From an uncultured Bacilli bacterium (lineage in GTDB: Bacteria > Bacillota_I > Bacilli_A > RFN20 > CAG-826), in contig CALVXI010000004.1 in the NCBI GenBank assembly GCA_944368975.1, positions 1 through 64,000 on the forward strand: a stretch of 64,000 bases of DNA, given 5' to 3'. The position numbers and the translations under genes are program-made. A model generated the notes under the pieces. It was given only the letters and a program-made list of their open reading frames with translations. It had not been told where the DNA came from and made no database searches. Of this stretch, positions 1 through 64,000 are shown in pieces. Positions within the stretch are counted from its first letter, which is position 1. Each line of letters starts with the position of its first letter.

Positions 1-46
1 AAGCACTTAGGATTAACCTTACCAAGATATAAATATTATATCTCAT
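1..46 (-). CDS. possible 5' end of a protein running off the window
   Basis: On the minus strand an ATG at 46-44 opens a frame that stays open to the window edge (15 codons, hydrophobic: MRYNIYILVRLILSA). An AGG lies about 10 nt upstream. It follows the terminator at 72-104. The stretch is too short to identify and could be chance. Confidence 0.2.
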   Translation of the reverse strand, partial: MRYNIYILVRLILSA

Positions 47-71
47 AGAAGATTTACCTGTATTTATGGTA

Positions 72-104
72 AAAAAAGAAAAGTACCTACTAACTTCGGT
101 ACTT
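72..104 (-). terminator. intrinsic terminator
   Basis: The stem AAGTACC (81-87) pairs with GGTACTT (98-104), and on the minus strand a T-rich run follows (72-80 on the plus strand is A-rich). It would end the candidate small RNA and any read-through from purB. Confidence 0.7.
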
Positions 105-175
105 CTTATTAAACTTTACTACAGTTTACTCAATAGAATTGAGCTTATTGCTCTTTACGGCTTTCACCTATTTCT
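73..175 (-). ncRNA. candidate small structured RNA (promoter to terminator)
   Basis: Downstream of purB on the minus strand there is a consensus-like promoter (TTGACA at 209-204, 16 nt spacer, TAAAAT at 187-182). About 100 nt without a convincing ORF follow, ending in an intrinsic terminator at 72-104. The predicted transcript holds several small hairpins in a row: GAGC/GCTC, CTCAA/TTGAG near 129-142, AAACT/AGTTT, then the terminator stem. I do not recognise the family; it does not match tmRNA, SRP RNA, 6S or a riboswitch I know. It could instead be a leader or attenuator for a gene beyond position 1. Confidence 0.4.
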
Positions 176-181
176 ACTTTT

Positions 182-209
182 ATTTTATTAAAGATTTAAG
201 TTGTGTCAA
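182..209 (-). promoter_or_regulatory. promoter of the candidate small RNA
   Basis: TTGACA (209-204) and TAAAAT (187-182) are separated by 16 nt on the minus strand, just past the purB stop. This is a good vegetative sigma-factor promoter pointing away from purB, which supports a separate short transcript. Confidence 0.5.
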
Positions 210-229
210 TAACAATTTTTTTATGGATT

Positions 230-1525
230 TTACTCTAATCCACATCTTTTATAGATGTAATCGACATTTCTTAAATAAAATGATTCATCAAAAATTTTTT
301 CAATTTCTTCTTTATATAAGTATTTTGAAATGAATTGATCAGAAATAAGTAGTTCTTTAAAATCGATATTTAGCTCAAAACATAAATTAGAAATTCTTTG
401 AACATTATCATAAGCTATTTCTCTATTTAAACCTATTTCAATTAATCTAGTTAAAACTCTTTGAGAAAAAACAACACCATGAGTTAAATAGATATTCTTT
501 TTAATGTTATCTTCATGAATAACTAAATTACTAATTGTTTTAGTCATCCTACGAAGAATATAACTTGTTAAAATTAAAGCATCAGGAAAAATAATTCTTT
601 CACTTGAAGAATGAGAAATATCTCTTTCATGATATAAAGGAATGTTATCATAGCTACTAAAAGCATAACCTCTAATTACTCTACTTAATCCACACATATT
701 TTCAAATGATATAGGGTTATGTTTATGAGGCATTGCACTACTTCCTTTTTGGGTTTTAGAAAATTCTTCACTTACTTCATTTATTTCATTTCTACTTAAA
801 TTACGGAATTCGATTGAAACATTTTCAATATGTGAACTAATAAGAGCTAAAACATTTAAGTAATTTGTATGGTTATCACGCATAATAACTTGAGTAGCTA
901 TATTTGGATATTTTAAATTAAACTTATTAGCAACAAATTTTTCAACTTCTTTATTAATAAAGGCAAAATTTCCAACAGCACCTTCAAGTTTAATCAAGCA
1001 AAGTTCCTCTTTTGCTTTAATTAATCTTTCTTTATTTCGGTTTAATTCATCAAAAAACCTTGCAAATCTTAAACCAAAACTTGAAATTTCAGCATGCATT
1101 CCATGTGTTCTAGCAATTGAAGGAAGATTTTTATATTTAATAGCTTTTTCTTTATAAGCATTAAGAAGATTATCAATATCTTTTAAAATTATATCTGTAG
1201 CTTCACTATATAAAATAGACATTGCACTATCAACAACATCTGTTGAAGTTAATCCATAATGAAACCATCTTTTTTCTTCACCTAAATTTTCATCTATTGA
1301 TCTAGTAAAAGCAATAACATCATGTTTTGTTAATTGTTCTAATTCATTAATTCTATTAACATCAACTTTTGCTTTATTTCTAATTTTAAAATAATCTTCT
1401 TTAGGCACTATATTTAAGTTGACTAAAGCTTCGAGATTAGCAAGTTCAATCTCTAAAAAAGTTTTATATCTATTTTCTAAAGAAAATATATCTTCTAATT
1501 CTTTAATGTTATATCTTTCTATCAT
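230..1525 (-). CDS. purB: adenylosuccinate lyase PurB
   Basis: Cleaves adenylosuccinate to AMP and fumarate, and SAICAR to AICAR and fumarate, in purine synthesis; cytosolic homotetramer by family knowledge. The fumarase/aspartase superfamily signature (SSAMPHKHNP, near residue 265) is present, as is the conserved THGMHAE segment. With the ATG start MIERYN the protein is 431 residues, the usual Bacilli length. A TTG four codons upstream (1537) also opens the frame, but MIERY is the conserved family N-terminus. It slightly overlaps or abuts the upstream peptidase gene, suggesting one transcript. No other purine genes are visible nearby. Confidence 0.95.
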   Translation of the reverse strand: MIERYNIKELEDIFSLENRYKTFLEIELANLEALVNLNIVPKEDYFKIRNKAKVDVNRINELEQLTKHDVIAFTRSIDENLGEEKRWFHYGLTSTDVVDSAMSILYSEATDIILKDIDNLLNAYKEKAIKYKNLPSIARTHGMHAEISSFGLRFARFFDELNRNKERLIKAKEELCLIKLEGAVGNFAFINKEVEKFVANKFNLKYPNIATQVIMRDNHTNYLNVLALISSHIENVSIEFRNLSRNEINEVSEEFSKTQKGSSAMPHKHNPISFENMCGLSRVIRGYAFSSYDNIPLYHERDISHSSSERIIFPDALILTSYILRRMTKTISNLVIHEDNIKKNIYLTHGVVFSQRVLTRLIEIGLNREIAYDNVQRISNLCFELNIDFKELLISDQFISKYLYKEEIEKIFDESFYLRNVDYIYKRCGLE

Positions 1526-1529
1526 TTTC

Positions 1530-3251
1530 TTAGTCAATCTTAATACTATTTAATACTTTAAGTTGAGGTTTAATAACCTTCTTAACATTACCATCAATAA
1601 ATGGGTTTCTAAGTTTTGCTTTAGAAAGCAAGGTTAAGAATGGATATTGTCCACCTAAAGTTAATAATTTGATATATTTTTTCCGAGCTTTTTCTTTATT
1701 CTTCTCATATTCACACTTAAATTCCAAAGCTAAAACTTGAGCTAAAGTGTAATCAATATAGTAAAAAGGAGATCCAAAAACATGTGATTGTCTAACCCAA
1801 ATACCGCCATTTTCTAAATAATCAAAACCTTTAAAATCTAAATAAGGACGATATTTACGGTCAATTTCACGCCATTTTGCACATCTTTCTTTATGGGTAG
1901 CATTTACATTTTCATAAACAAAATGTTGAAATTCATCAATTGCACATCCATAAGGCAAAAATGTAAGAGCACCCATTAAATGAACATAACGATATTTATT
2001 AGCATCTTCTTTAAAGAATAATTCCATCCAAGGCCAAGCAAAAAATTCCATAGTCATACTATCAATTTCACAAGCCTCTAAAGTTGGCATTCTTAAGGAA
2101 GGATTAGATATTTTACTTCCTAAATATCCTTGGAAGGCATGACCAAATTCATGGGTTAATGTGTCAACATCTTGACTTGTACCATTACTATTACTAAATA
2201 TAAATGGTGCATTATATCGAGGAATATATGTCATATATCCTCCACCCATCTTTCCTTTTTTAGCATCAAGATCCATAAGATGATTTCTAACCATAAAATC
2301 AAAGAATTCACCGGTTTCTTTACTCATTTCATGATACATCTTACTAGCATCTTCTACTAATTCTTCACTATTTCCTTTTGGTCTAGGATTACCTTCTTTA
2401 AAATCGAGATTATAATCTAAAAATGTTGGGTTTTTAATTCCAATTCTTTTAGCTTGTAATTTCTTTAATTTATTTACTTCAGGAACAACAACTTCAAGTA
2501 TTTGTTTACGATAATTACTTACCATTTCACTATCATAATCAAGTCTTGATAACTTACGATAACCTAACTCAACATAATTTTTATACCCTAATTTATGAGC
2601 CATTCCATCCCTAAGATGTACTAATTTATCATAAATAGTACCAATTTCTTCATCATGACTTTCTAAAAATCCATAATAAAGTTTTGCAGCATTAAATCTT
2701 CTTTCTCTATTTGTGTCACTTAAATGTTTACCAAGTTGTGATAAATTTAATGTTTCTCCTTCAAATTCAATTTGTGCACTTGCTAAAAGAGCATCGTATT
2801 CATTAACTAATTTACTTTCTTGAATTAAATCATCAATTATTTCACTAGAAAAAATCTTATTTTCATTTTCTAATAAATTTATATAGTGATCTCCTAATTT
2901 TTCCTTTAATTCATTTATATATTTTGAATTTAAAACTAAATTATTAAATTTATTAAAAACCTCTTGAATTTTAGGACCTATTTCATCACACTCATCTTGC
3001 ATTTTTTTAATCTTTTCATCGAGTGTATTGATTGTAAAATTAATAGAAATAATTGTTAAATCACTATTAATTTCATCGCTTAATTTAAAAGTCTTTTTAA
3101 TAATTCTTAAAGCTTCTTTACTATCTTTTGCATTAATAAAATCGTTAGATAGCTTTTCTAAAGTTTTCGTTATTTTATTAAGCTCAGGGACATGTAAAGG
3201 CATGTCTTCAAATTTAACTTCTTTTGATAATAATGGATTTAATGTATTCAT
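1530..3251 (-). CDS. M3 family oligoendopeptidase (PepF-like)
   Basis: Cytosolic zinc metallopeptidase expected to cleave oligopeptides. The HEXXH motif of the active site is seen as LTHEFGHAFQ at about residues 364-373, with the downstream third-ligand region EACEIDSMTMEFF. At 573 residues it fits the M3B branch that is related to, but not, classical PepF. The ATG is preceded by GAGG, and a TATAAT lies about 20 nt upstream, so the gene probably starts a transcript that continues into purB. Substrate specificity cannot be read from the sequence. Confidence 0.9.
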   Translation of the reverse strand: MNTLNPLLSKEVKFEDMPLHVPELNKITKTLEKLSNDFINAKDSKEALRIIKKTFKLSDEINSDLTIISINFTINTLDEKIKKMQDECDEIGPKIQEVFNKFNNLVLNSKYINELKEKLGDHYINLLENENKIFSSEIIDDLIQESKLVNEYDALLASAQIEFEGETLNLSQLGKHLSDTNRERRFNAAKLYYGFLESHDEEIGTIYDKLVHLRDGMAHKLGYKNYVELGYRKLSRLDYDSEMVSNYRKQILEVVVPEVNKLKKLQAKRIGIKNPTFLDYNLDFKEGNPRPKGNSEELVEDASKMYHEMSKETGEFFDFMVRNHLMDLDAKKGKMGGGYMTYIPRYNAPFIFSNSNGTSQDVDTLTHEFGHAFQGYLGSKISNPSLRMPTLEACEIDSMTMEFFAWPWMELFFKEDANKYRYVHLMGALTFLPYGCAIDEFQHFVYENVNATHKERCAKWREIDRKYRPYLDFKGFDYLENGGIWVRQSHVFGSPFYYIDYTLAQVLALEFKCEYEKNKEKARKKYIKLLTLGGQYPFLTLLSKAKLRNPFIDGNVKKVIKPQLKVLNSIKID

Positions 3252-3457
3252 AATTTTTCCTCGCCTTTAAAATTATACAATAATTAAAAAAATTAAGTTA
3301 TAAATATAATCGTTATATGTGATTTAAATAAATTTTTATATTAATAAATAAAGAATTTTTTCTAAAAACGCTGCAAATCTTGAATATTTTTTTATTTAAT
3401 TGTTTTTAACTTTTATTGATATTTTAACTATGTTAAAATATTTAAGAGGTAAAAAAT

Positions 3458-4294
3458 ATGGATAAACCAGTTATTGCAATAATGTACGATTTTGATAAAA
3501 CTCTAGCTATCACTGATATGCAAAATTTTAGTTTTATACCAAGCTTAGGTTATACACCTGAGGAATTTTGGAAAGAAACAACTAAGTTCTGTGAAAAAAT
3601 GGATATTGATAGAGTATTAGGATACATGTATATGATGCTTTCTTTTGCAAAAAAACAAGGTATAAAAATAACAAGAAAATATCTAAATGAACAAGGTAAA
3701 TCTATTAAGTATTTCCGTGGCGTTGAGAACTGGTTTGAACGTATTAAAGAATATGGAAGAGAAAAAGGATTAATCATCGAACATTATTTAATTACTAGTG
3801 GTAATAAAGAAATTGTGGAAGGTACATCAATATTTAAAGAATTTAAACAAGTCTTTGGATGTGAATATATTTATGATGAGGAAACTCTTGAAGCAACTTG
3901 GCCTAAGACAATGATTAACTATACTCAAAAGACACAATATATTTTTAGAATTTCTAAAGGTTTAATTGAATCAAATGATGATAGTAAAATAAATGAAAAA
4001 ACTTTAGTAAGAAGGGTTTCTTATGAAAATATGATCTATTTAGGAGATGGATTAACTGATGTTCCAAGTATGATTGTTGTTAAAGAAAATAATGGCACTT
4101 CTATTGCGGTTTATAAAAAGGGTGAACGTGATAAGGTTTCTCGTCTATTTGAAGATGGTAGAGTCAATTATATTTGCAAAGCTGACTTTAGTGAAAATGG
4201 TGAATTAGATAAGGTTGTAAAATTAATAATTGATGGAATTCAAATTAAAGAAAGTCTCGAAAGACGAAGCTTAGAAATGAAAAAAGAATTATGA
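3458..4294 (+). CDS. HAD-family phosphatase
   Basis: Haloacid dehalogenase-type hydrolase of unknown substrate. Motif I is DFDKT (residues 11-15, nucleophile Asp11), motif II is in YLITSG, and motif IV is YLGDGLTDVPSM with the metal-binding aspartates. The ATG has AGAGG 8 nt upstream and an extended -10-like TATGTTAAAAT at 3429-3439. The gene begins a plus-strand run and its stop overlaps the ispD start by 4 nt, suggesting coupling. The C-terminal tail is Glu/Lys-rich. The family is secure; the physiological substrate is not. Confidence 0.85.
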   Translation: MDKPVIAIMYDFDKTLAITDMQNFSFIPSLGYTPEEFWKETTKFCEKMDIDRVLGYMYMMLSFAKKQGIKITRKYLNEQGKSIKYFRGVENWFERIKEYGREKGLIIEHYLITSGNKEIVEGTSIFKEFKQVFGCEYIYDEETLEATWPKTMINYTQKTQYIFRISKGLIESNDDSKINEKTLVRRVSYENMIYLGDGLTDVPSMIVVKENNGTSIAVYKKGERDKVSRLFEDGRVNYICKADFSENGELDKVVKLIIDGIQIKESLERRSLEMKKEL

Positions 4295-4968
4295 ATTTCG
4301 CAATTTTATTATTAGGAGGTAATGGAAATAGATTAAAAAGTGAATTACCTAAACAATTTATTAAAATAAATGAAAAAGAAGTATTTTTATATAGTTATGA
4401 GATTTTTTTAAATCATCCTGACATTGATAAAATTATATTAGTAACTCTTAAGGAATTTATTCCTTATGTTAAAGAAAAAGTAAATTTAGAAAAAACTATC
4501 GTCATTGAAGGTGGATTAGCAAGACAAGAATCTGTTTTTAATGCTTTAAAATATTTAAAAGATAAAATTAATGACTCTGATGTTATTATAATTCACGATG
4601 CTTGTCGACCTTTAATCACAACTAGTATAATTACTTCTTCTATTAATGAAATTAAAAATAATGATGCTGTAATTACATCAATGGAAGCAACAAATAGCTT
4701 AGCGATTAAGGATGGTGATTATTTATCTTATTATATAGATCGATCAAAAGTGGTCGAAATTCAAACTCCACAAACATTTAGATATAAAGATATTTATGAA
4801 GCACACCTTAATGCCTATATAAATAAGAAGTCTTATACAGATGATGGAAGTATTCTTGAAAATAAATTTAAAAAGGTTAAACTTATTCGAGGTAATAGTT
4901 TTAACTTTAAAATTACTACCTTCGAAGACTTAATTCTTTTTGAAAGGATTATAAATCATGAATTTTGA
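4291..4968 (+). CDS. ispD: 2-C-methyl-D-erythritol 4-phosphate cytidylyltransferase IspD
   Basis: Transfers CMP from CTP to MEP in the non-mevalonate isoprenoid pathway. The N-terminal nucleotide-binding loop LLLGGNGNRLKSELPKQF, the IIHDACRPL segment and IQTPQTF are characteristic of the IspD/TarI family. At 225 residues it has the normal length. TarI (ribitol-5-phosphate cytidylyltransferase) is the main alternative, but ispF at 11225-11710 shows that the MEP pathway exists here and no teichoic-acid genes are seen. It overlaps its neighbours on both sides (4 and 11 nt), so it is an internal operon gene. Confidence 0.85.
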   Translation: MNFAILLLGGNGNRLKSELPKQFIKINEKEVFLYSYEIFLNHPDIDKIILVTLKEFIPYVKEKVNLEKTIVIEGGLARQESVFNALKYLKDKINDSDVIIIHDACRPLITTSIITSSINEIKNNDAVITSMEATNSLAIKDGDYLSYYIDRSKVVEIQTPQTFRYKDIYEAHLNAYINKKSYTDDGSILENKFKKVKLIRGNSFNFKITTFEDLILFERIINHEF

Positions 4969-5347
4969 TTTAAATTTTAAAGAAGATGATATTGTTGAAG
5001 GAATTATCACAAAAATCACCAAATATGGTGCGTTTTTATCTTTTGAAGGTGGCTATATTGGACTTTTACATATTTCGATGATATCTACAAATTTTGTTAA
5101 TAATATAGGTAGTTATTTCCGTGTTGGAGATAAAGTTCAAGTTTTAATTAAAAAGGTTGATAAGTCAAATAAGTTTTTAACTGTTTCAATTAAAGATTTA
5201 CCAGATGATTTAAATCCTTACAAAGAAATTTTACCATCAAAAAAACTAACTAGTTATTTAAAAGAAATAGATTTTTCAAAACTAGAAAAAACATTACCAC
5301 AAATGATTAAAAAAGAGTTAGAAAGGGAGGAAAAACTCAATGATTAA
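4958..5347 (+). CDS. S1 RNA-binding domain protein (YugI/CvfD-like)
   Basis: Small protein of 129 residues with a single S1 OB-fold at about residues 8-78 (EGIITKITKYGAFLSF, IGLLHISMIS, VGDKVQVLIKKVD) and a charged C-terminal helix. Such proteins (B. subtilis YugI/GSP13, CvfD) bind ribosomes or RNA and affect stress-related translation. It overlaps ispD by 11 nt and pgi by 8 nt, so it is co-transcribed; yugI and pgi are also close together in B. subtilis. The domain assignment is solid and the function is inferred from the family. Confidence 0.85.
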   Translation: MNFDLNFKEDDIVEGIITKITKYGAFLSFEGGYIGLLHISMISTNFVNNIGSYFRVGDKVQVLIKKVDKSNKFLTVSIKDLPDDLNPYKEILPSKKLTSYLKEIDFSKLEKTLPQMIKKELEREEKLND

Positions 5348-6629
5348 ATTAGATTTTTCTTATGTTAAAAAAGATCAATTGGTTAATTTTGCTGATTATA
5401 AGGACAAAATTAAAGATTTAGATAATATTATTAGAAATAAGCTTGGAGCCGGAAATGATTTTTTAGGTTGGTATTCATGGCCTAATGATTACGATAAAGA
5501 AGAAGTTAAAAGAATTAAAATAAAAGCTCAAGAATTTATTGATAATTACGATACACTAGTTGTGTGTGGTATTGGTGGAAGTTATTTAGGAGCTAATGCT
5601 GTTATTGATGCTATAAATGGATTATATCCTTCAAATAAGATGAAAATAGTTTATCTTGGTAATACATTAGATCCAAATTATACTCATCAAGTTTTAGAAT
5701 ATTTAAAAAATAGAAATTTTGCTGTTTGCTGCATTTCAAAAAGTGGCACTACTACCGAAACAAGTGTTTCTTTTAGAATTTTGAAAACAATGCTAGAGGA
5801 AAAATTAGGTAAAGATGGAGCAAGAAAAGCAATTGTTTGTGTTACTGATAAAGAAAAAGGCGCTCTAAAAACTTTAGCAAATAATGAAGGTTATGAAACA
5901 TATATTCTTCCTGATAATATTGGAGGTAGATATAGTGTTATTACAGCTGTAGGATTATTCCCAATAGCCTGTGCAGGGATTGATATTGATGAATTTTTAA
6001 ATGGCTGTAAGGCTGCTATGGAAAAATATGATAATCCAAATATTCTTAAAAATGATGCTTATAAGTATGCTTTAGAAAGATATTATTTACATACAAAACT
6101 AAATTATAAAGTTGAAATGCTTTGTAGTTATGAACTTCGTTTTAGAATGTTAAATGAATGGTGGAAACAATTATTCGATGAATCCGAAGGTAAAGATGGT
6201 AAAGGCTTATTAACTAGTAGCGTAGTATTTACAACTGATTTACATAGTTTAGGACAATTTATTCAAGAAGGTAGTAAAATTTTATTTGAAACTGTAATTT
6301 ATATCGATAATCCAACTTATGATGTAACTATCCCATACGACTCAGAAAATCTTGATGGACTTAACTATTTAGCAGATAAAACTTTAAGTTTTGTTAATAG
6401 TAAAGCTTATGAAGGAACATTAAAAGCCCATAGTGAGCACGGTAACGTTCCAAATATTAGAATTAATTTAGACAAAATGGATGCTTTCGATTTAGGTGAA
6501 TTACTTTACTTCTTCATGAAAGCTTGTGCGATGAGTGCTTATTTACTTGGAGTAAATCCATTTAATCAACCAGGAGTTGAAATATACAAGAAAAATATGT
6601 TTCATCTCTTAGGTAAGAAAGGCTATTAA
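5340..6629 (+). CDS. pgi: glucose-6-phosphate isomerase
   Basis: Interconverts glucose 6-phosphate and fructose 6-phosphate in glycolysis. The 429-residue protein carries the SIS fold with VVCGIGGSYLGA near residue 75, ISKSGTTTETS for phosphate binding, and the catalytic-region segments EWWKQLFDESEGKDGKG and HSLGQF. The start is preceded by GGGAGG inside the S1-domain gene. It is the last gene of the plus-strand run; a tRNA promoter follows within 30 nt. Confidence 0.95.
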   Translation: MIKLDFSYVKKDQLVNFADYKDKIKDLDNIIRNKLGAGNDFLGWYSWPNDYDKEEVKRIKIKAQEFIDNYDTLVVCGIGGSYLGANAVIDAINGLYPSNKMKIVYLGNTLDPNYTHQVLEYLKNRNFAVCCISKSGTTTETSVSFRILKTMLEEKLGKDGARKAIVCVTDKEKGALKTLANNEGYETYILPDNIGGRYSVITAVGLFPIACAGIDIDEFLNGCKAAMEKYDNPNILKNDAYKYALERYYLHTKLNYKVEMLCSYELRFRMLNEWWKQLFDESEGKDGKGLLTSSVVFTTDLHSLGQFIQEGSKILFETVIYIDNPTYDVTIPYDSENLDGLNYLADKTLSFVNSKAYEGTLKAHSEHGNVPNIRINLDKMDAFDLGELLYFFMKACAMSAYLLGVNPFNQPGVEIYKKNMFHLLGKKGY

Positions 6630-6656
6630 TTTCTTAACTTGTGCTTAAATATTTTG

Positions 6657-6686
6657 TTGACTAATTTTTATAATTTCATATATAAT
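6657..6686 (+). promoter_or_regulatory. promoter of the tRNA cluster
   Basis: TTGACT (6657-6662) and TATAAT (6681-6686) are separated by 18 nt, about 30 nt before tRNA-Val. This near-consensus sequence fits a strong stable-RNA promoter. Confidence 0.75.
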
Positions 6687-6715
6687 ATTTAAGCACGCAA
6701 TGAGTCGTGTGAATT

Positions 6716-6791
6716 GGGTGCTTAGCTCAGTTGGGAGAGCATCGCCTTTACACGGCGGAGGTCGTGGGTCCGAGTCCCTCAGCACCCACCA
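6716..6791 (+). tRNA. tRNA-Val (TAC)
   Basis: A 76-nt cloverleaf with acceptor GGGTGCT/AGCACCC, anticodon loop TTTACAC giving TAC, and an encoded CCA. First of five tandem tRNAs. Confidence 0.97.
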
Positions 6792-6818
6792 TTGATGTTG
6801 AGTGCGCATACCCTTGTC

Positions 6819-6902
6819 GGGAGGGTAGCGAAGTGGCTAAACGCGGTTGACTGTAAATCAATTCCTTCGGGTTCGGCAGTTCGAATCTGCCCCCTCCCAC
6901 CA
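6819..6902 (+). tRNA. tRNA-Tyr (GTA)
   Basis: An 84-nt class II cloverleaf with a long variable arm, acceptor GGGAGGG/CCCTCCC, anticodon loop CTGTAAA giving GTA, and an encoded CCA. Confidence 0.97.
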
Positions 6903-6914
6903 CAAAATCCTTAT

Positions 6915-6990
6915 TGGGATGTAGCCAAGTGGTAAGGCAACAGACTTTGACTCTGTCATTTCGCTGGTTCGATCCCAGCCATCCCAGCCA
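6915..6990 (+). tRNA. tRNA-Gln (TTG)
   Basis: A 76-nt cloverleaf with acceptor TGGGATG/CATCCCA, anticodon loop CTTTGAC giving TTG, discriminator G and an encoded CCA. Confidence 0.97.
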
Positions 6991-6999
6991 AATTCATAA

Positions 7000-7075
7000 G
7001 ATCCACTAGCTCAGTCGGTAGAGCACTTGACTTTTAATCAAGGGGTCTGGAGTTCGAATCTCCAGTGGATCACCA
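7000..7075 (+). tRNA. tRNA-Lys (TTT)
   Basis: A 76-nt cloverleaf with acceptor GATCCAC/GTGGATC, anticodon loop CTTTTAA giving TTT, and an encoded CCA. Confidence 0.97.
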
Positions 7076-7083
7076 AATAACTT

Positions 7084-7171
7084 GCCCGAGTGGCGGAATA
7101 GGTAGACGCGCAGGACTTAAAATCCTGTGAGTGTTGAACTCATACCGGTTCGATTCCGGTCTCGGGCACCA
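7084..7171 (+). tRNA. tRNA-Leu (TAA)
   Basis: An 88-nt class II cloverleaf with acceptor GCCCGAG/CTCGGGC, anticodon loop CTTAAAA giving TAA, a long variable arm and an encoded CCA. Last tRNA of the cluster. Confidence 0.97.
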
Positions 7172-7185
7172 AAAAGTTAAAAAGT

Positions 7186-7210
7186 AGAACGATGTATATC
7201 GTTCTTTTTC
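7186..7210 (+). terminator. terminator of the tRNA cluster
   Basis: The stem GAACGAT (7187-7193) pairs with ATCGTTC (7198-7204) across the loop GTAT and is followed by TTTTTC. Confidence 0.85.
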
Positions 7211-7278
7211 TTAAATAAGCACTTTAGTTTAATTTTTTATTAATTAATTATATAATTTCAAAGTTAAGGGTAAGGACA

Positions 7279-7566
7279 ATGGAAGATATAGATGCATCTA
7301 AAATTCAATTAATAGAAGAAACATTAAATAAAATTCGTCCATTTATTCAAAGAGATGGTGGCGATGTTCATTTTGATTCTTATGAAGACGGAATTGTTTA
7401 TGTTCGCGTTAGCGGGGCTTGTGAAGGCTGCGCTTTAATTGCAGAAACACTTTACGGTGGAATCGAACAAATTCTAATGGAGGAAGTTCCTGGAATTCTT
7501 GCAGTTCGTTTAGCAAGTGATAAACCTCTTGTAAAAAAAGCTTTAGAAGAAAATTTAAAAAAATAA
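7279..7566 (+). CDS. NifU C-terminal-domain (Nfu-type) Fe-S protein
   Basis: A 95-residue protein consisting only of the NifU-like C-terminal domain. The CxxC motif in SGACEGCALI (near residues 46-55) is the expected Fe-S cluster ligand, and IRPFIQRDGGDV is the family N-terminal signature. It probably carries or delivers 4Fe-4S clusters to apo-enzymes, complementing the SUF operon at 40.5-45.2 kb. A TATAAT lies at about 7251-7256 and an AAGGA ribosome site precedes the ATG. It is monocistronic between two terminators. Confidence 0.88.
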   Translation: MEDIDASKIQLIEETLNKIRPFIQRDGGDVHFDSYEDGIVYVRVSGACEGCALIAETLYGGIEQILMEEVPGILAVRLASDKPLVKKALEENLKK

Positions 7567-7590
7567 GCCTAATTTAAAGGCTTATTTTTT
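7561..7590. terminator. bidirectional terminator
   Basis: The stem AAATAAGCC (7561-7569) pairs with GGCTTATTT (7579-7587), with a T run on the plus side and an A run on the other side. It serves both the NifU-type gene (plus) and cysQ (minus), which converge here. Confidence 0.8.
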
Positions 7591-8365
7591 ATAATAAGAA
7601 GTTTTCTATACGATTTATTATTAGATAACCTTCATCATTATAAACATTTTCTCGATTATAATGCATAGGTGTTTTATCAGGTTTTAAGACTAAACCACCA
7701 GCTTCTTCAACTATAATTTGAAAGGCTGCAGTATCCCATTCTTTTGTACCTTTTGAAAGACGATAACTTATTTCAGCTTTTCCTTCTGCTATTAAACAAC
7801 CTTTTAAGCTACTTCCTTTCTTTAAAACAGTTTTAATTTTATCAGAATGTTTATTTATCATTTCAATTTCACCTTTTTGTAAATGATAAACGCTTGTTAA
7901 ACAAGTTAAATCGTCTTTTTTATTCGAAACATAAATTCTATTTACTTTTTCACCAGTGATTTTATAAGCTCCTAAGCCTTTAATTGCACAATAAGTTACA
8001 TCTAATGTTGGTACAGCGACAACTCCTAATACAATCTCGTGTTTATGACATAAAGCTATATTTATAGTAAACTCACCATCTTTTTTAACGAAATCTTCAG
8101 TTCCATCAAGTGGGTCTATAATCCAAACATAATCCTTATTAAGTCTATCTAAATTATCTTCGCTTTCTTCAGTTAAAAAGGCATAATCAGGGAAAAGATT
8201 ACTTAAATAATTTCTAATTACTAAATCCGATTTTTTGTCCGCTTCTGTTACTGGACTATTATCATCCTTAATTTCAACGGTAAATCCTTTATTATAGTAT
8301 TCTAAAATTATTTTTTTTGCTTCGCTGGCAGCATTTAATGCGGCGTATAATTGATCTTGATACAT
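7589..8365 (-). CDS. cysQ: 3'(2'),5'-bisphosphate nucleotidase CysQ-like
   Basis: Member of the inositol-monophosphatase superfamily, magnesium-dependent and lithium-sensitive. The metal-binding motifs are TEES (near residue 69) and DPLDGTEDFVKKDGEF, the latter favouring the CysQ branch that hydrolyses pAp to AMP; the C-terminal motif is KEWDTAAFQIIVEEAGG. The ATG at 8365 is preferred over a GTG at 8374 because GAGGTG then sits at normal spacing. It lies 14 nt past a GC-rich hairpin that separates it from fba, so it may depend on read-through. No sulphate-assimilation genes are nearby, so a pAp-recycling role is inference. Confidence 0.85.
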   Translation of the reverse strand: MYQDQLYAALNAASEAKKIILEYYNKGFTVEIKDDNSPVTEADKKSDLVIRNYLSNLFPDYAFLTEESEDNLDRLNKDYVWIIDPLDGTEDFVKKDGEFTINIALCHKHEIVLGVVAVPTLDVTYCAIKGLGAYKITGEKVNRIYVSNKKDDLTCLTSVYHLQKGEIEMINKHSDKIKTVLKKGSSLKGCLIAEGKAEISYRLSKGTKEWDTAAFQIIVEEAGGLVLKPDKTPMHYNRENVYNDEGYLIINRIENFLL

Positions 8366-8386
8366 TCTTTTCACCTCAATAAAATT

Positions 8387-8408
8387 ATACCCCCAAACTT
8401 GGGGGTAT
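8387..8408 (-). terminator. GC-rich hairpin between fba and cysQ
   Basis: ATACCCCC (8387-8394) pairs with GGGGGTAT (8401-8408). On the minus strand AATTTTATTG follows, so the U-tract is modest. It is probably an attenuating terminator after fba. Confidence 0.6.
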
Positions 8409-8419
8409 TATATTTTAAT

Positions 8420-9286
8420 TTAGAAAGCTTTATTATCGCTTCCAAACATTTTAATCATTTCTTTTACTTGATTAATAATCGCATCACACCCTGGTTTTAA
8501 TAATTTACGAGGGTCATATCCTTTACCTTCTTTATCTTTACCTGCTTCAATATAATTTCTTGTTGCAGCAGCGAAAACTAATTGAAGTTCAGTATTAACA
8601 TTAACTTTACTAACACCTAAAGTGATTGCTTTTTTAACTTGTTCTTGAGGAATTCCGCTACCACCATGTAAAACTAATGGTTTTCCGTTTGTTGATTTTT
8701 GAATTTCAGCAAGTCTATCGAAATTTAAACCTTTCCAATCTTTTGGATAAACACCATGAATATTACCGATTCCAGCAGCTAAGAAATCAACGCCTAAGTT
8801 AGCAATAATTGCACATTCTTTTGGATCAGCAAGTTCACCCATACTAATAGTGCCATCTTCTTCTCCGCCAATTCCACCAACTTCACATTCAATTGAAATT
8901 CCTTTTGAATGAGCTAAAGCAATAAGTTCTTTAGACTTTTCCAAATTTTCTTCGAAAGGATAATGTGAACCATCGAACATTACACTTGTAAATCCTGCTT
9001 CAATACAAGCTTTTGCACCTTCATATGTACCATGATCTAAGTGAATTGCAACTGGTATTGTAATTTTTAAATAATCGTGAACATTTTTTACCATTTCAAC
9101 AACATTTTTAAAACCACACATATATTTTCCAGCGCCTTCACTAACGCCAAGAATAACTGGTGATTTCATTTCTTCACAAGCAGTTAAAATTGATTTAATC
9201 CATTCAAGATTATTAATATTGAAAGCTCCTATAGCATAGTGCCCTTCATGAGCTTTATTAATCATTTCTTTAGCTGAAACTAACAT
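8420..9286 (-). CDS. fba: class II fructose-1,6-bisphosphate aldolase
   Basis: Zinc-dependent glycolytic aldolase cleaving fructose 1,6-bisphosphate to DHAP and glyceraldehyde 3-phosphate. At 288 residues it has the normal Bacilli length. The catalytic and metal segments are IHLDHGTYEGAKACIEAGFTSVMFDGSHYP, IECEVGGIGGEEDG, LAAGIGNIHGVYP and LVLHGGSGIP. AGGAGG precedes the ATG. It lies 20 nt downstream of rpoE and is probably co-transcribed with it. Confidence 0.95.
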   Translation of the reverse strand: MLVSAKEMINKAHEGHYAIGAFNINNLEWIKSILTACEEMKSPVILGVSEGAGKYMCGFKNVVEMVKNVHDYLKITIPVAIHLDHGTYEGAKACIEAGFTSVMFDGSHYPFEENLEKSKELIALAHSKGISIECEVGGIGGEEDGTISMGELADPKECAIIANLGVDFLAAGIGNIHGVYPKDWKGLNFDRLAEIQKSTNGKPLVLHGGSGIPQEQVKKAITLGVSKVNVNTELQLVFAAATRNYIEAGKDKEGKGYDPRKLLKPGCDAIINQVKEMIKMFGSDNKAF

Positions 9287-9306
9287 TTAAATTATCCTCC
9301 TAAATT

Positions 9307-9708
9307 TTATAAATCTTCTTCATCTTTTGAAGAATCATATTCATCACTTTCTTTATCTTCATCAAGATTATATTCTTCTTCTTCGCCAGCTTCTAATTCT
9401 TCAGTATCGACATTAGCTCTAGCTTCTTCATCCATCTCTGTATAAACATCATTAACATCAATGTGAGTCTTATCATACGTTTGATTTGTTCTTAAATCCC
9501 ACTCATTATTTCCTAAAGTTACAAAACGACCATCTAATGAAAGATTGGTGTAAAATTTAGAAATTTTATCTAATTTTTCTTCATCTGAAAAACCAAGTTT
9601 TAATGCAACTTCAGAATATAATTCTTGAAAGTTCATAATTCTATGATTTTCAGTAATTACATCGTAAGCTACATCAACCATTGATTCATTTTTATAATTC
9701 TTTTCCAT
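9307..9708 (-). CDS. rpoE: RNA polymerase delta subunit
   Basis: Bacillota-specific RNA polymerase accessory subunit. The N-terminal 75 residues form the HARE-HTH domain (MVDVAYDVITENHRIMNFQEL, FYTNLSLDGRFVTLG, EWDLR), and the remainder is a highly acidic disordered tail (runs of Glu and Asp). It aids promoter specificity and polymerase recycling. At 133 residues it is somewhat shorter than the B. subtilis protein because of a shorter tail. GAGG is about 9 nt before the ATG and a TATAAT lies about 25 nt upstream, so rpoE probably starts its own unit with fba. Confidence 0.92.
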   Translation of the reverse strand: MEKNYKNESMVDVAYDVITENHRIMNFQELYSEVALKLGFSDEEKLDKISKFYTNLSLDGRFVTLGNNEWDLRTNQTYDKTHIDVNDVYTEMDEEARANVDTEELEAGEEEEYNLDEDKESDEYDSSKDEEDL

Positions 9709-9765
9709 TCAAGTACCTCGCTCGTTTTAAATTATACTTTATTGTCATTTAAAATTAAATAATTA

Positions 9766-9790
9766 TGGTTTAATTTAATAAATTAAACCA
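9766..9790 (-). terminator. hairpin at the gltX stop codon
   Basis: An 11-bp perfect AT-rich stem (TGGTTTAATTT at 9766-9776 and its complement at 9780-9790) spans the gltX stop codon. The following minus-strand sequence is only moderately T-rich, so termination is likely but not certain. Confidence 0.45.
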
Positions 9791-11232
9791 CTAATTAATC
9801 TTTTAGATGTTTCCTCTTTGCCTAAAATTGTAATGATATTATAAAGTTCTATACCATGCATTTTATGCGTTAGTTTTATTCTAATAGGCATATAAAAATC
9901 TTTTCCTTTTAAGCCTAATTCTTTTTGAATTTCTTTAAATAAAGAATTTATGGATTCTTTATTAAGTGTTTCAATATTTTGAATACGATTTGCTAAAGTT
10001 TTTAAAATTAATTTTGAAGAATCTTTATTTAATATTTCATTTTCTTCTTGGTTAAATTCATCATTAGCAATAAAAATATCATCAAATTCCTTCTTAATAT
10101 CGCTTAAAGTATTTAATTCTTGTTTAAATATTAAAGATAATTCGTTTCTTTGTGTTAGCGTAAACTTATCTTTTAAATAATCAATTTTATCTAAAAATGG
10201 CGATATGGATTTAATATATTTCTCATTATCCATAAGCTTAATGTATTGAGAATTCATCCATTTGAGCTTAGAAACATCAAACATACTTGGGGATGTAGAT
10301 AACCCTTCTAAATTAAAAGTTTCAATTTGTTCTTTTAAAGAATAAATTTCATTGTTATTGTCTTTTGGAGTGAAACCTAGTAAGAACAAAAAATTAATTA
10401 TTGCTTCTGGCAAATATCCTAATTCTCGATACTGACTAACAAATTGAATAATGTTATTATCGCGTTTTGATAATTTCTTTCCTTTTTCATTAACAATAAT
10501 AGTCATATGACCAAATTTTGGAGGTTCCCATCCAAAATAACGATAAATTTCTAATTGTTTAGGTGTATTTGAAAGATGTTCTTCACCTCTAAGAACATGA
10601 GTAATTTCCATAATATGATCATCAATTACAACCGCAAAATTGTATGTTGGTATACCATTACTTTTTAAAATTACAAAATCACCTATATCGCTTGAGTTAA
10701 ATTTAACATGACCTCTAACTAAATCATCAAATGATAAATCAGCATTATCTTCAACTTTTAATCGAATTGAAGGTTTACGACCTTCGTCAATATATTTTTG
10801 TTTCTCTTCCTTAGTTAAATGTAAACAATGTCTATCATATTTAAAAGATTTAACTCCATTAGAAAGTTGATTTTCTTTCATTTCAGCTAATTCTTCTTCG
10901 CTGCAGTAACATTCATACGCTAAACCACGTTCTACAAGTTCATAAGCGTATTTTTTATATAAATCTAATTTCTCGGTTTGTCGATACGGAGCATATTTTT
11001 CATTTGGTTTATATGGAGATTCATCAGCATATATTCCTAGCCATTCTAAATCTTTAATTTGGCTTTCATCGGCTCCAGGAATATTTCTTTCAATATCAGT
11101 ATCTTCGATACGTAAAATAAAATCACCGTTACATTTTTTTGCATATAAATAATTAAATAGAGCACTTCTAGCTCCTCCAATATGAAGATAGCCTGTTGGT
11201 GAAGGGGCATATCTTACTCTTACTTTATTCAT
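9775..11232 (-). CDS. gltX: glutamyl-tRNA synthetase
   Basis: Class I aminoacyl-tRNA synthetase of 485 residues. The HIGH motif appears as PSPTGYLHIGGARSA (residues 10-24) and the KMSKS motif as KLSKRDNN. In Bacilli lacking GlnRS this enzyme usually also charges tRNA-Gln for amidation by GatCAB; the tRNA-Gln (TTG) at 6.9 kb would be its second substrate, by inference. It overlaps ispF by 8 nt; ispF-gltX adjacency is typical of Bacillota. Last gene of the long minus-strand run. Confidence 0.96.
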   Translation of the reverse strand: MNKVRVRYAPSPTGYLHIGGARSALFNYLYAKKCNGDFILRIEDTDIERNIPGADESQIKDLEWLGIYADESPYKPNEKYAPYRQTEKLDLYKKYAYELVERGLAYECYCSEEELAEMKENQLSNGVKSFKYDRHCLHLTKEEKQKYIDEGRKPSIRLKVEDNADLSFDDLVRGHVKFNSSDIGDFVILKSNGIPTYNFAVVIDDHIMEITHVLRGEEHLSNTPKQLEIYRYFGWEPPKFGHMTIIVNEKGKKLSKRDNNIIQFVSQYRELGYLPEAIINFLFLLGFTPKDNNNEIYSLKEQIETFNLEGLSTSPSMFDVSKLKWMNSQYIKLMDNEKYIKSISPFLDKIDYLKDKFTLTQRNELSLIFKQELNTLSDIKKEFDDIFIANDEFNQEENEILNKDSSKLILKTLANRIQNIETLNKESINSLFKEIQKELGLKGKDFYMPIRIKLTHKMHGIELYNIITILGKEETSKRLISGLIY

Positions 11233-11710
11233 AATCTTTTTCCTCCTTTAAGGCTACAATTGCAAAGCTCTCAATTCCTTTTCTTTTTCCAATATAACCG
11301 AGTTTTTCATTTGTACCACATTTAATACTAATTCTAGAGATATCTATTTTTAATACATTTGAAATATTTTCTCTCATTTTTAAAATATAACTTGATAATT
11401 TAGGTTCCTCACAAGAGATAAAAATATCAATATAATCTATAAAAAACTTGCAATTCTCTACTTTTTTTTGGATTTCTTTCAATAATTCTATTGAAGAAAT
11501 ATTTAAATATTTAGAAGCGGTATTTGGAAAGTTTGTACCAATATCACCAATATTAAGCGCACCACATAACGCATCAATTAGAGAATGTAAAACAACATCG
11601 CCATCACTATGCGCTAATAAACCCTTTTTATAAGGTATTTTGACTCCACCTAAAAAAAGTTCTTTATTTTTTATAAATCTATGAACATCTTTAGCAAAAC
11701 CAACTCGCAT
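11225..11710 (-). CDS. ispF: 2-C-methyl-D-erythritol 2,4-cyclodiphosphate synthase IspF
   Basis: Cyclises CDP-ME 2-phosphate to MEcPP in the MEP pathway. The metal-binding motif near the N-terminus is FAKDVHRF; HSDGDVVLHSLIDALCGALNIGDIGTNFP is the family signature, and the C-terminal KCGTNEKLGYIGKRKGI is conserved. It has 161 residues. It sits 3 nt after ychF and overlaps gltX. Together with ispD at 4.3 kb it indicates isoprenoid synthesis through MEP. Asp8-His10 correspond to the usual DxH zinc ligands. Confidence 0.95.
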   Translation of the reverse strand: MRVGFAKDVHRFIKNKELFLGGVKIPYKKGLLAHSDGDVVLHSLIDALCGALNIGDIGTNFPNTASKYLNISSIELLKEIQKKVENCKFFIDYIDIFISCEEPKLSSYILKMRENISNVLKIDISRISIKCGTNEKLGYIGKRKGIESFAIVALKEEKDYE

Positions 11711-11712
11711 AA

Positions 11713-12816
11713 TTATACATTAAATCTAAAGAAGAAAATGTCTCCATCTTTAGCAATATAGTCCTTGCCTTCTACTCTTATTTTACCAGCTTCTTTTAAG
11801 CTTGCTTCTGTCTTATATTTCATGATGTCTTCATAAGTATATACTTCCGCTTTAATAAAGCCTTTCTTAAAATCAGTATGAATTATTCCAGCACAGTCAG
11901 GTGCAGTCATTCCATTTAAAAAGGTCCACGCGCGAACCTCATCACTACCAACAGTAAAAAAAGTTGATAAATTAAGTAATTTATAAGTAGATTTAATTAA
12001 GGTATCAAGTCCACTTTCACTAGCTCCTAAAGAATCAAGGAATTCTTTTTTCTCTTCTTCTGAACAATCGATTAATTCACTTTCAATTTCACAAGAAATA
12101 GGAACAACTAATGCTTTTTCTTTATTAGCATAATCTTTAACAGCTAAATAATGTTTACAATTTTCTAAATTACTTAAATCTTCATCGCTTACATTAGCAA
12201 CGTAAATTATTGGTTTAATCGTTAAAAAATTAAAATTCTTCAATATCTTAAATTCTTCATCAGTAAAACTTAAACTTCTTATAGGCTTTTCATTATTTAA
12301 AATTTCTTTTATTTTATTTAATAAATTGACTTCTGTTACACTTTCTTTATCTTTACTAATACGAGCTTTATTTTCGATTTTTCCTAATCTATTTGTGCAA
12401 GTATCTAAATCAGCCATAATTAATTCAAGATTTATCGTCTCAATGTCACGAATTGGATCAACAGTATTATCTACATGAATAATATCGGAGTTTTCAAAAC
12501 ACCTAACAACCTCTACAATTGCATCGACTTCTCGAATATGACTTAAAAACTTATTTCCAAGTCCTTCTCCCTTACTAGCACCACGAACTAAACCTGCGAT
12601 ATCAATAAATTCTATGGTAGTGTAAATAGTTCTTTGTGGATTAAATAATTTACTTAAATCATCAATTCTTTTATCTTTTACTAAAACTGTTCCAACGTTT
12701 GGATTAATAGTTGCAAATGGATAATTTGCAGCCTCAACATGACTTTTTGTAATTGCATTAAATAGCGTGGATTTACCAACGTTAGGAAGACCAACAATAC
12801 CAGCTTTTAAACCCAT
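11713..12816 (-). CDS. ychF: redox-regulated ATPase/GTPase YchF
   Basis: Obg-related Ola1/YchF P-loop protein that prefers ATP and binds ribosomes. The P-loop is GLPNVGKSTLFNAIT, switch II is DIAGLVRGASKGEGLGNKFL, and the specificity motif is NVSD in place of NKxD, as expected for the ATP-preferring subfamily. The C-terminal TGS domain contains ARAWTFLNGMTAPDCAGIIHTDFKKGFIKAEV (as VRAWTFL in this copy). At 367 residues it is full length. GAGGG precedes the ATG. Confidence 0.95.
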   Translation of the reverse strand: MGLKAGIVGLPNVGKSTLFNAITKSHVEAANYPFATINPNVGTVLVKDKRIDDLSKLFNPQRTIYTTIEFIDIAGLVRGASKGEGLGNKFLSHIREVDAIVEVVRCFENSDIIHVDNTVDPIRDIETINLELIMADLDTCTNRLGKIENKARISKDKESVTEVNLLNKIKEILNNEKPIRSLSFTDEEFKILKNFNFLTIKPIIYVANVSDEDLSNLENCKHYLAVKDYANKEKALVVPISCEIESELIDCSEEEKKEFLDSLGASESGLDTLIKSTYKLLNLSTFFTVGSDEVRAWTFLNGMTAPDCAGIIHTDFKKGFIKAEVYTYEDIMKYKTEASLKEAGKIRVEGKDYIAKDGDIFFFRFNV

Positions 12817-12875
12817 TCTAAAACCCTCTTTTCGATACGTATTATAAACGAATTTAGTAAAATTTTGAATAATTA

Positions 12876-15671
12876 CTAATGTAAGGAACTATAAACAACA
12901 TACTTTTTATTATGAAAATAATTAAATATAAAAGAGATGACGGTTAAAAAAATTGACAACAAACAAATTCCTAGCATTGATGAGAATGGAAAAGCGTAAG
13001 TTAGAGATAAACCTAAAGTTTCTGAAATTATCTTAGATAAGAAAAAAGAAATGAAAATCATTGAAAAAGATGATGTTAATAAACTTGGAAGAGTATAAGA
13101 AAAATTCTTTAATAATTGAAATTTTGAAATTTCTAAATCGTTAAACCCTAAAACTTGTAAAATTGCGTAACTTCTTTTTTCTTCATCAAAATTAATTGTA
13201 TTGATTACAAATAAAAGCACAATTGTTGATAAGCTACTAAAAATTGTAAAAATAATTAAACCAAAATTAACATAATAAAATACTTCATCGATGCTATCAT
13301 TTATTGGTTTAAAAGGGTCAATCAAATTATAATCTCGAAATTTATTATTTATATAGCGTATTTCTTCTTCAGATGGCTTTTCATCAAATTCATAAATAAT
13401 TGAATTCGGTATCAAATTAAATGCACTAATTTCAAAAAAATCTCTAAATAAATAAAGCGAAAATTCACTTCTTTGATAAATCTGTAATCTTTTTGAATCT
13501 ACAACCCCAACAACTTTTAATTTAATAAGCTTAAATTTATTGAAATAATATTCGCCATCAGTTTCTTTACTATAATTTAATAATAAATATAAATCTTTAT
13601 CTATTGGATTTTTAAAGCCTAATTGATTACTAAGTTCAGTCGAGATTACAATTTCATTATAATTTAGATCTTCTTTTCCTTCGTATTTTCCATCATAAAT
13701 CATTGAAAATTTAACATTATCCGGTTTTGAATCAAGCGCATAACCACTTGCAATTTTCGGAGATACATTAATATTTAACGAGTCCTTAATCCTAATTTTT
13801 TCTAATTCATAAATTAGCTTTTCAATCTCATTTTTATCAAATGAAAAAAACATCTGATTTGCGAATCCATTAAATAAACTTGTTCCATAATTTACATATC
13901 CAAAATAAGTAGAATAATAATAATTATTAAATTTATTATTTGTTTCATAAATATCATTAATTATCGAGCTAGAAAATATATCATTAAGTGATTTATAAAC
14001 AAAAATACGGTTTGAATAACAGAGTTCTCCTACACTACAAATTGATGGTGAATATGTACTATTATCTGGATCAAAAAGATAATTTTTATAATTTGCATCC
14101 ATTGAAATTTTATTAATAAAGTTTGTTTGAAAAGTTTTTGTTTTTAAATAATATACTTTTTTCATTATCCAAGGATATTGAGAAATTTCAAACATATTAT
14201 TTGTTGTTGGTAAGCGCATGTTGTCTTCAAAAACAATTTTATTGAATAAATTATTAGAATGATAAATCTTAGTCTGAGGACTTTGCATTACTCCTTTAAG
14301 TATAAACATTTGTTCATCATCATAATTCCAAGAGTCATTACTCACTTTTAAAATTAGTTTTACTTCATTATCTTTTAAATAGTTTCCAAGTGACTCATAA
14401 CTTCGGACAATTTGTAATTCGGAACATAATTTTTCCATATTTAAATAATCTATTGATATGATTATCTCATCATTTTTAAGATTATTGTCAGTCACATCTT
14501 TTGGATAAAATGTATTATTCAAAATTACATCTTTATTAAGTAAATTAAATTCATTTATATTAGTCGCACTAAGAAAGGATATTAAACGAGGAAAATCTCC
14601 ATTTTCAATATAAAAATTGTTTTGACTAACAAAAAATGATGGAAAATTTACTAAATATTTACAGCCAAAATATTCAATATCTTCATTATATTTATCTACT
14701 ATTTTATTAATATCTTCTTCACTTGCAGCATAAGATATTACTTCTTCTGTATTATTTTTCTTTTCTAGAACTAACGAATTTTCATTGATAACATTGCCAA
14801 AAGCTTTATTAATGCTTTCACTAACATTGCTACTTATATATAAAGTTAGTCCCAAAAAAATCAATGATAATGAAAAAATTAAACTTGAAAATAAAAATCT
14901 TCCTTTTTTAATTTTAAGTGAATTTTTTATGCTTCTAATCATGAATTTAAATGATAACCTTGCACTTATTTTATTAGTTTGTGGTATAAAAAAAGTTTCT
15001 TTAGTGCTGTATGATGGTTCATTTTTATTCATTTCTAAAATTTTAAGATCTATAATTTCATCCGCATATTTTTTAACATTTTCATAATCATGGCTAACTA
15101 ATATAACTAAAGACTTATTGGCAATTCTTTTTAAAATTCTGAATATCTGTGTTGAATTTTCTTCATCCAAAGCTCCAGTTGGCTCATCGCAAAATATAAT
15201 TTTAGGATTATTAATTATTGCTCTAGCGATTGCAACTCTTTGTTTCTCTCCACCACTTAAATTTTGTACATATTCATCTTTAATATTTTCAATATCTAGA
15301 TATTTTAAAACATCGTTTATATTTTGATTTTTAATTTGTTTAGAAGTTTTATTTCCCTCTAATACCATTAAAATATTGTTATATACTGTTTCATCTTCAA
15401 ATAAATTATAACTTTGAAATATAAAACCAAAATTTTGATAACGAAAATTTCTTAAATCGTTTTCTTTAAGCTCCTTTAAGTTAACTCCATTAATAATAAT
15501 TTTGCCTTCATAGTCATTATCAAGAGAAGAAATTATATTTAATAATGTCGTCTTACCTAAACCACTTTCACCGACTATTCCATAAATGCCAGTTTCACCT
15601 AATTGACATGAAAAATTTTCAAAAAGTGTCCTATTTCCATATTTTTTTGTTATTTTTTCTATAATTACCAT
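12876..15671 (-). CDS. ABC transporter, fused ATPase and FtsX-type permease (large)
   Basis: A 931-residue protein with an N-terminal ATPase (about 1-220: Walker A GESGLGKTTLLN, signature LSGGEKQRVAIARA, Walker B IIFCDEPTGALD). A transmembrane helix follows at about 262-285, then a roughly 500-residue extracytoplasmic domain, then three C-terminal helices (about 800-925) in a MacB/FtsX-like arrangement. This class mostly moves or senses molecules at the outer face (antimicrobial peptides, lipoproteins) rather than importing solutes. It begins 1 nt after its paralogue at 15673-17682, so the two are co-translated and probably form a heterodimer. Substrate unknown. Confidence 0.85.
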   Translation of the reverse strand: MVIIEKITKKYGNRTLFENFSCQLGETGIYGIVGESGLGKTTLLNIISSLDNDYEGKIIINGVNLKELKENDLRNFRYQNFGFIFQSYNLFEDETVYNNILMVLEGNKTSKQIKNQNINDVLKYLDIENIKDEYVQNLSGGEKQRVAIARAIINNPKIIFCDEPTGALDEENSTQIFRILKRIANKSLVILVSHDYENVKKYADEIIDLKILEMNKNEPSYSTKETFFIPQTNKISARLSFKFMIRSIKNSLKIKKGRFLFSSLIFSLSLIFLGLTLYISSNVSESINKAFGNVINENSLVLEKKNNTEEVISYAASEEDINKIVDKYNEDIEYFGCKYLVNFPSFFVSQNNFYIENGDFPRLISFLSATNINEFNLLNKDVILNNTFYPKDVTDNNLKNDEIIISIDYLNMEKLCSELQIVRSYESLGNYLKDNEVKLILKVSNDSWNYDDEQMFILKGVMQSPQTKIYHSNNLFNKIVFEDNMRLPTTNNMFEISQYPWIMKKVYYLKTKTFQTNFINKISMDANYKNYLFDPDNSTYSPSICSVGELCYSNRIFVYKSLNDIFSSSIINDIYETNNKFNNYYYSTYFGYVNYGTSLFNGFANQMFFSFDKNEIEKLIYELEKIRIKDSLNINVSPKIASGYALDSKPDNVKFSMIYDGKYEGKEDLNYNEIVISTELSNQLGFKNPIDKDLYLLLNYSKETDGEYYFNKFKLIKLKVVGVVDSKRLQIYQRSEFSLYLFRDFFEISAFNLIPNSIIYEFDEKPSEEEIRYINNKFRDYNLIDPFKPINDSIDEVFYYVNFGLIIFTIFSSLSTIVLLFVINTINFDEEKRSYAILQVLGFNDLEISKFQLLKNFSYTLPSLLTSSFSMIFISFFLSKIISETLGLSLTYAFPFSSMLGICLLSIFLTVISFIFNYFHNKKYVVYSSLH

Positions 15672-15672
15672 T

Positions 15673-17682
15673 TTATTCCTCTTTTAATTCTAAAGCTAAA
15701 TCAATCTTATCTGTCTTCATTAAGACAAAATAAATTAATAAATACATAATTAAAATAATTATTAAAATAATCCCTAAATAAACTATTGTTAAAATTCCTT
15801 TATCAATAAATAGGTATAAAAGCATCTTAGTTACATTTAGATTTACTCCAAGGATTAGATTCAATAAATAACTTGATATTAAAGTAACAAGTAAACTTAT
15901 TAAAATACTTAATCCTATAATTTTAAGAAAAAGACTTGAGAATATTCCATAAAGATCGTTTTTCTTTAATCCTTGAATTTTTAAAATTGCTACTACTTTT
16001 CGTTCGGATATAAAAATAGACATAATTATAAAAATAGTTAAAGAAATAGTAGTCAAAAATGAAAGAATTGAAAAAACTAATAATCCAAAAGTTAAGATGT
16101 TAGCAATTTCTAAAAACGATGAAGTAATAGTTTGTCCATTATTTTCAATATTTAAGTTCGAATCTTTTAAAGATTTAGATAAACTATACATTTTACTAGT
16201 ATCATAATCATTAGTAGTAAAGACATTAAAAGAGTAACTAGTTATATCATCATCAGAATTAGCTAACCTTAGAATATCAAGCCATGTATAATTTTGAATA
16301 AATTCTCGATTAATTTTTTCGGTTTTTTGAATGGATACTTCTTCTTTTAATAATTCATATGGAAAATATATTGTCGGCTGTGCTAAATAGGTAAATTCAT
16401 TAATAATTTCAGTTATATAAACTTTCTTTGTTAATATAAAATCTTCATTTACTTCCTTATATTCATCGTTAATAAAATTTTTATAAATATAAGTTGTATT
16501 AAAATTAAAAAACAGCTCACTATAAATTGGTGATTTATTGAATTTCTCAAGATAATAATTTTCAAATGTTGAATTAACAATGATATCTTTTTTATTTTCA
16601 TCGTAATATGTTTCGATTAATACATTATCTAACTTTTTATTATCAATAGTTTTAATAGTACAATTCAAAAAATAATCAAGATTATAATCAATTTTTAAAT
16701 CAATAAAATCATAAAGGTTACTCCTTAAATTTGAGTAATTTGGCCTTGATAATTTTGTTACCGTAATTCCTGTATTTGCACTTTCATTAGTTATTTCACT
16801 TATTTCAAATTTATTAGAGTTTAAATAGCTAAAGTTTAAAGATTGTTCTAAATTATTAATGCCAAAATATAAACTTAGTGTTAAGCCTATAAAAAATAAA
16901 CTTAAAGAAAAAGAAACAAAAAATAATACATTTTTCAACTTGTGAACTTTTAATAATCTATTACTTAAAATATTTCGAAAATTTCTTTTTTCCTTATTTT
17001 TGTGAATATTGGCATTTTTAATTTCTTCTTTAAAAGTTTTATTAATAATTTTAACAATTTTGCCATTTTTTAAAGTTATTACTGAATCATTATTAAAATC
17101 AATAAGACTTTCATTGTGTGTTACTATTATAACTAATCCTTCTTTGGCAAAATCTCTTAATAAATTCATTAAAATTAATGAATTATCATGATCAAGAGCT
17201 CCTGTCGGTTCGTCACAAAATAAAACATTAGGTTTATTTAAAATAGCTCTAACAAAAGCAACTCTTTGCTTTTCACCACCGCTTAGATTTTCAACTTTTT
17301 GGTCTTTTAAATTTAATAATTTGAATTTTTCTAAATAATAATCAATATTACTTTTATCAATATTTTTAATCTCACAAGTGGTTAATAAATTTTCATACAC
17401 CGTGATTCCTTCTATTAAATTTATTGCCTGAAATAGAATGCCAAATGTATTAATTGTTTCATTATTCTTATATACTTCTTTATTATTAAAAAATACTTTT
17501 CCTTCACCAGGCTCTAAAATTCCTTCTAGTATACTTAATAATGTTGTCTTTCCACATCCGCTTTTCCCTAATATAAAAACAATTCCTTTATCGTATAAAG
17601 TTAGGTTTATATTATTTAAAACAGAAATAGAATTTCCATTATTTAATTTAAAAGTTTTTGTAACATTTTTTACTTCTAGCAA
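15673..17682 (-). CDS. ABC transporter, fused ATPase and FtsX-type permease (small)
   Basis: A 669-residue paralogue of the adjacent protein. The ATPase is at about 1-215 (Walker A GKSGCGKTTLLS, signature LSGGEKQRVAFVRA, Walker B LFCDEPTGALD), with a helix near 245-270, an extracytoplasmic domain to about 525 and three further helices. The start is a TTG with AGAGGGG 6 nt upstream; that ribosome site lies in the 3' arm of a hairpin nearly identical to one upstream of recA. The downstream partner starts 1 nt after the stop. A MacB-like heterodimeric efflux or sensing role is inferred from architecture; no two-component genes are nearby. Confidence 0.85.
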   Translation of the reverse strand: MLEVKNVTKTFKLNNGNSISVLNNINLTLYDKGIVFILGKSGCGKTTLLSILEGILEPGEGKVFFNNKEVYKNNETINTFGILFQAINLIEGITVYENLLTTCEIKNIDKSNIDYYLEKFKLLNLKDQKVENLSGGEKQRVAFVRAILNKPNVLFCDEPTGALDHDNSLILMNLLRDFAKEGLVIIVTHNESLIDFNNDSVITLKNGKIVKIINKTFKEEIKNANIHKNKEKRNFRNILSNRLLKVHKLKNVLFFVSFSLSLFFIGLTLSLYFGINNLEQSLNFSYLNSNKFEISEITNESANTGITVTKLSRPNYSNLRSNLYDFIDLKIDYNLDYFLNCTIKTIDNKKLDNVLIETYYDENKKDIIVNSTFENYYLEKFNKSPIYSELFFNFNTTYIYKNFINDEYKEVNEDFILTKKVYITEIINEFTYLAQPTIYFPYELLKEEVSIQKTEKINREFIQNYTWLDILRLANSDDDITSYSFNVFTTNDYDTSKMYSLSKSLKDSNLNIENNGQTITSSFLEIANILTFGLLVFSILSFLTTISLTIFIIMSIFISERKVVAILKIQGLKKNDLYGIFSSLFLKIIGLSILISLLVTLISSYLLNLILGVNLNVTKMLLYLFIDKGILTIVYLGIILIIILIMYLLIYFVLMKTDKIDLALELKEE

Positions 17683-17688
17683 AATTAT

Positions 17689-17732
17689 CCCCTCTATATA
17701 ACAAGTCGTTAATTTTTTAACTTGTTGGGGGG
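17689..17732 (-). promoter_or_regulatory. conserved RBS-sequestering hairpin, copy A
   Basis: On the minus strand a C6 run (17732-17727) faces AGAGGGG (ending at 17689), which is the Shine-Dalgarno of the ABC gene starting at 17682. Inside are CAAGT/ACTTG complementary arms separated by an AT-rich loop. The element nearly fills the 54-nt gap between the fhs stop and the TTG start. It closely matches copy B before recA (26064-26108). Confidence 0.6.
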
Positions 17733-17736
17733 AAAA

Positions 17737-19332
17737 TTACATTTTCATTGCTAAAGGTACTTTAGGGAGTCCAGGCATTGTTAAAATATTTCCACAATAG
17801 CAAACTATAAAACCAGCTCCATTAGAAAGACTCACATCACTTATAGTAATATTAAAATTACGAGGAACATTCAATAATTTTGGATTATCACTAAAACTCG
17901 ATTGAGTTTTTGCCATACATATAGGTAGGTTTTCACATCCTAATTTTTTAATATTTTGAATGGAATCTAAGGCCTTTTTTGTATAAATAACATCTTTTGC
18001 ATGATAAATTTCTTTTGAAATTATATTAATTTTTTCTTCAACGGAACTATTTACATCATATAAATATTTAAGTTCTGATTTTTTTGTATCTAAAACTTCT
18101 TTAACTTTTTTTGCTAATTCAATACTACCTTCTCCGCCTTTTAAGTAGCCATCTAAAAAGGCAAAATTAAATCCGTCTTTGCGACACAATTTAATAAGTT
18201 CTTCAATCTCTTTTTCCTTATCGCTAGCAAAATGATTAATTGCAACCACAACAGGTACATTAAATTTTCTTAAATTAAAGTAATGTTGCTCGAGATTTTT
18301 AAAGCCTTCAGTTAATGCAGAAATATTTTCTTCTTCGAGATTTTCAAAAAGTTCACCACCATGAAGTTTTAAAGCACGTATAGTGGCTACTAAAACGACA
18401 GCGTCCACATGAAGATTTCCTTCTCTACATTTAATATCGAAAAACTTTTCTGCTCCTAGATCGCTAGCAAATCCAGCTTCTGTTATTACTATTGGAGAAA
18501 GTTTAAGAGCTAATTTAGTAGCAATTAAGCTTGAGCAGCCATGAGCAATATTAGCAAAAGGTCCGCCATGAACAAAACATGGATTTCCTTCTTGAGTTTG
18601 AACGATATTAGGTTTTAAGGCATCTTTCATTATTTTCATTATTGCATTAGTAATCTTCAAATCTTTCAAAAAAACAGGTTTATCATCATAAGTATAAGCA
18701 ACAAGTATTTTCTCAATTTTTGCTTTAAAATCTAACTCATCATTGCTTAAGCATAAAATTGCCATTAATTCACTTGCAACAGTAATTACAAAATGTTCTT
18801 CGTGTTCATCTTTTGTTCCTTTATTAACAATGATATTTCTTAAGGCACGATCGTTAACATCTAATGCACGATGCCATAAGATTCTATTTTTATCTATATT
18901 TAATTCATTTCCTTGAAAAATATGATTATCAATAACAGCACTTATTAAATTTATAGCACTTGTTAGAGCATGCATATCACCAGTGAAATGAAGGTTTATA
19001 TCATCATGAGGTTCAATAGTTACCTTCCCTCCTCCTGTAGCTCCGCCTTTTAATCCAAATGTTGGTCCCATTGAAGGTTCTCTTAAACAAAGTAAGGCAT
19101 CTTGATTAATTTTTTTTAATCCATCAAGTAATGCTATAGATGCGGTAGTTTTACCTTCTCCTGCTTTAGTTGGTGTGATTGCTGTAACTAATACTAATTT
19201 ACCATTAGGCTTATCTTTTAAATCATTATAGATACTATTACTAATCTTAGCTTTATAATTTCCATAAAATTCTAAAAAATCCCTACTAATTCCAGCTTTT
19301 TTTGCAATTTTTTCAATATTCTCTAATTCCAT
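17737..19332 (-). CDS. fhs: formate-tetrahydrofolate ligase
   Basis: ATP-dependent synthesis of 10-formyl-THF from formate, feeding one-carbon units to purines and fMet-tRNA. The P-loop is TPTKAGEGKTTASIAL (about residues 53-68), followed by LREPSMGPTFGLKGGATGGG and the C-terminal PGLPKVPLAMKM. At 531 residues it is slightly shorter than the usual 556. Only 12 nt separate it from tcdA upstream, implying co-transcription. Confidence 0.95.
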   Translation of the reverse strand: MELENIEKIAKKAGISRDFLEFYGNYKAKISNSIYNDLKDKPNGKLVLVTAITPTKAGEGKTTASIALLDGLKKINQDALLCLREPSMGPTFGLKGGATGGGKVTIEPHDDINLHFTGDMHALTSAINLISAVIDNHIFQGNELNIDKNRILWHRALDVNDRALRNIIVNKGTKDEHEEHFVITVASELMAILCLSNDELDFKAKIEKILVAYTYDDKPVFLKDLKITNAIMKIMKDALKPNIVQTQEGNPCFVHGGPFANIAHGCSSLIATKLALKLSPIVITEAGFASDLGAEKFFDIKCREGNLHVDAVVLVATIRALKLHGGELFENLEEENISALTEGFKNLEQHYFNLRKFNVPVVVAINHFASDKEKEIEELIKLCRKDGFNFAFLDGYLKGGEGSIELAKKVKEVLDTKKSELKYLYDVNSSVEEKINIISKEIYHAKDVIYTKKALDSIQNIKKLGCENLPICMAKTQSSFSDNPKLLNVPRNFNITISDVSLSNGAGFIVCYCGNILTMPGLPKVPLAMKM

Positions 19333-19344
19333 AAAACAACAACC

Positions 19345-20034
19345 TCACAAATCTAAAAGCTTATTCAAAACAAAAGATGAAATCATTAATCCAGCGATAT
19401 TTGGAACAAAAATCATCGACGAAATAACTTTATCTTTTATTATAGGTACTTCGCTTGAAAATACTACATTTATTTTTTCAATATTTACTTTTTCCTTTTT
19501 TAAATTTTCTCTTAGCTTTCTAGCAAGTGGATCGTTAAATGTTTTAGATAATTTTGTTATCGTTACTTTTGTGCCATCTAATCTATTACCCATACCTAAA
19601 CTTGAAATTAAATTAATTTTATTTTGATAACAATATTTAATAATTTTTATTTTTGCTTTAACATCATCAATACAATCTATTATAAAATCAGCATTATTAA
19701 AAATATTTAAATCAAATTCATCATCTATTTTAGATGTAATAGAATTAATATTAAGATCTTTATTTAGTAAATATAATTTTTCTTTTAAAGCCTCCGTTTT
19801 ATAACGCCCGATATCGTTAATATCATAAGCAATTTGTCTATTTAGATTAGATTCATTGACTATATCAAAATCAACGATAGTTAAATTTTTAAATCCGCTT
19901 CGAATTAAAGAAATTGGCACAATAGATCCGACTCCTCCTAACCCTAAACAAACTATTTTAAATTTAGAAAGCTTATTAAAATCATCTTTTAAAAGTAACT
20001 TTGAACGATTATCAACCTCATCAAATTGTGCCAT
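19345..20034 (-). CDS. tcdA: tRNA threonylcarbamoyladenosine dehydratase TcdA-like
   Basis: E1/ThiF-like ATP-dependent dehydratase converting t6A37 to cyclic ct6A in tRNA. The adenylate-binding loop is CLGLGGVGSIVPISLIRSGF and VDFDIVNESNLNRQ is the family segment. The start is taken at MAQFDEVDNRSKLLL (20034) because RF-x-R/RSKLL near the N-terminus is conserved; an in-frame ATG at 20076 would overlap miaA by 55 nt. It follows miaA, so two tRNA position-37 modification genes are neighbours. The catalytic Cys region seen in many ThiF members is not obvious here, as is usual for TcdA. Confidence 0.85.
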   Translation of the reverse strand: MAQFDEVDNRSKLLLKDDFNKLSKFKIVCLGLGGVGSIVPISLIRSGFKNLTIVDFDIVNESNLNRQIAYDINDIGRYKTEALKEKLYLLNKDLNINSITSKIDDEFDLNIFNNADFIIDCIDDVKAKIKIIKYCYQNKINLISSLGMGNRLDGTKVTITKLSKTFNDPLARKLRENLKKEKVNIEKINVVFSSEVPIIKDKVISSMIFVPNIAGLMISSFVLNKLLDL

Positions 20035-20878
20035 TAAAAGCTTCCTCACTATCGCTATACCATTTAACATTATCAAATTGATGTTTAAAATAAGTTAGCT
20101 GTCTTTTTGCATAATGTCTTGTATTCTTTTTTATTAACTCAATTGTTTCCTCAATTGGTAAATTCAAATAAAATTCTTTGTAACCAATTGCTTGTAAAGC
20201 TTGATTTGGAACTTTAAATTCTTTTTTCATTTCATTAATTTCGTCTATTAAGCCATCATTAACCATTAAATCTACACGTTTATTAATATTCTCATATAAT
20301 AATTCTCTAGGAGGATTAATACCAATAAATTTAACATCGTCATATAGAAGTTTATTCTTGCCATCATTATTTAATTCAGTTTTGCTTTTTTTATGTATTT
20401 CATAAATATAAAGGGCTCGAATTAATCTTTTTCTATTATTTTTTGTAATCTTAATTGCATCGATTGGATCGATTTTAAGTAGTCTTTCATACAATTCATC
20501 ATTACTTATATTTATTAAATAATCCTCAGGCATTTTTTCTTCATCGAGAAAATTAAAATCATATAAAAGAGCTTTCAAATAGAAACCAGTTCCCCCAACT
20601 AAAATAACATTTCGATTTAAAAATTTATTTAGTAATTCTCGCCCATCCTTTTGAAAGTTAAAAACATCATAAGGTTTTTTAATTGAACAAAAATCATACA
20701 AATGATAATTATTATGTGAATTTAAAAATTCCTTAGAAGGTTTAGCAGTGCCTTTATTTAATTCTTTATATACTTGGTAAGCATCGAAATTAATAACTTC
20801 AGCATTAAAATAATTAGCTAAATTTTCAGCTAAATCTGATTTATGTGATGCTGTAGGTCCAAGTACTGCAATTATCAT
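20021..20878 (-). CDS. miaA: tRNA dimethylallyltransferase MiaA
   Basis: Adds the dimethylallyl group to A37 of tRNAs reading UNN codons. The N-terminal nucleotide loop reads GPTASHKSDLA (residues 7-17), and FDAYQVYKELNKGTAKPS, VGGTGFYLKALLYDF and QALQAIGYKEF are the family motifs. The P-loop is unusual: family members normally have GPTASGKS or GPTASGKT, and here His replaces the last Gly. At 285 residues it is shorter than the usual ~310. It overlaps the ricA-like gene by 4 nt. Its substrate comes from the MEP pathway present here and its product is used by MiaB, encoded just upstream. Confidence 0.92.
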   Translation of the reverse strand: MIIAVLGPTASHKSDLAENLANYFNAEVINFDAYQVYKELNKGTAKPSKEFLNSHNNYHLYDFCSIKKPYDVFNFQKDGRELLNKFLNRNVILVGGTGFYLKALLYDFNFLDEEKMPEDYLINISNDELYERLLKIDPIDAIKITKNNRKRLIRALYIYEIHKKSKTELNNDGKNKLLYDDVKFIGINPPRELLYENINKRVDLMVNDGLIDEINEMKKEFKVPNQALQAIGYKEFYLNLPIEETIELIKKNTRHYAKRQLTYFKHQFDNVKWYSDSEEAFNGTI

Positions 20879-21162
20879 TGTTTAATTATATCCTTTAAAG
20901 TTTTTATATCGTTATTGACATCTTCTTCAATATTTTTAAAATTAGAAAAATTCAAAATTCTATCTTTTTCATCATAAAATTTGGATGCAGTAGAATTTTT
21001 ACTTTTATCGCAAGTTTTATAAAATAAAGCTTTCATTTCAATTTCATTTAAATTCTCGTTTTGTTCTAAACATTTTTTTAATCTAAAAAACTCTTTAATA
21101 TTTTCTTGCTCATAAAGTTCTTTTTTTATAATTTTACAAAGTTCGAGAATATCATTATTCAT
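20875..21162 (-). CDS. YlbF/YmcA (RicA-like) family protein
   Basis: A 95-residue, all-helical, charged protein. I assign it mainly by position: in B. subtilis ymcA (ricA) also follows miaB, downstream of rny and ymdB. It has the size of the YlbF/YmcA family and three cysteines (positions 9, 31 and 50). RicA with RicF and RicT forms the Y-complex that binds Fe-S clusters and steers RNase Y, encoded 2 kb upstream. Sequence similarity by eye is moderate, so a profile search against PF06133 would settle it. Confidence 0.65.
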   Translation of the reverse strand: MNNDILELCKIIKKELYEQENIKEFFRLKKCLEQNENLNEIEMKALFYKTCDKSKNSTASKFYDEKDRILNFSNFKNIEEDVNNDIKTLKDIIKQ

Positions 21163-22594
21163 TAACTATCTCTCCAAATAATGAATAAACATGGCTCTCA
21201 GTTATCTTTACTTTTATCAAATTTCCAATTAAAGATTTATCACCCTTAAAATGAACAACTTTATTATTTTCAGTATAACCAGATAATAAATCTTTATTCT
21301 TCTTGCTAACTTCTTCAACTAAAACTTCATAAGTTTTGCCAATCATAGAATTTGCAATATTAGTAAAATCAACCTCCAAGGCTTTCACAAGTTCTTTAAA
21401 TCTTTTAACTTTTTCATCATAGGTAACATTATCAATTAATTTTGCAGCAGGCGTTCCTACTCTAGGACTGTAAATAAAGGTAAAAGCACTTGTATAATGT
21501 ACTTTCTTAACAAGATCAATTGTGTCTAAAAATTCTTCATAAGTTTCATTTGGAAAACCTACAATAATATCTGTAGAAAATTCCATTTCAGGAATTTTTG
21601 TTTTAATTCTATCAATTAAGTCTAAATATTCTTCTTTGGTATATCTTCTTGCCATAGCTCTTAAAATCATGTTACTTCCGCTTTGAACAGGAAGATGGAT
21701 AAACTTCATGATGTTTTTATGTTTCTTCATTACGTCAATAACATCATCTTTAAAATCACTTGGATATGAGGTTAAAAATCTTATTCTAGGAATGTTTAAA
21801 CTTGCAACTTTATCCAATAACCCTGCAAAAGTTGACCCATTTTTTAAATCTTTGCCATAAGCATCGACATTTTGTCCTAATAAAGTTATTTCTTTATACC
21901 CTTTACTTTCAAGTTCTTTACATTCTTTTAAAATTTCCTCTTCGCTTCGACTTCTTTCTTTTCCTCTTGTATAAGGAACTATACAATAGGTACAAAATTT
22001 ATCACAGCCATATGTAATATTAACAAAAGCTTTATATGTTTCTAATCTTGAAACTGGTAAATCTTCAACAATATCGCCTTCATAACTTGAAACATCAATA
22101 TAGCGTGTATGTGTTTTAATAAAATTAGATAAAAGTAAAACAATATCCTTAATATTGTGCGTGCCAAACATTATATCGACAAAAGGAAACAAATCCAAAA
22201 TTTTATCAATTATATGTTTTTGTTCTATCATGCATCCGCAGATCATTAATATGACATTTTTATTTTTTTCTTTTATATTTTTAAACTCACCAATTTGACC
22301 AAAAACCTTATCTTCAGCATTTTCTCTAACGGCACATGTATTTAAAATAGCTAAGTCACACTCTTTTTCATTGTCGGTCTTGAGCATTCCAAATTCATTT
22401 AAAATGCCGCACATTGTTTCTTCATCTCGAATATTAGCTTGGCAACCATAAGTCCTTATAAAATATTTTTTACCTTTAAAATATTCAACTGCTTCTTTAG
22501 TTGGATTAAAATGAAATTCAATTGTTTGAGGAATTCTTTGTCTTTTTCTAGCTTTATCTAAATTAGGTAAATCAATAAATTCAACTTTTCTCAT
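21155..22594 (-). CDS. miaB: tRNA-2-methylthio-N6-dimethylallyladenosine synthase MiaB
   Basis: Radical-SAM methylthiotransferase acting on i6A37 made by MiaA. The N-terminal UPF0004 domain has the auxiliary-cluster cysteines (YGCQAN, NTCAVRENAE, CGCM); the radical-SAM cluster motif is CDKFCTYCIVPYTRG and the C-terminus is a TRAM domain. The start is set at MRKVEFIDLPN (22594), preceded by GAGGTG, giving 479 residues; the longer frame to 22657 would run back into ymdB. It overlaps the ricA-like gene by 8 nt. Confidence 0.95.
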   Translation of the reverse strand: MRKVEFIDLPNLDKARKRQRIPQTIEFHFNPTKEAVEYFKGKKYFIRTYGCQANIRDEETMCGILNEFGMLKTDNEKECDLAILNTCAVRENAEDKVFGQIGEFKNIKEKNKNVILMICGCMIEQKHIIDKILDLFPFVDIMFGTHNIKDIVLLLSNFIKTHTRYIDVSSYEGDIVEDLPVSRLETYKAFVNITYGCDKFCTYCIVPYTRGKERSRSEEEILKECKELESKGYKEITLLGQNVDAYGKDLKNGSTFAGLLDKVASLNIPRIRFLTSYPSDFKDDVIDVMKKHKNIMKFIHLPVQSGSNMILRAMARRYTKEEYLDLIDRIKTKIPEMEFSTDIIVGFPNETYEEFLDTIDLVKKVHYTSAFTFIYSPRVGTPAAKLIDNVTYDEKVKRFKELVKALEVDFTNIANSMIGKTYEVLVEEVSKKNKDLLSGYTENNKVVHFKGDKSLIGNLIKVKITESHVYSLFGEIVNE

Positions 22595-22595
22595 A

Positions 22596-23378
22596 TTACA
22601 CCTCGCTAATATTGTAAATCGGAACGATTTCAATAGGTTTAAATGATATATCATCAAACTTTAAAATAATAGCAGAAAATACTATACTTCCTTTTTCTAA
22701 TTGTTTAAATCTAGCGTTTTTATTTTGATATATTATGCGTTCTACACAACTATTCTTTTCTACACCAAGAACTCCATCATATAGGCCACACATTCCAACA
22801 TCGCTAATATAAAAAGGACCTGTTGATAAAATTTGATAGTCTCGAGTTTGTACATGTGTATGAGTTCCAATAATAGCACTTATAGAATTTTTTAAACTGT
22901 ACGCTAAAGCTTTCTTTTCACCGGTATATTCGGCATGAAAATCAATTATATGAATGTCGCTTTCATCATTTGAAATAACTTCTAATATTGAATCATAAGG
23001 CATTATAATCTCAGAATTTATTGTATCAGTTCCTATTAAATTACTAACACGTATTTTAACACCTTTATATTCAAATAGTCTTGAACCAGAGCCATATTTT
23101 TCATTTTTTATATTTAATGGCCTTAAAATATCATCGTTGTCTAAAAAACTATAGGTTTCATTATAATGATTGTAGTGATTACCTAAAGTAATACAATCAA
23201 CTCCTAAATTCTTTAAAAAACTATAATGGGATTGAGAAATTCCTTTTCCGTTTGTTATATTTTCGCCATTAGCAATAATAAAATCAATATTGTATTTTTC
23301 AATGACATTTGGAAAATTAAGCTCTAATGCTTTTCGACCTAATTTTCCAACAATATCACCGACAAAAAGAATATTCAT
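22596..23378 (-). CDS. ymdB: YmdB-type metallophosphoesterase
   Basis: Calcineurin-like phosphoesterase of the TIGR00282 family; the B. subtilis member hydrolyses 2',3'-cyclic nucleotides and affects biofilm and RNase Y-linked regulation. The metal motifs are FVGDIVGKLGRK (residues 5-16), NGENITNGKGIS, LGNHYNHYNE, DFHAEYTGEKKALAY and GTHTHVQTRD. It has 260 residues. The start codon overlaps the rny stop by 1 nt and miaB follows 1 nt later, so it is tightly coupled. Confidence 0.93.
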   Translation of the reverse strand: MNILFVGDIVGKLGRKALELNFPNVIEKYNIDFIIANGENITNGKGISQSHYSFLKNLGVDCITLGNHYNHYNETYSFLDNDDILRPLNIKNEKYGSGSRLFEYKGVKIRVSNLIGTDTINSEIIMPYDSILEVISNDESDIHIIDFHAEYTGEKKALAYSLKNSISAIIGTHTHVQTRDYQILSTGPFYISDVGMCGLYDGVLGVEKNSCVERIIYQNKNARFKQLEKGSIVFSAIILKFDDISFKPIEIVPIYNISEV

Positions 23379-24964
23379 TATTTAGCAGTTTCAACAGCTC
23401 GATATTCTCTAATAACATTAACTTTGATTTGACCTGGATAAGTCATTTCTTTTTCAATTCTTTCTTTAATATCATGAGCTATTTTAAAGGCACCTAAATC
23501 ATCAACTTTTTCAGGAATTACAATAACCCTAACTTCTCTACCACTTTGCATTGCATAGCATTGAAGTACTCCATCAAAAGATTTACAAATTTCTTCAAGT
23601 TGTTCAATCCTTTTAATATATGTTTCAAGAGTTTCACTTCTAGCTCCTGGTCTAGCAGCACTTAAAGTATCTGCTGCAGCAACAAGATATGAAATAACAT
23701 ATTTTGCTTTTACATCTCCATGGTGAGATTCAATAGCATTAACAACTATATCACTTTCACCATATTTCTTTGCTAAACGAGCCCCAATTTCAACATGGCT
23801 TCCTTCCATTTCATAATCGCATGATTTTCCAATATCATGAAGTAAGCCTGCTCTTTTAGCTTGTGTTTGATCTAAGCCAAGTTCAGCCGCCATAGCACCT
23901 GCTAATCTAGCAGTTTCTATTGAGTGTTCCAATTGATTTTGACCATAACTAGTCCTAAATTTTAAACGCCCAACATAATAAACTAATTCTTTATTCATGG
24001 ATCCTAGTCCAAGTTTAAAGACCGCTTCTTGTCCAGCTTTACGAATAGAATCTTCAACTTCGTTTTTACATTTATTGGCAACTTCCTCAATTCTTCCTGG
24101 TTGAATTCTTCCGTCCTTAATTAATATATTTAAAGTACGAGAGGCAATTTCTCTTCTTATTGGATTAAAACAACTAATTGTCAAAGTTTCAGGTGTATCA
24201 TCAATAATAATATCGACACCTAATAATTGTTCTAAAGATTTAATATTACGACCTTCACGACCAATAATGCGACCCTTCATTTCATCATTAGGTAAAGATA
24301 TAACTGAAATTGTATGATCAGTTGTTACTTCTTGAGCTTGCTTAAAAATAGAATTAGCAAGTATTTGTCTAGCTTTTTCTTCACAACTTGCTTCAGCCTC
24401 TTCTTCTTTATTTTTTATCATTAATGCAATATCTCTTTGGCATTTTTCTTCAACACGTTTAAAGATTTCTTCTTTAGCTTCTTTTACAGACATTTGAGAA
24501 ACTTTTTGAAGTTCTTCAATAATACTATCAAGTTTTTGTTGAAGATTTTCTTTTCTTTTTTTATTCTCTTCAATTTGTTGATCAATCAAAGTTTCTTTTT
24601 GCTCTAAAATGTTTTCTTTCTTTATTAATTGTGCATCACGTGCATCAATAGATTGTTCTCTTTGAAGTAATTTTTTCTCGCTTTCAACAACTTCTTGTTT
24701 TCTTTCTTTTATTTCTTTTTCAGCTTTTTGAAGCAATTCGTTAGTAGCTTGTTTTGCATCATATTGTGCACTTTTAGTTATATGTTCAGCCTTCTTTTCT
24801 GCATTAGCAATGATATCTCTCGATTTATTTTCAGCTCTTTTCTTTTTAAAATAAGGTAAAAAATATGTTACAAGCCCACAAATAATTGCGCCTAAAATAA
24901 AAGCACTAACCGCTATTATCCAGGCAAGAACACTCATAGAGCCTAATTCTCCTACTAAAAACAT
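23378..24964 (-). CDS. rny: ribonuclease Y
   Basis: Membrane-anchored endoribonuclease initiating mRNA decay. It has an N-terminal transmembrane segment (about residues 9-33), a long Lys/Glu coiled coil (about 45-200), a KH domain (NDEMKGRIIGREGRNIKSLEQLLGVD) and an HD domain with the catalytic pair in LLHDIGK. It has 528 residues. The ATG at 24964 has AAGGAGG 9 nt upstream; MSVLAW ten codons later is a second possibility. Between recA and ymdB it keeps the B. subtilis order. Confidence 0.96.
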   Translation of the reverse strand: MFLVGELGSMSVLAWIIAVSAFILGAIICGLVTYFLPYFKKKRAENKSRDIIANAEKKAEHITKSAQYDAKQATNELLQKAEKEIKERKQEVVESEKKLLQREQSIDARDAQLIKKENILEQKETLIDQQIEENKKRKENLQQKLDSIIEELQKVSQMSVKEAKEEIFKRVEEKCQRDIALMIKNKEEEAEASCEEKARQILANSIFKQAQEVTTDHTISVISLPNDEMKGRIIGREGRNIKSLEQLLGVDIIIDDTPETLTISCFNPIRREIASRTLNILIKDGRIQPGRIEEVANKCKNEVEDSIRKAGQEAVFKLGLGSMNKELVYYVGRLKFRTSYGQNQLEHSIETARLAGAMAAELGLDQTQAKRAGLLHDIGKSCDYEMEGSHVEIGARLAKKYGESDIVVNAIESHHGDVKAKYVISYLVAAADTLSAARPGARSETLETYIKRIEQLEEICKSFDGVLQCYAMQSGREVRVIVIPEKVDDLGAFKIAHDIKERIEKEMTYPGQIKVNVIREYRAVETAK

Positions 24965-25054
24965 GGATAAAATCCTCCTTTATAAAAATTAATTAAATAA
25001 ATAATTTGGAAATTATTGATACTAATTTATTTACAAAAAAGGATTTAAATTAAA

Positions 25055-26056
25055 CTAATCAGTTTTTAAGCACTCATTAATTTCATTTTTTAAATGCGCA
25101 AATATTTCAGGATTATCAGCTAAATATTGCTTTGCAGTATCTCTTCCTTGTCCCATTCTATCGCCATTTAATTCATACCAGGAACCTTTCTTCTCAATTA
25201 AACCATAATCAATAGCCAAATCAAGAAGTTCACCTTCTTTAGAAATTCCTTTTCCATAAATTATGTCCAATTGGCAATGTTTAAATGGTGGCGCAACTTT
25301 ATTTTTAACAACCTTTACTGTTACAGTATTACCAATTAAGTTCCCATTTTGTTTTATAGCTTCACTTCGACGAATATCAATTCTAACTGTTGCGAAGAAT
25401 TTTAGTGCTCTTCCACCTGTAGTTGTTTCATTACTTCCATAAATAACCCCAACTTTCTCACGAAGTTGATTTATAAAAATAACACTGCAACCACTTTTAT
25501 TTAATGTAGGTGTTATTTTTCGCATTGCTTTTGACATCATTCTTGCTTGTAAACCAACGCTTGAATCTGTCATAAGACCATCAAGTTCTTGTTGTGGAAC
25601 TAAAGCAGCAACACTATCAACAACGATTAATTGAAAACATCCTTTTTGAGCTAATAATTCAACTATTTGCAAAGCTTCTTCACCTGAATCAGGCTGAGAA
25701 AGAATTAAATTATCAATATCGACTCCTAGAGCTTTAGCATACACTGGATCAATTGATTGTTCAGCATCTATATAAGCACACATGCCACCGTCTTTTTGAC
25801 ACTCAGCAACTGCAGTAAGAGCTAAAGTAGTTTTGCCACTACTTTCTGGCCCAAAAATTTCAATAATTCGTCCTTTTGGATAGCCACCAATTCCTAAACA
25901 TTTATCAAGTAATATAGAACCACTTGATAGGGAATCAATTGAAACATTTGGTCTATCGCCTAAACGCATGATAGAACCTTCACCAAATGATTTTCTTATT
26001 TCTTTAAGAAGATCATCGATATTAATGTCTAAATTAGTATCTTGTTCTTTTTTCAT
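25055..26056 (-). CDS. recA: recombinase RecA
   Basis: Strand-exchange ATPase for homologous recombination. Walker A is GPESSGKTTLAL, Walker B is LIVVDSVAAL, and VPQQELDG and TGGRALKFFATVRIDIRR are conserved. At 333 residues it has a short C-terminal tail. The ATG is preceded by AGAGGGG, which lies in the 3' arm of a hairpin nearly identical to one before the ABC transporter at 15673-17682. No LexA-type operator was recognised. Confidence 0.97.
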   Translation of the reverse strand: MKKEQDTNLDINIDDLLKEIRKSFGEGSIMRLGDRPNVSIDSLSSGSILLDKCLGIGGYPKGRIIEIFGPESSGKTTLALTAVAECQKDGGMCAYIDAEQSIDPVYAKALGVDIDNLILSQPDSGEEALQIVELLAQKGCFQLIVVDSVAALVPQQELDGLMTDSSVGLQARMMSKAMRKITPTLNKSGCSVIFINQLREKVGVIYGSNETTTGGRALKFFATVRIDIRRSEAIKQNGNLIGNTVTVKVVKNKVAPPFKHCQLDIIYGKGISKEGELLDLAIDYGLIEKKGSWYELNGDRMGQGRDTAKQYLADNPEIFAHLKNEINECLKTD

Positions 26057-26063
26057 ATTCCTA

Positions 26064-26108
26064 CCCCTCTATTATACAAGTAGTTGTTTTAATAACTTGT
26101 TTGGGGGG
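26064..26108 (-). promoter_or_regulatory. conserved RBS-sequestering hairpin, copy B (recA leader)
   Basis: On the minus strand a C6 run (26108-26103) can pair with the GGGG of the recA Shine-Dalgarno (ending at 26064), with CAAGT/ACTTG arms inside. No T-tract follows in either direction, so it is not an intrinsic terminator. Only one indel and a few substitutions separate it from copy A at 17689-17732. Confidence 0.6.
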
Positions 26109-26121
26109 TAAAATTTAAAAA

Positions 26122-26592
26122 TTATTTTCCAACAATAGAAATAACAGTATCAATTAATGACTCAACTGCTATTTGTCTTACTTTTTCTCTTTCAGCTTCT
26201 AATCTTAATGGAATAGGCCAAACTTGTCCTTTATAAACAATTGCCATATAAATTTCGCCTACATCAGCATCGCCTGGGCAGGTATTAGGACCAGCATTTC
26301 CAGTAAAGCTTACACAAATATCAACGTCTAAAACACGTTGACCTTTAATAGCCATTTCTTTAGCTACACCCCAACTAACAATTCCGTTTGTATCAATGAA
26401 CTCTTCACTCATTCCTAAAAGTTTCATTTTTAACTCTTTTGAATAAGTAACTAATCCACCTTTAAAACATTTACTTGCTCCACTAACATCAGTAATAGTT
26501 TTAGCAAATAAACCACCAGTAAAGGATTCAACAGAACCAATAGTTAGTCCTTTTTTAGTTAAAACATCAACTAAATGACTTGCATTATTCAT
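26122..26592 (-). CDS. CinA C-terminal domain protein (nicotinamide-nucleotide amidase)
   Basis: A stand-alone CinA C-terminal domain, PncC family, expected to deamidate NMN to nicotinate mononucleotide. ESFTGGLFAKTITDVSGASKCFKGGLVTYS and VSFTGNAGPN are the family motifs. The start is placed at MNNASHL (26592), preceded by GGAGG inside pgsA with an 8-nt overlap, giving 156 residues; upstream in-frame ATGs would lie deep in pgsA. Lacking the N-terminal MoCF domain, it is the short form. It precedes recA, as cinA does in many Bacillota. Confidence 0.88.
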   Translation of the reverse strand: MNNASHLVDVLTKKGLTIGSVESFTGGLFAKTITDVSGASKCFKGGLVTYSKELKMKLLGMSEEFIDTNGIVSWGVAKEMAIKGQRVLDVDICVSFTGNAGPNTCPGDADVGEIYMAIVYKGQVWPIPLRLEAEREKVRQIAVESLIDTVISIVGK

Positions 26593-27250
26593 TATTCTTT
26601 CCTCCAATAACATGTTTATTTTGAATAACATAAATGACACCACTAACAAGTGATGCAATTGTAGTTAAATAACAGAAAATAGATGTAATTGTCACATATT
26701 GATTCCAAGTAGAATCAAAATATGAAAATGGAAAACCATTTAAAAAGACAAATGCGATTGTGAACATTTGTAAAACAGTTTTTAATTTACCAAAAATATT
26801 AGCGCTAATAACAACATTTTTCTTTGCTGCCATAAGCCTAAGTCCATCAACAATTAAGTCTCTAATAATCATCAAAATTACGCAAAAGAAAGGTATCTTT
26901 GTATAAGTTGATAAAGAAGTAAAATTAATAGCTAAAAATATAAGCATAGAATTTACTAACATTTTGTCAGCAATAGGATCTAGAAACTTTCCTAAATCGG
27001 TAACTTGATTATTTTTTCTTGCTAAGTAACCATCAAGAAAATCAGTTGCACTAGCAAATATGAAAACAAAAAATAAAATTATCATTATCCAGTTTATAAA
27101 AGAATTCCCGCCGATTGATATATTGGCTAATGCAATAAATCCTGTATATTGATCGGCTAAATACATTACAATAATCGCCACAATTAGTAAAAAACTAAGT
27201 ATAATACGTGAAATTGTAATTTTCGTTGGAAGATTAATTTTTTCTTTCAT
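26585..27250 (-). CDS. pgsA: CDP-diacylglycerol-glycerol-3-phosphate 3-phosphatidyltransferase
   Basis: Integral membrane enzyme making phosphatidylglycerol phosphate. The CDP-alcohol phosphotransferase motif is present as DFLDGYLARKNNQVTDLGKFLDPIADK (spelled over residues about 67-93, with the essential aspartates). About six hydrophobic segments span 221 residues. AGGGG precedes the ATG just past the rnpB 3' end. It leads the recA-rny-miaB run; glycerol 3-phosphate for it would come from GpsA at 31.7 kb. Confidence 0.93.
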   Translation of the reverse strand: MKEKINLPTKITISRIILSFLLIVAIIVMYLADQYTGFIALANISIGGNSFINWIMIILFFVFIFASATDFLDGYLARKNNQVTDLGKFLDPIADKMLVNSMLIFLAINFTSLSTYTKIPFFCVILMIIRDLIVDGLRLMAAKKNVVISANIFGKLKTVLQMFTIAFVFLNGFPFSYFDSTWNQYVTITSIFCYLTTIASLVSGVIYVIQNKHVIGGKNNE

Positions 27251-27269
27251 ATTGCCCCTTTAACTCGAG

Positions 27270-27604
27270 TATTCAGTCCATAAGCCATGTTCTGTTTTAT
27301 GCAATCATTTATCTAAGTTTCCTTGCTAGATTTGATTGAATTCTCTATCTAACTTCCTCTACCAAAATTTGAGTTTCTCGCTTGTGGGGTTTACCGCGTT
27401 TCACCTTAAGTTTTCACTTAAGTTCGTCACTGTGGCACTTTATAAGTTATTACTCATGAGTTTCCTTTTAGAGTTAACTTGCCGTTACTAGCTCCCTAGT
27501 ACCTAGGATTATTTTTTCTCCTAGCGCAATCACTACTATCATCTCAGATAGTGCGAGCATGGACTTTCCTCTAACTTATTAAGCCAGCGATTGCATAGAC
27601 TGAA
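27270..27604 (-). ncRNA. rnpB: RNase P RNA (Bacillus-type, class B)
   Basis: The catalytic RNA of RNase P. The universally conserved GAGGAAAGTCCATGCTCGC segment lies near 27556-27575 on the minus strand. The 3' part contains the conserved ACAGAACATGGCTTATG, and the ends pair as TTCAGTC with GACTGAA to form P1. Its place between gpsB and pgsA (rnpB next to gpsB) matches Bacilli. End positions are set from P1 pairing and may be off by a few nt. Confidence 0.95.
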
Positions 27605-27607
27605 AAA

Positions 27608-27958
27608 TTATTTAATTTTGCTTGGATCTACTCCCATTTGATAAAGTTTTTTTTCATATTTACTTATCTTCTTGAGTAAATCTAAGTTATCTAATTGAAC
27701 GATATCAGGATTTTGCAAAAATTGATTATGACTTGTACTAAGTTCAGCCTCCTTTTTGCTAAGTTGAACTCTTAAAATTTGATTGTCTCTTTTAAGTTGA
27801 TCAACTTGAGATTCAAGAGCCTTCATAACTCCATCAATCATTCGATAGTCACTAAGAACTTTATCTAAAAAAGCATCAACTTCACTAGCATCATAGCCTT
27901 TAACACTCTTTTTAAATTCTTTATTTAAAATTTCTTTGCTTGTTAATTGAAGTTTCAT
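27608..27958 (-). CDS. gpsB: cell division protein GpsB
   Basis: DivIVA-like coiled-coil protein linking the divisome with peptidoglycan synthesis. The N-terminal membrane/PBP-binding domain shows LTSKEILNKEFKKSVKGYDASEVDAFLDKVLSDY, followed by a coiled coil to about residue 72 and a small C-terminal trimerisation part. It has 116 residues. It lies immediately upstream of rnpB, as in other Bacilli. A TATAAT lies about 22 nt before the ATG and I see no clear Shine-Dalgarno. Confidence 0.93.
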   Translation of the reverse strand: MKLQLTSKEILNKEFKKSVKGYDASEVDAFLDKVLSDYRMIDGVMKALESQVDQLKRDNQILRVQLSKKEAELSTSHNQFLQNPDIVQLDNLDLLKKISKYEKKLYQMGVDPSKIK

Positions 27959-28019
27959 AAATTCTTAGCACTAAAATAATTATATTTTAGAGACCCTTCT
28001 TTTTCAATGAAAAATACAT

Positions 28020-28048
28020 TTGATATGAAGACATTTTAAACCTATAAT
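28020..28048 (+). promoter_or_regulatory. promoter of the exonuclease-recU operon
   Basis: TTGATA (28020-28025), a 17-nt spacer and TATAAT (28043-28048). The predicted start is about 5 nt before the ATG at 28060 and no Shine-Dalgarno is present, so the mRNA would be nearly leaderless. Confidence 0.65.
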
Positions 28049-28059
28049 TTAATAGATTT

Positions 28060-28785
28060 ATGAAAGAACTTGATAAAATTATTAATGGTCGAAAAGAAGC
28101 TATATTTCTTGATTTTGAAGGAACCCAATTTAGTCAAGAAATTATCGCTATTGGTGCAATAAAAATAAATCTCGATAATAAAAATTTAGCAACTGGAAAA
28201 TATCGTAAATTTAAAACTTATGTTTTAGCAAATGATAAAGTTGGACCTTTAGTAGAGGATTTAACAAATATTAATGATTTCTTTTTAAAAACTAATGGAG
28301 TTAGATTTAAAGAAGCTTTATCTAGTTTTTCAAAATTTGTCGGAAATAACTTAAATAATCAAATTTTTATTACATATGGTAATTTTGATTTACGCTTATT
28401 AAGGATTACAGCATTATTAAATGACGCTATAAAAAATGACATTGTTCAACATATTTTTAAAAATTATTTTGATTTTGCAGGGTTTTTGTTTAAATTTATT
28501 AAAGATAAAGATGGTCACACTAAAGGATTAAAAGATAATTTAAAAAGATATAATTTAACTTTTGAAGGTGAAGAACATGATCCATTAAGCGACTCAATTA
28601 ATCTAATGCGTTTATATAATGCCTTTATTACACAAAAAAATATTCTCTTTGATGAATATACTAATACAATCTATAAACACACAAATCTTCCACCAGTTAT
28701 ATTAAAATTGATTAATAAACTTGATATTGATGGGGAAGTTACCAAAGAGGATTTTAAAAAGATCATTGAGGAATATTTAAAATGA
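28060..28785 (+). CDS. DEDDh-type 3'-5' exonuclease family protein
   Basis: RNase H-like exonuclease. The four acidic residues and His of the DEDDh set are visible as LDFEGT (Asp18, Glu20), GNFDLRLL (Asp) and EHDPLSDSINLM (His and Asp). It has 241 residues. It resembles ERI-1/KapD-like exonucleases more than DNA polymerase proofreading subunits; RNA or DNA specificity is not evident. It overlaps recU by 4 nt, hinting at a nucleic-acid repair role. It contains one copy of the 15-mer repeat (28473-28487). Confidence 0.8.
   Translation: MKELDKIINGRKEAIFLDFEGTQFSQEIIAIGAIKINLDNKNLATGKYRKFKTYVLANDKVGPLVEDLTNINDFFLKTNGVRFKEALSSFSKFVGNNLNNQIFITYGNFDLRLLRITALLNDAIKNDIVQHIFKNYFDFAGFLFKFIKDKDGHTKGLKDNLKRYNLTFEGEEHDPLSDSINLMRLYNAFITQKNILFDEYTNTIYKHTNLPPVILKLINKLDIDGEVTKEDFKKIIEEYLK
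28473..28487 (+). repeat. 15-mer TTTTGCAGGGTTTTT, copy 1
   Basis: Exact copy of the dispersed motif, inside the exonuclease gene, where it reads as FAGFL on the coding strand. Confidence 0.7.
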
Positions 28786-29336
28786 TCAATTATCCATTTA
28801 GTGATGACATCTATAAAAATAATATTTCTCATAAAAATCGCGGATTATCTTTTGAAGAGCGTATAAATGAAACAAATCAGTTTTATTTAAATAATAATAT
28901 TGCTTTAATTTATAAAAGACCTACTCCTATTAAAGTTTTATCTTTCGATGATAAAAATAAAATTATTACCAAAGCTATTTATGAAAAGGATTCTACTACT
29001 GATTATAATGGGGTGTATAAAGGCCGATATATTGACTTCGAAGCTAAATCGACAATTAATAAAACATCTTTACCAATTAGTAACATCAAAGAACATCAAA
29101 TTAATCATTTAAATGATGTTCTTGTTAATGGCGGAATTGCTTTCTTTTTAATTGAATTTTCTACATTAAATAAAATTTACTTATTGAAAGCTAAAACATT
29201 AATAGATTATATAACTACTAATAAATCTAAAAGTTTATCAATAAAATTTTTAGAAAAAGAAGGTTATAAAATAACTTCCTATTTAGGAAAACCAGTCCAT
29301 TATTTAGAGAATATTGAAAAAATATTTAACTTTTAG
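28782..29336 (+). CDS. recU: Holliday junction resolvase RecU
   Basis: Gram-positive resolvase of the PD-(D/E)XK fold. The family motifs NRGLSFEERINETNQFY, IYKRPTPI and STTDYNGVYKGRYIDFEAKST are all present, the last holding the catalytic Asp-Glu-x-Lys residues. It has 184 residues. It is coupled to the upstream exonuclease and overlaps the convergent nth gene by 11 nt. Confidence 0.95.
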   Translation: MINYPFSDDIYKNNISHKNRGLSFEERINETNQFYLNNNIALIYKRPTPIKVLSFDDKNKIITKAIYEKDSTTDYNGVYKGRYIDFEAKSTINKTSLPISNIKEHQINHLNDVLVNGGIAFFLIEFSTLNKIYLLKAKTLIDYITTNKSKSLSIKFLEKEGYKITSYLGKPVHYLENIEKIFNF

Positions 29337-29958
29337 AGGCTTTTTGACAAATTTCTTTTAATTTACATTCCTGGCATTTAGGATTGATAGCTTTACAATA
29401 ATACCTTCCAAAATGAATAAACTGATGATGAAGTTTAATATAATCTTTTTCTAAAAATATTTCTTTTAATTTTTCTTCTACTTCTTTTACATTATCATCT
29501 TCATTAACTAGACCTAATCTTTTACTTACCCTTAAAACATGTGTATCTACAGGAAATTCTGGTATTTTAAATAATTCAACATGGACAACATTAGCAGTTT
29601 TATTACCAACCCCTGGTAAACTCGTTAATTCAAATTTATTAATTGGAACATGACCATTATATTTTGTAAGTAAGATTTTACTTATATTTATAACATTTTG
29701 TGCTTTCTTTTTTGCTAAGCCTAAAGGCAAAACAATGTTATAAACATCATCATAATTAGCTTTAGAAAGTTCTTCTAATGTTTTATATTTACTAAATAAC
29801 TTTTCCGTTACCTTATTCACCTTTTTATCAGTAGTTTGTGCACTAAGCATAACGGCAATTAAAAAAGAATAATCGGTTGTGTAATTTAATTCGCAACCTG
29901 CATTAGGTAATATTTCATCAAAATATTCTTTTATTATTTTTTCTTTATTTAATGTCAT
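29326..29958 (-). CDS. nth: endonuclease III
   Basis: Base-excision repair glycosylase/AP lyase for oxidised pyrimidines. The helix-hairpin-helix is LPGVGNKTANVV with the catalytic Lys, the catalytic Asp is in FPVDTHVLRVSKRLG, and the C-terminal 4Fe-4S ligands follow C-x6-C-x2-C-x5-C (CKAINPKCQECKLKEIC). The start is taken at MTLNKEKI (29958); a TTG at 29991 would lengthen the overlap with dnaD. The dnaD-nth order is typical of Bacilli. Confidence 0.94.
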   Translation of the reverse strand: MTLNKEKIIKEYFDEILPNAGCELNYTTDYSFLIAVMLSAQTTDKKVNKVTEKLFSKYKTLEELSKANYDDVYNIVLPLGLAKKKAQNVINISKILLTKYNGHVPINKFELTSLPGVGNKTANVVHVELFKIPEFPVDTHVLRVSKRLGLVNEDDNVKEVEEKLKEIFLEKDYIKLHHQFIHFGRYYCKAINPKCQECKLKEICQKASKS

Positions 29959-30523
29959 TACCGGAATTATCTTCTTTTCTAATTCTTTCAAGTATTATTT
30001 TATCAATATAATTTATTGATAGATGTCTTCTATTACGTGCATCTTTTAATGAATCAAATATAATTTCTTTTTTTACACCATCTGTAATCCACATTTCAAT
30101 TTTATTAATTTCAATAGGAGTTAAACTACGATTAAACTCTTTTTGAAAAATAGAAAAAACCTCTTTTCTAATTTGATCAAGTTCTTCATTTTCTTTTAAT
30201 TCTTCGTCTGTAAAGACACTTTTTTCAAAGCATTTTACTAAAATACTCTTAATTTTATCAATCGATGTATATAACTTATCATCCTTTGTAATAAACTCAA
30301 TATATCCCTTAGTAAATAACTTTGATAATACATTATCAATTTCATCATTACTCATATTCATTTTAAGAGATAAGATTTCGCTATTTATTAATTCATTACC
30401 TTGGCTTAAAAGATGATTTATCATTAAAATTACCATTACTTCATCTTCAGTTAAATTTAAATACTTGTAAAACTCTAATAAAATGTAATTAAAATTTAAA
30501 GCATTAGCATTAGAAAATTTCAT
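29945..30523 (-). CDS. dnaD: DnaD-family replication initiation protein
   Basis: Primosomal helicase-loading factor. The N-terminal winged-helix half (about residues 10-75, with NLTEDEVMVILMINHLL) and the C-terminal DnaB_2/DnaD domain (about 115-190, with FQKEFNRSLTPIEINKIEMWITDG and SINYIDKIILE) are both present. It has 192 residues. AGGAGG precedes the ATG inside the end of cca. It overlaps nth downstream. Confidence 0.9.
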   Translation of the reverse strand: MKFSNANALNFNYILLEFYKYLNLTEDEVMVILMINHLLSQGNELINSEILSLKMNMSNDEIDNVLSKLFTKGYIEFITKDDKLYTSIDKIKSILVKCFEKSVFTDEELKENEELDQIRKEVFSIFQKEFNRSLTPIEINKIEMWITDGVKKEIIFDSLKDARNRRHLSINYIDKIILERIRKEDNSGNDIK

Positions 30524-31145
30524 CTTCCAAACCTCCTTTTTTTATTTCTTGCAATATTTTATCTTTATTTAACTCATTAAGTAAATAACGATTTTCTTTT
30601 AAAATTTTATAAGTAGATTCATCACAACTTAAATTATATTTTTTAATAAATCGATAAGCTCTTAAGATACGTAAAGGGTCTTCTTTAACTCTTTCAAGTG
30701 GATCCCCAATAAATCTTAAAATTTTATCATTCAAATCTTTAATTCCTTGTTTTGATGGATCTAATATTTTATAAGATTCATCAATATAAATTGCATTTAT
30801 GGTAAAGTCTCTTCTTAAATAATCGATATTAATATCCTTAATAAACTCAATTTTATTAGGATGGCGAAAATCTTTATAATTACTTTCTTTCCTTAAAGTA
30901 ACTATATCAACATTTGTATCATCGATTTTATATTTTATCGTCCCATATTTTGCAAAAGTTAAATCAATATTATCTAAGAATTTAGTAATCTCTTGTGGAG
31001 TTGCATCACTAACAAAATCATAATCAGTAAGTTTTTCATTAAGTAAAAAATCTCGACTTAAACCACCAATCATATATAAATGATAATTATTTTTATTAAA
31101 TATATTTGCTAACTTATCAAAAATTTCAACCTTCCTATCAAGCAT
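30510..31145 (-). CDS. short CCA tRNA nucleotidyltransferase / poly(A) polymerase family protein
   Basis: Class II CCA-adding enzyme head and neck only. The catalytic GGLSRDFLLNEKLTDYDF holds the GGxxR and DxD motifs, followed by RRDFTINAIYID and DPLRILRAYRF. At 211 residues it lacks the usual C-terminal body and tail (~400 residues in Bacilli) that clamp tRNA. The stop falls naturally in the dnaD ribosome-site region, so no obvious frameshift is seen. There is no Shine-Dalgarno; TAGAAT lies 6 nt before the ATG (extended -10, TGATAGAAT). All six tRNAs here encode CCA, so repair rather than synthesis is its likely job. Confidence 0.82.
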   Translation of the reverse strand: MLDRKVEIFDKLANIFNKNNYHLYMIGGLSRDFLLNEKLTDYDFVSDATPQEITKFLDNIDLTFAKYGTIKYKIDDTNVDIVTLRKESNYKDFRHPNKIEFIKDINIDYLRRDFTINAIYIDESYKILDPSKQGIKDLNDKILRFIGDPLERVKEDPLRILRAYRFIKKYNLSCDESTYKILKENRYLLNELNKDKILQEIKKGGLEDEIF

Positions 31146-31220
31146 AAGAAAATTCTATCATTTTGAGACTAATAAATAAATTTATTAAATATTATCAAAA
31201 GGAAAAACTAATATTATTCA

Positions 31221-31252
31221 ATAAAAAACGTCCTAAATTATAATAAGGACAT
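31221..31252 (-). terminator. terminator after hup
   Basis: The stem GTCCT (31230-31234)/AGGAC (31246-31250) is followed on the minus strand by GTTTTTTATT. Confidence 0.75.
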
Positions 31253-31296
31253 TTCTTATTTTAATTTAAATAAATCTTGGCCTAAGAATACTATTA

Positions 31297-31569
31297 TTAT
31301 TTAACAGTATCTTTTAAGCTTCTTGATGGTTTAAATCCTACAGTGCGTGTTTCAGGAATAGTAATTTTTTCTCCGCTGATTGGACTTGTTCCAACTCTTT
31401 CTTTTCTGACTTTAACTTGGAAAACCCCAAAACCAGAAAGTTTAACGCTTTCTCCATCTTCCAAAGCTTTTTGAACTTTACCTAAGAAAACATCAATAGC
31501 TTTTTCAGCGTCTTTTTTAGTTATACCAACCTCTTCGGCCACTGCAACAACTAAGTCTGTTTTATTCAT
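31297..31569 (-). CDS. hup: HU-family DNA-binding protein
   Basis: Histone-like architectural protein of 90 residues. The N-terminal MNKTDLVVAVAEEVGITKKDAEKA and the DNA-binding arm GFGVFQVKVRKERVG...GEKITIPETRTVGFKPSRSLKD are classic for HU. AAGGAG lies before the ATG and a terminator follows, so it is monocistronic and probably highly expressed. Confidence 0.96.
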   Translation of the reverse strand: MNKTDLVVAVAEEVGITKKDAEKAIDVFLGKVQKALEDGESVKLSGFGVFQVKVRKERVGTSPISGEKITIPETRTVGFKPSRSLKDTVK

Positions 31570-31653
31570 TGTTTTTCTCCTTATTTATTTGTATTTTTAT
31601 AATAATACAAAATTCATTTCTTAACAATAAAATAATTTTTAGCGACTAATGGC

Positions 31654-32661
31654 TCAATTTTCGTCCTTTAATGAGCGCTCCATAAGTATTTTAACCATTT
31701 CTTTTGGTTGAGCATTATTAAACAAAACTTCATATAGCGAATCAATTATTGGCATATTTAGTTTATTTGCTAAAGCAATTTCATGAACTATTTTAATTGT
31801 ATTTATACCTTCAATAGTTATAGTATTTTGCTTTTCCATTATTGATTTAGCACTATTTAAACAACCAATTTCATAACCTGCACTAAAATTTCTTGATTCA
31901 TTAGTATTACAAGTTAAAACTAAATCTCCTAATCCTGTCAATCCTAAAAATGTTGATTCTTTAGCACCAAAAAATAGTCCAAATCTTTTAATTTCGGCTA
32001 ATCCTCTAGTAATTAAAGCAGCTTTCGTGTTTTCACCATATCCTAAGCCAATAACAATACCACTAGCAATTGCTATAGCATTCTTTAATGAGGTTCCAAT
32101 CTGAGCCCCTATTGTGTCAGTTAATGTATAAACTCTAAAATAAGAATTAGAAAATAATCTTTGGATAAGACCTGCAATTTCAATATCTTTACTAACAGCA
32201 CAAACGCAAGTTAAATTATGTTTAATAACTTCTAAAGCAAATCCTGGTCCTAAAATAGATCCGAATTGAATTAAATCTTTTTTATTATTTTTCTTTGCTT
32301 CAATTTCTAAATATTCAAGAATTGTTGAATTAGTATTAGACTCTAAACCCTTAGAAACATTAATAATTATTATACTTTTATTTATATAACTTAATAATTC
32401 AGAAAAAACATCTGAAATAAATTTCGAAGGTACTGCTAAAAGTATAATATCAGATTGTTCAACTAATGTTTTTAAGTTATAAGAAACTACTAAATTAGTA
32501 CTGAAAATGTACTTGTCAAAAGGAGAAACAGTATGAGTTTTTGAAATTGAGTCAAGTTTTGCAGGGTTTTTATCAAAAACACTTACTTTATAACCATTTT
32601 CTAATAATACATTGGATAAAGCTAGTCCCCAAGCACCAGCCCCAATTGTTCCAATATTCAT
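31654..32661 (-). CDS. gpsA: NAD(P)H-dependent glycerol-3-phosphate dehydrogenase
   Basis: Reduces DHAP to sn-glycerol 3-phosphate for phospholipid synthesis. The N-terminal Rossmann loop is IGTIGAGAWGLAL, and the catalytic domain shows IGTSLKNAIAIASGI and GLAEIKRFGLFFGA...FLGLTGLGDLVLTC. It has 335 residues. It overlaps der by 4 nt; der-gpsA-hup is the usual Bacilli order. It contains one exact copy of the 15-mer repeat (32557-32571). Confidence 0.95.
   Translation of the reverse strand: MNIGTIGAGAWGLALSNVLLENGYKVSVFDKNPAKLDSISKTHTVSPFDKYIFSTNLVVSYNLKTLVEQSDIILLAVPSKFISDVFSELLSYINKSIIIINVSKGLESNTNSTILEYLEIEAKKNNKKDLIQFGSILGPGFALEVIKHNLTCVCAVSKDIEIAGLIQRLFSNSYFRVYTLTDTIGAQIGTSLKNAIAIASGIVIGLGYGENTKAALITRGLAEIKRFGLFFGAKESTFLGLTGLGDLVLTCNTNESRNFSAGYEIGCLNSAKSIMEKQNTITIEGINTIKIVHEIALANKLNMPIIDSLYEVLFNNAQPKEMVKILMERSLKDEN
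32557..32571 (+). repeat. 15-mer TTTTGCAGGGTTTTT, copy 2
   Basis: Exact copy in gpsA, antisense to the gene. It is part of a 19-nt identity (AAGTTTTGCAGGGTTTTTA) shared with the mnmG copy, but read in a different codon frame (KNPAKL). Confidence 0.7.
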
Positions 32662-33968
32662 CTATTTCTCCTACGACATACTAAATTAATTGGAGAACCA
32701 ACTAATTCAAAAGAATCTCTAATTTTATTTTCCAAATATCTTAAATACGAAAAATGCATCCAAGAAGGTTCATTACAAAATAAAGCGATTGTCATTGGCT
32801 TAGATGAAACTTGTTGTGCATAATAAATTCGACATCTTCCCCCATTAAAATCAGGAGTTTCATTCATCATTTGCGCTTCTTGAATAATTTCATTTAAAAC
32901 GCTTGTTCTTATATTAAATGTATAACTATCATATATTTTTTTAATTAAAGGCATAATATCTTTAACTCTTTGTTTAGTTAAAGCGCTAACATATAAAATA
33001 GGCGCATAATCCAAAAACTTAAAATTATTCTTTATCTTAGTTGTAAAATCACTCATTGTCGAATTATCTTTTTCAATTCCGTCCCATTTATTAACTAAAA
33101 TACCGATTGCTTTCTTCGATTCAATTGCATAACCTACAACATGCTTATCTTGCTCAGTTAATCCCTTTATAGCATCAATTACTAATAAACAAACATCACT
33201 ATTATCAATCGCTCTTAAGGCTCTTAAAGCGGCATATTTATCGATTGCTTCATATATTTTTCCACGTTTTTTTAATCCAGCAGTATCAATAATTACATAA
33301 TCTTCATCTTCATATTTAAATTTTGTATCGATTGCGTCTCTTGTAGTGCCTTCAATAGAAGAAACTATTACTCTTTCTTCTTGCAAAATAGCATTAACTA
33401 AACTAGATTTACCAACATTTGGTCTTCCAATAAGACAAAATTTAATTTCATTATCAATTAATTTATGTTCTTCATTAGGCAATTTTTTGATAATTTCATC
33501 TAATATATCACCAATACCAATCCCATGGACTCCACTTACTGCAATTGGATCTCCAATACCTAAATTATAAAATTCATAAATATTATTTTTACTTTCGGAA
33601 TTATCTATTTTATTAACAGCTAAAACAATAGGTTTCTTTGATTTATGTAGCATAGAAGCTACTAATTTATCATCACTCGTTAATCCAATTTTACCATCAA
33701 CAACAAATAAAATTACATCTGCTTCTTCAATAGCGATTTCGGCTTGCATTCTAATTTGTTCTTGAAAAGGTCTATTTTCTAATTCAATACCGCCTGTATC
33801 AATCAAACGAAAATCACGAGTTAACCAACTAGCATTAGCATATATTCTATCTCTAGTTACACCACGAGTTTCTTCTATAATTGACTTTTTTTCTCCTATA
33901 ATGCGATTAAAAATAGTTGATTTCCCAACAGAAGGGGAACCAACAATAGCAACACAACCTACACTCAT
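32658..33968 (-). CDS. der: ribosome biogenesis GTPase Der
   Basis: Tandem GTPase needed for 50S assembly. The first G domain has GSPSVGKSTIFNR, DTGG and NKID; the second has GRPNVGKSSLVNA, DTAG and NKWD; a C-terminal KH-like domain ends in LVCRRRNR. It has 436 residues. One small oddity is Ser in place of the usual Arg/Asn in the first P-loop (GSPSVGKS). It overlaps cmk and gpsA by 4 nt each. Confidence 0.96.
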   Translation of the reverse strand: MSVGCVAIVGSPSVGKSTIFNRIIGEKKSIIEETRGVTRDRIYANASWLTRDFRLIDTGGIELENRPFQEQIRMQAEIAIEEADVILFVVDGKIGLTSDDKLVASMLHKSKKPIVLAVNKIDNSESKNNIYEFYNLGIGDPIAVSGVHGIGIGDILDEIIKKLPNEEHKLIDNEIKFCLIGRPNVGKSSLVNAILQEERVIVSSIEGTTRDAIDTKFKYEDEDYVIIDTAGLKKRGKIYEAIDKYAALRALRAIDNSDVCLLVIDAIKGLTEQDKHVVGYAIESKKAIGILVNKWDGIEKDNSTMSDFTTKIKNNFKFLDYAPILYVSALTKQRVKDIMPLIKKIYDSYTFNIRTSVLNEIIQEAQMMNETPDFNGGRCRIYYAQQVSSKPMTIALFCNEPSWMHFSYLRYLENKIRDSFELVGSPINLVCRRRNR

Positions 33969-34633
33969 AAATCTAAACCTTTATCTTTAATAATTTTTAA
34001 AATTGAATTGACAACTTCTTCAATGCTCATATAAGTAGTATCCAAAACTATTGCATCATTAGCTTTAGTTAAAGGAGAAAATGCTCGATGACTATCGATA
34101 TAATCTCTCTTTTCAATATTTTTTAAAATATCTTCAAAACTACACTCGATTCCTTTAGCTAAATTTTCTTTATATCTTCTTTTTGCTCTTTCTTTAGCCT
34201 CTGCTACTTGATAAATTTTAACATCGGCATTTTTTAAAACATGGCTTCCAATATCTCTTCCATCCATGACTACATTAGCTTTTTTTGCAATTTCACGTTG
34301 TAATCTAACAAGTTCAACACGAATATCTTTATAGCTAGAAATATAACTTACATTATCAGCAACATCGTTTTCTCGAATTTCTTTACTAACATCAACACCA
34401 TCAAGAGTTATATGATTTTCTTCGTTAAAACTAATATTAATTTTACCTATTAAGCTTATAGCCTTTTCTTCATCTTTAGGATCAATATTATTTTTTAAAC
34501 AAGCATAAGTAAAAGCACGATACATTGCGCCTGTATCAACATAAAGAAAATTTAATTTATTCGCTATAATTTTAGCGACAGTTGACTTTCCACTACTACT
34601 TGGTCCATCAATAGCAATTGCAAATCTTTTCAT
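33965..34633 (-). CDS. cmk: cytidylate kinase
   Basis: Phosphorylates CMP/dCMP. The P-loop is AIDGPSSSGKSTVAK, YVDTGAMYRAFT is the substrate-binding region, and MDGRDIGSHVL carries the conserved GRDIG motif; KERAKRRYKE belongs to the lid. It has 222 residues. It overlaps der downstream and the small membrane-protein gene upstream by 4 nt each. Confidence 0.95.
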   Translation of the reverse strand: MKRFAIAIDGPSSSGKSTVAKIIANKLNFLYVDTGAMYRAFTYACLKNNIDPKDEEKAISLIGKINISFNEENHITLDGVDVSKEIRENDVADNVSYISSYKDIRVELVRLQREIAKKANVVMDGRDIGSHVLKNADVKIYQVAEAKERAKRRYKENLAKGIECSFEDILKNIEKRDYIDSHRAFSPLTKANDAIVLDTTYMSIEEVVNSILKIIKDKGLDL

Positions 34634-34872
34634 AAATACATTACACCATAATAAACAAATAAAACGATAAATATAATAGCAAGAATTGTTACAAAACCAT
34701 AATATAAAACTCTTTTTTTAATTCTTTTTTCTTTAAAATCTGTTACTAAAGGATTTAGCTTAGGTTTATTTATGCTATCCTTTTCTTTTACATTTTTTTC
34801 TTTCTTATCGCTAGTTAAATCAGAGCGATAAGATTCATATTTTTCTTCTCTTGTCATCGCTTTCTTTGCCAT
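34630..34872 (-). CDS. small single-pass membrane protein of unknown function
   Basis: An 80-residue protein with a charged Lys/Glu-rich N-terminal half and one transmembrane helix near the C-terminus (about residues 55-77). I do not recognise the family. It is the first gene of the cmk-der-gpsA unit and its stop overlaps cmk. There is no Shine-Dalgarno; an extended -10 (TATGCTAAAAT) ends 6 nt before the ATG, implying leaderless translation. It is back-to-back with the ferredoxin gene. Confidence 0.65.
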   Translation of the reverse strand: MAKKAMTREEKYESYRSDLTSDKKEKNVKEKDSINKPKLNPLVTDFKEKRIKKRVLYYGFVTILAIIFIVLFVYYGVMYL

Positions 34873-34904
34873 ATCTTTATTTTAGCATAAGACTTTTATA
34901 AACA

Positions 34905-34933
34905 TTTACAAAAATCTTTAATTTCACTATAAT
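34905..34933 (+). promoter_or_regulatory. ferredoxin promoter
   Basis: TTTACA (34905-34910), a 17-nt spacer and TATAAT (34928-34933), giving a short leader that contains GGAGG. Confidence 0.75.
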
Positions 34934-34955
34934 TAAGTGGTGGAGGAATAAAGAT

Positions 34956-35129
34956 ATGACATTAAAAGTTGATAGTGAACTTTGCGTCGGTTGTGGCTTA
35001 TGCGTCGGTTCATATGCAGGAGCATTTGAATTTGATGAAGAAGGAAAAGCTAAAGTTGTTGGCGATTTAGACGAAACAACTGCTGAAGAAGCCATTGCTT
35101 CATGTCCAGCTGGTGCTATTAGTAAATAA
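34956..35129 (+). CDS. 4Fe-4S ferredoxin
   Basis: A 57-codon gene easily missed by length filters. The protein has CVGCGLC (Cys10, Cys13, Cys16) and a distal SCPAGAI (Cys50), ligands for a single 4Fe-4S cluster, in the small acidic ferredoxin form typical of Bacillota. It serves as an electron carrier. It has a good promoter, GGAGG 9 nt before the ATG, and its own palindromic terminator, so it is a compact stand-alone unit. An antisense open frame at 34877-35095 is a shadow. Confidence 0.92.
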   Translation: MTLKVDSELCVGCGLCVGSYAGAFEFDEEGKAKVVGDLDETTAEEAIASCPAGAISK

Positions 35130-35149
35130 ACTAGTAGATTATAGTAATT

Positions 35150-35177
35150 AAGAGGTCAATTGACCTCTTTTCTTTTT
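35150..35177 (+). terminator. ferredoxin terminator
   Basis: The perfect 20-nt palindrome AAGAGGTCAATTGACCTCTT (35150-35169) is followed by TTCTTTTT. Confidence 0.88.
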
Positions 35178-35415
35178 ATAAATGTAATAAGAAGAGGAAA
35201 AATTCATCTAAATACTTTTTTAATGGCAAAATATTATCTTTTAAAGTATCAAAATTATCACCTTCTAAATATATCTTTTTATTAATTTCTATTGTAAAAC
35301 AAATCGTTCTATTACACTTAAATAATAATTCATAAGTGTCATTATAAGGAAAGTTAAATGATGCTTGTTTAATATCAAATGATGTGAGACTAAATTGATT
35401 AAAATAAAAAGACAT
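35176..35415 (-). CDS. small hypothetical protein (79 residues)
   Basis: Unrecognised protein with beta-like alternation, aromatic-rich, and two cysteines in KCNRTIC. The stop lies at the edge of the ferredoxin terminator. There is no Shine-Dalgarno; TATTAT (35428-35423 on the minus strand) ends 7 nt before the ATG. Its promoter overlaps the divergent promoter of the 23-codon gene at 35458. It may be a real leaderless gene; coding status is moderately supported by the promoter geometry only. Confidence 0.45.
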   Translation of the reverse strand: MSFYFNQFSLTSFDIKQASFNFPYNDTYELLFKCNRTICFTIEINKKIYLEGDNFDTLKDNILPLKKYLDEFFLFLLHL

Positions 35416-35421
35416 CTAATC

Positions 35422-35427
35422 TATAAT
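35422..35427 (+). promoter_or_regulatory. -10 box for the 23-codon gene
   Basis: TATAAT 30 nt before the ATG at 35458. The -35 region is weak (TTAAAA at 17 nt). It overlaps the divergent -10 of the 79-residue gene. Confidence 0.4.
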
Positions 35428-35457
35428 AAATTTGAACCAAAAATAGAGGAGATGTCT

Positions 35458-35529
35458 ATGAATATTTTAGCACAAGAACGTAATTATTTGCCAATTGATA
35501 TTGAGGCCAAATATCAATGTTGTTGTTAG
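35458..35529 (+). CDS. 23-residue peptide ending in Cys-Cys-Cys
   Basis: A tiny ORF encoding MNILAQERNYLPIDIEAKYQ followed by three Cys, with a good GAGGAG ribosome site 6-8 nt before the ATG and a TATAAT upstream. The three TGT codons and the TAG overlap a perfect palindrome (TTGTTAGCTAACAA), and an AT-rich hairpin with T-run follows (about 35536-35570). No function is recognised. Options are a small regulatory or metal-binding peptide, a modified-peptide precursor, or a Cys-codon leader peptide; no modification enzyme is adjacent. Confidence 0.45.
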   Translation: MNILAQERNYLPIDIEAKYQCCC

Positions 35530-35562
35530 CTAACAATTTATTAATTAATCATTTTAAATTAA

Positions 35563-36219
35563 TTATTTTTCAATCTTTTTTTCTATATTTTTATCTTTTT
35601 TATTTTGCGTACTTTTAAAATCAATAATAAATCTTATAGGCTTATAAATAAGTAAAGTAACAACTAAAACAATACTTATTCTTATTAAATTAAATGGTAT
35701 AAGAACCATATAAATAATTCTAGGATCAGTAAGTGAAGTTAAATCTTGAAGACCAGGAACTATTAAAAAGAAATTAATAACTGTTTGCTCTCCTAAAAGT
35801 AAGCCATATAACGGATAAATAATATAAAGTCCTAAAACACTACTAACAAATAAATTTGATAAACCACCAACAAGTAAGCCAATGATGGCACCTTTAAAAT
35901 TATGATATTTTTTATAAATTATACTTGCTGGTAAAATTAAAAATATACCATATAAAAAATCAGCAAAGACCCCTATACACATATTATTAATATCTAAAGG
36001 GATTCGAATTAAAGATTTTATTATTAAAACTAAAACCCCCACAAAAGGACCATAAGCAAATGATGAGATTAAAATTGGAATTTCATCAAAATGGAGTTGA
36101 AGGAAACTTGGAAAACCTGGAATAGAAAATTGTAACCCAGGAACACAAGCTAAAATAACACTAACCGCACTAAATATAGCGATTGCACTAATGTTTTTTA
36201 AAGTGAAATATTTTTTCAT
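35563..36219 (-). CDS. ribU: riboflavin ECF transporter substrate-binding subunit RibU
   Basis: Membrane S component of an energy-coupling-factor transporter, about six helices in 218 residues. The N-terminal AIFSAVSVILACVPGLQFSIPGFPSFLQLHFDEIPILISSFAYGP is typical of RibU, and an FMN riboswitch directly upstream supports riboflavin uptake. The EcfA/EcfT module is not in this window. AAAGG inside the riboswitch terminator is the likely ribosome site. Confidence 0.93.
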   Translation of the reverse strand: MKKYFTLKNISAIAIFSAVSVILACVPGLQFSIPGFPSFLQLHFDEIPILISSFAYGPFVGVLVLIIKSLIRIPLDINNMCIGVFADFLYGIFLILPASIIYKKYHNFKGAIIGLLVGGLSNLFVSSVLGLYIIYPLYGLLLGEQTVINFFLIVPGLQDLTSLTDPRIIYMVLIPFNLIRISIVLVVTLLIYKPIRFIIDFKSTQNKKDKNIEKKIEK

Positions 36220-36244
36220 AAAAAAAGACCTTTCACTTCAGGTC
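36220..36244 (-). terminator. riboswitch expression-platform terminator
   Basis: GACCT (36244-36240) pairs with AGGTC (36231-36227), followed on the minus strand by a T run that ends at the ribU ATG. Confidence 0.8.
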
Positions 36245-36366
36245 AAATAAAACATACTTCTTTCATCCAGACTTTACTGTTGCTACTAGAATTTCACTAG
36301 TTCGATCACAATGTGATTCGTGGAGTATACCACCAGCGAGGATTTTCACCTTCCCCTGAAGTAATT
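36245..36366 (-). promoter_or_regulatory. FMN riboswitch (RFN element)
   Basis: On the minus strand the conserved RFN blocks appear in order: GGGGAAGGTGAAAATCC, GGTGGTA, and GTAAAGTCTGGATGAAAGAAG. The P1 arms are TACTTC and GAAGTA. An eight-base stretch ACTTCAGG (36362-36355) is also complementary to CCTGAAGT at 36242-36235, inside the terminator, giving a mutually exclusive antiterminator. FMN binding should therefore reduce ribU expression. Confidence 0.95.
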
Positions 36367-36368
36367 AA

Positions 36369-36396
36369 ATTATATTCTTTCTTATTTATTAATCAA
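36369..36396 (-). promoter_or_regulatory. ribU promoter inside the parB 3' end
   Basis: TTGATT (36396-36391), a 16-nt spacer and TATAAT (36374-36369) on the minus strand. Transcription would start at the first base of the riboswitch. Confidence 0.6.
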
Positions 36397-37182
36397 TTTA
36401 ATTATCTCTTTTAACAAAAAATCTCTTTCTTTAATTGATGCACAATAAATAGTAATTTTTTTATTTCGATAAAAAACTCTTCTATTCTCAATTTTTTTTG
36501 ATAAATTTGTAACTTTTTCTTCAACTTCACGCACACTTAAATTTTTTTGATATATTTCACTTGTAAGTTTAATTGCTTCCTCATTATTAAGCCTAGATAT
36601 CGCTTTAGCATGCCCATAAGAAAGTTTGTTATTAACAATATCTCTTAATATTTCTTTAGGTAAATTTAATAACTGAAGTATATTTGAAACTTGACTTTCA
36701 GAGCTTCTAATAAGTTTAGCTAAATCTTTATTTTTATATTTAAAATTATTTTTTAAATATGATAATAAATAAGCAACTTCAATAATATTATAAGAACGTT
36801 GTTCAAGAGTATCTGCTAATAGAATTAATAAAGTTTCTTCGTCGTTAAAATTTTCAATAATTACCGGAATATCATGAAGTTTTAATTTTTTACATGCGAT
36901 AAAAAGTCTTCTACCAATAACAATTTCATACCTATCCTTAATTTTGCGAATAATTAAAGGTCTAAGTAATCCATTTTCTTGAATATTTTCTTCATATTCT
37001 TTTAAGTTTTTTTCAGATATTTTTGCTTTTTTAATAAATTGATTATCATCAATTAAATTTAATTCAACATGCTCAACACGTTCTCGAGCATAATTTTGTT
37101 CAATAGCTGGAATTACATCAGTATCTTGAAATCTTTCAATAAGATTCTTAAGGTCTTTATTTAAAATTGTTTCATTTTTCAT
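36382..37182 (-). CDS. parB: ParB/Spo0J-family chromosome partitioning protein
   Basis: CTP-dependent parS-binding clamp. The N-terminal domain has [13 protein letters not shown]; the helix-turn-helix is [24 protein letters not shown]; the C-terminal dimerisation region follows. It has 266 residues. The normally near-invariant GERR nucleotide motif reads IGRRLFIA here, so the Glu is replaced. I did not find a parS site (TGTTTCACGTGAAACA) in the window. It overlaps parA by 11 nt; rsmG and mnmG are next, as near many Bacillota origins. It could also be a Noc-like paralogue. Confidence 0.88.
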
Positions 37183-37942
37183 TTAATATCACTTCTTGAG
37201 CTAATTGATTATAAGCAAGAGTTCCTGCGCTAGTAGAACGATAAAGCATACAAGGTAATCCTTTTGCACTTGCTTCACTTAAAGAAATATTTCTAGGAAT
37301 TATCGTGCGATAAGTATTTTCAAAGAAATATTTTTTTACTTGTTCAACTATCTCATTGCCAAGTTTTGATCTTTGTTCATACATAGTAAGTAATAAACCT
37401 TCAATTTCTAAATTAGGATTATATTTATTTTGAATATTTTTAATAGTTGATAAAACTTGGGCTAGACCTTCCATCGCAAAATATTCACATTGAATAGGTA
37501 TTAAAACACTTTTAGCTGCACATAAGGCATTTAAAGAAAGTAAACCTAAAGAAGGTGGACAATCAATTAATATATAATCATATTTTCTTCTAATATTACT
37601 TATTAAACTTTTTAAAAATTCAAATGGTTTAGAAGATTTTAGAGCAATTTCATTTTCTAAATTAGTTAACTTTAAATTTGATGGAACAATTTCAAGTCCT
37701 TTAACCGTCGTTTTCTTAATTATTTTATTAACATCAACATCTAAAATTAAAGCATCAAAAATAGTTTTACTCAAACTTGTTATATCTAATCCTAAACCTC
37801 TTGATGAATTACCTTGTGGATCTAAATCTAAAAGTAAAACATTCTTTTTTAAAGAAGCAAGGCTAGCGCCTAAATTAATTGAAGTAGTTGTTTTACCAAC
37901 TCCTCCTTTTTGATTAAAAATAGCAATAATTTTCGGACTCAT
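37172..37942 (-). CDS. parA: ParA/Soj-family ATPase
   Basis: Walker-type partition ATPase. The deviant Walker A is [17 protein letters not shown] (residues 8-24) with the signature Lys, Walker B is [14 protein letters not shown], and [13 protein letters not shown] is the conserved C-terminal segment. It has 256 residues. It overlaps rsmG by 4 nt and parB by 11 nt. Confidence 0.94.
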
Positions 37943-38631
37943 AAAATATCTTTTATTATTTTACTATAAACACGAGGATATTTAGAATCAGTATTTTTGA
38001 TTTTTAAAATTTCTAGAATATATCTAGTTTGAGAATATTCATTTAAATGATATTCGTATGTATTAATTAATTTAGAATTAAGTTTATTAAACGCACCTTT
38101 AGCTTCATTAACTTCATCCATATAATTAATACCTTTATAAGCTAATAATTTTCCATTAACCTTTAAAAAAGGAATCTCTAACTCTAGAATTATTCTTAAA
38201 CTACTTACAGCTCTACTTGTGGCATAATCAAATTTTTCTTTAAAAGTATCGTCCAATTCTTCTGCTCTTTTATTTATTATCGTAATATTTTTTAAATTTA
38301 AAGCTTCTTTTACATATTCCAAAAAATTAGCTTTCTTTTTTGTTACTTCAACTAAAATAAAATTAACATTTGGATTAGTGATTGCTAAACAAATAGCTGG
38401 GAAACCACCACCACTACCAATATCTAAAACACTTTTTCCTTCTTCAAATTTTATAAATTTATTTAAAACTAATGAATCATAAAAATGCTTAATATAAAAT
38501 TCTTTATCATCAGTTATAGCTGTTAAATTATATTTTTTATTTTCAGCTAAAACTAAACTTTTATATTTTTCTAAAAGTTCTTCTTCATAAGTAGTTAAAT
38601 TTAAGTCTTTTAAAAAAATGTTTGCGCTCAT
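37939..38631 (-). CDS. rsmG: 16S rRNA m7G527 methyltransferase RsmG
   Basis: SAM-dependent methyltransferase (GidB). The SAM-binding motif is [17 protein letters not shown], and [22 protein letters not shown] and ATSRAVSSL are family motifs. It has 230 residues. It overlaps mnmG and parA by 4 nt each. Confidence 0.95.
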
Positions 38632-40505
38632 TTTAAATCACCTTTTCTTAAATGAAGAATTAAAGCATTAATATCACTAGGATTAACACCACTTATTCTA
38701 CTTGCTTGGCCAATATTCCTTGGTTTAATTTGATTAAACTTTTGTCTAGCTTCTAAAGCGAGACCTTCTAGTTTTTGATAATCAAAATCTATCGGTAATT
38801 TAAGATTTTCTAATTTTTTTACTTTTTCAGCTTCCTTCTTTTCATTTTCAATATAGCCTTCATACTTTACCATGATTGAAAGCTGTTTTTCACCAATTAA
38901 ATCTAAATTTATATCGTTAGGAATATCTAAATAATCTTTTAATCTAGTATAAGTTACATTACTTCTTTTTAAGATATCTTTATAAGAGACACCATTTTCA
39001 AGTTTTTCATAACCTAGTTCTAATAGATATTCATTAACTTTTGAAGTTTTCCCAGCATAATTTTTTTCTAAAAAACCTTGCAAAAACTGGATATTTTTTC
39101 TTTTTTCACAAAATTTAGAATATCTCTCTTCACTAATTAAACCATATTTATAACCATAATCAGTTAATCTTAAATCAGCATTATCATGTCTTAATAAAAG
39201 TCTAAATTCAGCTCTACTAGATAGTAACCTATAAGGCTCATTTGTGCCCTTTGTAATTAAATCATCAATCATTACTCCAATATAAGCTTCATCTCTTCTT
39301 AAAATAAATGGTTCTTCATTTTTTATATATTGAGTGGCATTAATACCCGCCATAAGTCCTAATCCAGCAGCTTCCTCATAGCCACTAGTCCCACATATTT
39401 GTCCAGATATAAATAAACCTTTATATTTTTTAACCATTAATGAACTATCAAACTGAGTTGGATCTAAAGCATCGTATTCTATTGCATAAGCGTATTTTAA
39501 AATCTTTGCATTTTCTAATCCAGGTAATGAATGAACCATCAATTCTTGAATATTTTCAGGCATTGAAGTTGAAAAGCCTTGTAAATATATTGAATTAGTA
39601 TCATAACTTTCAGGTTCTAAGAATAGTTGATGTCTAGGTTTATCACTGAAACGAACAATTTTATCTTCAATAGATGGACAGTATCGAGGTCCAACCCCTT
39701 TAACCAAGCCACCATACATTGCACTTTCATTTAAATTATCTCTAATTATTTTATGTGTTTCGGGTGTTGTATAAATTAAATAGCAAGGGATTTGATCACT
39801 AATTGAAATAAATTCACTATCTTCATATGAAAAACCTTCATCTTCAACATTTCCAAGTTGTATCAAACCTTTTGAAAAGTCGATTGACTCTTTAGCGATT
39901 CTTTGTGGAGTTCCTGTTTTTAATCTAATAATCTTGATTCCCATTTTCTTTAAAGCATCGCTTAATCCAAAACTAGCTTTCTCTCCATCTGGTCCTCCAC
40001 TATATTTATGATGTCCAACCAAGATTTCACTATTCATATAAGTTCCGGTTGCTAAAATTACTGTTTTAGATAAAATAGTTAAGTTTTGCAGGGTTTTTAC
40101 CCCTAAAACCTCGTTATCATTATGAATTAAATCAATGACCATATCTTCTAAGATATCTAGATTCTTAGTATTCTTTAGATGATCTTGAATATAATGTGGA
40201 TATCTTTTTTTATCTGCTTGTGCTCTTAAACATTGGACTCCTGGACCTTTTTTAGTATTTAACATCTTCATTTGTAAATACTCGTGATCAGCAGCTTTAC
40301 CCATAAAGCCACCTAGTGCATCAATTTCTCTAACAACAATACCTTTTGCACTACCACCTATTGAAGGATTACAAGGCATATTAGCGACCATCTTAAAATT
40401 TAAAGTTATTAAAAGAGTTTTAAAACCACGATTAGCACTTGCTAAACATGCTTCAACCCCAGCGTGTCCTCCACCAACAACAATTACATCGTATTTATCA
40501 AGCAT
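38628..40505 (-). CDS. mnmG: tRNA cmnm5U34 synthesis enzyme MnmG
   Basis: FAD-dependent tRNA wobble-uridine modification enzyme (GidA), partner of MnmE. The FAD-binding loop is VVGGGHAGVEACLASANRG, followed by CNPSIGGSAKGIVVREIDALGG, DGEKASFGLSDALKKMG and GLFISGQICGTSGYEEAAGLGLMAGINA. It has 625 residues. It begins in a 1-nt overlap with the sufB stop. It contains one exact 15-mer copy (40084-40098) and a degenerate one on the opposite strand (39069-39088). Confidence 0.96.
   Translation of the reverse strand: MLDKYDVIVVGGGHAGVEACLASANRGFKTLLITLNFKMVANMPCNPSIGGSAKGIVVREIDALGGFMGKAADHEYLQMKMLNTKKGPGVQCLRAQADKKRYPHYIQDHLKNTKNLDILEDMVIDLIHNDNEVLGVKTLQNLTILSKTVILATGTYMNSEILVGHHKYSGGPDGEKASFGLSDALKKMGIKIIRLKTGTPQRIAKESIDFSKGLIQLGNVEDEGFSYEDSEFISISDQIPCYLIYTTPETHKIIRDNLNESAMYGGLVKGVGPRYCPSIEDKIVRFSDKPRHQLFLEPESYDTNSIYLQGFSTSMPENIQELMVHSLPGLENAKILKYAYAIEYDALDPTQFDSSLMVKKYKGLFISGQICGTSGYEEAAGLGLMAGINATQYIKNEEPFILRRDEAYIGVMIDDLITKGTNEPYRLLSSRAEFRLLLRHDNADLRLTDYGYKYGLISEERYSKFCEKRKNIQFLQGFLEKNYAGKTSKVNEYLLELGYEKLENGVSYKDILKRSNVTYTRLKDYLDIPNDINLDLIGEKQLSIMVKYEGYIENEKKEAEKVKKLENLKLPIDFDYQKLEGLALEARQKFNQIKPRNIGQASRISGVNPSDINALILHLRKGDLK
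40084..40098 (+). repeat. 15-mer TTTTGCAGGGTTTTT, copy 3
   Basis: Exact copy antisense in mnmG (coding KTLQNL). It is identical over 19 nt with the gpsA copy. Confidence 0.7.
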
Positions 40506-41902
40506 TAGCCGACACTTCCTTCCATATCTAACTTAATAAGTTGATTTAATTCAACAGCATACTCCATTGGTAATTCTCTTGAAAATGGTTCAATAAATCC
40601 CATAACAATCATTTGAATTGCGTCTTGTTTTTTAATTCCTCTACTCATTAAATAAAAAAGTTGTTCTTCATCGATTTTACTTACAGTAGCTTCGTGTTCT
40701 AAAAATGAAGAATTATTTAAACATTCATTTTTTGGAATTGTATCACTTTTTGATTTATTATCTAAAATTAATGTATCACATTCTACATGAGATTTAGAAT
40801 TAAGTGCTTCTTTTTTTATTCTTACTGTCCCTCTATAATTACTTACGCCACCATTTCTTACAATGGATTTTGAAATAATTTGGCTTGTTGTATTAGGAGC
40901 TTCATGAATCATTCTAGCTCCAGCATCTTGATATTGTCCATTACTAGCAACAGCGATTGAAATACATATTCCTTTTGCATAAGGTTCTTTTAAAATACAA
41001 GCAGGATATTTCATATTTACTTGAGAACCAATATTTCCATCAATCCATTCCATTTTACCATTTTCATAAACCGCAGCTCTTTTTGTAACTAAATTAACAA
41101 TATTATTTGACCAATTTTGTATTGTTGAATATCGACACTTAGCATTTTTATGAACAATAATTTCAACAACAGCAGCATGTAATGATTCTTTAGAATATAT
41201 TGGTGCTGTACAGCCTTCAACATAATGTACTTCTGCACCTTCATCAACAATTATTAAAGTTCTTTCAAATTGACCAGTTTTTTCGTTATTAATTCTAAAA
41301 TAAGATTGAAGTGGCTTTTCTAATTTAACATTTTTAGGAACATATATAAAAGATCCGCCGCTCCAAACTGCACTATTTAACGCTGAAAATTTATTATCAG
41401 CAACTGGTACGACAGTTGCAAAATATTTTTTAAATAATTCTGGATAAAGTTTTAGCGCTAAATCAGTTGATAAAAATATAACACCTTTTTCTCTTACCTC
41501 TTCCAGCATATTATGATAAACCATTTCAGATTCATATTGGGTTGCTGCACCGCTTAAATATTTTTGTTCAGCTTCAGGAATACCTAATTTATTAAATGTA
41601 TTTTTAATTTCAATAGGAACATCTTCCCATGAATTTTCTTCTTTTTTACTATAACGAGTAAAATAAGTATAACTATTAAAATCTAAATTTGTAACATCTG
41701 GTCCAAAATTTTGAAATGGCATTTTAATAAATTTACGATACGCATCAAGACGAAAATTAAGCATCCACTCAGGTTCATCTTTAGCCTTTGAAATTTCTCT
41801 AATTATATTTTCGCTAAGACCTTTTCCAGTATCAAAGATTGCTTTTGAGTCATCTTTAAAATCATATTTATAGTTATTATCTAAAATATCTTTAGTCTTC
41901 AT
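40505..41902 (-). CDS. sufB: Fe-S cluster assembly protein SufB
   Basis: Scaffold subunit of the SufBCD complex. The beta-helix core motifs [57 protein letters not shown] (as VECDTLI here) and [20 protein letters not shown] are present. It has about 465 residues from the ATG at 41902, which has GGTG upstream; an ATG four codons earlier (41914) is possible. It is the last gene of sufCDSUB and contacts mnmG. Confidence 0.95.
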
Positions 41903-42338
41903 CTTTTTCACCATTCAACAATTTAGTTAAGCCATTCCAGCCAATAGTTGCACATTTTATTCTTGCTGCCTGTTTATGCGTGTTTTGAAAAACAATAGCT
42001 TCATCAAGAGCTTCTTCATCATAAGGCTTTTCATAAATCATATTTAAATAATTTTCAATAATTTTAAAAGCTTCCTCTTTGGTTTTTCCTTTAACTAAAT
42101 CACACATTATATCCGTACTAGATGTTGAAATTGTGCAACCTACACCATCAAATTTTATATCTTCAATAATATTGTTATTTAATTTAAGATAAATCGTAAT
42201 ATCATCAATACAACTTGTTGAATCCATTCTTATGTGAAAATAATTTTCACTATCTTCAGGTGTTTCCTTATTTGTTGGACTATTATAGTGATCCATAATA
42301 ATCTCTCTCATTAATGTTGGATTAATTGAAATAGGCAT
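41892..42338 (-). CDS. sufU: SUF scaffold/sulfur-transfer protein SufU
   Basis: Zinc-dependent sulfurtransferase partner of SufS in Bacillota. The N-terminal [15 protein letters not shown], the [17 protein letters not shown] segment and the C-terminal [13 protein letters not shown] supply the conserved cysteines. It has 148 residues. GGAGG precedes the ATG inside sufS. Confidence 0.94.
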
Positions 42339-43551
42339 CTAAAAAATCACCTCCATTTTTAAGTGCTTCATATAAGATATCAATCTCCTCTTTAGTATTA
42401 TAAAAAGAAAAACTTATTCTTACAGTAGCTACTGTTTTTAAAAAGTCATGTAAAATTTTTGCACAATGTTCTCCACTTCTAACACATATTCCTTTACTAT
42501 TTAAATAGCTAGCTTCATCTTGTGCAAAAACATCTTTCACATTAATTGTAATAATACTTCCTTCAGCAAATTCATTATAAATAATAAGGTTTTGCAGGGT
42601 TTTTAATTTAGATATAGCATAATTTCGTAATTCTTTTTCATATTTTTCAATATTTTCCATGCCAATATTTTCTAAATATTCTATCGCAGCACCAAGACCA
42701 TAAATACCTTCGATATTTAAAGTTCCTGCTTCAAATTTTTCAGGAGGTTGCAAAAACGCAACATTGCCACACATATCAAAGCGAGCATTATTTCCTCCAC
42801 CAGTCATAAATGGATCAGTCAATTTAAGTAAATTATATTTACCATATAAAACTCCAATACCTGTAGGTCCACATAATTTATGGCCACTGAAAGAAAGAAA
42901 ATCACAATCTAAATCTTTAACATCAATTTTAATATGAGGTACACTTTGAGCTCCATCAACCATCAATAAAGCCCCATGTTCATGACAAATTTTACTAATT
43001 TCTTTAATATCTACTAAATAAGCTAAAACATTACTAATTTGGGCAATAGCCACAATTTTTGTATGTTCATTAATTACTTTTTTTAATCCATCAATTGAAA
43101 GTCTTCCATCTTTATCTAAAGGAATATAATTAATTTTACAGCCAGTATGTTCTTTAACTTTAAACCAAGGTAAAACATTACTTGCATGTTCTGCTTCAGT
43201 AAGTAAAATTTCATCATCTTTTGTTAAATATTTCATTCCATAGCCAAAAGCGATTAAATTTATTGACATTGAAGTACCACTAGTAAAAACTATTTCTTCT
43301 TTTTTTGCATTAATAAAATTAGCAACAGTTTGTCGAACTTTATCAATATTAAAATCAACTTTATAAGCTAAATCATAATCTCCTCGGTGAGCATTTGCAT
43401 TTTCGTTTAAATAATAATTATTACATGCTTCAATTACTTTATAAGGCTTAAAAGTAGTTGCTGCATTATCTAAATAAACCAAAGGGTGACCTTGTTGAGT
43501 TTTATTATTTAGCATTGGAAAATCTTTACGAATTTTATAAACATCAAACAT
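42322..43551 (-). CDS. sufS: cysteine desulfurase SufS
   Basis: PLP enzyme releasing sulfur from cysteine for cluster assembly. The PLP-lysine is in DFLSFSGHKLCGPTGIGVLYG, YLDNAATTFKP is N-terminal, and the catalytic Cys lies in GICVRSGEHCAKIL. The start is placed at MFDVYKIRKDFP (43551), with TAGGAG 8 nt upstream, giving 409 residues. It contains one exact 15-mer copy (42590-42604). Confidence 0.95.
   Translation of the reverse strand: MFDVYKIRKDFPMLNNKTQQGHPLVYLDNAATTFKPYKVIEACNNYYLNENANAHRGDYDLAYKVDFNIDKVRQTVANFINAKKEEIVFTSGTSMSINLIAFGYGMKYLTKDDEILLTEAEHASNVLPWFKVKEHTGCKINYIPLDKDGRLSIDGLKKVINEHTKIVAIAQISNVLAYLVDIKEISKICHEHGALLMVDGAQSVPHIKIDVKDLDCDFLSFSGHKLCGPTGIGVLYGKYNLLKLTDPFMTGGGNNARFDMCGNVAFLQPPEKFEAGTLNIEGIYGLGAAIEYLENIGMENIEKYEKELRNYAISKLKTLQNLIIYNEFAEGSIITINVKDVFAQDEASYLNSKGICVRSGEHCAKILHDFLKTVATVRISFSFYNTKEEIDILYEALKNGGDFLDAYFN
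42590..42604 (+). repeat. 15-mer TTTTGCAGGGTTTTT, copy 4
   Basis: Exact copy antisense in sufS (coding KTLQNL). Confidence 0.7.
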
Positions 43552-43552
43552 C

Positions 43553-44350
43553 TTATAAACTCCTATAAATCGTTTCTTCAATTATTTTACGAATCTCTTC
43601 GTCATAATTTAAACTAATTGGTAATAAATAGCCATAAGTAATTAACTTTCTTGCTTCAATTTCACTTAAACCTCTACTAAGTAAATAATATAAATGTTCT
43701 TCATTTAATGAACCAATAGCACATCCATGACTTGCTTTAATATCTTCACAATCAATTTTTAATGTTGGTGAAGCTTTAGCTTTAGATTCTTTATCAAATA
43801 AAATAACTTTTACACTTTGATTAGCATTAGATTTATTAGCCCCTTTTTCGATATGAGATACACCATTAACATTAAGTTCACTAGTATCCATGCTAACCCC
43901 AAATCCTTTAAGATTAGAGATAGTTCTTTCTCCTATATGAGAATAAGAAATATTATATTTTTTTAAGTTATTTTTATTAACTAAACTAGAGAAATTAAAA
44001 GAGCTTTCACTATCGTCATCATAAAGAATAATGTTGCTATTTATATTAATTTTCTCTTTAGATAAATCGACCAAAAAAATATTAAATATGGCACTTTTAG
44101 AGAGATTTCCCTTTAAATTAAGGTTTTTTTCTCCTTCTAAATTTAAAATTTTTAGATTAATTGTTGCTCCTTTTTGAACAAAAAAGTTCAAATCTAAATT
44201 AGTAAAATGAGTTAAATATAACTCAATATTACTATTTTCTTTAACGATAATATCTTTAGAAATATATGATTCAGAATTAATAAAATAAGTGTCTTCACCA
44301 CTTAATTCTAAAGGCATTAAACTATATAATTCGTTATTTAGAACTACCAT
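43553..44350 (-). CDS. sufD: Fe-S cluster assembly protein SufD
   Basis: SufB paralogue in the SufBCD scaffold. The C-terminal half is recognisable (DCEDIKASHGCAIGSLNEEHLYYLLSRGLSEIEARKLITYGYL), with the conserved His/Cys region. At 265 residues it is much shorter than the usual ~430, lacking much of the N-terminal helical part. An ATG at 44317 is an alternative start. It overlaps sufC by 17 nt. Confidence 0.88.
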   Translation of the reverse strand: MVVLNNELYSLMPLELSGEDTYFINSESYISKDIIVKENSNIELYLTHFTNLDLNFFVQKGATINLKILNLEGEKNLNLKGNLSKSAIFNIFLVDLSKEKININSNIILYDDDSESSFNFSSLVNKNNLKKYNISYSHIGERTISNLKGFGVSMDTSELNVNGVSHIEKGANKSNANQSVKVILFDKESKAKASPTLKIDCEDIKASHGCAIGSLNEEHLYYLLSRGLSEIEARKLITYGYLLPISLNYDEEIRKIIEETIYRSL

Positions 44351-45167
44351 TTTTAATCACTTCTTTCGTTGCACAAGTGCCTATTGAAATAGGAGCTTTT
44401 TTATCAGTTTTTTCAATTTCAATATTTAGTTCATTCTTAATCCAAGTGTAACCCTCTTTATCAATACGTTTAATTAAGCTTTCATCACCTTTTAAGACGA
44501 TCTTCCCATTAATCATAACATAAGCTACAGTTGGTTTAATTAAATCAAATAAACGAGCATAATGAGAAATCACAAGAAAACTTGTATCTTTTTCGCTAAA
44601 TTGTTTATTAATTGCTTCACTTACAATATTAATAGCATCAACATCTAGTCCACTATCAATTTCATCAAGCATTGCTAAAGCTGGATTTAATAATTTCATT
44701 TGTAAAATTTCATTTCTTTTCTTTTCTCCGCCACTAAAGCCTTCATTTAAAGTTCTATTAACTAAATCAAAAGGCATTTTTACTTCTTTAGTAGCATTTT
44801 CTAATTCTTTATAAAATTTATATAAGCTAATTTTCTTATCACTATGAGCATTCATAGCGCTTTTAAAAAAATCTGCATTAATAACACCAGGTATTTCACA
44901 AGGATTTTGAAAAGCTAAAAAGATGCCTTTTCTACTTCTTTCATCTACACTCATCTTTAAGACATCTTCGCCATTAAAATAAATTTCACCTTCGGTGACT
45001 TCATAACGAGGATTACCCATTATAGCACCTAATAATGTTGATTTTCCATGACCATTAGGTCCTAAAAGTGCGACCATTTCTTTATTTTCAATAGTTAAGT
45101 CTACACCTTTTAATATTTCCAAGTCTTCAATTTTAACATGTAAATTTTTTATCTCTAATTTGCTCAT
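44334..45167 (-). CDS. sufC: Fe-S cluster assembly ATPase SufC
   Basis: ABC-type ATPase driving SufBCD. Walker A is LLGPNGHGKSTLLGAIMG, the signature is FSGGEKKRNEILQM (typical SufC form), Walker B is LAMLDEIDSGLDVDA and the H-loop is VISHYARL. At 277 residues it has a slightly extended C-terminus. GAGG precedes the ATG. First gene of sufCDSUB; the upstream 204-nt gap is shared with the divergent lipoprotein operon. Confidence 0.96.
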   Translation of the reverse strand: MSKLEIKNLHVKIEDLEILKGVDLTIENKEMVALLGPNGHGKSTLLGAIMGNPRYEVTEGEIYFNGEDVLKMSVDERSRKGIFLAFQNPCEIPGVINADFFKSAMNAHSDKKISLYKFYKELENATKEVKMPFDLVNRTLNEGFSGGEKKRNEILQMKLLNPALAMLDEIDSGLDVDAINIVSEAINKQFSEKDTSFLVISHYARLFDLIKPTVAYVMINGKIVLKGDESLIKRIDKEGYTWIKNELNIEIEKTDKKAPISIGTCATKEVIKNGSSK

Positions 45168-45295
45168 AACTTACCTCAAACCGACAATATTCTATTACTT
45201 TTTTTAAACTATAACAATTTAAACGATTTTATGATAAAATTCTTTATTGGAAAATGAAAATTTTTCTAACCTTTTTATTGAAAATAATTTAGCTA

Positions 45296-45322
45296 TTGAG
45301 ATATTTATACTTATAGTATAAA
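45296..45322 (+). promoter_or_regulatory. probable promoter of the lipoprotein operon
   Basis: TTGAGA (45296-45301) and TATAAA (45317-45322) are 15 nt apart, about 50 nt before the ATG. The spacing is short, so the assignment is tentative. Confidence 0.35.
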
Positions 45323-45371
45323 ATTGAAAAAGCTATTTTTTTAAAGTAGTTATTTAGGAGGAAATCACGAC

Positions 45372-47462
45372 ATGAATAAATGCAAAAAAGCATTAACCTT
45401 ATTAATCGGTGCTGCTTCAATTGTATCATTAAGTGCTTGTGGTGGAGTCGTTACTGAAAAAGCTAATACATTATTAAGTTATGAGACTAGCGATGGTTCA
45501 GGAAGAGTCGATTTTACTACCAATGACTTATTGATCAATTATTTCGAAAATAACACTGCCTCTACACAAGATTTGTACAATATTGTCTATGAAGCAATGC
45601 TAAAGAAATATTATGAAGATAGACCAACAGACTTAGCAACGCTTGAAACTGAAGCAAACACTAAAGTCAATGAAAAGAAAGATGAAGCACAAAAAAATGC
45701 AGATACTAATCAAACTTCATATGATGATGAATGGAATAGTATATTAGACACCGAACTTAGCGATTTTAAAGATGAAAAACGTACCGAAGAAGCTTTATAT
45801 AACAAATATTTAGTCGAAGCAATGAAAACAGATATCGGTGACCAATTCTATAATACCTTCAAAGAATGGAATCAAGACAAAATTGCTGAAGGAGATCAAA
45901 CATTACAAGATAAATACAATATTTTATTTGGTGAAAACGGATATTTAGAAAAAAGAATTCCTTATCATGTTAGTCATATTCTTGTAAATGTCGACGCTGC
46001 TAGTAATACAATCTATAACGGTGAAATAAGTGAAGATGATGCTAAACAAATTTATAATGTTTTAGAACCATTAGCTCATGGCGATTCAAGTTTTGGTACT
46101 GTAGCTGAAGACCATTCAGATGATACTTCTGCTGATTCTTTCGGTAACTTAGGTATTATGGATAAATCAACAAGCTTCGTTAACGAATTTAAACTTGGAA
46201 TTTACATTTACGATACTTTATTTAATACCGATGAACAAATTTCAGGTAATGCCGCAGCAGATCCATTTGATTTAGGAGATAGTGAAAATAGACAATTCTT
46301 CGAAGATCTTGGAATCAATTTTATTCCATATGAAGCTGTTACAATGTTAAATGATGTTTCTGGTGAAACAACAGATTCATCAAATCACCAAGTTAATAAC
46401 GGAAACGCTGCTTATTATCCACGTAATATCATTTTTAATACATACTTTAATAATCATAATATTAGCTTTATTACTAAAGAAGGTATGTCAATTGCAGGAA
46501 GTGAAGTAGATTTAAATACAAATGCTGATACTTTAGCAGAACAAACAATCACTAATTATTCACATAAAGGTAATAATGGTGAAACTTATTATTCCGATTT
46601 AACAAGTACAGGTGATTTCAAAGATGTTAATAATTATTCCTACACTTGGAAAAATGGTGCACCTTTAACAGATGGTACTTTAGATGGTTTCCAAGAAATT
46701 ACCTTTAATTATGATGTTAATGGTGATAAACAAATTAATGCTAATGACAAAAAAGAAGTTTTATGTGATGAAAAAGGTAATCCAATAATCGTTGTTAGAG
46801 CAGGAACTTCTGACTATCAAGGAATTCACTTTATAGTCGTTGAAAGAAGCGGACTTGAACAAACTAAAGAATATACCTATGAAACTGAGGAAGGACAAAC
46901 CTACAACTACACTTCAACTTTAGCAGAATACTACGCAAGTGAATCTCCTCTTACAAATACAAATGCTATTGAAACAAATGCTCCTTATGTTAGCGTTGAT
47001 AGCGATGGAACAATTCATAGTAATACTGGTACTCCTACTTTTGCTAAAACTACTTATATTAATAATGTTAGTTCAAACTATGCCGACTACCGTAAAAGAG
47101 CTGAAACATTAGAAAATACTATTAGAAAATTTGACCCAGCTTATGATTATCGTGCTTTTAGTTGGTTAATGGAAGTTACCGATTTTGTGAATACCGATGA
47201 AATTTTAGTAACATTTGGTGGTGATAATGAAACTACTATTAATATTAAAGAAAGAGTTAATAATTATGTCCAAAATCAAATTGCAAGTAATGAAAATTCA
47301 TATTTAATTTCTGAAGATACTTGGACAGATTACGTTGAATATTTAAAGAATCAACAAACTCAAAGAAAATCAAAATTAATTCCTTTAACTTGTGCTATTG
47401 GATTTAGTGGCGGATATGGCGAATCAGGTAATTTATATGACCTTTGCCATTACGAGGAATAA
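45372..47462 (+). CDS. PrsA-like lipoprotein with parvulin-type domain
   Basis: A 696-residue lipoprotein; the lipobox LSAC places the lipidated Cys at residue 23. At about 196-285 a parvulin-like prolyl isomerase domain is suggested by VSHILVNVD, a FG..AEDHSDD stretch, FGNLGIMDKSTSFVNEF and a spacer insertion. At about 445-458 a DVNGDKQINANDKKEV loop resembles an EF-hand/dockerin calcium site. The family folds secreted proteins outside the membrane. It is preceded by AGGAGG and followed by a second lipoprotein. Long inserts distinguish it from standard PrsA (~290 residues). Confidence 0.72.
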   Translation: MNKCKKALTLLIGAASIVSLSACGGVVTEKANTLLSYETSDGSGRVDFTTNDLLINYFENNTASTQDLYNIVYEAMLKKYYEDRPTDLATLETEANTKVNEKKDEAQKNADTNQTSYDDEWNSILDTELSDFKDEKRTEEALYNKYLVEAMKTDIGDQFYNTFKEWNQDKIAEGDQTLQDKYNILFGENGYLEKRIPYHVSHILVNVDAASNTIYNGEISEDDAKQIYNVLEPLAHGDSSFGTVAEDHSDDTSADSFGNLGIMDKSTSFVNEFKLGIYIYDTLFNTDEQISGNAAADPFDLGDSENRQFFEDLGINFIPYEAVTMLNDVSGETTDSSNHQVNNGNAAYYPRNIIFNTYFNNHNISFITKEGMSIAGSEVDLNTNADTLAEQTITNYSHKGNNGETYYSDLTSTGDFKDVNNYSYTWKNGAPLTDGTLDGFQEITFNYDVNGDKQINANDKKEVLCDEKGNPIIVVRAGTSDYQGIHFIVVERSGLEQTKEYTYETEEGQTYNYTSTLAEYYASESPLTNTNAIETNAPYVSVDSDGTIHSNTGTPTFAKTTYINNVSSNYADYRKRAETLENTIRKFDPAYDYRAFSWLMEVTDFVNTDEILVTFGGDNETTINIKERVNNYVQNQIASNENSYLISEDTWTDYVEYLKNQQTQRKSKLIPLTCAIGFSGGYGESGNLYDLCHYEE

Positions 47463-47476
47463 TTGAGGTGAACAAT

Positions 47477-49423
47477 ATGAAGAAAAATAAATTTACTGCC
47501 GTTGCTTTAATTGCTACAGCCTTAACTCTTACATCATGTTCTAGTACAATTTATCCAGGATTAGACCATGAAAACATTACAATATCTGGTGATGAATATT
47601 TTACTAGTGATAATTTAGATTATATTTATGAAAAATTACACGATGCTTCAACTACTGGTGAAGAAGTTAGAGATATTATCATTTCAAATTACACTTTAGG
47701 TTATATTGGTGATTATCGATTAATTGATGGCGAAATTAAATTAATTGGTTTTGATGTTACTGATGAAACAGGTGCAACCGAAACTACGGAAGCTCAAAAA
47801 TTTGAATTTATCCAAAATCATGAAATTTATCATGATAAAGATCTTAATGGTGATTATATTACTCCAGATCAAGCAAATTTAGCTAACTATACTAATAGAA
47901 TTCAAATTTTTAAGGACATTATTTTAGATAACACTATTACAACTTTATTCACTGAAGCAAATAGTGATTCATATAAAACAGATAATTACTTTAATGAAGT
48001 TTTATATGCAAGAAGTAAATTCCCAGATTATCAAATTGCTGATTTTGATCCTTCATTTACTGATGGTAAAAATATTTATGATAAAGAATGGGAAAGCGAA
48101 ATTGTTTGGAATAATGAACAAGGTCATTATGAACTTCCAAGCGCTGATTTCCCTTTCACAAATGGAATTTTAATTGATTCAACAATTTCTACTGAAAATA
48201 TTGATTCAATTGTTGGTACAGATAACTCAACTGGTTTACCAATGTTACATATTAATTTATATGAAGAATATATAAATAAAGAAATTATTCCTGATATCTT
48301 AAATAATTTATTAGTTGAACAATATATTTATGACAATCAATATACTACTTTAAGTAGAACTCAAGCTAGAAAAATTAATTATGTTGCAATTACTACTACA
48401 TCAGATAACATTAACGCTGCTCGTAGATTAATTAATGCTTATATTGATGAAGTTATCGTTAAGAGTTTAGAACCATATCAAACTTTAAATGAAGAAAACG
48501 CTTTAACTGAAACTGAAGAGTATCAACCACTTAATTTTGATGTATTAAGTGACGCTTGGAAGGGAATCTATGATGATGATCCATCATTTGATGCAACTTT
48601 AGTTGAAGAAAGAGCCCCAATTAAAGAAGCTGATGGTACATATAAATATGTAACCGGCAATGAATTATACGAACAAGCTCGTTTCACTCAAATAAAAACT
48701 CACGCTGATGCTATTAATTCACGTGATGGTTCTACTTCTTATATCGATGGTAAAAAACATACATATTACGAAAATACCCAATATGGTGCATTAATGGAAA
48801 ATTTTGCATTAATGAATAATGATCGTAATGATGCATCAAGTAACAGCCAATGGTCTTCATTTACTAATAGTGGTGAATACACATATGAGCATGGATTAGA
48901 ATTACAAACTAATGAAATTAGAATTGATGATTATACAGGTTATTTAGTTGGAACAAGTTCAAGTGGATTTAGTGATTTACCTACAGCTATTACTGATTCC
49001 TTATTTGAATATAGTGTTTCACTTGATACACCAGAAGATAGAACTCAATTTAATTCTCGTAATTCAGATTATGTCACTATGGTTAATGGACGTTATTTCT
49101 TAAAAAGAGCAACTTCCTTATCAACAAATATTCATGATCAAATAGTTATTCCTGATAGTGATAGCTCAACATTCTATATTGTTGAAATTGAATATGCTTT
49201 AAATCAAAATAAAATGACTCCAAGAGAAGATCAAGATGCTGCTAACTTTGAAATTGAGCAAACAGCTAGAGAAATTGGTTATACTTTAGCTAGTGGTGAC
49301 ACTTATCAAAATACTGCTTATCTATATTATCTTGAAAATTGTGGAATCGAATATAATGATCAATCAATTTATGATTATATGTTATCAACATATCCTGATT
49401 TATTCGATGATTCAAATAACTAA
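47477..49423 (+). CDS. large lipoprotein, possible paralogue of the PrsA-like neighbour
   Basis: The start is placed at MKKNKFTAV (47477), preceded by GAGGTG; the protein has 648 residues. The lipobox LTSC gives a lipidated Cys at residue 21. The mature part is acidic and Asn/Thr/Tyr-rich, with layout similar to its neighbour (helical N-terminal region, then long inserts), but I see no convincing parvulin motif. It is probably a surface chaperone-like partner; function unknown. It is translated 14 nt after the first lipoprotein and ends in a strong terminator. Confidence 0.7.
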   Translation: MKKNKFTAVALIATALTLTSCSSTIYPGLDHENITISGDEYFTSDNLDYIYEKLHDASTTGEEVRDIIISNYTLGYIGDYRLIDGEIKLIGFDVTDETGATETTEAQKFEFIQNHEIYHDKDLNGDYITPDQANLANYTNRIQIFKDIILDNTITTLFTEANSDSYKTDNYFNEVLYARSKFPDYQIADFDPSFTDGKNIYDKEWESEIVWNNEQGHYELPSADFPFTNGILIDSTISTENIDSIVGTDNSTGLPMLHINLYEEYINKEIIPDILNNLLVEQYIYDNQYTTLSRTQARKINYVAITTTSDNINAARRLINAYIDEVIVKSLEPYQTLNEENALTETEEYQPLNFDVLSDAWKGIYDDDPSFDATLVEERAPIKEADGTYKYVTGNELYEQARFTQIKTHADAINSRDGSTSYIDGKKHTYYENTQYGALMENFALMNNDRNDASSNSQWSSFTNSGEYTYEHGLELQTNEIRIDDYTGYLVGTSSSGFSDLPTAITDSLFEYSVSLDTPEDRTQFNSRNSDYVTMVNGRYFLKRATSLSTNIHDQIVIPDSDSSTFYIVEIEYALNQNKMTPREDQDAANFEIEQTAREIGYTLASGDTYQNTAYLYYLENCGIEYNDQSIYDYMLSTYPDLFDDSNN

Positions 49424-49435
49424 TTAAGTAAACTT

Positions 49436-49466
49436 AAAGGAGCATTTAAAAATGCTCCTTTTATTT
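49436..49466 (+). terminator. terminator of the lipoprotein operon
   Basis: The 12-bp stem AAAGGAGCATTT (49436-49447) pairs with AAATGCTCCTTT (49450-49461), followed by TATTT. Confidence 0.85.
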
Positions 49467-49487
49467 AAAAATAAAGAAGGTAAAAAT

Positions 49488-49913
49488 ATGGAAGAATATC
49501 AAAAAAATTGTGTTTTTTGTAATATTGGATTACATCTAATCCCAAGTAACATCATTTATGAAGATGATGAAATTGTTGCTTTTTTAGATAATGCTCCAGC
49601 AACTTATGGACATACACTTGTTATTTCTAAGAAACATTATGACAATTTCTTATCTTGTCCAAAAGAAATTATGCATAAAATGATGGATTTAGCTCAAAGA
49701 ATTGGCCAAGTTTCAATTAAACAATTAGGAGCTAAAGGCGTTAATATATTAACTAATTGTTACGAAGCTGCTGGTCAAACGATAAGTCATTTTCATATCC
49801 ATGTTATCCCACGCTATAACTCTGTTGAAGGTTTCCAAATTACAATGAAGGGTGACTTATTAGATTTAAATCTTCCAGCAATTGCAAAAGCAATTAAAGA
49901 AGATTTAAAATAA
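49488..49913 (+). CDS. HIT-family nucleotide-binding protein
   Basis: A 141-residue histidine-triad hydrolase. CVFCNIGL is the N-terminal zinc-type motif, the active-site triad is HFHIHVIP, and NAPATYGHTLVISKKH is conserved. It probably hydrolyses adenosine 5'-phosphoramidate-like nucleotides (Hit/HinT branch). The start at MEEYQ (49488) is chosen because the longer frame would begin in the preceding terminator; GAAGG lies upstream. It lies between two terminators. Confidence 0.92.
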   Translation: MEEYQKNCVFCNIGLHLIPSNIIYEDDEIVAFLDNAPATYGHTLVISKKHYDNFLSCPKEIMHKMMDLAQRIGQVSIKQLGAKGVNILTNCYEAAGQTISHFHIHVIPRYNSVEGFQITMKGDLLDLNLPAIAKAIKEDLK

Positions 49914-49941
49914 AAACTTAAGATTTGCAAGGATTTTAAAT

Positions 49942-49970
49942 AAAATGACCTAGTTTCTAGGTCATTTTAT
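49942..49970. terminator. bidirectional terminator
   Basis: A 12-bp stem AAAATGACCTAG (49942-49953) pairs with CTAGGTCATTTT (49957-49968), with a T-rich run on the plus side. It lies between the convergent HIT and yhaM genes. Confidence 0.82.
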
Positions 49971-49971
49971 T

Positions 49972-50901
49972 TTATTTTATTTTCTTATGTTTATAATATG
50001 AGGCATTATCTAAAGCGAATATTCGTTCTGTATAACTATCTTCCTCAATATCGCTAAAAGCTTTATCAAGAACCATCATTTTAGCATCTAAATCGTCAAT
50101 CATTGATAAAAGTAAGGCTTCTCTAGTTAATGGAACAACTGGTGAACCATATTCTAATTTTCCATGGTGAGATAAAATCATATGTTCAAGTAATAAAGGT
50201 ACTTCACTTGTTATTTTTAATTCATCGCTAATTTCTTTTATAATACTCATACCAATAGATATATGGCCTAATAAATTACCTTCATTTGTATAACTTGGAG
50301 CAACATAACCACTAAATTCTATAACCTTGCCTATATCGTGTAATAAGCATCCAGAAATTAATAAATCATAATCACAGTCATAAAGTTTACTTAATTGTTC
50401 AGCAACTTTACACATCATAACTGAATGATGTAGTAACCCATGATAAAATTCATGGTGATTTCTTACGGCAGCTGGATAATCAATAAATTTAGAATAATAT
50501 TTTTTAAATACAGCATCTAATATAGCCTTACAATCATCGTTTTTAATAGAATTTTTATAATAATTGAAATCTTCAATTAATGTATCAAATTCAATTGATC
50601 CTAACATTAATAAGGATGATAAATCATTATCTTTAGGATCAACTTCAAAAATATCAGCGATTCTAATTTGTAATTTGTCTTTAAATTTAGTTACTTCACC
50701 ATCAATTCTTACTATTTTGCCTTTTTCACTTTTATTAATATCTTCTATAGTAACATCCCATTTTTTTGCATCAATAATACCCGATTTGTCTTGTAAAACA
50801 AAACTTAAATAATTTAAACCGTTTGTGGTAATCCCTTTATTTACATCTTTAATTAAATAAACTCCTGAAGCATTTCCTCTTTCAATTAAATCTTTTATCA
50901 T
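49972..50901 (-). CDS. yhaM: 3'-5' exoribonuclease YhaM
   Basis: An N-terminal OB-fold (about residues 10-90, GVYLIKDVNKGITTNGLNYLSFVLQDKSG) precedes an HD domain with metal residues in HSVMMCKVAEQL, GCLLHDIGKVIEF and ILSHHGKLEYGSPVVP. It has 309 residues, full length for the family, which degrades RNA and ssDNA 3'-5'. GGAGA precedes the ATG. It lies 10 nt downstream of the glycosyltransferase gene. Confidence 0.93.
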   Translation of the reverse strand: MIKDLIERGNASGVYLIKDVNKGITTNGLNYLSFVLQDKSGIIDAKKWDVTIEDINKSEKGKIVRIDGEVTKFKDKLQIRIADIFEVDPKDNDLSSLLMLGSIEFDTLIEDFNYYKNSIKNDDCKAILDAVFKKYYSKFIDYPAAVRNHHEFYHGLLHHSVMMCKVAEQLSKLYDCDYDLLISGCLLHDIGKVIEFSGYVAPSYTNEGNLLGHISIGMSIIKEISDELKITSEVPLLLEHMILSHHGKLEYGSPVVPLTREALLLSMIDDLDAKMMVLDKAFSDIEEDSYTERIFALDNASYYKHKKIK

Positions 50902-50910
50902 ACCGTCTCC

Positions 50911-52086
50911 TTAATAATGATCTTTTATTGCTCTATTATAAACTCTTAATATATTGTTGTAAAAAGAACTAATACTATATTTATCTAATATTTTTTTAGT
51001 ATTATTATTAATTCTTTCTTTATCAGAATTAGAAAGATTTAATATTGTTACTAAATGTTTAATAAAATCATTTTCATTTTTATATATAAAACCACTTTCA
51101 TTATCTATAATAACACCTTCTAAGAAGTCAGCTTTTCTAGCTAAAACTATCGTATTACTTGCTAATGCCTCTAAGTAAGTTAATCCTTGAGTTTCGGTAA
51201 TACTAGAATTAATAAAAACATCACTAATTGCATAATATTTACTAACTTCTTCGTGTGGGACTTTCCCTAAAAATGATACATATTGATTCATATTTAAATT
51301 ATCGCATTCTTTTTTAAGTTCTTCTAAATAAGGACCATCTCCAACGACTAAAACCTTAACCTTTTCATAGTTATATTTTTTAATAAAACTATTAATATAA
51401 GCTAAAGTTTCATCAAAATTCTTTTCTTTTGAAATTCTACCAATAATTAAAAAAACTTTAAAATTACTAGAGATTTGAAGGGTTTTCTTTAAATTTTCTT
51501 TATTTTCTTTATGAGCTAAGGCATTTTTAATAAATGTATCTAGACTTAATCCAGTCGGTACAACATTTATATATTTTCTTGAATTAATCAATTTAAAATA
51601 TTTTTTAGTAGCTTCAGAAGGAACTATAGTTTCATCACTATTATAAACATATTTTTTAATTAATTTTCTAACTATATCTTTAGCAATATTATCTAAAAAT
51701 CCATGTGTAATATAATAAGTATAATATTCAATCATTGTATGAAATGTATAAACAAGAGGTATCTTATACCTTTTAGCAGCATTATAGCCAATTAATCCAA
51801 CGCCATATTCGGTATTAGCATGAATAACATCTAAATTAAGATTTTTAATAAATTTAAGAATCTTAATTGAGAAAGGAAAAACTAATTTATAATTATAAAT
51901 TCTTTTTAAGGTGACACCTTTTATTCTATAGATATGCTCTTTTTCATCATAATATGTTTTATCTCCAGTAGTAAAAACAAATACCTCATGACCATTATTT
52001 TTTAAGACTTCAAATAATAATGAACAACTAGTTGCTACCCCATTAATTTCCGGAGTAAAAGTATCAGTGAAAATTCCTATTCTCAT
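50911..52086 (-). CDS. GT4-family glycosyltransferase
   Basis: A GT-B fold enzyme of 391 residues. The N-terminal IGIFTDTFTPEINGVATS and HANTEYGVGLIGYNAAKR and the C-terminal LIIGRISKEKNFDETL, VGDGPYLEELKK and SITETQGLTYLEALASN are typical of processive 1,2-diacylglycerol 3-glucosyltransferases and related GT4 enzymes. It overlaps the flippase-like gene by 23 nt, so a glycolipid-synthesis pair is inferred. The acceptor is not shown by sequence. Confidence 0.87.
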   Translation of the reverse strand: MRIGIFTDTFTPEINGVATSCSLLFEVLKNNGHEVFVFTTGDKTYYDEKEHIYRIKGVTLKRIYNYKLVFPFSIKILKFIKNLNLDVIHANTEYGVGLIGYNAAKRYKIPLVYTFHTMIEYYTYYITHGFLDNIAKDIVRKLIKKYVYNSDETIVPSEATKKYFKLINSRKYINVVPTGLSLDTFIKNALAHKENKENLKKTLQISSNFKVFLIIGRISKEKNFDETLAYINSFIKKYNYEKVKVLVVGDGPYLEELKKECDNLNMNQYVSFLGKVPHEEVSKYYAISDVFINSSITETQGLTYLEALASNTIVLARKADFLEGVIIDNESGFIYKNENDFIKHLVTILNLSNSDKERINNNTKKILDKYSISSFYNNILRVYNRAIKDHY

Positions 52087-53431
52087 CCTCTTCCTCCTTT
52101 TTAATATCTTCTTTTTTTACAATTTCTTCAGTTTTATGATGTTTACCAATTTTTAGTTTAGCTAATAATTCTTTTCTTTCAAGAGACTTAGTTAAATATT
52201 GTTCATCGCTACTTTTCTTTCTTTCTTCAAATGTTTCAAGTTGTAATGTTACGAAAGTACTTCTTTCTAAAGAATAGAATCTTTCAACAGTCTTAACACC
52301 ACGCGATTTATATGTCGCTGCCACAATAGCACTAATAAGAAATGGGAAATAATAAGTAATCATTCTCCATAATAACATTGCAGCTTTAATTCCACCTGTA
52401 GTAAAGCTAGCATCATAATAATTTTGAAATAAATTCGTAAAAATAAATTCGCTTACTCCAGCACTACCAGGAATTGGAATTAGTCCACAAATCATTTGAT
52501 GATAATTAGTAAAAACTATACTTTCAAAAATACGATTTGCAATATCTATACTAGGATCTTCAAAAGCACCTAAAGATAGACCTACAACATAAGGAAATGA
52601 ATCATTAATAATCATAACAAATAATGTTAATAAAAAAATTAAAACTGTAAAAGGGATGTTAGACTGTAAACGTCTAAGCTCAATACGAAAATTTTCAATT
52701 TGAATCCTAAATTCATCTCTTTTTCTTTCTAAATCAGTAACAATATGTAATTTATATAACAAATTCACTCCGTGATTTAAAACAAAATTATGAAGCCTTC
52801 TTGAATAAGAAACTAAAAACATCGTCGTAATCACTATTGCGTTTAATAAAAATCCTAAAATAATAAATACAACTATTGGGATTTCAAAAGATTCACCAAT
52901 ACGAATGATTCCTATGCCTAATACTTTATTAATTTTAAATAATGATATTAATCCTACAAATAATAAACAAAGCTGATAAATAATAAATTGCATAACTAAA
53001 ACACTTGCAGCATTTGATATATTTACGCCTTGTTTTTTAAATGTTATAGCTTGAGCAAATTGTCCTCCACTATTTGCTCCAGGAGTAATATTATTATAAA
53101 AAGTTCCAACCATTTGATTCGCTAAAGCTTGATGATACTTATATTTTCTTGTGTATAATCTAGCAAACATAAATAAGCAAAAGCTACCTAAACTATGACT
53201 TAAAAGAAGCATACCAATAAATATAAAGATATACATTATATCCATGTCTTTGAACATCATGCCGATTGCTATTACAGTTGGATAAGTTACTCCTTCATAA
53301 ACTGTTTCACCACTTAAAGAAAAACCTAGAACTAAACTAGTTAGTCCAATTATAAGAACTAAATATAATATATATTTGCCCACTTTTTTCTTAGGTTCTT
53401 TTTTATCTTTTAATTCAGTTATATCTTCCAT
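52064..53431 (-). CDS. flippase-like membrane protein (MprF N-terminal/UPF0104 type)
   Basis: A 455-residue protein with about eight transmembrane helices in the lysylphosphatidylglycerol-synthase transmembrane family. The family segment GLIPIPGSAGVSEFIFTNLF is clear, as is NNITPGANSGGQFAQAI. The catalytic lysyltransferase part of MprF is absent; the C-terminus is a charged cytosolic tail. Coupled to the downstream GT4 gene, it may move a glycolipid across the membrane. There is no Shine-Dalgarno; TAAAAT ends 7 nt before the ATG. Confidence 0.85.
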   Translation of the reverse strand: MEDITELKDKKEPKKKVGKYILYLVLIIGLTSLVLGFSLSGETVYEGVTYPTVIAIGMMFKDMDIMYIFIFIGMLLLSHSLGSFCLFMFARLYTRKYKYHQALANQMVGTFYNNITPGANSGGQFAQAITFKKQGVNISNAASVLVMQFIIYQLCLLFVGLISLFKINKVLGIGIIRIGESFEIPIVVFIILGFLLNAIVITTMFLVSYSRRLHNFVLNHGVNLLYKLHIVTDLERKRDEFRIQIENFRIELRRLQSNIPFTVLIFLLTLFVMIINDSFPYVVGLSLGAFEDPSIDIANRIFESIVFTNYHQMICGLIPIPGSAGVSEFIFTNLFQNYYDASFTTGGIKAAMLLWRMITYYFPFLISAIVAATYKSRGVKTVERFYSLERSTFVTLQLETFEERKKSSDEQYLTKSLERKELLAKLKIGKHHKTEEIVKKEDIKKEEEDENRNFH

Positions 53432-53536
53432 CTTATATATTTTACAATAACTAAAATATCAAGTTAATTACTAATTTCAATAATAAAAACAGTAAGAAAT
53501 CTTTAAAAACCCTCTAAAACTCAAGTATTTTATAAT

Positions 53537-54793
53537 TTATTTATAGTTTTGCCACTTTCCACCATGTAATCTATGTAGCTCTTCAGTAACTAAGAACCAT
53601 TTAATTACACTATTTCGATGAGGATAAAATTCAATAAACTCACCTTTAACAAATGTATAAAAGCGACTAGCATCAGTACACATTCCATATGTTGGAGTTT
53701 CATTTAAAGTTAAATTAAACTCAAAGTTTTTACCATTCCTTTTTCCTCTAAAGTAAATTCCATTATGATCGATATGAAGGATTCCTTTACCTTCAATATT
53801 ACTTGTCTTTTTATTTTTTAAATATTTATACTTTGGTAAAAATCCAATATCAACGCTTTCCTCGAAATAAAAATCAGGATTACTAATCTCTTTTTTTACT
53901 TCATCTCTTTGATATTCATACCAAATCTTAGGATCTTCAAAAATAACACTATCATTAATGGCTTTTAAGTTATATTTATTATCCATTTCAAAACGATTGC
54001 CACACTTTGTACAAGTCCATGAATTTTCATCACTGATTGATTCAAATTCGGCTCCACACTTAGGACATTTATATAACAATTGATGAATGTTTTTTGCAAT
54101 TTCTTTACTCTTATAAGTTATTTGCTCTTTTTTATTAAATTCATAATCATTCATTACAATGTTTTTATTTAATATCTCCGTAATTTCATCGACAGTTTTA
54201 TTATTTAAGTCATCAATAGAAAATAGTTTTTTATAGGAAACACAAACTTTTCCTTTACGATCTTTAATATTATATTTTGGACTAGTTAGATACCCGCCAT
54301 CGATATGGCACATATAAACAGGAACATTTAAAAATTTTAAAAGTTTAGCACTACCTAAAGCTACAGGTTGACTTCCTCCACTTATCGAACTCATCCCTTC
54401 AGGAAATAAAGCTATTCTTCCGCCTTTATTTATTAATTTTTTCATTTGGATAACAGGATATACATCAGGCGTAAAATTCTTTTTAGGTATTTCATGAAGA
54501 AGTCCAAAAATCCCTTTTAAATGAGATCTAAAGAATTCATTATATCCAGCTACAAAATTAAATCTATGAGGTAATAAAGGTATTGCTGTAAACATATAAT
54601 CAAGTCTACTAGCATGATTTGAAACTAATATATATGGTCCTTTTTCTTTTTTAGGATCATCAATGAAAGTAGCTTTCAAATAATATCCTTTAGCTACTGT
54701 AAATTTCCAAAAATAGGCTAAAAAATTGTAGATTAAAAAGTTAGGAACATTTAATTCCTTTGAATGTAGCCTCTCTTCGATACTTTTTTTCAT
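53537..54793 (-). CDS. PlsC-type 1-acylglycerol-3-phosphate acyltransferase with zinc ribbon
   Basis: The acyltransferase domain (about residues 20-205) has SNHASRLDYMF (an HX4D variant), FVAGYNEFFRS and FPEGMSS. At about 236-268 two CxxC pairs (CPKCGAEF and CTKCGNRF) form a zinc ribbon, and a further ~150-residue C-terminal domain of unknown type follows. At 418 residues it is much longer than standard PlsC (~200-240). It is probably membrane-associated phospholipid synthesis; the added domains may regulate it. There is no Shine-Dalgarno; TATAAT ends 6 nt before the ATG. Confidence 0.82.
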   Translation of the reverse strand: MKKSIEERLHSKELNVPNFLIYNFLAYFWKFTVAKGYYLKATFIDDPKKEKGPYILVSNHASRLDYMFTAIPLLPHRFNFVAGYNEFFRSHLKGIFGLLHEIPKKNFTPDVYPVIQMKKLINKGGRIALFPEGMSSISGGSQPVALGSAKLLKFLNVPVYMCHIDGGYLTSPKYNIKDRKGKVCVSYKKLFSIDDLNNKTVDEITEILNKNIVMNDYEFNKKEQITYKSKEIAKNIHQLLYKCPKCGAEFESISDENSWTCTKCGNRFEMDNKYNLKAINDSVIFEDPKIWYEYQRDEVKKEISNPDFYFEESVDIGFLPKYKYLKNKKTSNIEGKGILHIDHNGIYFRGKRNGKNFEFNLTLNETPTYGMCTDASRFYTFVKGEFIEFYPHRNSVIKWFLVTEELHRLHGGKWQNYK

Positions 54794-54854
54794 AGCACTA
54801 TTATAGTAAATTTACTTGTTAATTAACTATAAAATTTTAACTTCTTTTTAAAAT

Positions 54855-55361
54855 TTATTTATCATTTTTAATAAAAGCACTACTTGGATTAACAAAAAAT
54901 TTTTCACCAAATAAATCATACTCTTCGATATCGCCATCTAGTTTAGTCGATAAAGTAATTGTATCAATGTGATTAAATCCGATTCGTTTATATAATGCTA
55001 AAGCACTTTTATTCATTGGGCTAACTTCTATTTGAACTCGAGGTCCTTTTTGTTTATTTCTTACTATATCCATAATAGATGATAAACAATATGTTCCAAG
55101 TCCTTTCCCACGGTATTCTTTTTTAATATAAAGATATTCAATATTATTAAAATAACCATATTTCTCATTTACAAATACAAAACCAGCAATATCGTTATCA
55201 TAGCAAACTAAATAACTTATGCATTCAGGATCAAGCATTCTTCTAATGTCTTCAAGGATGTCATTGTCGTTTACAGTAGCTAATTGTGATTTCCAAAAAT
55301 CTCTTAACATGCTGGCCACTTCTAAAATATCGTTTAATTCGATTTTCTTTAAACTTTTCAT
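54855..55361 (-). CDS. GNAT-family N-acetyltransferase
   Basis: A 168-residue acetyltransferase with the acetyl-CoA loop IKKEYRGKGLGTYCLSSIMD and the C-terminal LALYKRIGF. The start is set at MKSLKKIELND (55361), with AGGAGG about 12 nt upstream; the frame extends further but upstream codons lie before the ribosome site. Substrate unknown. Confidence 0.88.
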   Translation of the reverse strand: MKSLKKIELNDILEVASMLRDFWKSQLATVNDNDILEDIRRMLDPECISYLVCYDNDIAGFVFVNEKYGYFNNIEYLYIKKEYRGKGLGTYCLSSIMDIVRNKQKGPRVQIEVSPMNKSALALYKRIGFNHIDTITLSTKLDGDIEEYDLFGEKFFVNPSSAFIKNDK

Positions 55362-55454
55362 TATGCTATTTCCTCCTAAAAATATTATAACATATTTTTG
55401 AGCAATTAAAAAATTAGACAAAATAGTTAAGTTTTAGAGGTTTTTTAAAAAATA

Positions 55455-55477
55455 TTTAAAAAACCAGGTCAACCTGG
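55455..55477 (-). terminator. terminator after tRNA-Leu
   Basis: CCAGGT (55464-55469) pairs with ACCTGG (55472-55477), followed on the minus strand by TTTTTT. Confidence 0.85.
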
Positions 55478-55490
55478 CTTAATATTTATG

Positions 55491-55574
55491 TGGTATAGGC
55501 AACGGGACTTGAACCCGTACGAATAAATCACTAGCTTCTGAAACTAGAGCGTCTACCAATTCCGCCATGCCTAT
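55491..55574 (-). tRNA. tRNA-Leu (CAG)
   Basis: An 84-nt class II cloverleaf on the minus strand with acceptor ATAGGCA/TGCCTAT, anticodon loop TTCAGAA giving CAG, TTCAAGT arm and an encoded CCA. It abuts the CDF gene stop (55571) with a few nt of overlap, suggesting processing from the same transcript. Confidence 0.95.
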
Positions 55575-56497
55575 AAATCAGATTCATCTAAATGTTCAAG
55601 TGGATTAACATGAACTAATATATGTTTTACATCTTTAAATTGATTAAGAACATCAACTCTAATTTTTTCACTAATATCGTGAGCTTCTTTTAAAGTCAAT
55701 TTATCATCACAAGATATTTCAACCTCAATAAATATTCTATTAGTTACGATACGATTTCTAAAATTATCAATATGGAGGACTCCATCAACACTTAATATTA
55801 ATTTTTTAATTTCGTCTTGCTCTTTAATAGGCATTGATTTATCAAGTAATAAACTAGCATTTTCATAAGTTACTCTAATAGATCCAACAATAACTAATAC
55901 ATTAATAAATAAACTAGCAATTGGATCAACTATTTTGATATCTTGATTACTTATACTAAATATTAATATTATTGAAATTAATGAAATTAATGTTCCAACC
56001 GAGTCAGTTAAATGATCAATCGCACGTGCTTTTAATGATGGAGATTTTGTTACTTTATAATTAATAAATGTCAAAATAAATAAAAATAATTTAATAGCTA
56101 TAGCCACAATAACCATTATTAAACTTATTGAAATATTATCGATGCTTTCATCTAAATATGACTTATTGATTAATGTAATTGAGTTATTATAAATAAGAAT
56201 TAATGAAATAAAAATTAAGACTAAAGAAAATATTAAGCATACTAAACTTTCAATTTTAGCATGACCAAATTGATGATCCTTATCAGCTTTCTTACTACTT
56301 ACTTTATTACTTATTAAAAAAGATGTTGAGGTAAAAGAATCACCTAAAGAGTCAATACCATCGCTAATTAAAGCATTACTATTACCTATAAAGCCACCAA
56401 CAAATTTAATAATAGTTAATAGATAATTAAAGATTAATTCAGTTAAACATATCTTATTTACTCTTTTGAAATATTCTTCATCAGTTAAGTAATTCAT
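55571..56497 (-). CDS. cation diffusion facilitator transporter
   Basis: A six-helix CDF protein of 308 residues exporting divalent metal (Zn, Fe, Mn or Co). The metal sites are SDGIDSLGDS in TM2 and DHLTDSVGT in TM5, and HQFGHAKIESL is the loop motif. The C-terminal cytosolic domain (about 215-300) has DGVLHIDNFRNR and HVNPLEH. There is no Shine-Dalgarno; TAAAAT lies about 8 nt before the ATG. It is divergent from the sirtuin gene. Confidence 0.92.
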   Translation of the reverse strand: MNYLTDEEYFKRVNKICLTELIFNYLLTIIKFVGGFIGNSNALISDGIDSLGDSFTSTSFLISNKVSSKKADKDHQFGHAKIESLVCLIFSLVLIFISLILIYNNSITLINKSYLDESIDNISISLIMVIVAIAIKLFLFILTFINYKVTKSPSLKARAIDHLTDSVGTLISLISIILIFSISNQDIKIVDPIASLFINVLVIVGSIRVTYENASLLLDKSMPIKEQDEIKKLILSVDGVLHIDNFRNRIVTNRIFIEVEISCDDKLTLKEAHDISEKIRVDVLNQFKDVKHILVHVNPLEHLDESDL

Positions 56498-56548
56498 ATT
56501 GATAAATTTTAATACACAATAACTCTAAATTAAAGTTAAAATAAAGAT

Positions 56549-57277
56549 ATGAATAATTATTTAAAATTTAAAGAATTAATTAATAGTTCTAAGCATATTG
56601 TTTTCTTTGGAGGAGCTGGTGTTTCTACTGAAAGTGGTATTCCTGATTTTCGTAGTGAGACTGGTTTATATAATTTAAAAAGTAAATATAACGCAAGTTA
56701 TGAAGAGATGTTATCTCATCATTATTATGAAAACAACACTTCTACTTTTTATAAATTCTATAAAGAATTTATGATAAATAAAAATGCATCTCCTAATGAT
56801 GCTCATAAATATTTAGCTAATTTAGAAAAGAAAAAAGATTTATGGATCATTACTCAAAATATTGATGGTTTACATCAAATGGCCGGAAGTAAAAATGTTA
56901 TTGAATTACATGGTTCAATTCATAGGAATTTTTGTCAAAAGTGTGCAAAGCTCTACAATTTAGAAGAATTTTTATCTTTAGGAGATATTCCAATTTGCCC
57001 TAAATGTGAAGGTATAGTTAAGCCAGATGTTGTTTTATATGAAGAACCTTTAAATGAATTAACTATTACAAAAGCTATTATAAAAATTATGGAAGCAGAT
57101 TTATTAATAATTGCTGGAACAAGCTTAAAAGTGTATCCAGCTAACTCTTTTATAAATTATTTTAAAGGAGATAATATTATAGTTATAAACAAAGAAAAAC
57201 TCGATATTACTCAAAATGTTACATTAAATATAAATGAACCTATTGCTAGTTTCTTTAAGAAAGTTAGTTCTCTTTAA
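56549..57277 (+). CDS. cobB: NAD-dependent protein deacylase (sirtuin, CobB)
   Basis: Removes acyl groups from lysines using NAD. The motifs are GAGVSTESGIPDFRSETGLY, TQNIDGLHQMAGS, the catalytic ELHGS, and four zinc Cys (CQKC and CPKC). It has 242 residues. TAAAAT ends exactly 6 nt before the ATG and there is no Shine-Dalgarno. It overlaps the convergent cdd gene by 14 nt. Confidence 0.94.
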   Translation: MNNYLKFKELINSSKHIVFFGGAGVSTESGIPDFRSETGLYNLKSKYNASYEEMLSHHYYENNTSTFYKFYKEFMINKNASPNDAHKYLANLEKKKDLWIITQNIDGLHQMAGSKNVIELHGSIHRNFCQKCAKLYNLEEFLSLGDIPICPKCEGIVKPDVVLYEEPLNELTITKAIIKIMEADLLIIAGTSLKVYPANSFINYFKGDNIIVINKEKLDITQNVTLNINEPIASFFKKVSSL

Positions 57278-57665
57278 GAGAATCTCTCCACCATAAAGTC
57301 ATAAGCTCATCTAAAGTTTTATACACTAAAGGATTTAAACTTACTAAAATCTTAGTTTCTTTTGTTAAATCTTCAAGTTGTTTCATAAACTCCCTACAAG
57401 CTCCACAAGGCAAAATTACTTTTCCACTTTTATGAACACAAACTATTTTATCTATTTTTGTTACTTCATGAGTTAACATTGTTCCAATAGCATTTCTTTC
57501 AGCACACATTCCTAGTGAACAAGACATATCTAAATTTTTACCAACATAAACATTACCTTTATCTGTAACTAAAGCACAGCCTACACTGCCTACTTCAACA
57601 TCTTTACTAATTAATGTTTCTTTAGAGGTTTTTAAAGCCAAGTCATATAACTTTTCAAATTCCAT
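57264..57665 (-). CDS. cdd: cytidine deaminase
   Basis: A zinc deaminase converting cytidine to uridine. The catalytic CAERNAI and the PCGACREFM zinc pair are present. The start is set at MEFEKLYD (57665) with AGGAG upstream, giving 133 residues, the usual length. A promoter (TTTACT-17-TATAAT) lies just upstream. Confidence 0.93.
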   Translation of the reverse strand: MEFEKLYDLALKTSKETLISKDVEVGSVGCALVTDKGNVYVGKNLDMSCSLGMCAERNAIGTMLTHEVTKIDKIVCVHKSGKVILPCGACREFMKQLEDLTKETKILVSLNPLVYKTLDELMTLWWRDSLKEN

Positions 57666-57687
57666 ATTCTCTCCTTTAAGGAACAAT

Positions 57688-57716
57688 ATTATAACTCTTT
57701 TATATCTAAAAGTAAA
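57688..57716 (-). promoter_or_regulatory. cdd promoter
   Basis: On the minus strand TTTACT (57716-57711), a 17-nt spacer and TATAAT (57693-57688). Confidence 0.65.
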
Positions 57717-58060
57717 AAAATGTTAATTTAAAATAATAGATTGTATGTATTTTATACATTCCTAAGTACAGTCTATATTTAATATTCTCTTCTTAATGTT
57801 TACCCTAAAACATAAAATCATTATTTCAAACATTAATAAATCTAGCAGTTATATTAACTATGCTAGAACATATTGATTTTAACGAGTCACGTTCAAAAAT
57901 TTTACTAACTAAATTGTTATTAACAATGTAGTTAGTAAAATATAAGTCATACTTCATTAAAATGTCCAGATAAATTTTAAAAATTCATTTACATTGTAAT
58001 TAGATAAAGTGAAGTACAAAAAGTAAAATTTCTTATTATATTTTATTAATACAAATACAT
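57717..58060. other. gene-free stretch between cdd and the nuclease-helicase gene
   Basis: About 340 nt of very AT-rich DNA with no ORF I can support. It contains two strong inverted repeats: CTAGCA/TGCTAG at 57842-57866 and a longer one at 57900-57940 listed as a terminator. ATGTAT/ATACAT lies near 57740. It looks like the boundary of an inserted accessory module, but no attachment site or flanking duplication was found. Confidence 0.5.
57895..57940 (-). terminator. terminator of the MazG/nuclease-helicase operon
   Basis: The 12-bp stem TTTTACTAACTA (57900-57911) pairs with TAGTTAGTAAAA (57929-57940), with an inner ATTGTT/AACAAT pairing. On the minus strand TTTTTG follows. It lies about 120 nt beyond the stop codon. 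Confidence 0.6.
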
Positions 58061-59926
58061 TTATTTTTGACTAATCATTCTTTTTATATATTCACTTAGG
58101 GCTTTATCTTCACAATAAATATAGCATCCTTTTTGGCCACGTGATAATAATGTCCTATAAGTATTTCTAATTATAATATCACAATCTTTTGCATGATTTG
58201 GATTATTTTTATAACCAAATAATGACTGATCTGAAGTGGCTCTAGCATATTTATTTGTTTGAACTCTACCGTCTTTATAAATTAAATCTTTACCAATAAT
58301 CACACCAACATAATCGAATTCTAATCCTTGGCAAGTATGAATACAGCCTACCTGTTCAAAAGAATCTTCATCAATTGCCCATGTTGTAGTATTACTAAAA
58401 TTCCGTTGTGCTTTAAAATCATTACCGATATTTATATCAAATTTAGTTTTATCTTGCTTACTTACCCAGTTATAACAATAACCCGCTAACATTCTAGTTT
58501 TGTTATTTATCTTGTTAATAGTTCTTAATTTATCCATCATTTCTTTAGGACTATCAAACACTCTTATATCATAGTCAAGGTTATTTATAGTATTATTTGC
58601 CGTTTCTCTGATTTCTAATAAATTATCTAAAAAAGCTAAATAAGCATCACTTCCATTACAACGAAATTGAGATGTCAATTTTAAATTATCCCCAATATGA
58701 ATTTTTGAATTTAATAAATTGGCCCATTTCATAATTTCACTTATAGTTCCAATATCTTTAGAGGAGATTCTTTGATCTTCATCAATAAAAAATACACTTA
58801 TTTTTGAAGCATTAATAATTTCTTTAATTTGATTTTCACCTAAATTCGAATATAGACCTGACTTTTGATTTAATCTATGAGCTTCATCAGCCAAAATACA
58901 ATCAAATTCATTTGAATAAGATTTAATAAAAGAACCGCTTCCTTTCAATAAATTTTTAATATAACTCTTTTTATAGTTGCCTTTTAAAAGTTTTTTAAAA
59001 TAAACTTCTCTAGGTGCTTGATTTTTTGATGTGTAAACAGCATTCAACCCAATGTTTATTAATTTTGCTAAAATTTTTATTGCAATAACTGATTTTCCTG
59101 TACCAGGTCCGCCTTGAACAATAATAGTATGTTTCGTGTCAGTATTTAAACTATCTTTAACAAGTTCTAAAATAGTTTCGTATGCAATCTTTTGTTCATC
59201 TAATAATTTAAAAGCATCATTTCCATCGAGCATTTTTACAATTTCGTCCTGTAAAGCTAATGATGGTCTAATCTTTCCATTTTCTATCTCATATAAAATT
59301 TCACCATTATCCGATTTACTAACATATTTCTTAATAAATTCAGCTAATTTCTCTCTATCCGCTTTCAAAAATAATGGTGCTTCTTCAATAATGTCTAAAT
59401 ATCTTCTATCTTCAATTTTATGTCTATTTACTTCCTTGAAATTATGTAAATAAGCACAAGGAATAACATGTACATTACCTTCTTGAACTAGTTGATTAAA
59501 ATTTTCTATAGTCTTGGCATAACTATAAGCTTGATAAGAAGGGTGTGTTTCTTCTCTAAAGGCTCCAGCAACAAAAGTAACAACTATATCTTCTTTAGAG
59601 CTTAACGTTATATCTTCCCATTGCTTTAGCTCAATAATAATTGCATTTTTATTATCATTTCCATCTTTTCCTGAAATTATGAAATCAACTCTTTTAGATG
59701 TTAAAGGTATTTGAAATTCAATAGCAATATTCAAATCACGATTAATTCCAAATTTTGGATCAAAAACTAAATCAATTTGTGGCAAAGAGTTACTAAAAGC
59801 ACGGTATTCCTTTGGATTATTGTGATTAATACCATTCTTTTTGAATCCTTCCTCGATTCGATCTGCAATAATGCCTTTTAAAACATCTTCATGAAAATTA
59901 TTAATATTACCGGAGTATACAATCAT
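58061..59926 (-). CDS. RecB-like nuclease fused to DUF2075 (Schlafen-type) helicase
   Basis: A 621-residue protein. The N-terminal ~170 residues look like a PD-(D/E)XK nuclease: Asp81 (RVDFIIS), ELK at 99-101 and a QxxxY motif at 132-136 as in RecB-family enzymes. The rest is a superfamily-1-like helicase/ATPase of DUF2075: Walker A GGPGTGKS (272-279), DEAH (347-350), FIDEDQRI, SQFRCNGSDAYLAFLD, IHTCQGLEFDYVGVIIGKDL and NTYRTLLSRGQKGCYIYC. It overlaps the mazG-like stop by ATGA, so the two are translationally coupled. An anti-phage or restriction-type role is inferred. Confidence 0.85.
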   Translation of the reverse strand: MIVYSGNINNFHEDVLKGIIADRIEEGFKKNGINHNNPKEYRAFSNSLPQIDLVFDPKFGINRDLNIAIEFQIPLTSKRVDFIISGKDGNDNKNAIIIELKQWEDITLSSKEDIVVTFVAGAFREETHPSYQAYSYAKTIENFNQLVQEGNVHVIPCAYLHNFKEVNRHKIEDRRYLDIIEEAPLFLKADREKLAEFIKKYVSKSDNGEILYEIENGKIRPSLALQDEIVKMLDGNDAFKLLDEQKIAYETILELVKDSLNTDTKHTIIVQGGPGTGKSVIAIKILAKLINIGLNAVYTSKNQAPREVYFKKLLKGNYKKSYIKNLLKGSGSFIKSYSNEFDCILADEAHRLNQKSGLYSNLGENQIKEIINASKISVFFIDEDQRISSKDIGTISEIMKWANLLNSKIHIGDNLKLTSQFRCNGSDAYLAFLDNLLEIRETANNTINNLDYDIRVFDSPKEMMDKLRTINKINNKTRMLAGYCYNWVSKQDKTKFDINIGNDFKAQRNFSNTTTWAIDEDSFEQVGCIHTCQGLEFDYVGVIIGKDLIYKDGRVQTNKYARATSDQSLFGYKNNPNHAKDCDIIIRNTYRTLLSRGQKGCYIYCEDKALSEYIKRMISQK

Positions 59927-60249
59927 AATTTATTATATTTTGTTGAAATTGATTTACATTTTTCTACAGGATATTTTAATTTAGTCTTTTCTAACTTGTC
60001 TAAAACGATAGTTGAAATATCTAGATCAAGTACAATCGACATTTGAATACAGTAATTAATGACATCAGCTAGTTCTTCTTTTACATCATCTAAATCATAA
60101 TTTTCTTCATCCCATTGAAAGCATTCTAAAAGTTCATTTGCTTCAATTGAAATAGATTTAGCTAAATTTGCAGGAGAATGAAATTTATTCCAATCTCTTT
60201 CATCTACAAATTGTTTTATTACACTTTTTAATTTTTCTAGCTTGTCCAT
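59923..60249 (-). CDS. MazG-like nucleotide pyrophosphohydrolase
   Basis: A 108-residue all-alpha NTP pyrophosphohydrolase. The metal motif ExxE...ExxD is seen as Glu36-Glu39 (IEANELLE) and Glu59-Asp62 (EELADV). The family hydrolyses (d)NTPs to monophosphates; this short form resembles the phage/defence-linked MazG-like branch rather than full MazG. First gene of a two-gene operon with the nuclease-helicase. There is no Shine-Dalgarno; the extended -10 TATGATAAAAT (60266-60256) ends 6 nt before the ATG. Confidence 0.87.
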   Translation of the reverse strand: MDKLEKLKSVIKQFVDERDWNKFHSPANLAKSISIEANELLECFQWDEENYDLDDVKEELADVINYCIQMSIVLDLDISTIVLDKLEKTKLKYPVEKCKSISTKYNKL

Positions 60250-60684
60250 GTATGAATTTTATCATATTTCTAAGGTAATTGAGTAGATTTCTACACATTT
60301 TAAATAATTAATAACTTCAAATATTATTAATATAGCTTCAAATAATTAAAAAATTTATGGATTTAAAAATAAAATTCTGAATCGTAATTAAAATACAAAA
60401 GTATTCACCTAATAAAAGTACAATAAAAAAATTTGAAGAAAATACGATTCCCAATATTGGTAATATTTGATTTCCAAGTTTGGCTGTATTTTTTTCATAA
60501 ACATCTTCTTACATAAATCATACATAAAATCATACATAAAAGGTTTTTGCACAAATGCTATATAGTGCTAGTATTAATTCTGGAGTACTTTCAATTGAAA
60601 CTGATATTAACTTTCATTAAAAGACAAACCACCGTACTAGACATTAACAAAGTTAGTAAGATCTCGATAGACTAATAAATATTT
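60250..60684. other. gene-poor stretch with decayed coding traces
   Basis: About 435 nt with no supported gene. Tandem copies of CATACATAAAA lie at 60519-60529 and 60531-60541, with a partial third copy before them. On the minus strand a start-less open frame at about 60315-60505 would encode a hydrophobic peptide (EDVYEKNTAKLGNQILPILG followed by a membrane-like segment), possibly a decayed membrane-protein gene. The stretch resembles remnant DNA beside the defence-like operon. Confidence 0.4.
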
Positions 60685-60711
60685 AAAAAGATGTGGCCCA
60701 ACCACATCTTT
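60685..60711 (-). terminator. terminator after fakA
   Basis: The 10-bp stem AAAGATGTGG (60687-60696) pairs with CCACATCTTT (60702-60711), and a T run follows on the minus strand. Confidence 0.82.
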
Positions 60712-60727
60712 ATTAATTTTTATTTTA

Positions 60728-62416
60728 TTATTCAACACCAACTAAATAGCTATATACAGGTTGATTTCCTCGACGAATATCACAATCAATTTCATTATAC
60801 ATATCATTATAATATTCAGTTATCTTATTAAGTTCTTCATCACTTACATCTTCACCAACTAAGATAGTTAATATAGAACTATCTTCATCGACTAAATTTT
60901 TAACTAAAGTATCAAGAGCATCAAATTTATTCTTAAATGATCCGATAATATCTTTAGTTTCTTTAATTGCCATAAATTCATCTTTAGTGACATGAACTCC
61001 ATTAATATCGGTATCTTTAATAGCAAAAGTTACACATCCACTTTTTACTGTACTAATAGCTTCAGTCATATTTTCTTTATTAATTTCAACATCACATTCT
61101 GGATTAAAACTCATTGCTACTACTAATCCTTGCATAATTGTTTTAGTAGGAATAACAATAACATCCACTTTATCTTTTAATACCTCTTTAGCTTGATTAG
61201 CAGCCATAATGATATTGGAGTTATTAGGTAATATAAAGACATGTTTAGCATTTAATTGATTAATTTTTTCAACAAAATCATTAGTTGATGGATTCATTGT
61301 TTGTCCACCACTAACAATTTCATCAATACCAGCTTCTTTAAAATATTCATCAACGCCATCACCACTACTTGTAGAAATTAAAGCATATACTCTTTCTTTT
61401 TTAGGAGCTGATAAAGGAGCTTTAGTTAATTTAGCACTGGCAGTTTTTTCTTTTTCGCTCTTATTTTGTTCATTAATTAAAATTTCGTTATGTTGTTCAG
61501 TCATATTTTCAACTTTAATTTTAATAAATTCACCAAAGTTTTGAGCATAACTTAAAATATTTCCTGGATTCATTGTATGAACATGAACTTTTACGATATC
61601 TTCGTCTTGAACAACAACTAAAGAATTTCCATGACTACTTAATACCGCTGTAAATCTATTTTTTTGGAAGTTCTTTTTAGATTCAGCAGGTCCTAATTTC
61701 ATGATAAATTCGGTACAATATCCAAATTCTTCAGCTTCACTACTAGCACTAACTTGGGCACTTCCTTTTTGATCTATAGCAGTAACTTCGTTTTTATCGA
61801 TAAATTCTCCTTTTAAGGCACTTAACATACCTTCAAGGATTGTACATAAACCAGCGCCACCACTATCAACAACGCCAACTTCTTTTAAAACTGGTAATAA
61901 ATTTGGAGTTCTTTCTAGACTTTCTTTAGCTTCATTAAGGAGAATTTTAAAAGCCTCCTCGATAGTCATCTCTTTTTTAACTTTATGAATTAAAGTATCA
62001 CTTGCTTCTCTAATAACTGTTAAAATAGTACCTTCAACAGGGGTTATAACACCCTTATATGCAACGCTTTTTCCATTAACAAAAGCTTCAGCTAATTCGA
62101 CAGCATCGATAGTTTTTTTATCTTTTAAACCTTCAGCAATACCTCTAAAAATTTGAGAAGTAATGACACCACTATTACCTCTAGCTCCCATAAGTAAACC
62201 ACGAGCAAAGGTTTTAGCGATTAAATATATATCTTGTTCACTACGATTAACGATTTCTTTAGAACCGCTTTGCATAGTTAAATTCATGTTCATTCCAGTA
62301 TCACCATCTGGAACTGGGAAAACGTTAAGCGCATCAATTTCAGGATAGTGATTGTATAAGTGGTTGGCACCACTTAATAACATCATCTTAAATGTCTGAC
62401 CATCAATAGTTCTCAT
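60728..62416 (-). CDS. fakA: fatty acid kinase subunit FakA-like (DAK2 domain)
   Basis: ATP-binding kinase subunit that phosphorylates fatty acids held by a FakB (DegV-type) protein. The N-terminal DAK2 domain (about residues 1-195) has NVFPVPDGDTGMNMNLTM and RGLLMGARGNSGVITSQIFRG; GVVDSGGAGLCTILEGM follows, and a C-terminal domain of about 250 residues completes the 562. In B. subtilis yloU and yloV are paired in the same way. FakB is not in this window. It is 25 nt downstream of the Asp23-family gene. Confidence 0.9.
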   Translation of the reverse strand: MRTIDGQTFKMMLLSGANHLYNHYPEIDALNVFPVPDGDTGMNMNLTMQSGSKEIVNRSEQDIYLIAKTFARGLLMGARGNSGVITSQIFRGIAEGLKDKKTIDAVELAEAFVNGKSVAYKGVITPVEGTILTVIREASDTLIHKVKKEMTIEEAFKILLNEAKESLERTPNLLPVLKEVGVVDSGGAGLCTILEGMLSALKGEFIDKNEVTAIDQKGSAQVSASSEAEEFGYCTEFIMKLGPAESKKNFQKNRFTAVLSSHGNSLVVVQDEDIVKVHVHTMNPGNILSYAQNFGEFIKIKVENMTEQHNEILINEQNKSEKEKTASAKLTKAPLSAPKKERVYALISTSSGDGVDEYFKEAGIDEIVSGGQTMNPSTNDFVEKINQLNAKHVFILPNNSNIIMAANQAKEVLKDKVDVIVIPTKTIMQGLVVAMSFNPECDVEINKENMTEAISTVKSGCVTFAIKDTDINGVHVTKDEFMAIKETKDIIGSFKNKFDALDTLVKNLVDEDSSILTILVGEDVSDEELNKITEYYNDMYNEIDCDIRRGNQPVYSYLVGVE

Positions 62417-62441
62417 AATATAACTCCAAAACTAAAGAGGT

Positions 62442-62801
62442 TTATAAATCGCGAAGTTCTTCGACGTATATGTTAATTTTGCTAAAAACTGGACCGTATT
62501 TTTTACTTAAATTGTAAGCAATTCCTTTACTTAATTCATTTACAACTTCGCTAATTTTAACCCCATAAATAACTAAAACATGTACATCGATGACATACTT
62601 GGACCTTTCTTTTTTAATAAGTATGCCTTCGATGTAATTGTCTTTATTTAAAATTGTCGCAATTTGACTTTTTAAAGTTCTGGTTTTAGTTAAACCAAGA
62701 ACACCATAGCTGGAACTACAAACTTCACCAACTATTTCTGCTATATCTTTATTACTTACTTTTATTTGAATACTATTAACACTTTTAGTTTCTTTTTTCA
62801 T
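62442..62801 (-). CDS. Asp23/Gls24 family protein (YloU-like)
   Basis: A 119-residue cytosolic protein of the alkaline-shock family, often linked to envelope stress and membrane-associated FakA. IAEIVGEVCSSSYGVLGL and VIDVHVLVIYGVKISEVVNELSKGIAYNL are characteristic. There is no Shine-Dalgarno; TATAAT (62814-62809) ends 7 nt before the ATG. A 22-bp perfect palindrome (62831-62852) overlaps where the -35 box would be, suggesting repressor or activator control. Confidence 0.9.
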   Translation of the reverse strand: MKKETKSVNSIQIKVSNKDIAEIVGEVCSSSYGVLGLTKTRTLKSQIATILNKDNYIEGILIKKERSKYVIDVHVLVIYGVKISEVVNELSKGIAYNLSKKYGPVFSKINIYVEELRDL

Positions 62802-62830
62802 ATCAAGTATTATATCAAGTTTTTTGTTAC

Positions 62831-62852
62831 TTTAGTAGTTAAAACTACTAAA
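62831..62852. promoter_or_regulatory. perfect 22-bp palindrome at the asp23-fakA promoter
   Basis: TTTAGTAGTT and its complement AACTACTAAA are separated by two bases. It overlaps the -35 position of the minus-strand promoter whose -10 is at 62814-62809 and is not followed by a T run, so an operator is likelier than a terminator. The half-sites recall FapR boxes (TTAGTA/TACTAA), but the spacer is 8, not 5. Confidence 0.5.
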
Positions 62853-62913
62853 TAATCACTAATAATAGCACTTACAATACTAAAAATTAACTAATTTGCC
62901 AATTAATTGAAGA

Positions 62914-63753
62914 TTAATCTAAGAAAATTATATTGCAAGCGTCTTTATGTTTACTATTTTTTGTTAAAATTATTTCACTCCTTTTTTCAATTTTAATACT
63001 ACCTTTTAAAGGATTTTTTATAGAATCAATTCTTCCTAAAATATTTCCATTGACTTCACTATATTCAAAAGCAAGATCACAATTTTTAAATTCACAATCA
63101 ATTAATTTTAAATTTTTACAGTAGCATAAAGGTTGAGTACCTTCGATAATACAGTTTTTAAAAGTTAAATTATTTGAATACCAACCAAGATATTCACCTT
63201 TAATATAAGAATTTTCAACTAATACATTTTTACTATGCCAAAAGGCATCTTTAGTATTTAAATCTGAATTCTTGATAACTAAATTTTTCATATATTGAAA
63301 TGAATATTTACCACTCATCTTAATATTATTAATTTCAACATTATTAGTTTTTAAAAATAAATATTCACCATCAATTTCAGAATCAGTAACTTTAATATTA
63401 TCGCTAAACCAACCGAATTCATCAGAATTAATCGTAGAATTTTCGATTTTTACATATTTACATTCTCTAATTGCTTTAATTGACTCTATTAAAGAATCCT
63501 TAATATAAATATTTCTACAATACCACATAGGGGCACGAGTTTGGATCACCGACTTATTAATATTTAAATTATAATCATGCCATAAAGCATATCTTAATCC
63601 AAAAAATGAGTTAATAATAAATATATTCTTACATTCTTTTAATGGACTTTCTCCATCTTCAATACCTTCAAAGTGACAATTAATAATTTTTGTATCTTTA
63701 ATATTATACAATACTCTTTCTTCACTAAATTTTTGATCAATAATTTCCTTCAT
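62914..63753 (-). CDS. DUF3737-type right-handed beta-helix protein
   Basis: A 279-residue protein built of repeated short beta-strand units (patterns such as KNIFIINSFF, KNVLVENSYI, KNLKLIDCEF), matching the DUF3737 family, a parallel beta-helix of unknown function and no signal peptide. The start is set at MKEIIDQKF (63753) because TATAAT (63765-63760) ends exactly 6 nt before it; an ATG at 63768 would lie upstream of that -10. No Shine-Dalgarno is seen for either. It lies just downstream of 5S rRNA, separated by a T-rich terminator. Confidence 0.82.
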   Translation of the reverse strand: MKEIIDQKFSEERVLYNIKDTKIINCHFEGIEDGESPLKECKNIFIINSFFGLRYALWHDYNLNINKSVIQTRAPMWYCRNIYIKDSLIESIKAIRECKYVKIENSTINSDEFGWFSDNIKVTDSEIDGEYLFLKTNNVEINNIKMSGKYSFQYMKNLVIKNSDLNTKDAFWHSKNVLVENSYIKGEYLGWYSNNLTFKNCIIEGTQPLCYCKNLKLIDCEFKNCDLAFEYSEVNGNILGRIDSIKNPLKGSIKIEKRSEIILTKNSKHKDACNIIFLD

Positions 63754-63800
63754 ATTTAAATTATACATTAGTTGTCAAGTTAGTTTTTTCCAAAAAAAAG

Positions 63801-63910
63801 AGCCCAGCAACTTGCTATTCTTGCTCAAGGAGCTACCTTCGCCACTACAGTGCTTAACTTCTCTGTTCGGTATGGGAAGAGGTGTGTCCACTGCGTCATC
63901 GTCACCAGAC
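63801..63910 (-). rRNA. rrf: 5S ribosomal RNA
   Basis: The minus-strand sequence contains the 5S hallmarks CCATACCGAACAGAGAAGTTAAGC and GGTAGCTCCTTGAGCAAG. It is followed downstream by TTTTTTTT (63791-63799 region) that would terminate the operon. The sequence at 63911-64000 resembles a 23S-5S spacer (ACCCTGAAAAC-type block as GGGAACAATTG...TAGTTTTCAGGG on the minus strand), so 23S lies to the right. Confidence 0.95.
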
Positions 63911-64000
63911 TTCATAAGGGAATTTTACTACAATTGTTCCCTGAAAACTAGATATTTTGCTATGTTCTTTCATAGACCTAACAATTTTTTAGTGATTTCT
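63911..64000 (-). other. 23S-5S rRNA intergenic spacer (partial)
   Basis: About 90 nt upstream of 5S on the minus strand, running off the window. It holds TAGTTTTCAGGGAACAATTG, the box commonly seen around Bacilli rRNA genes. The 23S 3' end is not visible. Confidence 0.6.

Follow-up and report, generated by a model that had tools for sequence, protein, structure and literature searches.

Two near-identical elements, A and B, which precede an ABC transporter gene and recA in the 64,000-nucleotide stretch of DNA analysed here (the window), are very probably promoters of a natural-competence regulon, in which a dedicated factor, probably an alternative sigma, would read CCCCCCAA and ACTACTTGTAT and produce transcripts with a very short leader. 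The analysis established directly that the motif has two parts at a fixed spacing, that it is conserved and which genes it precedes. In kind this is an ordinary competence regulon promoter; its sequence, the clade in which it occurs and its architecture are new. A competence regulon can be read from the genome in an uncultured clade of gut Bacilli on whose competence we found no published work, and its promoter code can be searched in other genomes.

Both elements lie on the minus strand, where by direct reading A (17689-17732) is CCCCCCAACAAGTTAAAAAATTAACGACTTGTTATATAGAGGGG and B (26064-26108) is CCCCCCAAACAAGTTATTAAAACAACTACTTGTATAATAGAGGGG. Their resemblance is far above chance; the pattern CCCC-N20..45-GGGG occurs in the window at A and B only, with 0.23 occurrences expected, and the exact long pattern common to them has two occurrences in the whole 1.3 Mb genome. 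A preliminary description, made from the letters of the window, had placed these two copies correctly, and it was also right that the G-run of the ribosome site stands 6-7 nt 5' of the start codons (TTG at 17682 for A, ATG at 26056 for B), that the C-run is able to pair with that site and that neither copy has a T-tract, so that the terminator pattern of a GC stem followed by a U-tract is absent from both. RNA folds of -13.2 (A) and -14.3 kcal/mol (B) have the ribosome site paired in each, with a modest z of about -2. A known RNA family was dropped as an explanation because Rfam gave no credible match, with no family near A and, at B, sub-threshold matches on the opposite strand only. Coordinates of the features and the genes preceded by elements in this genome are collected in the table.

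Table. Features of elements A and B, neighbouring genes, and genes preceded by elements elsewhere in the genome (coordinates are those of the window).
Feature	Position or locus	Strand	Remarks
-35-like box CCCCCCAA of element A	17725..17732	-	Direct reading; C-run conservation over 42 elements
-10-like box ACGACTTGTTAT of element A	17698..17709	-	Direct reading; ACTTG invariant in 42/42 elements
GGGG in ribosome site of ABC transporter gene	17689..17692	-	Pairing with C-run possible in read-through RNA
ABC transporter, ATPase-permease fusion, MacB-like, TTG start	15673..17682	-	Target of element A; own genome
Second ABC transporter (ATPase + FtsX-like permease)	12876..15671	-	Next gene after target of A; own genome
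fhs (formate-tetrahydrofolate ligase)	17737..19332	-	Co-directional, upstream of A; stop ~5 nt before A
-35-like box CCCCCCAA of element B	26101..26108	-	Direct reading; 42-element comparison
-10-like box ACTACTTGTAT of element B	26074..26084	-	Direct reading; invariant core over 42 elements
GGGG in recA ribosome site	26064..26067	-	Direct reading; RNA fold
recA	25055..26056	-	Target of element B; own genome
cinA	26122..26658	-	Co-directional neighbour upstream of B; read-through RNA would hold hairpin B
RNase P class B RNA (Rfam RF00011)	27277-27600	-	
comEA-comEC	L036		Own genome
61-aa peptide + radC	L038		Own genome
Two thioredoxin-like lipoproteins + third gene	L035		Own genome; third gene is endonuclease I in G006 (L126)
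CpaF/Tad-like pilus operon	L070		Own genome
rpsF-ssb-rpsR	L069		Own genome
comFA	L119		Own genome
dprA-topA	L122		Own genome
C39-peptidase exporter	L121		Own genome
170-aa protein	L120		Own genome
200-aa membrane protein	L123		Own genome
17-codon ORF before TnpB gene	L068		Own genome

A and B are not a lone pair, as had been supposed; the genome, of Candidatus Onthovivens type, holds at least 13 related copies, every one before a gene, with a common core of CCCCCCAA, 18 nt (19 in one case) and ACTACTTGTAT, usually followed by a G-rich ribosome site. A genome-wide search for a dyad with mismatches together with CCCC...GRGG yielded six more clear elements, and an alignment of eight elements of this genome with the recA leaders of three sister species gave the core CCCCC(C)AA-N18-ACTACTTGTAT. 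A search model built from those 11 elements, holding sequence and no structure, returned 13 sites in the genome itself, of which 12 had E<1e-3 and one had 0.0012. In each of the sister species G006, G008 and G020 it returned about 7-12 sites at E<0.01; no comparable set came from the remaining 22 species of the genus. Further copies in the genome and its relatives, for which the preliminary description had proposed a search, are thus found by sequence in both.

Across 42 elements ACTTG is identical in all, five C-run positions each show 79-93% conservation, and nearly every element has a gap of 21-23 nt between C-run and CTTG. The full inner stem ACAAGT/ACTTGT is found in 4/42 elements only, for which reason we rejected the palindrome as an essential part. 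The recA orthologs of the three sister species have lost the ACAAGT arm and retain CCCCC and TACTTGT, and across much of the genus recA leaders retain a CTTGT-like motif 5' of the ribosome site. The extra ACAAGT half, which completes a perfect dyad with the -10 in A (17701-17725), in B (26076-26100) and at L035 and L036, is above chance in these four copies and absent in sister species.

The invariance of ACTTG, the conserved C-run, the fixed distance between them and the recA orthologs that keep both boxes without ACAAGT all argue for a promoter. We infer promoter function, start sites, the use of a sigma factor and competence-dependent induction. CCCCCCAA would serve as -35 and ACTACTTGTAT as -10 for a dedicated transcription factor, in all likelihood an alternative sigma, and transcription would start just 5' of, or within, the G-rich ribosome site. 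Because the C-run lies upstream of this presumed start, the hairpin at A or B would form solely in RNA read through from fhs or cinA and might there hide the ribosome site as a secondary insulating effect and not as the main function; at these two elements the hairpin is mostly a by-product of the promoter. Against the promoter reading count the lack of a ComX/SigH-like sigma among the sigma factors found, the poor fit of the ECF sigma, a -10 unlike the CIN-box, and the enrichment of G-runs in ribosome sites of the regulon over those of other genes, as pure promoter logic needs no G-run. The C-run and G-run do not, however, clearly track each other, since elements at the C39 exporter of this genome (G000) and at comFA of G020 have GGGGG without a C-run and since G006, with ribosome sites usually of AGGAGG type, keeps the C-run and largely lacks G-runs.

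A second subclade, of five other species of the genus, has GTGAATA-N16/17-GCATTCTTG in place of the C-run type. The pattern GAATA-N{12,22}-CATTCTTG matched 65 times in this subclade, and the reversed pattern, used as a control, gave 0 matches. Although spacers of 12 to 22 were allowed, 61/65 matches fell at N16 or N17, and a near-fixed spacing of this kind points to promoter anatomy. Sites of the GTGAATA type include comEA, comFA and the leaders of the same small peptide that is found before radC. Between sister clades the putative -35 types are CCCCCCAA, GTGAATA, GAGAGATAAA, TTGGTAAA and TCGGAAAA. In G003 and G014 (L276, L288, L296, L298, L303 and L305), several promoter copies run into near-identical TTGTCTAGTAAACGYCGACGTAGGTTG..GGG and lack a long ORF, and others run into GGGAAA..CCTTTATACCC leaders; an Rfam search of these post-promoter sequences gave no match, and they are possibly a small RNA family.

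The list of target genes reads like a late-competence regulon, and for most of them, including the ABC transporter gene behind A, the orthologs in three sister species are also preceded by the element. Counterparts of recA, comEA, comEC, comFA, dprA, radC and ssb belong to the core streptococcal SigX regulon, with which the arrangement of dprA followed by topA is also shared (PMC5069739). In S. suis, nuclease and bacteriocin genes are co-regulated with competence (PMC5167698), which is a further strong overlap with the set found here.

A conserved secreted peptide of 60-61 aa is encoded before radC (L038:1296-1481, minus strand; also L127, L134, L147 and L285-L287). Its leader is double-glycine-like, it has a single hydrophobic helix, and its C-terminus is PGG[WY]xFxx. 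It lies under the putative competence promoter in both subclades, and a C39-peptidase exporter belongs to the regulon as well; the peptide is a candidate pheromone or bacteriocin. The co-regulated pilus operon (L070 and L078, on contig 17 of G000) encodes a CpaF/TadA-like ATPase, two TadB/TadC-like membrane proteins and a small pilin-like ORF. From this gene content, DNA uptake may proceed through a Tad-type pilus rather than ComG, which makes this pilus a candidate uptake machine. Elsewhere, a TnpB-type gene (L068:1709-3046, minus strand) is preceded by a 17-codon ORF and a competence-type promoter. In G008 an element on the minus strand (C2:173307, L131) is followed within ~20 nt by a terminator-like hairpin and by no ORF, and could give a very short competence RNA.

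The regulon also suggests that a competence sigma factor or activator is still to be found. A search with PF04542/TIGR02937 of this genome, which is 95% complete, found two RpoD-like sigma factors and one ECF, and no ComX/SigH-like sigma. The ECF sigma (C3:57513) is an unlikely regulator because G018 and G022, nearly complete genomes that yet keep the -10 motif, lack it, and because its similarity does not follow the -35 type, the ECF of G000 being nearer that of G007 (71%) than that of G006 (50%) although the CCCC -35 is common to G000 and G006. The second RpoD-like sigma, not found in G006 or G020, is likewise unlikely. In G000 (C6, L077:3036-6257) the two closely similar RpoD-like genes stand nearly in tandem, with one methyltransferase-like gene between them, and several further species of the genus likewise have a second copy beside the first.

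A further proposal adds to the promoter reading and is not its opposite: the promoters are real, and the hairpin was in addition selected to terminate or silence read-through from greA, cinA and fhs. Evidence for it comes chiefly from comEA, where the Shine-Dalgarno core is paired with an upstream arm in 29/30 genomes, with compensatory changes at several positions, and where 0/5000 permutations were as good as the real pairing (z -9). These results come from per-genome folds and permutation, used because RNAalifold on a MAFFT alignment of the comEA leaders gave no pairs, apparently through misregistration of the stem. By rule-based detection of terminators and U-tracts, a U-tract follows the 3' (ribosome site) arm in 21/23 genomes without a separate terminator and in 0/7 with one (Fisher p = 2e-5); a stricter rule gave 21/25 and 0/5. 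As the U-tract is present where a separate terminator is missing, the simplest view of the comEA hairpin is that it terminates the upstream gene while its loop carries the -10 and its 3' arm the ribosome site, so that terminator, promoter and ribosome site are superposed in about 45 nt. RNA starting from the inner promoter would not include the 5' arm and so would escape the hairpin. The stem of the copy at the thioredoxin operon is also flanked by A7/T6, and A and B each stand behind a co-directional gene with gaps of ~5-13 nt. However, A and B themselves have no T-tract, their pairing is not conserved in orthologs, and an exchange of 5' arms between elements within the clade of this genome and its three sister species made little difference (permutation fractions 0.24, 0.11, 0.03 and 0.15), showing no clear specific match. 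Selection for insulation as a second function seems to us rather unlikely.

The preliminary description had suggested a translational switch, or else a shared operator. In such a switch the transcript would hold the whole hairpin, and a ligand, a protein, an sRNA or temperature would free the ribosome site. The folds of A and B, the G-runs of the regulon's ribosome sites and above all the covarying stem at comEA speak for it, and since that stem masks the ribosome site the structural intuition was not baseless. At recA, however, pairing of the spacer with the ribosome site was barely above chance in 26 genomes (mean z against shuffles -0.3), the real arms were slightly better than species-swapped ones (z -2.9; 16/5000 permutations as good) largely due to G007, and no covarying stem that pairs the ribosome site was found in these genomes. 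Covariation in relatives, the evidence that had been proposed for the switch, is therefore present at comEA in 30 genomes and missing at recA. The element also lies ~180 nt before the start codon of ssb and ~120 nt before that of the 170-aa gene, and at comFA an in-frame ATG stands directly 3' of the -10, positions that do not fit a switch at the ribosome site. The scarcity of the inner stem, the AGGAGG-type sites of G006, the elements with GGGGG and no C-run and the Rfam result weigh against it further, and we regard it as very unlikely. At A and B the switch lacks support, given the near-chance pairing at recA, the lost arm, the arm swaps and the distance at ssb; the idea of a shared operator survives, as a shared transcription signal. 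Least credible of all, and largely refuted, is an SOS or DNA-damage operator, in which a repressor would bind the palindrome ACAAGT-N13-ACTTGT in front of recA and of the transporter gene. Four copies, that of recA among them, do carry the perfect dyad, but neither the remaining elements nor the recA orthologs have it, the LexA DNA-binding domain PF01726 has no match at E<=1 in an assembly from which 5% of the genome may be missing, and the co-regulated genes, which speak equally against the DNA-damage link drawn earlier, are those of competence and not of excision repair.

Beyond the promoters themselves, we tentatively suggest, as a picture that is somewhat more likely to fail than to hold in full, that competence in an uncultured lineage of gut Bacilli runs through an undescribed sigma factor with a -35 specificity repeatedly altered between sister clades and a fixed -10, that terminator, promoter and ribosome site are combined in one 45-nt hairpin, and that the Tad-type pilus is the uptake machine.

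Three known systems bear comparison. The streptococcal ComX/SigX regulon likewise comprises recA, comEA-EC, comFA, dprA-topA, ssb, radC, an uptake pilus, a secreted endonuclease and bacteriocin-like genes, and there, too, a single short, dedicated promoter signal precedes every operon (PMC5167698, PMC5069739). A shared signal before the core genes, the mark of late competence, is found here in the 13 elements and before the same genes in sister species. The motif itself differs, as CCCCCCAA-N18-ACTACTTGTAT, with its invariant ACTTG, does not correspond to the CIN-box YTACGAAYW; moreover, the pilus operon here is Tad/CpaF-like and not ComG, and no ComX-like sigma was found in the 95% complete genome. 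Clostridial sigma-I promoters have a -35 of a C-run followed by an A-tract, CCCCTAAA or CCCCTCAAA (PMC6056542). The C-run followed by A bases in CCCCCCAA bears some resemblance to this, but the A-tract amounts to two bases only and is missing in elements of G008 and G020, the -10 is ACTTGTAT where sigma-I has CGAA or CGTA, the C-run is lacking in other subclades of this genus, and SigI was not found.

A parallel in architecture comes from phage. In T4 gene e (lysozyme) the ribosome site is masked in read-through RNA, and a late promoter lies within the hairpin. In the elements described here, best seen at comEA, the hairpin similarly carries promoter sequence in its loop, and its 3' arm is the ribosome site; unlike in T4, the hairpin is often also the terminator of the upstream gene, and the promoter is the signal of a whole regulon.
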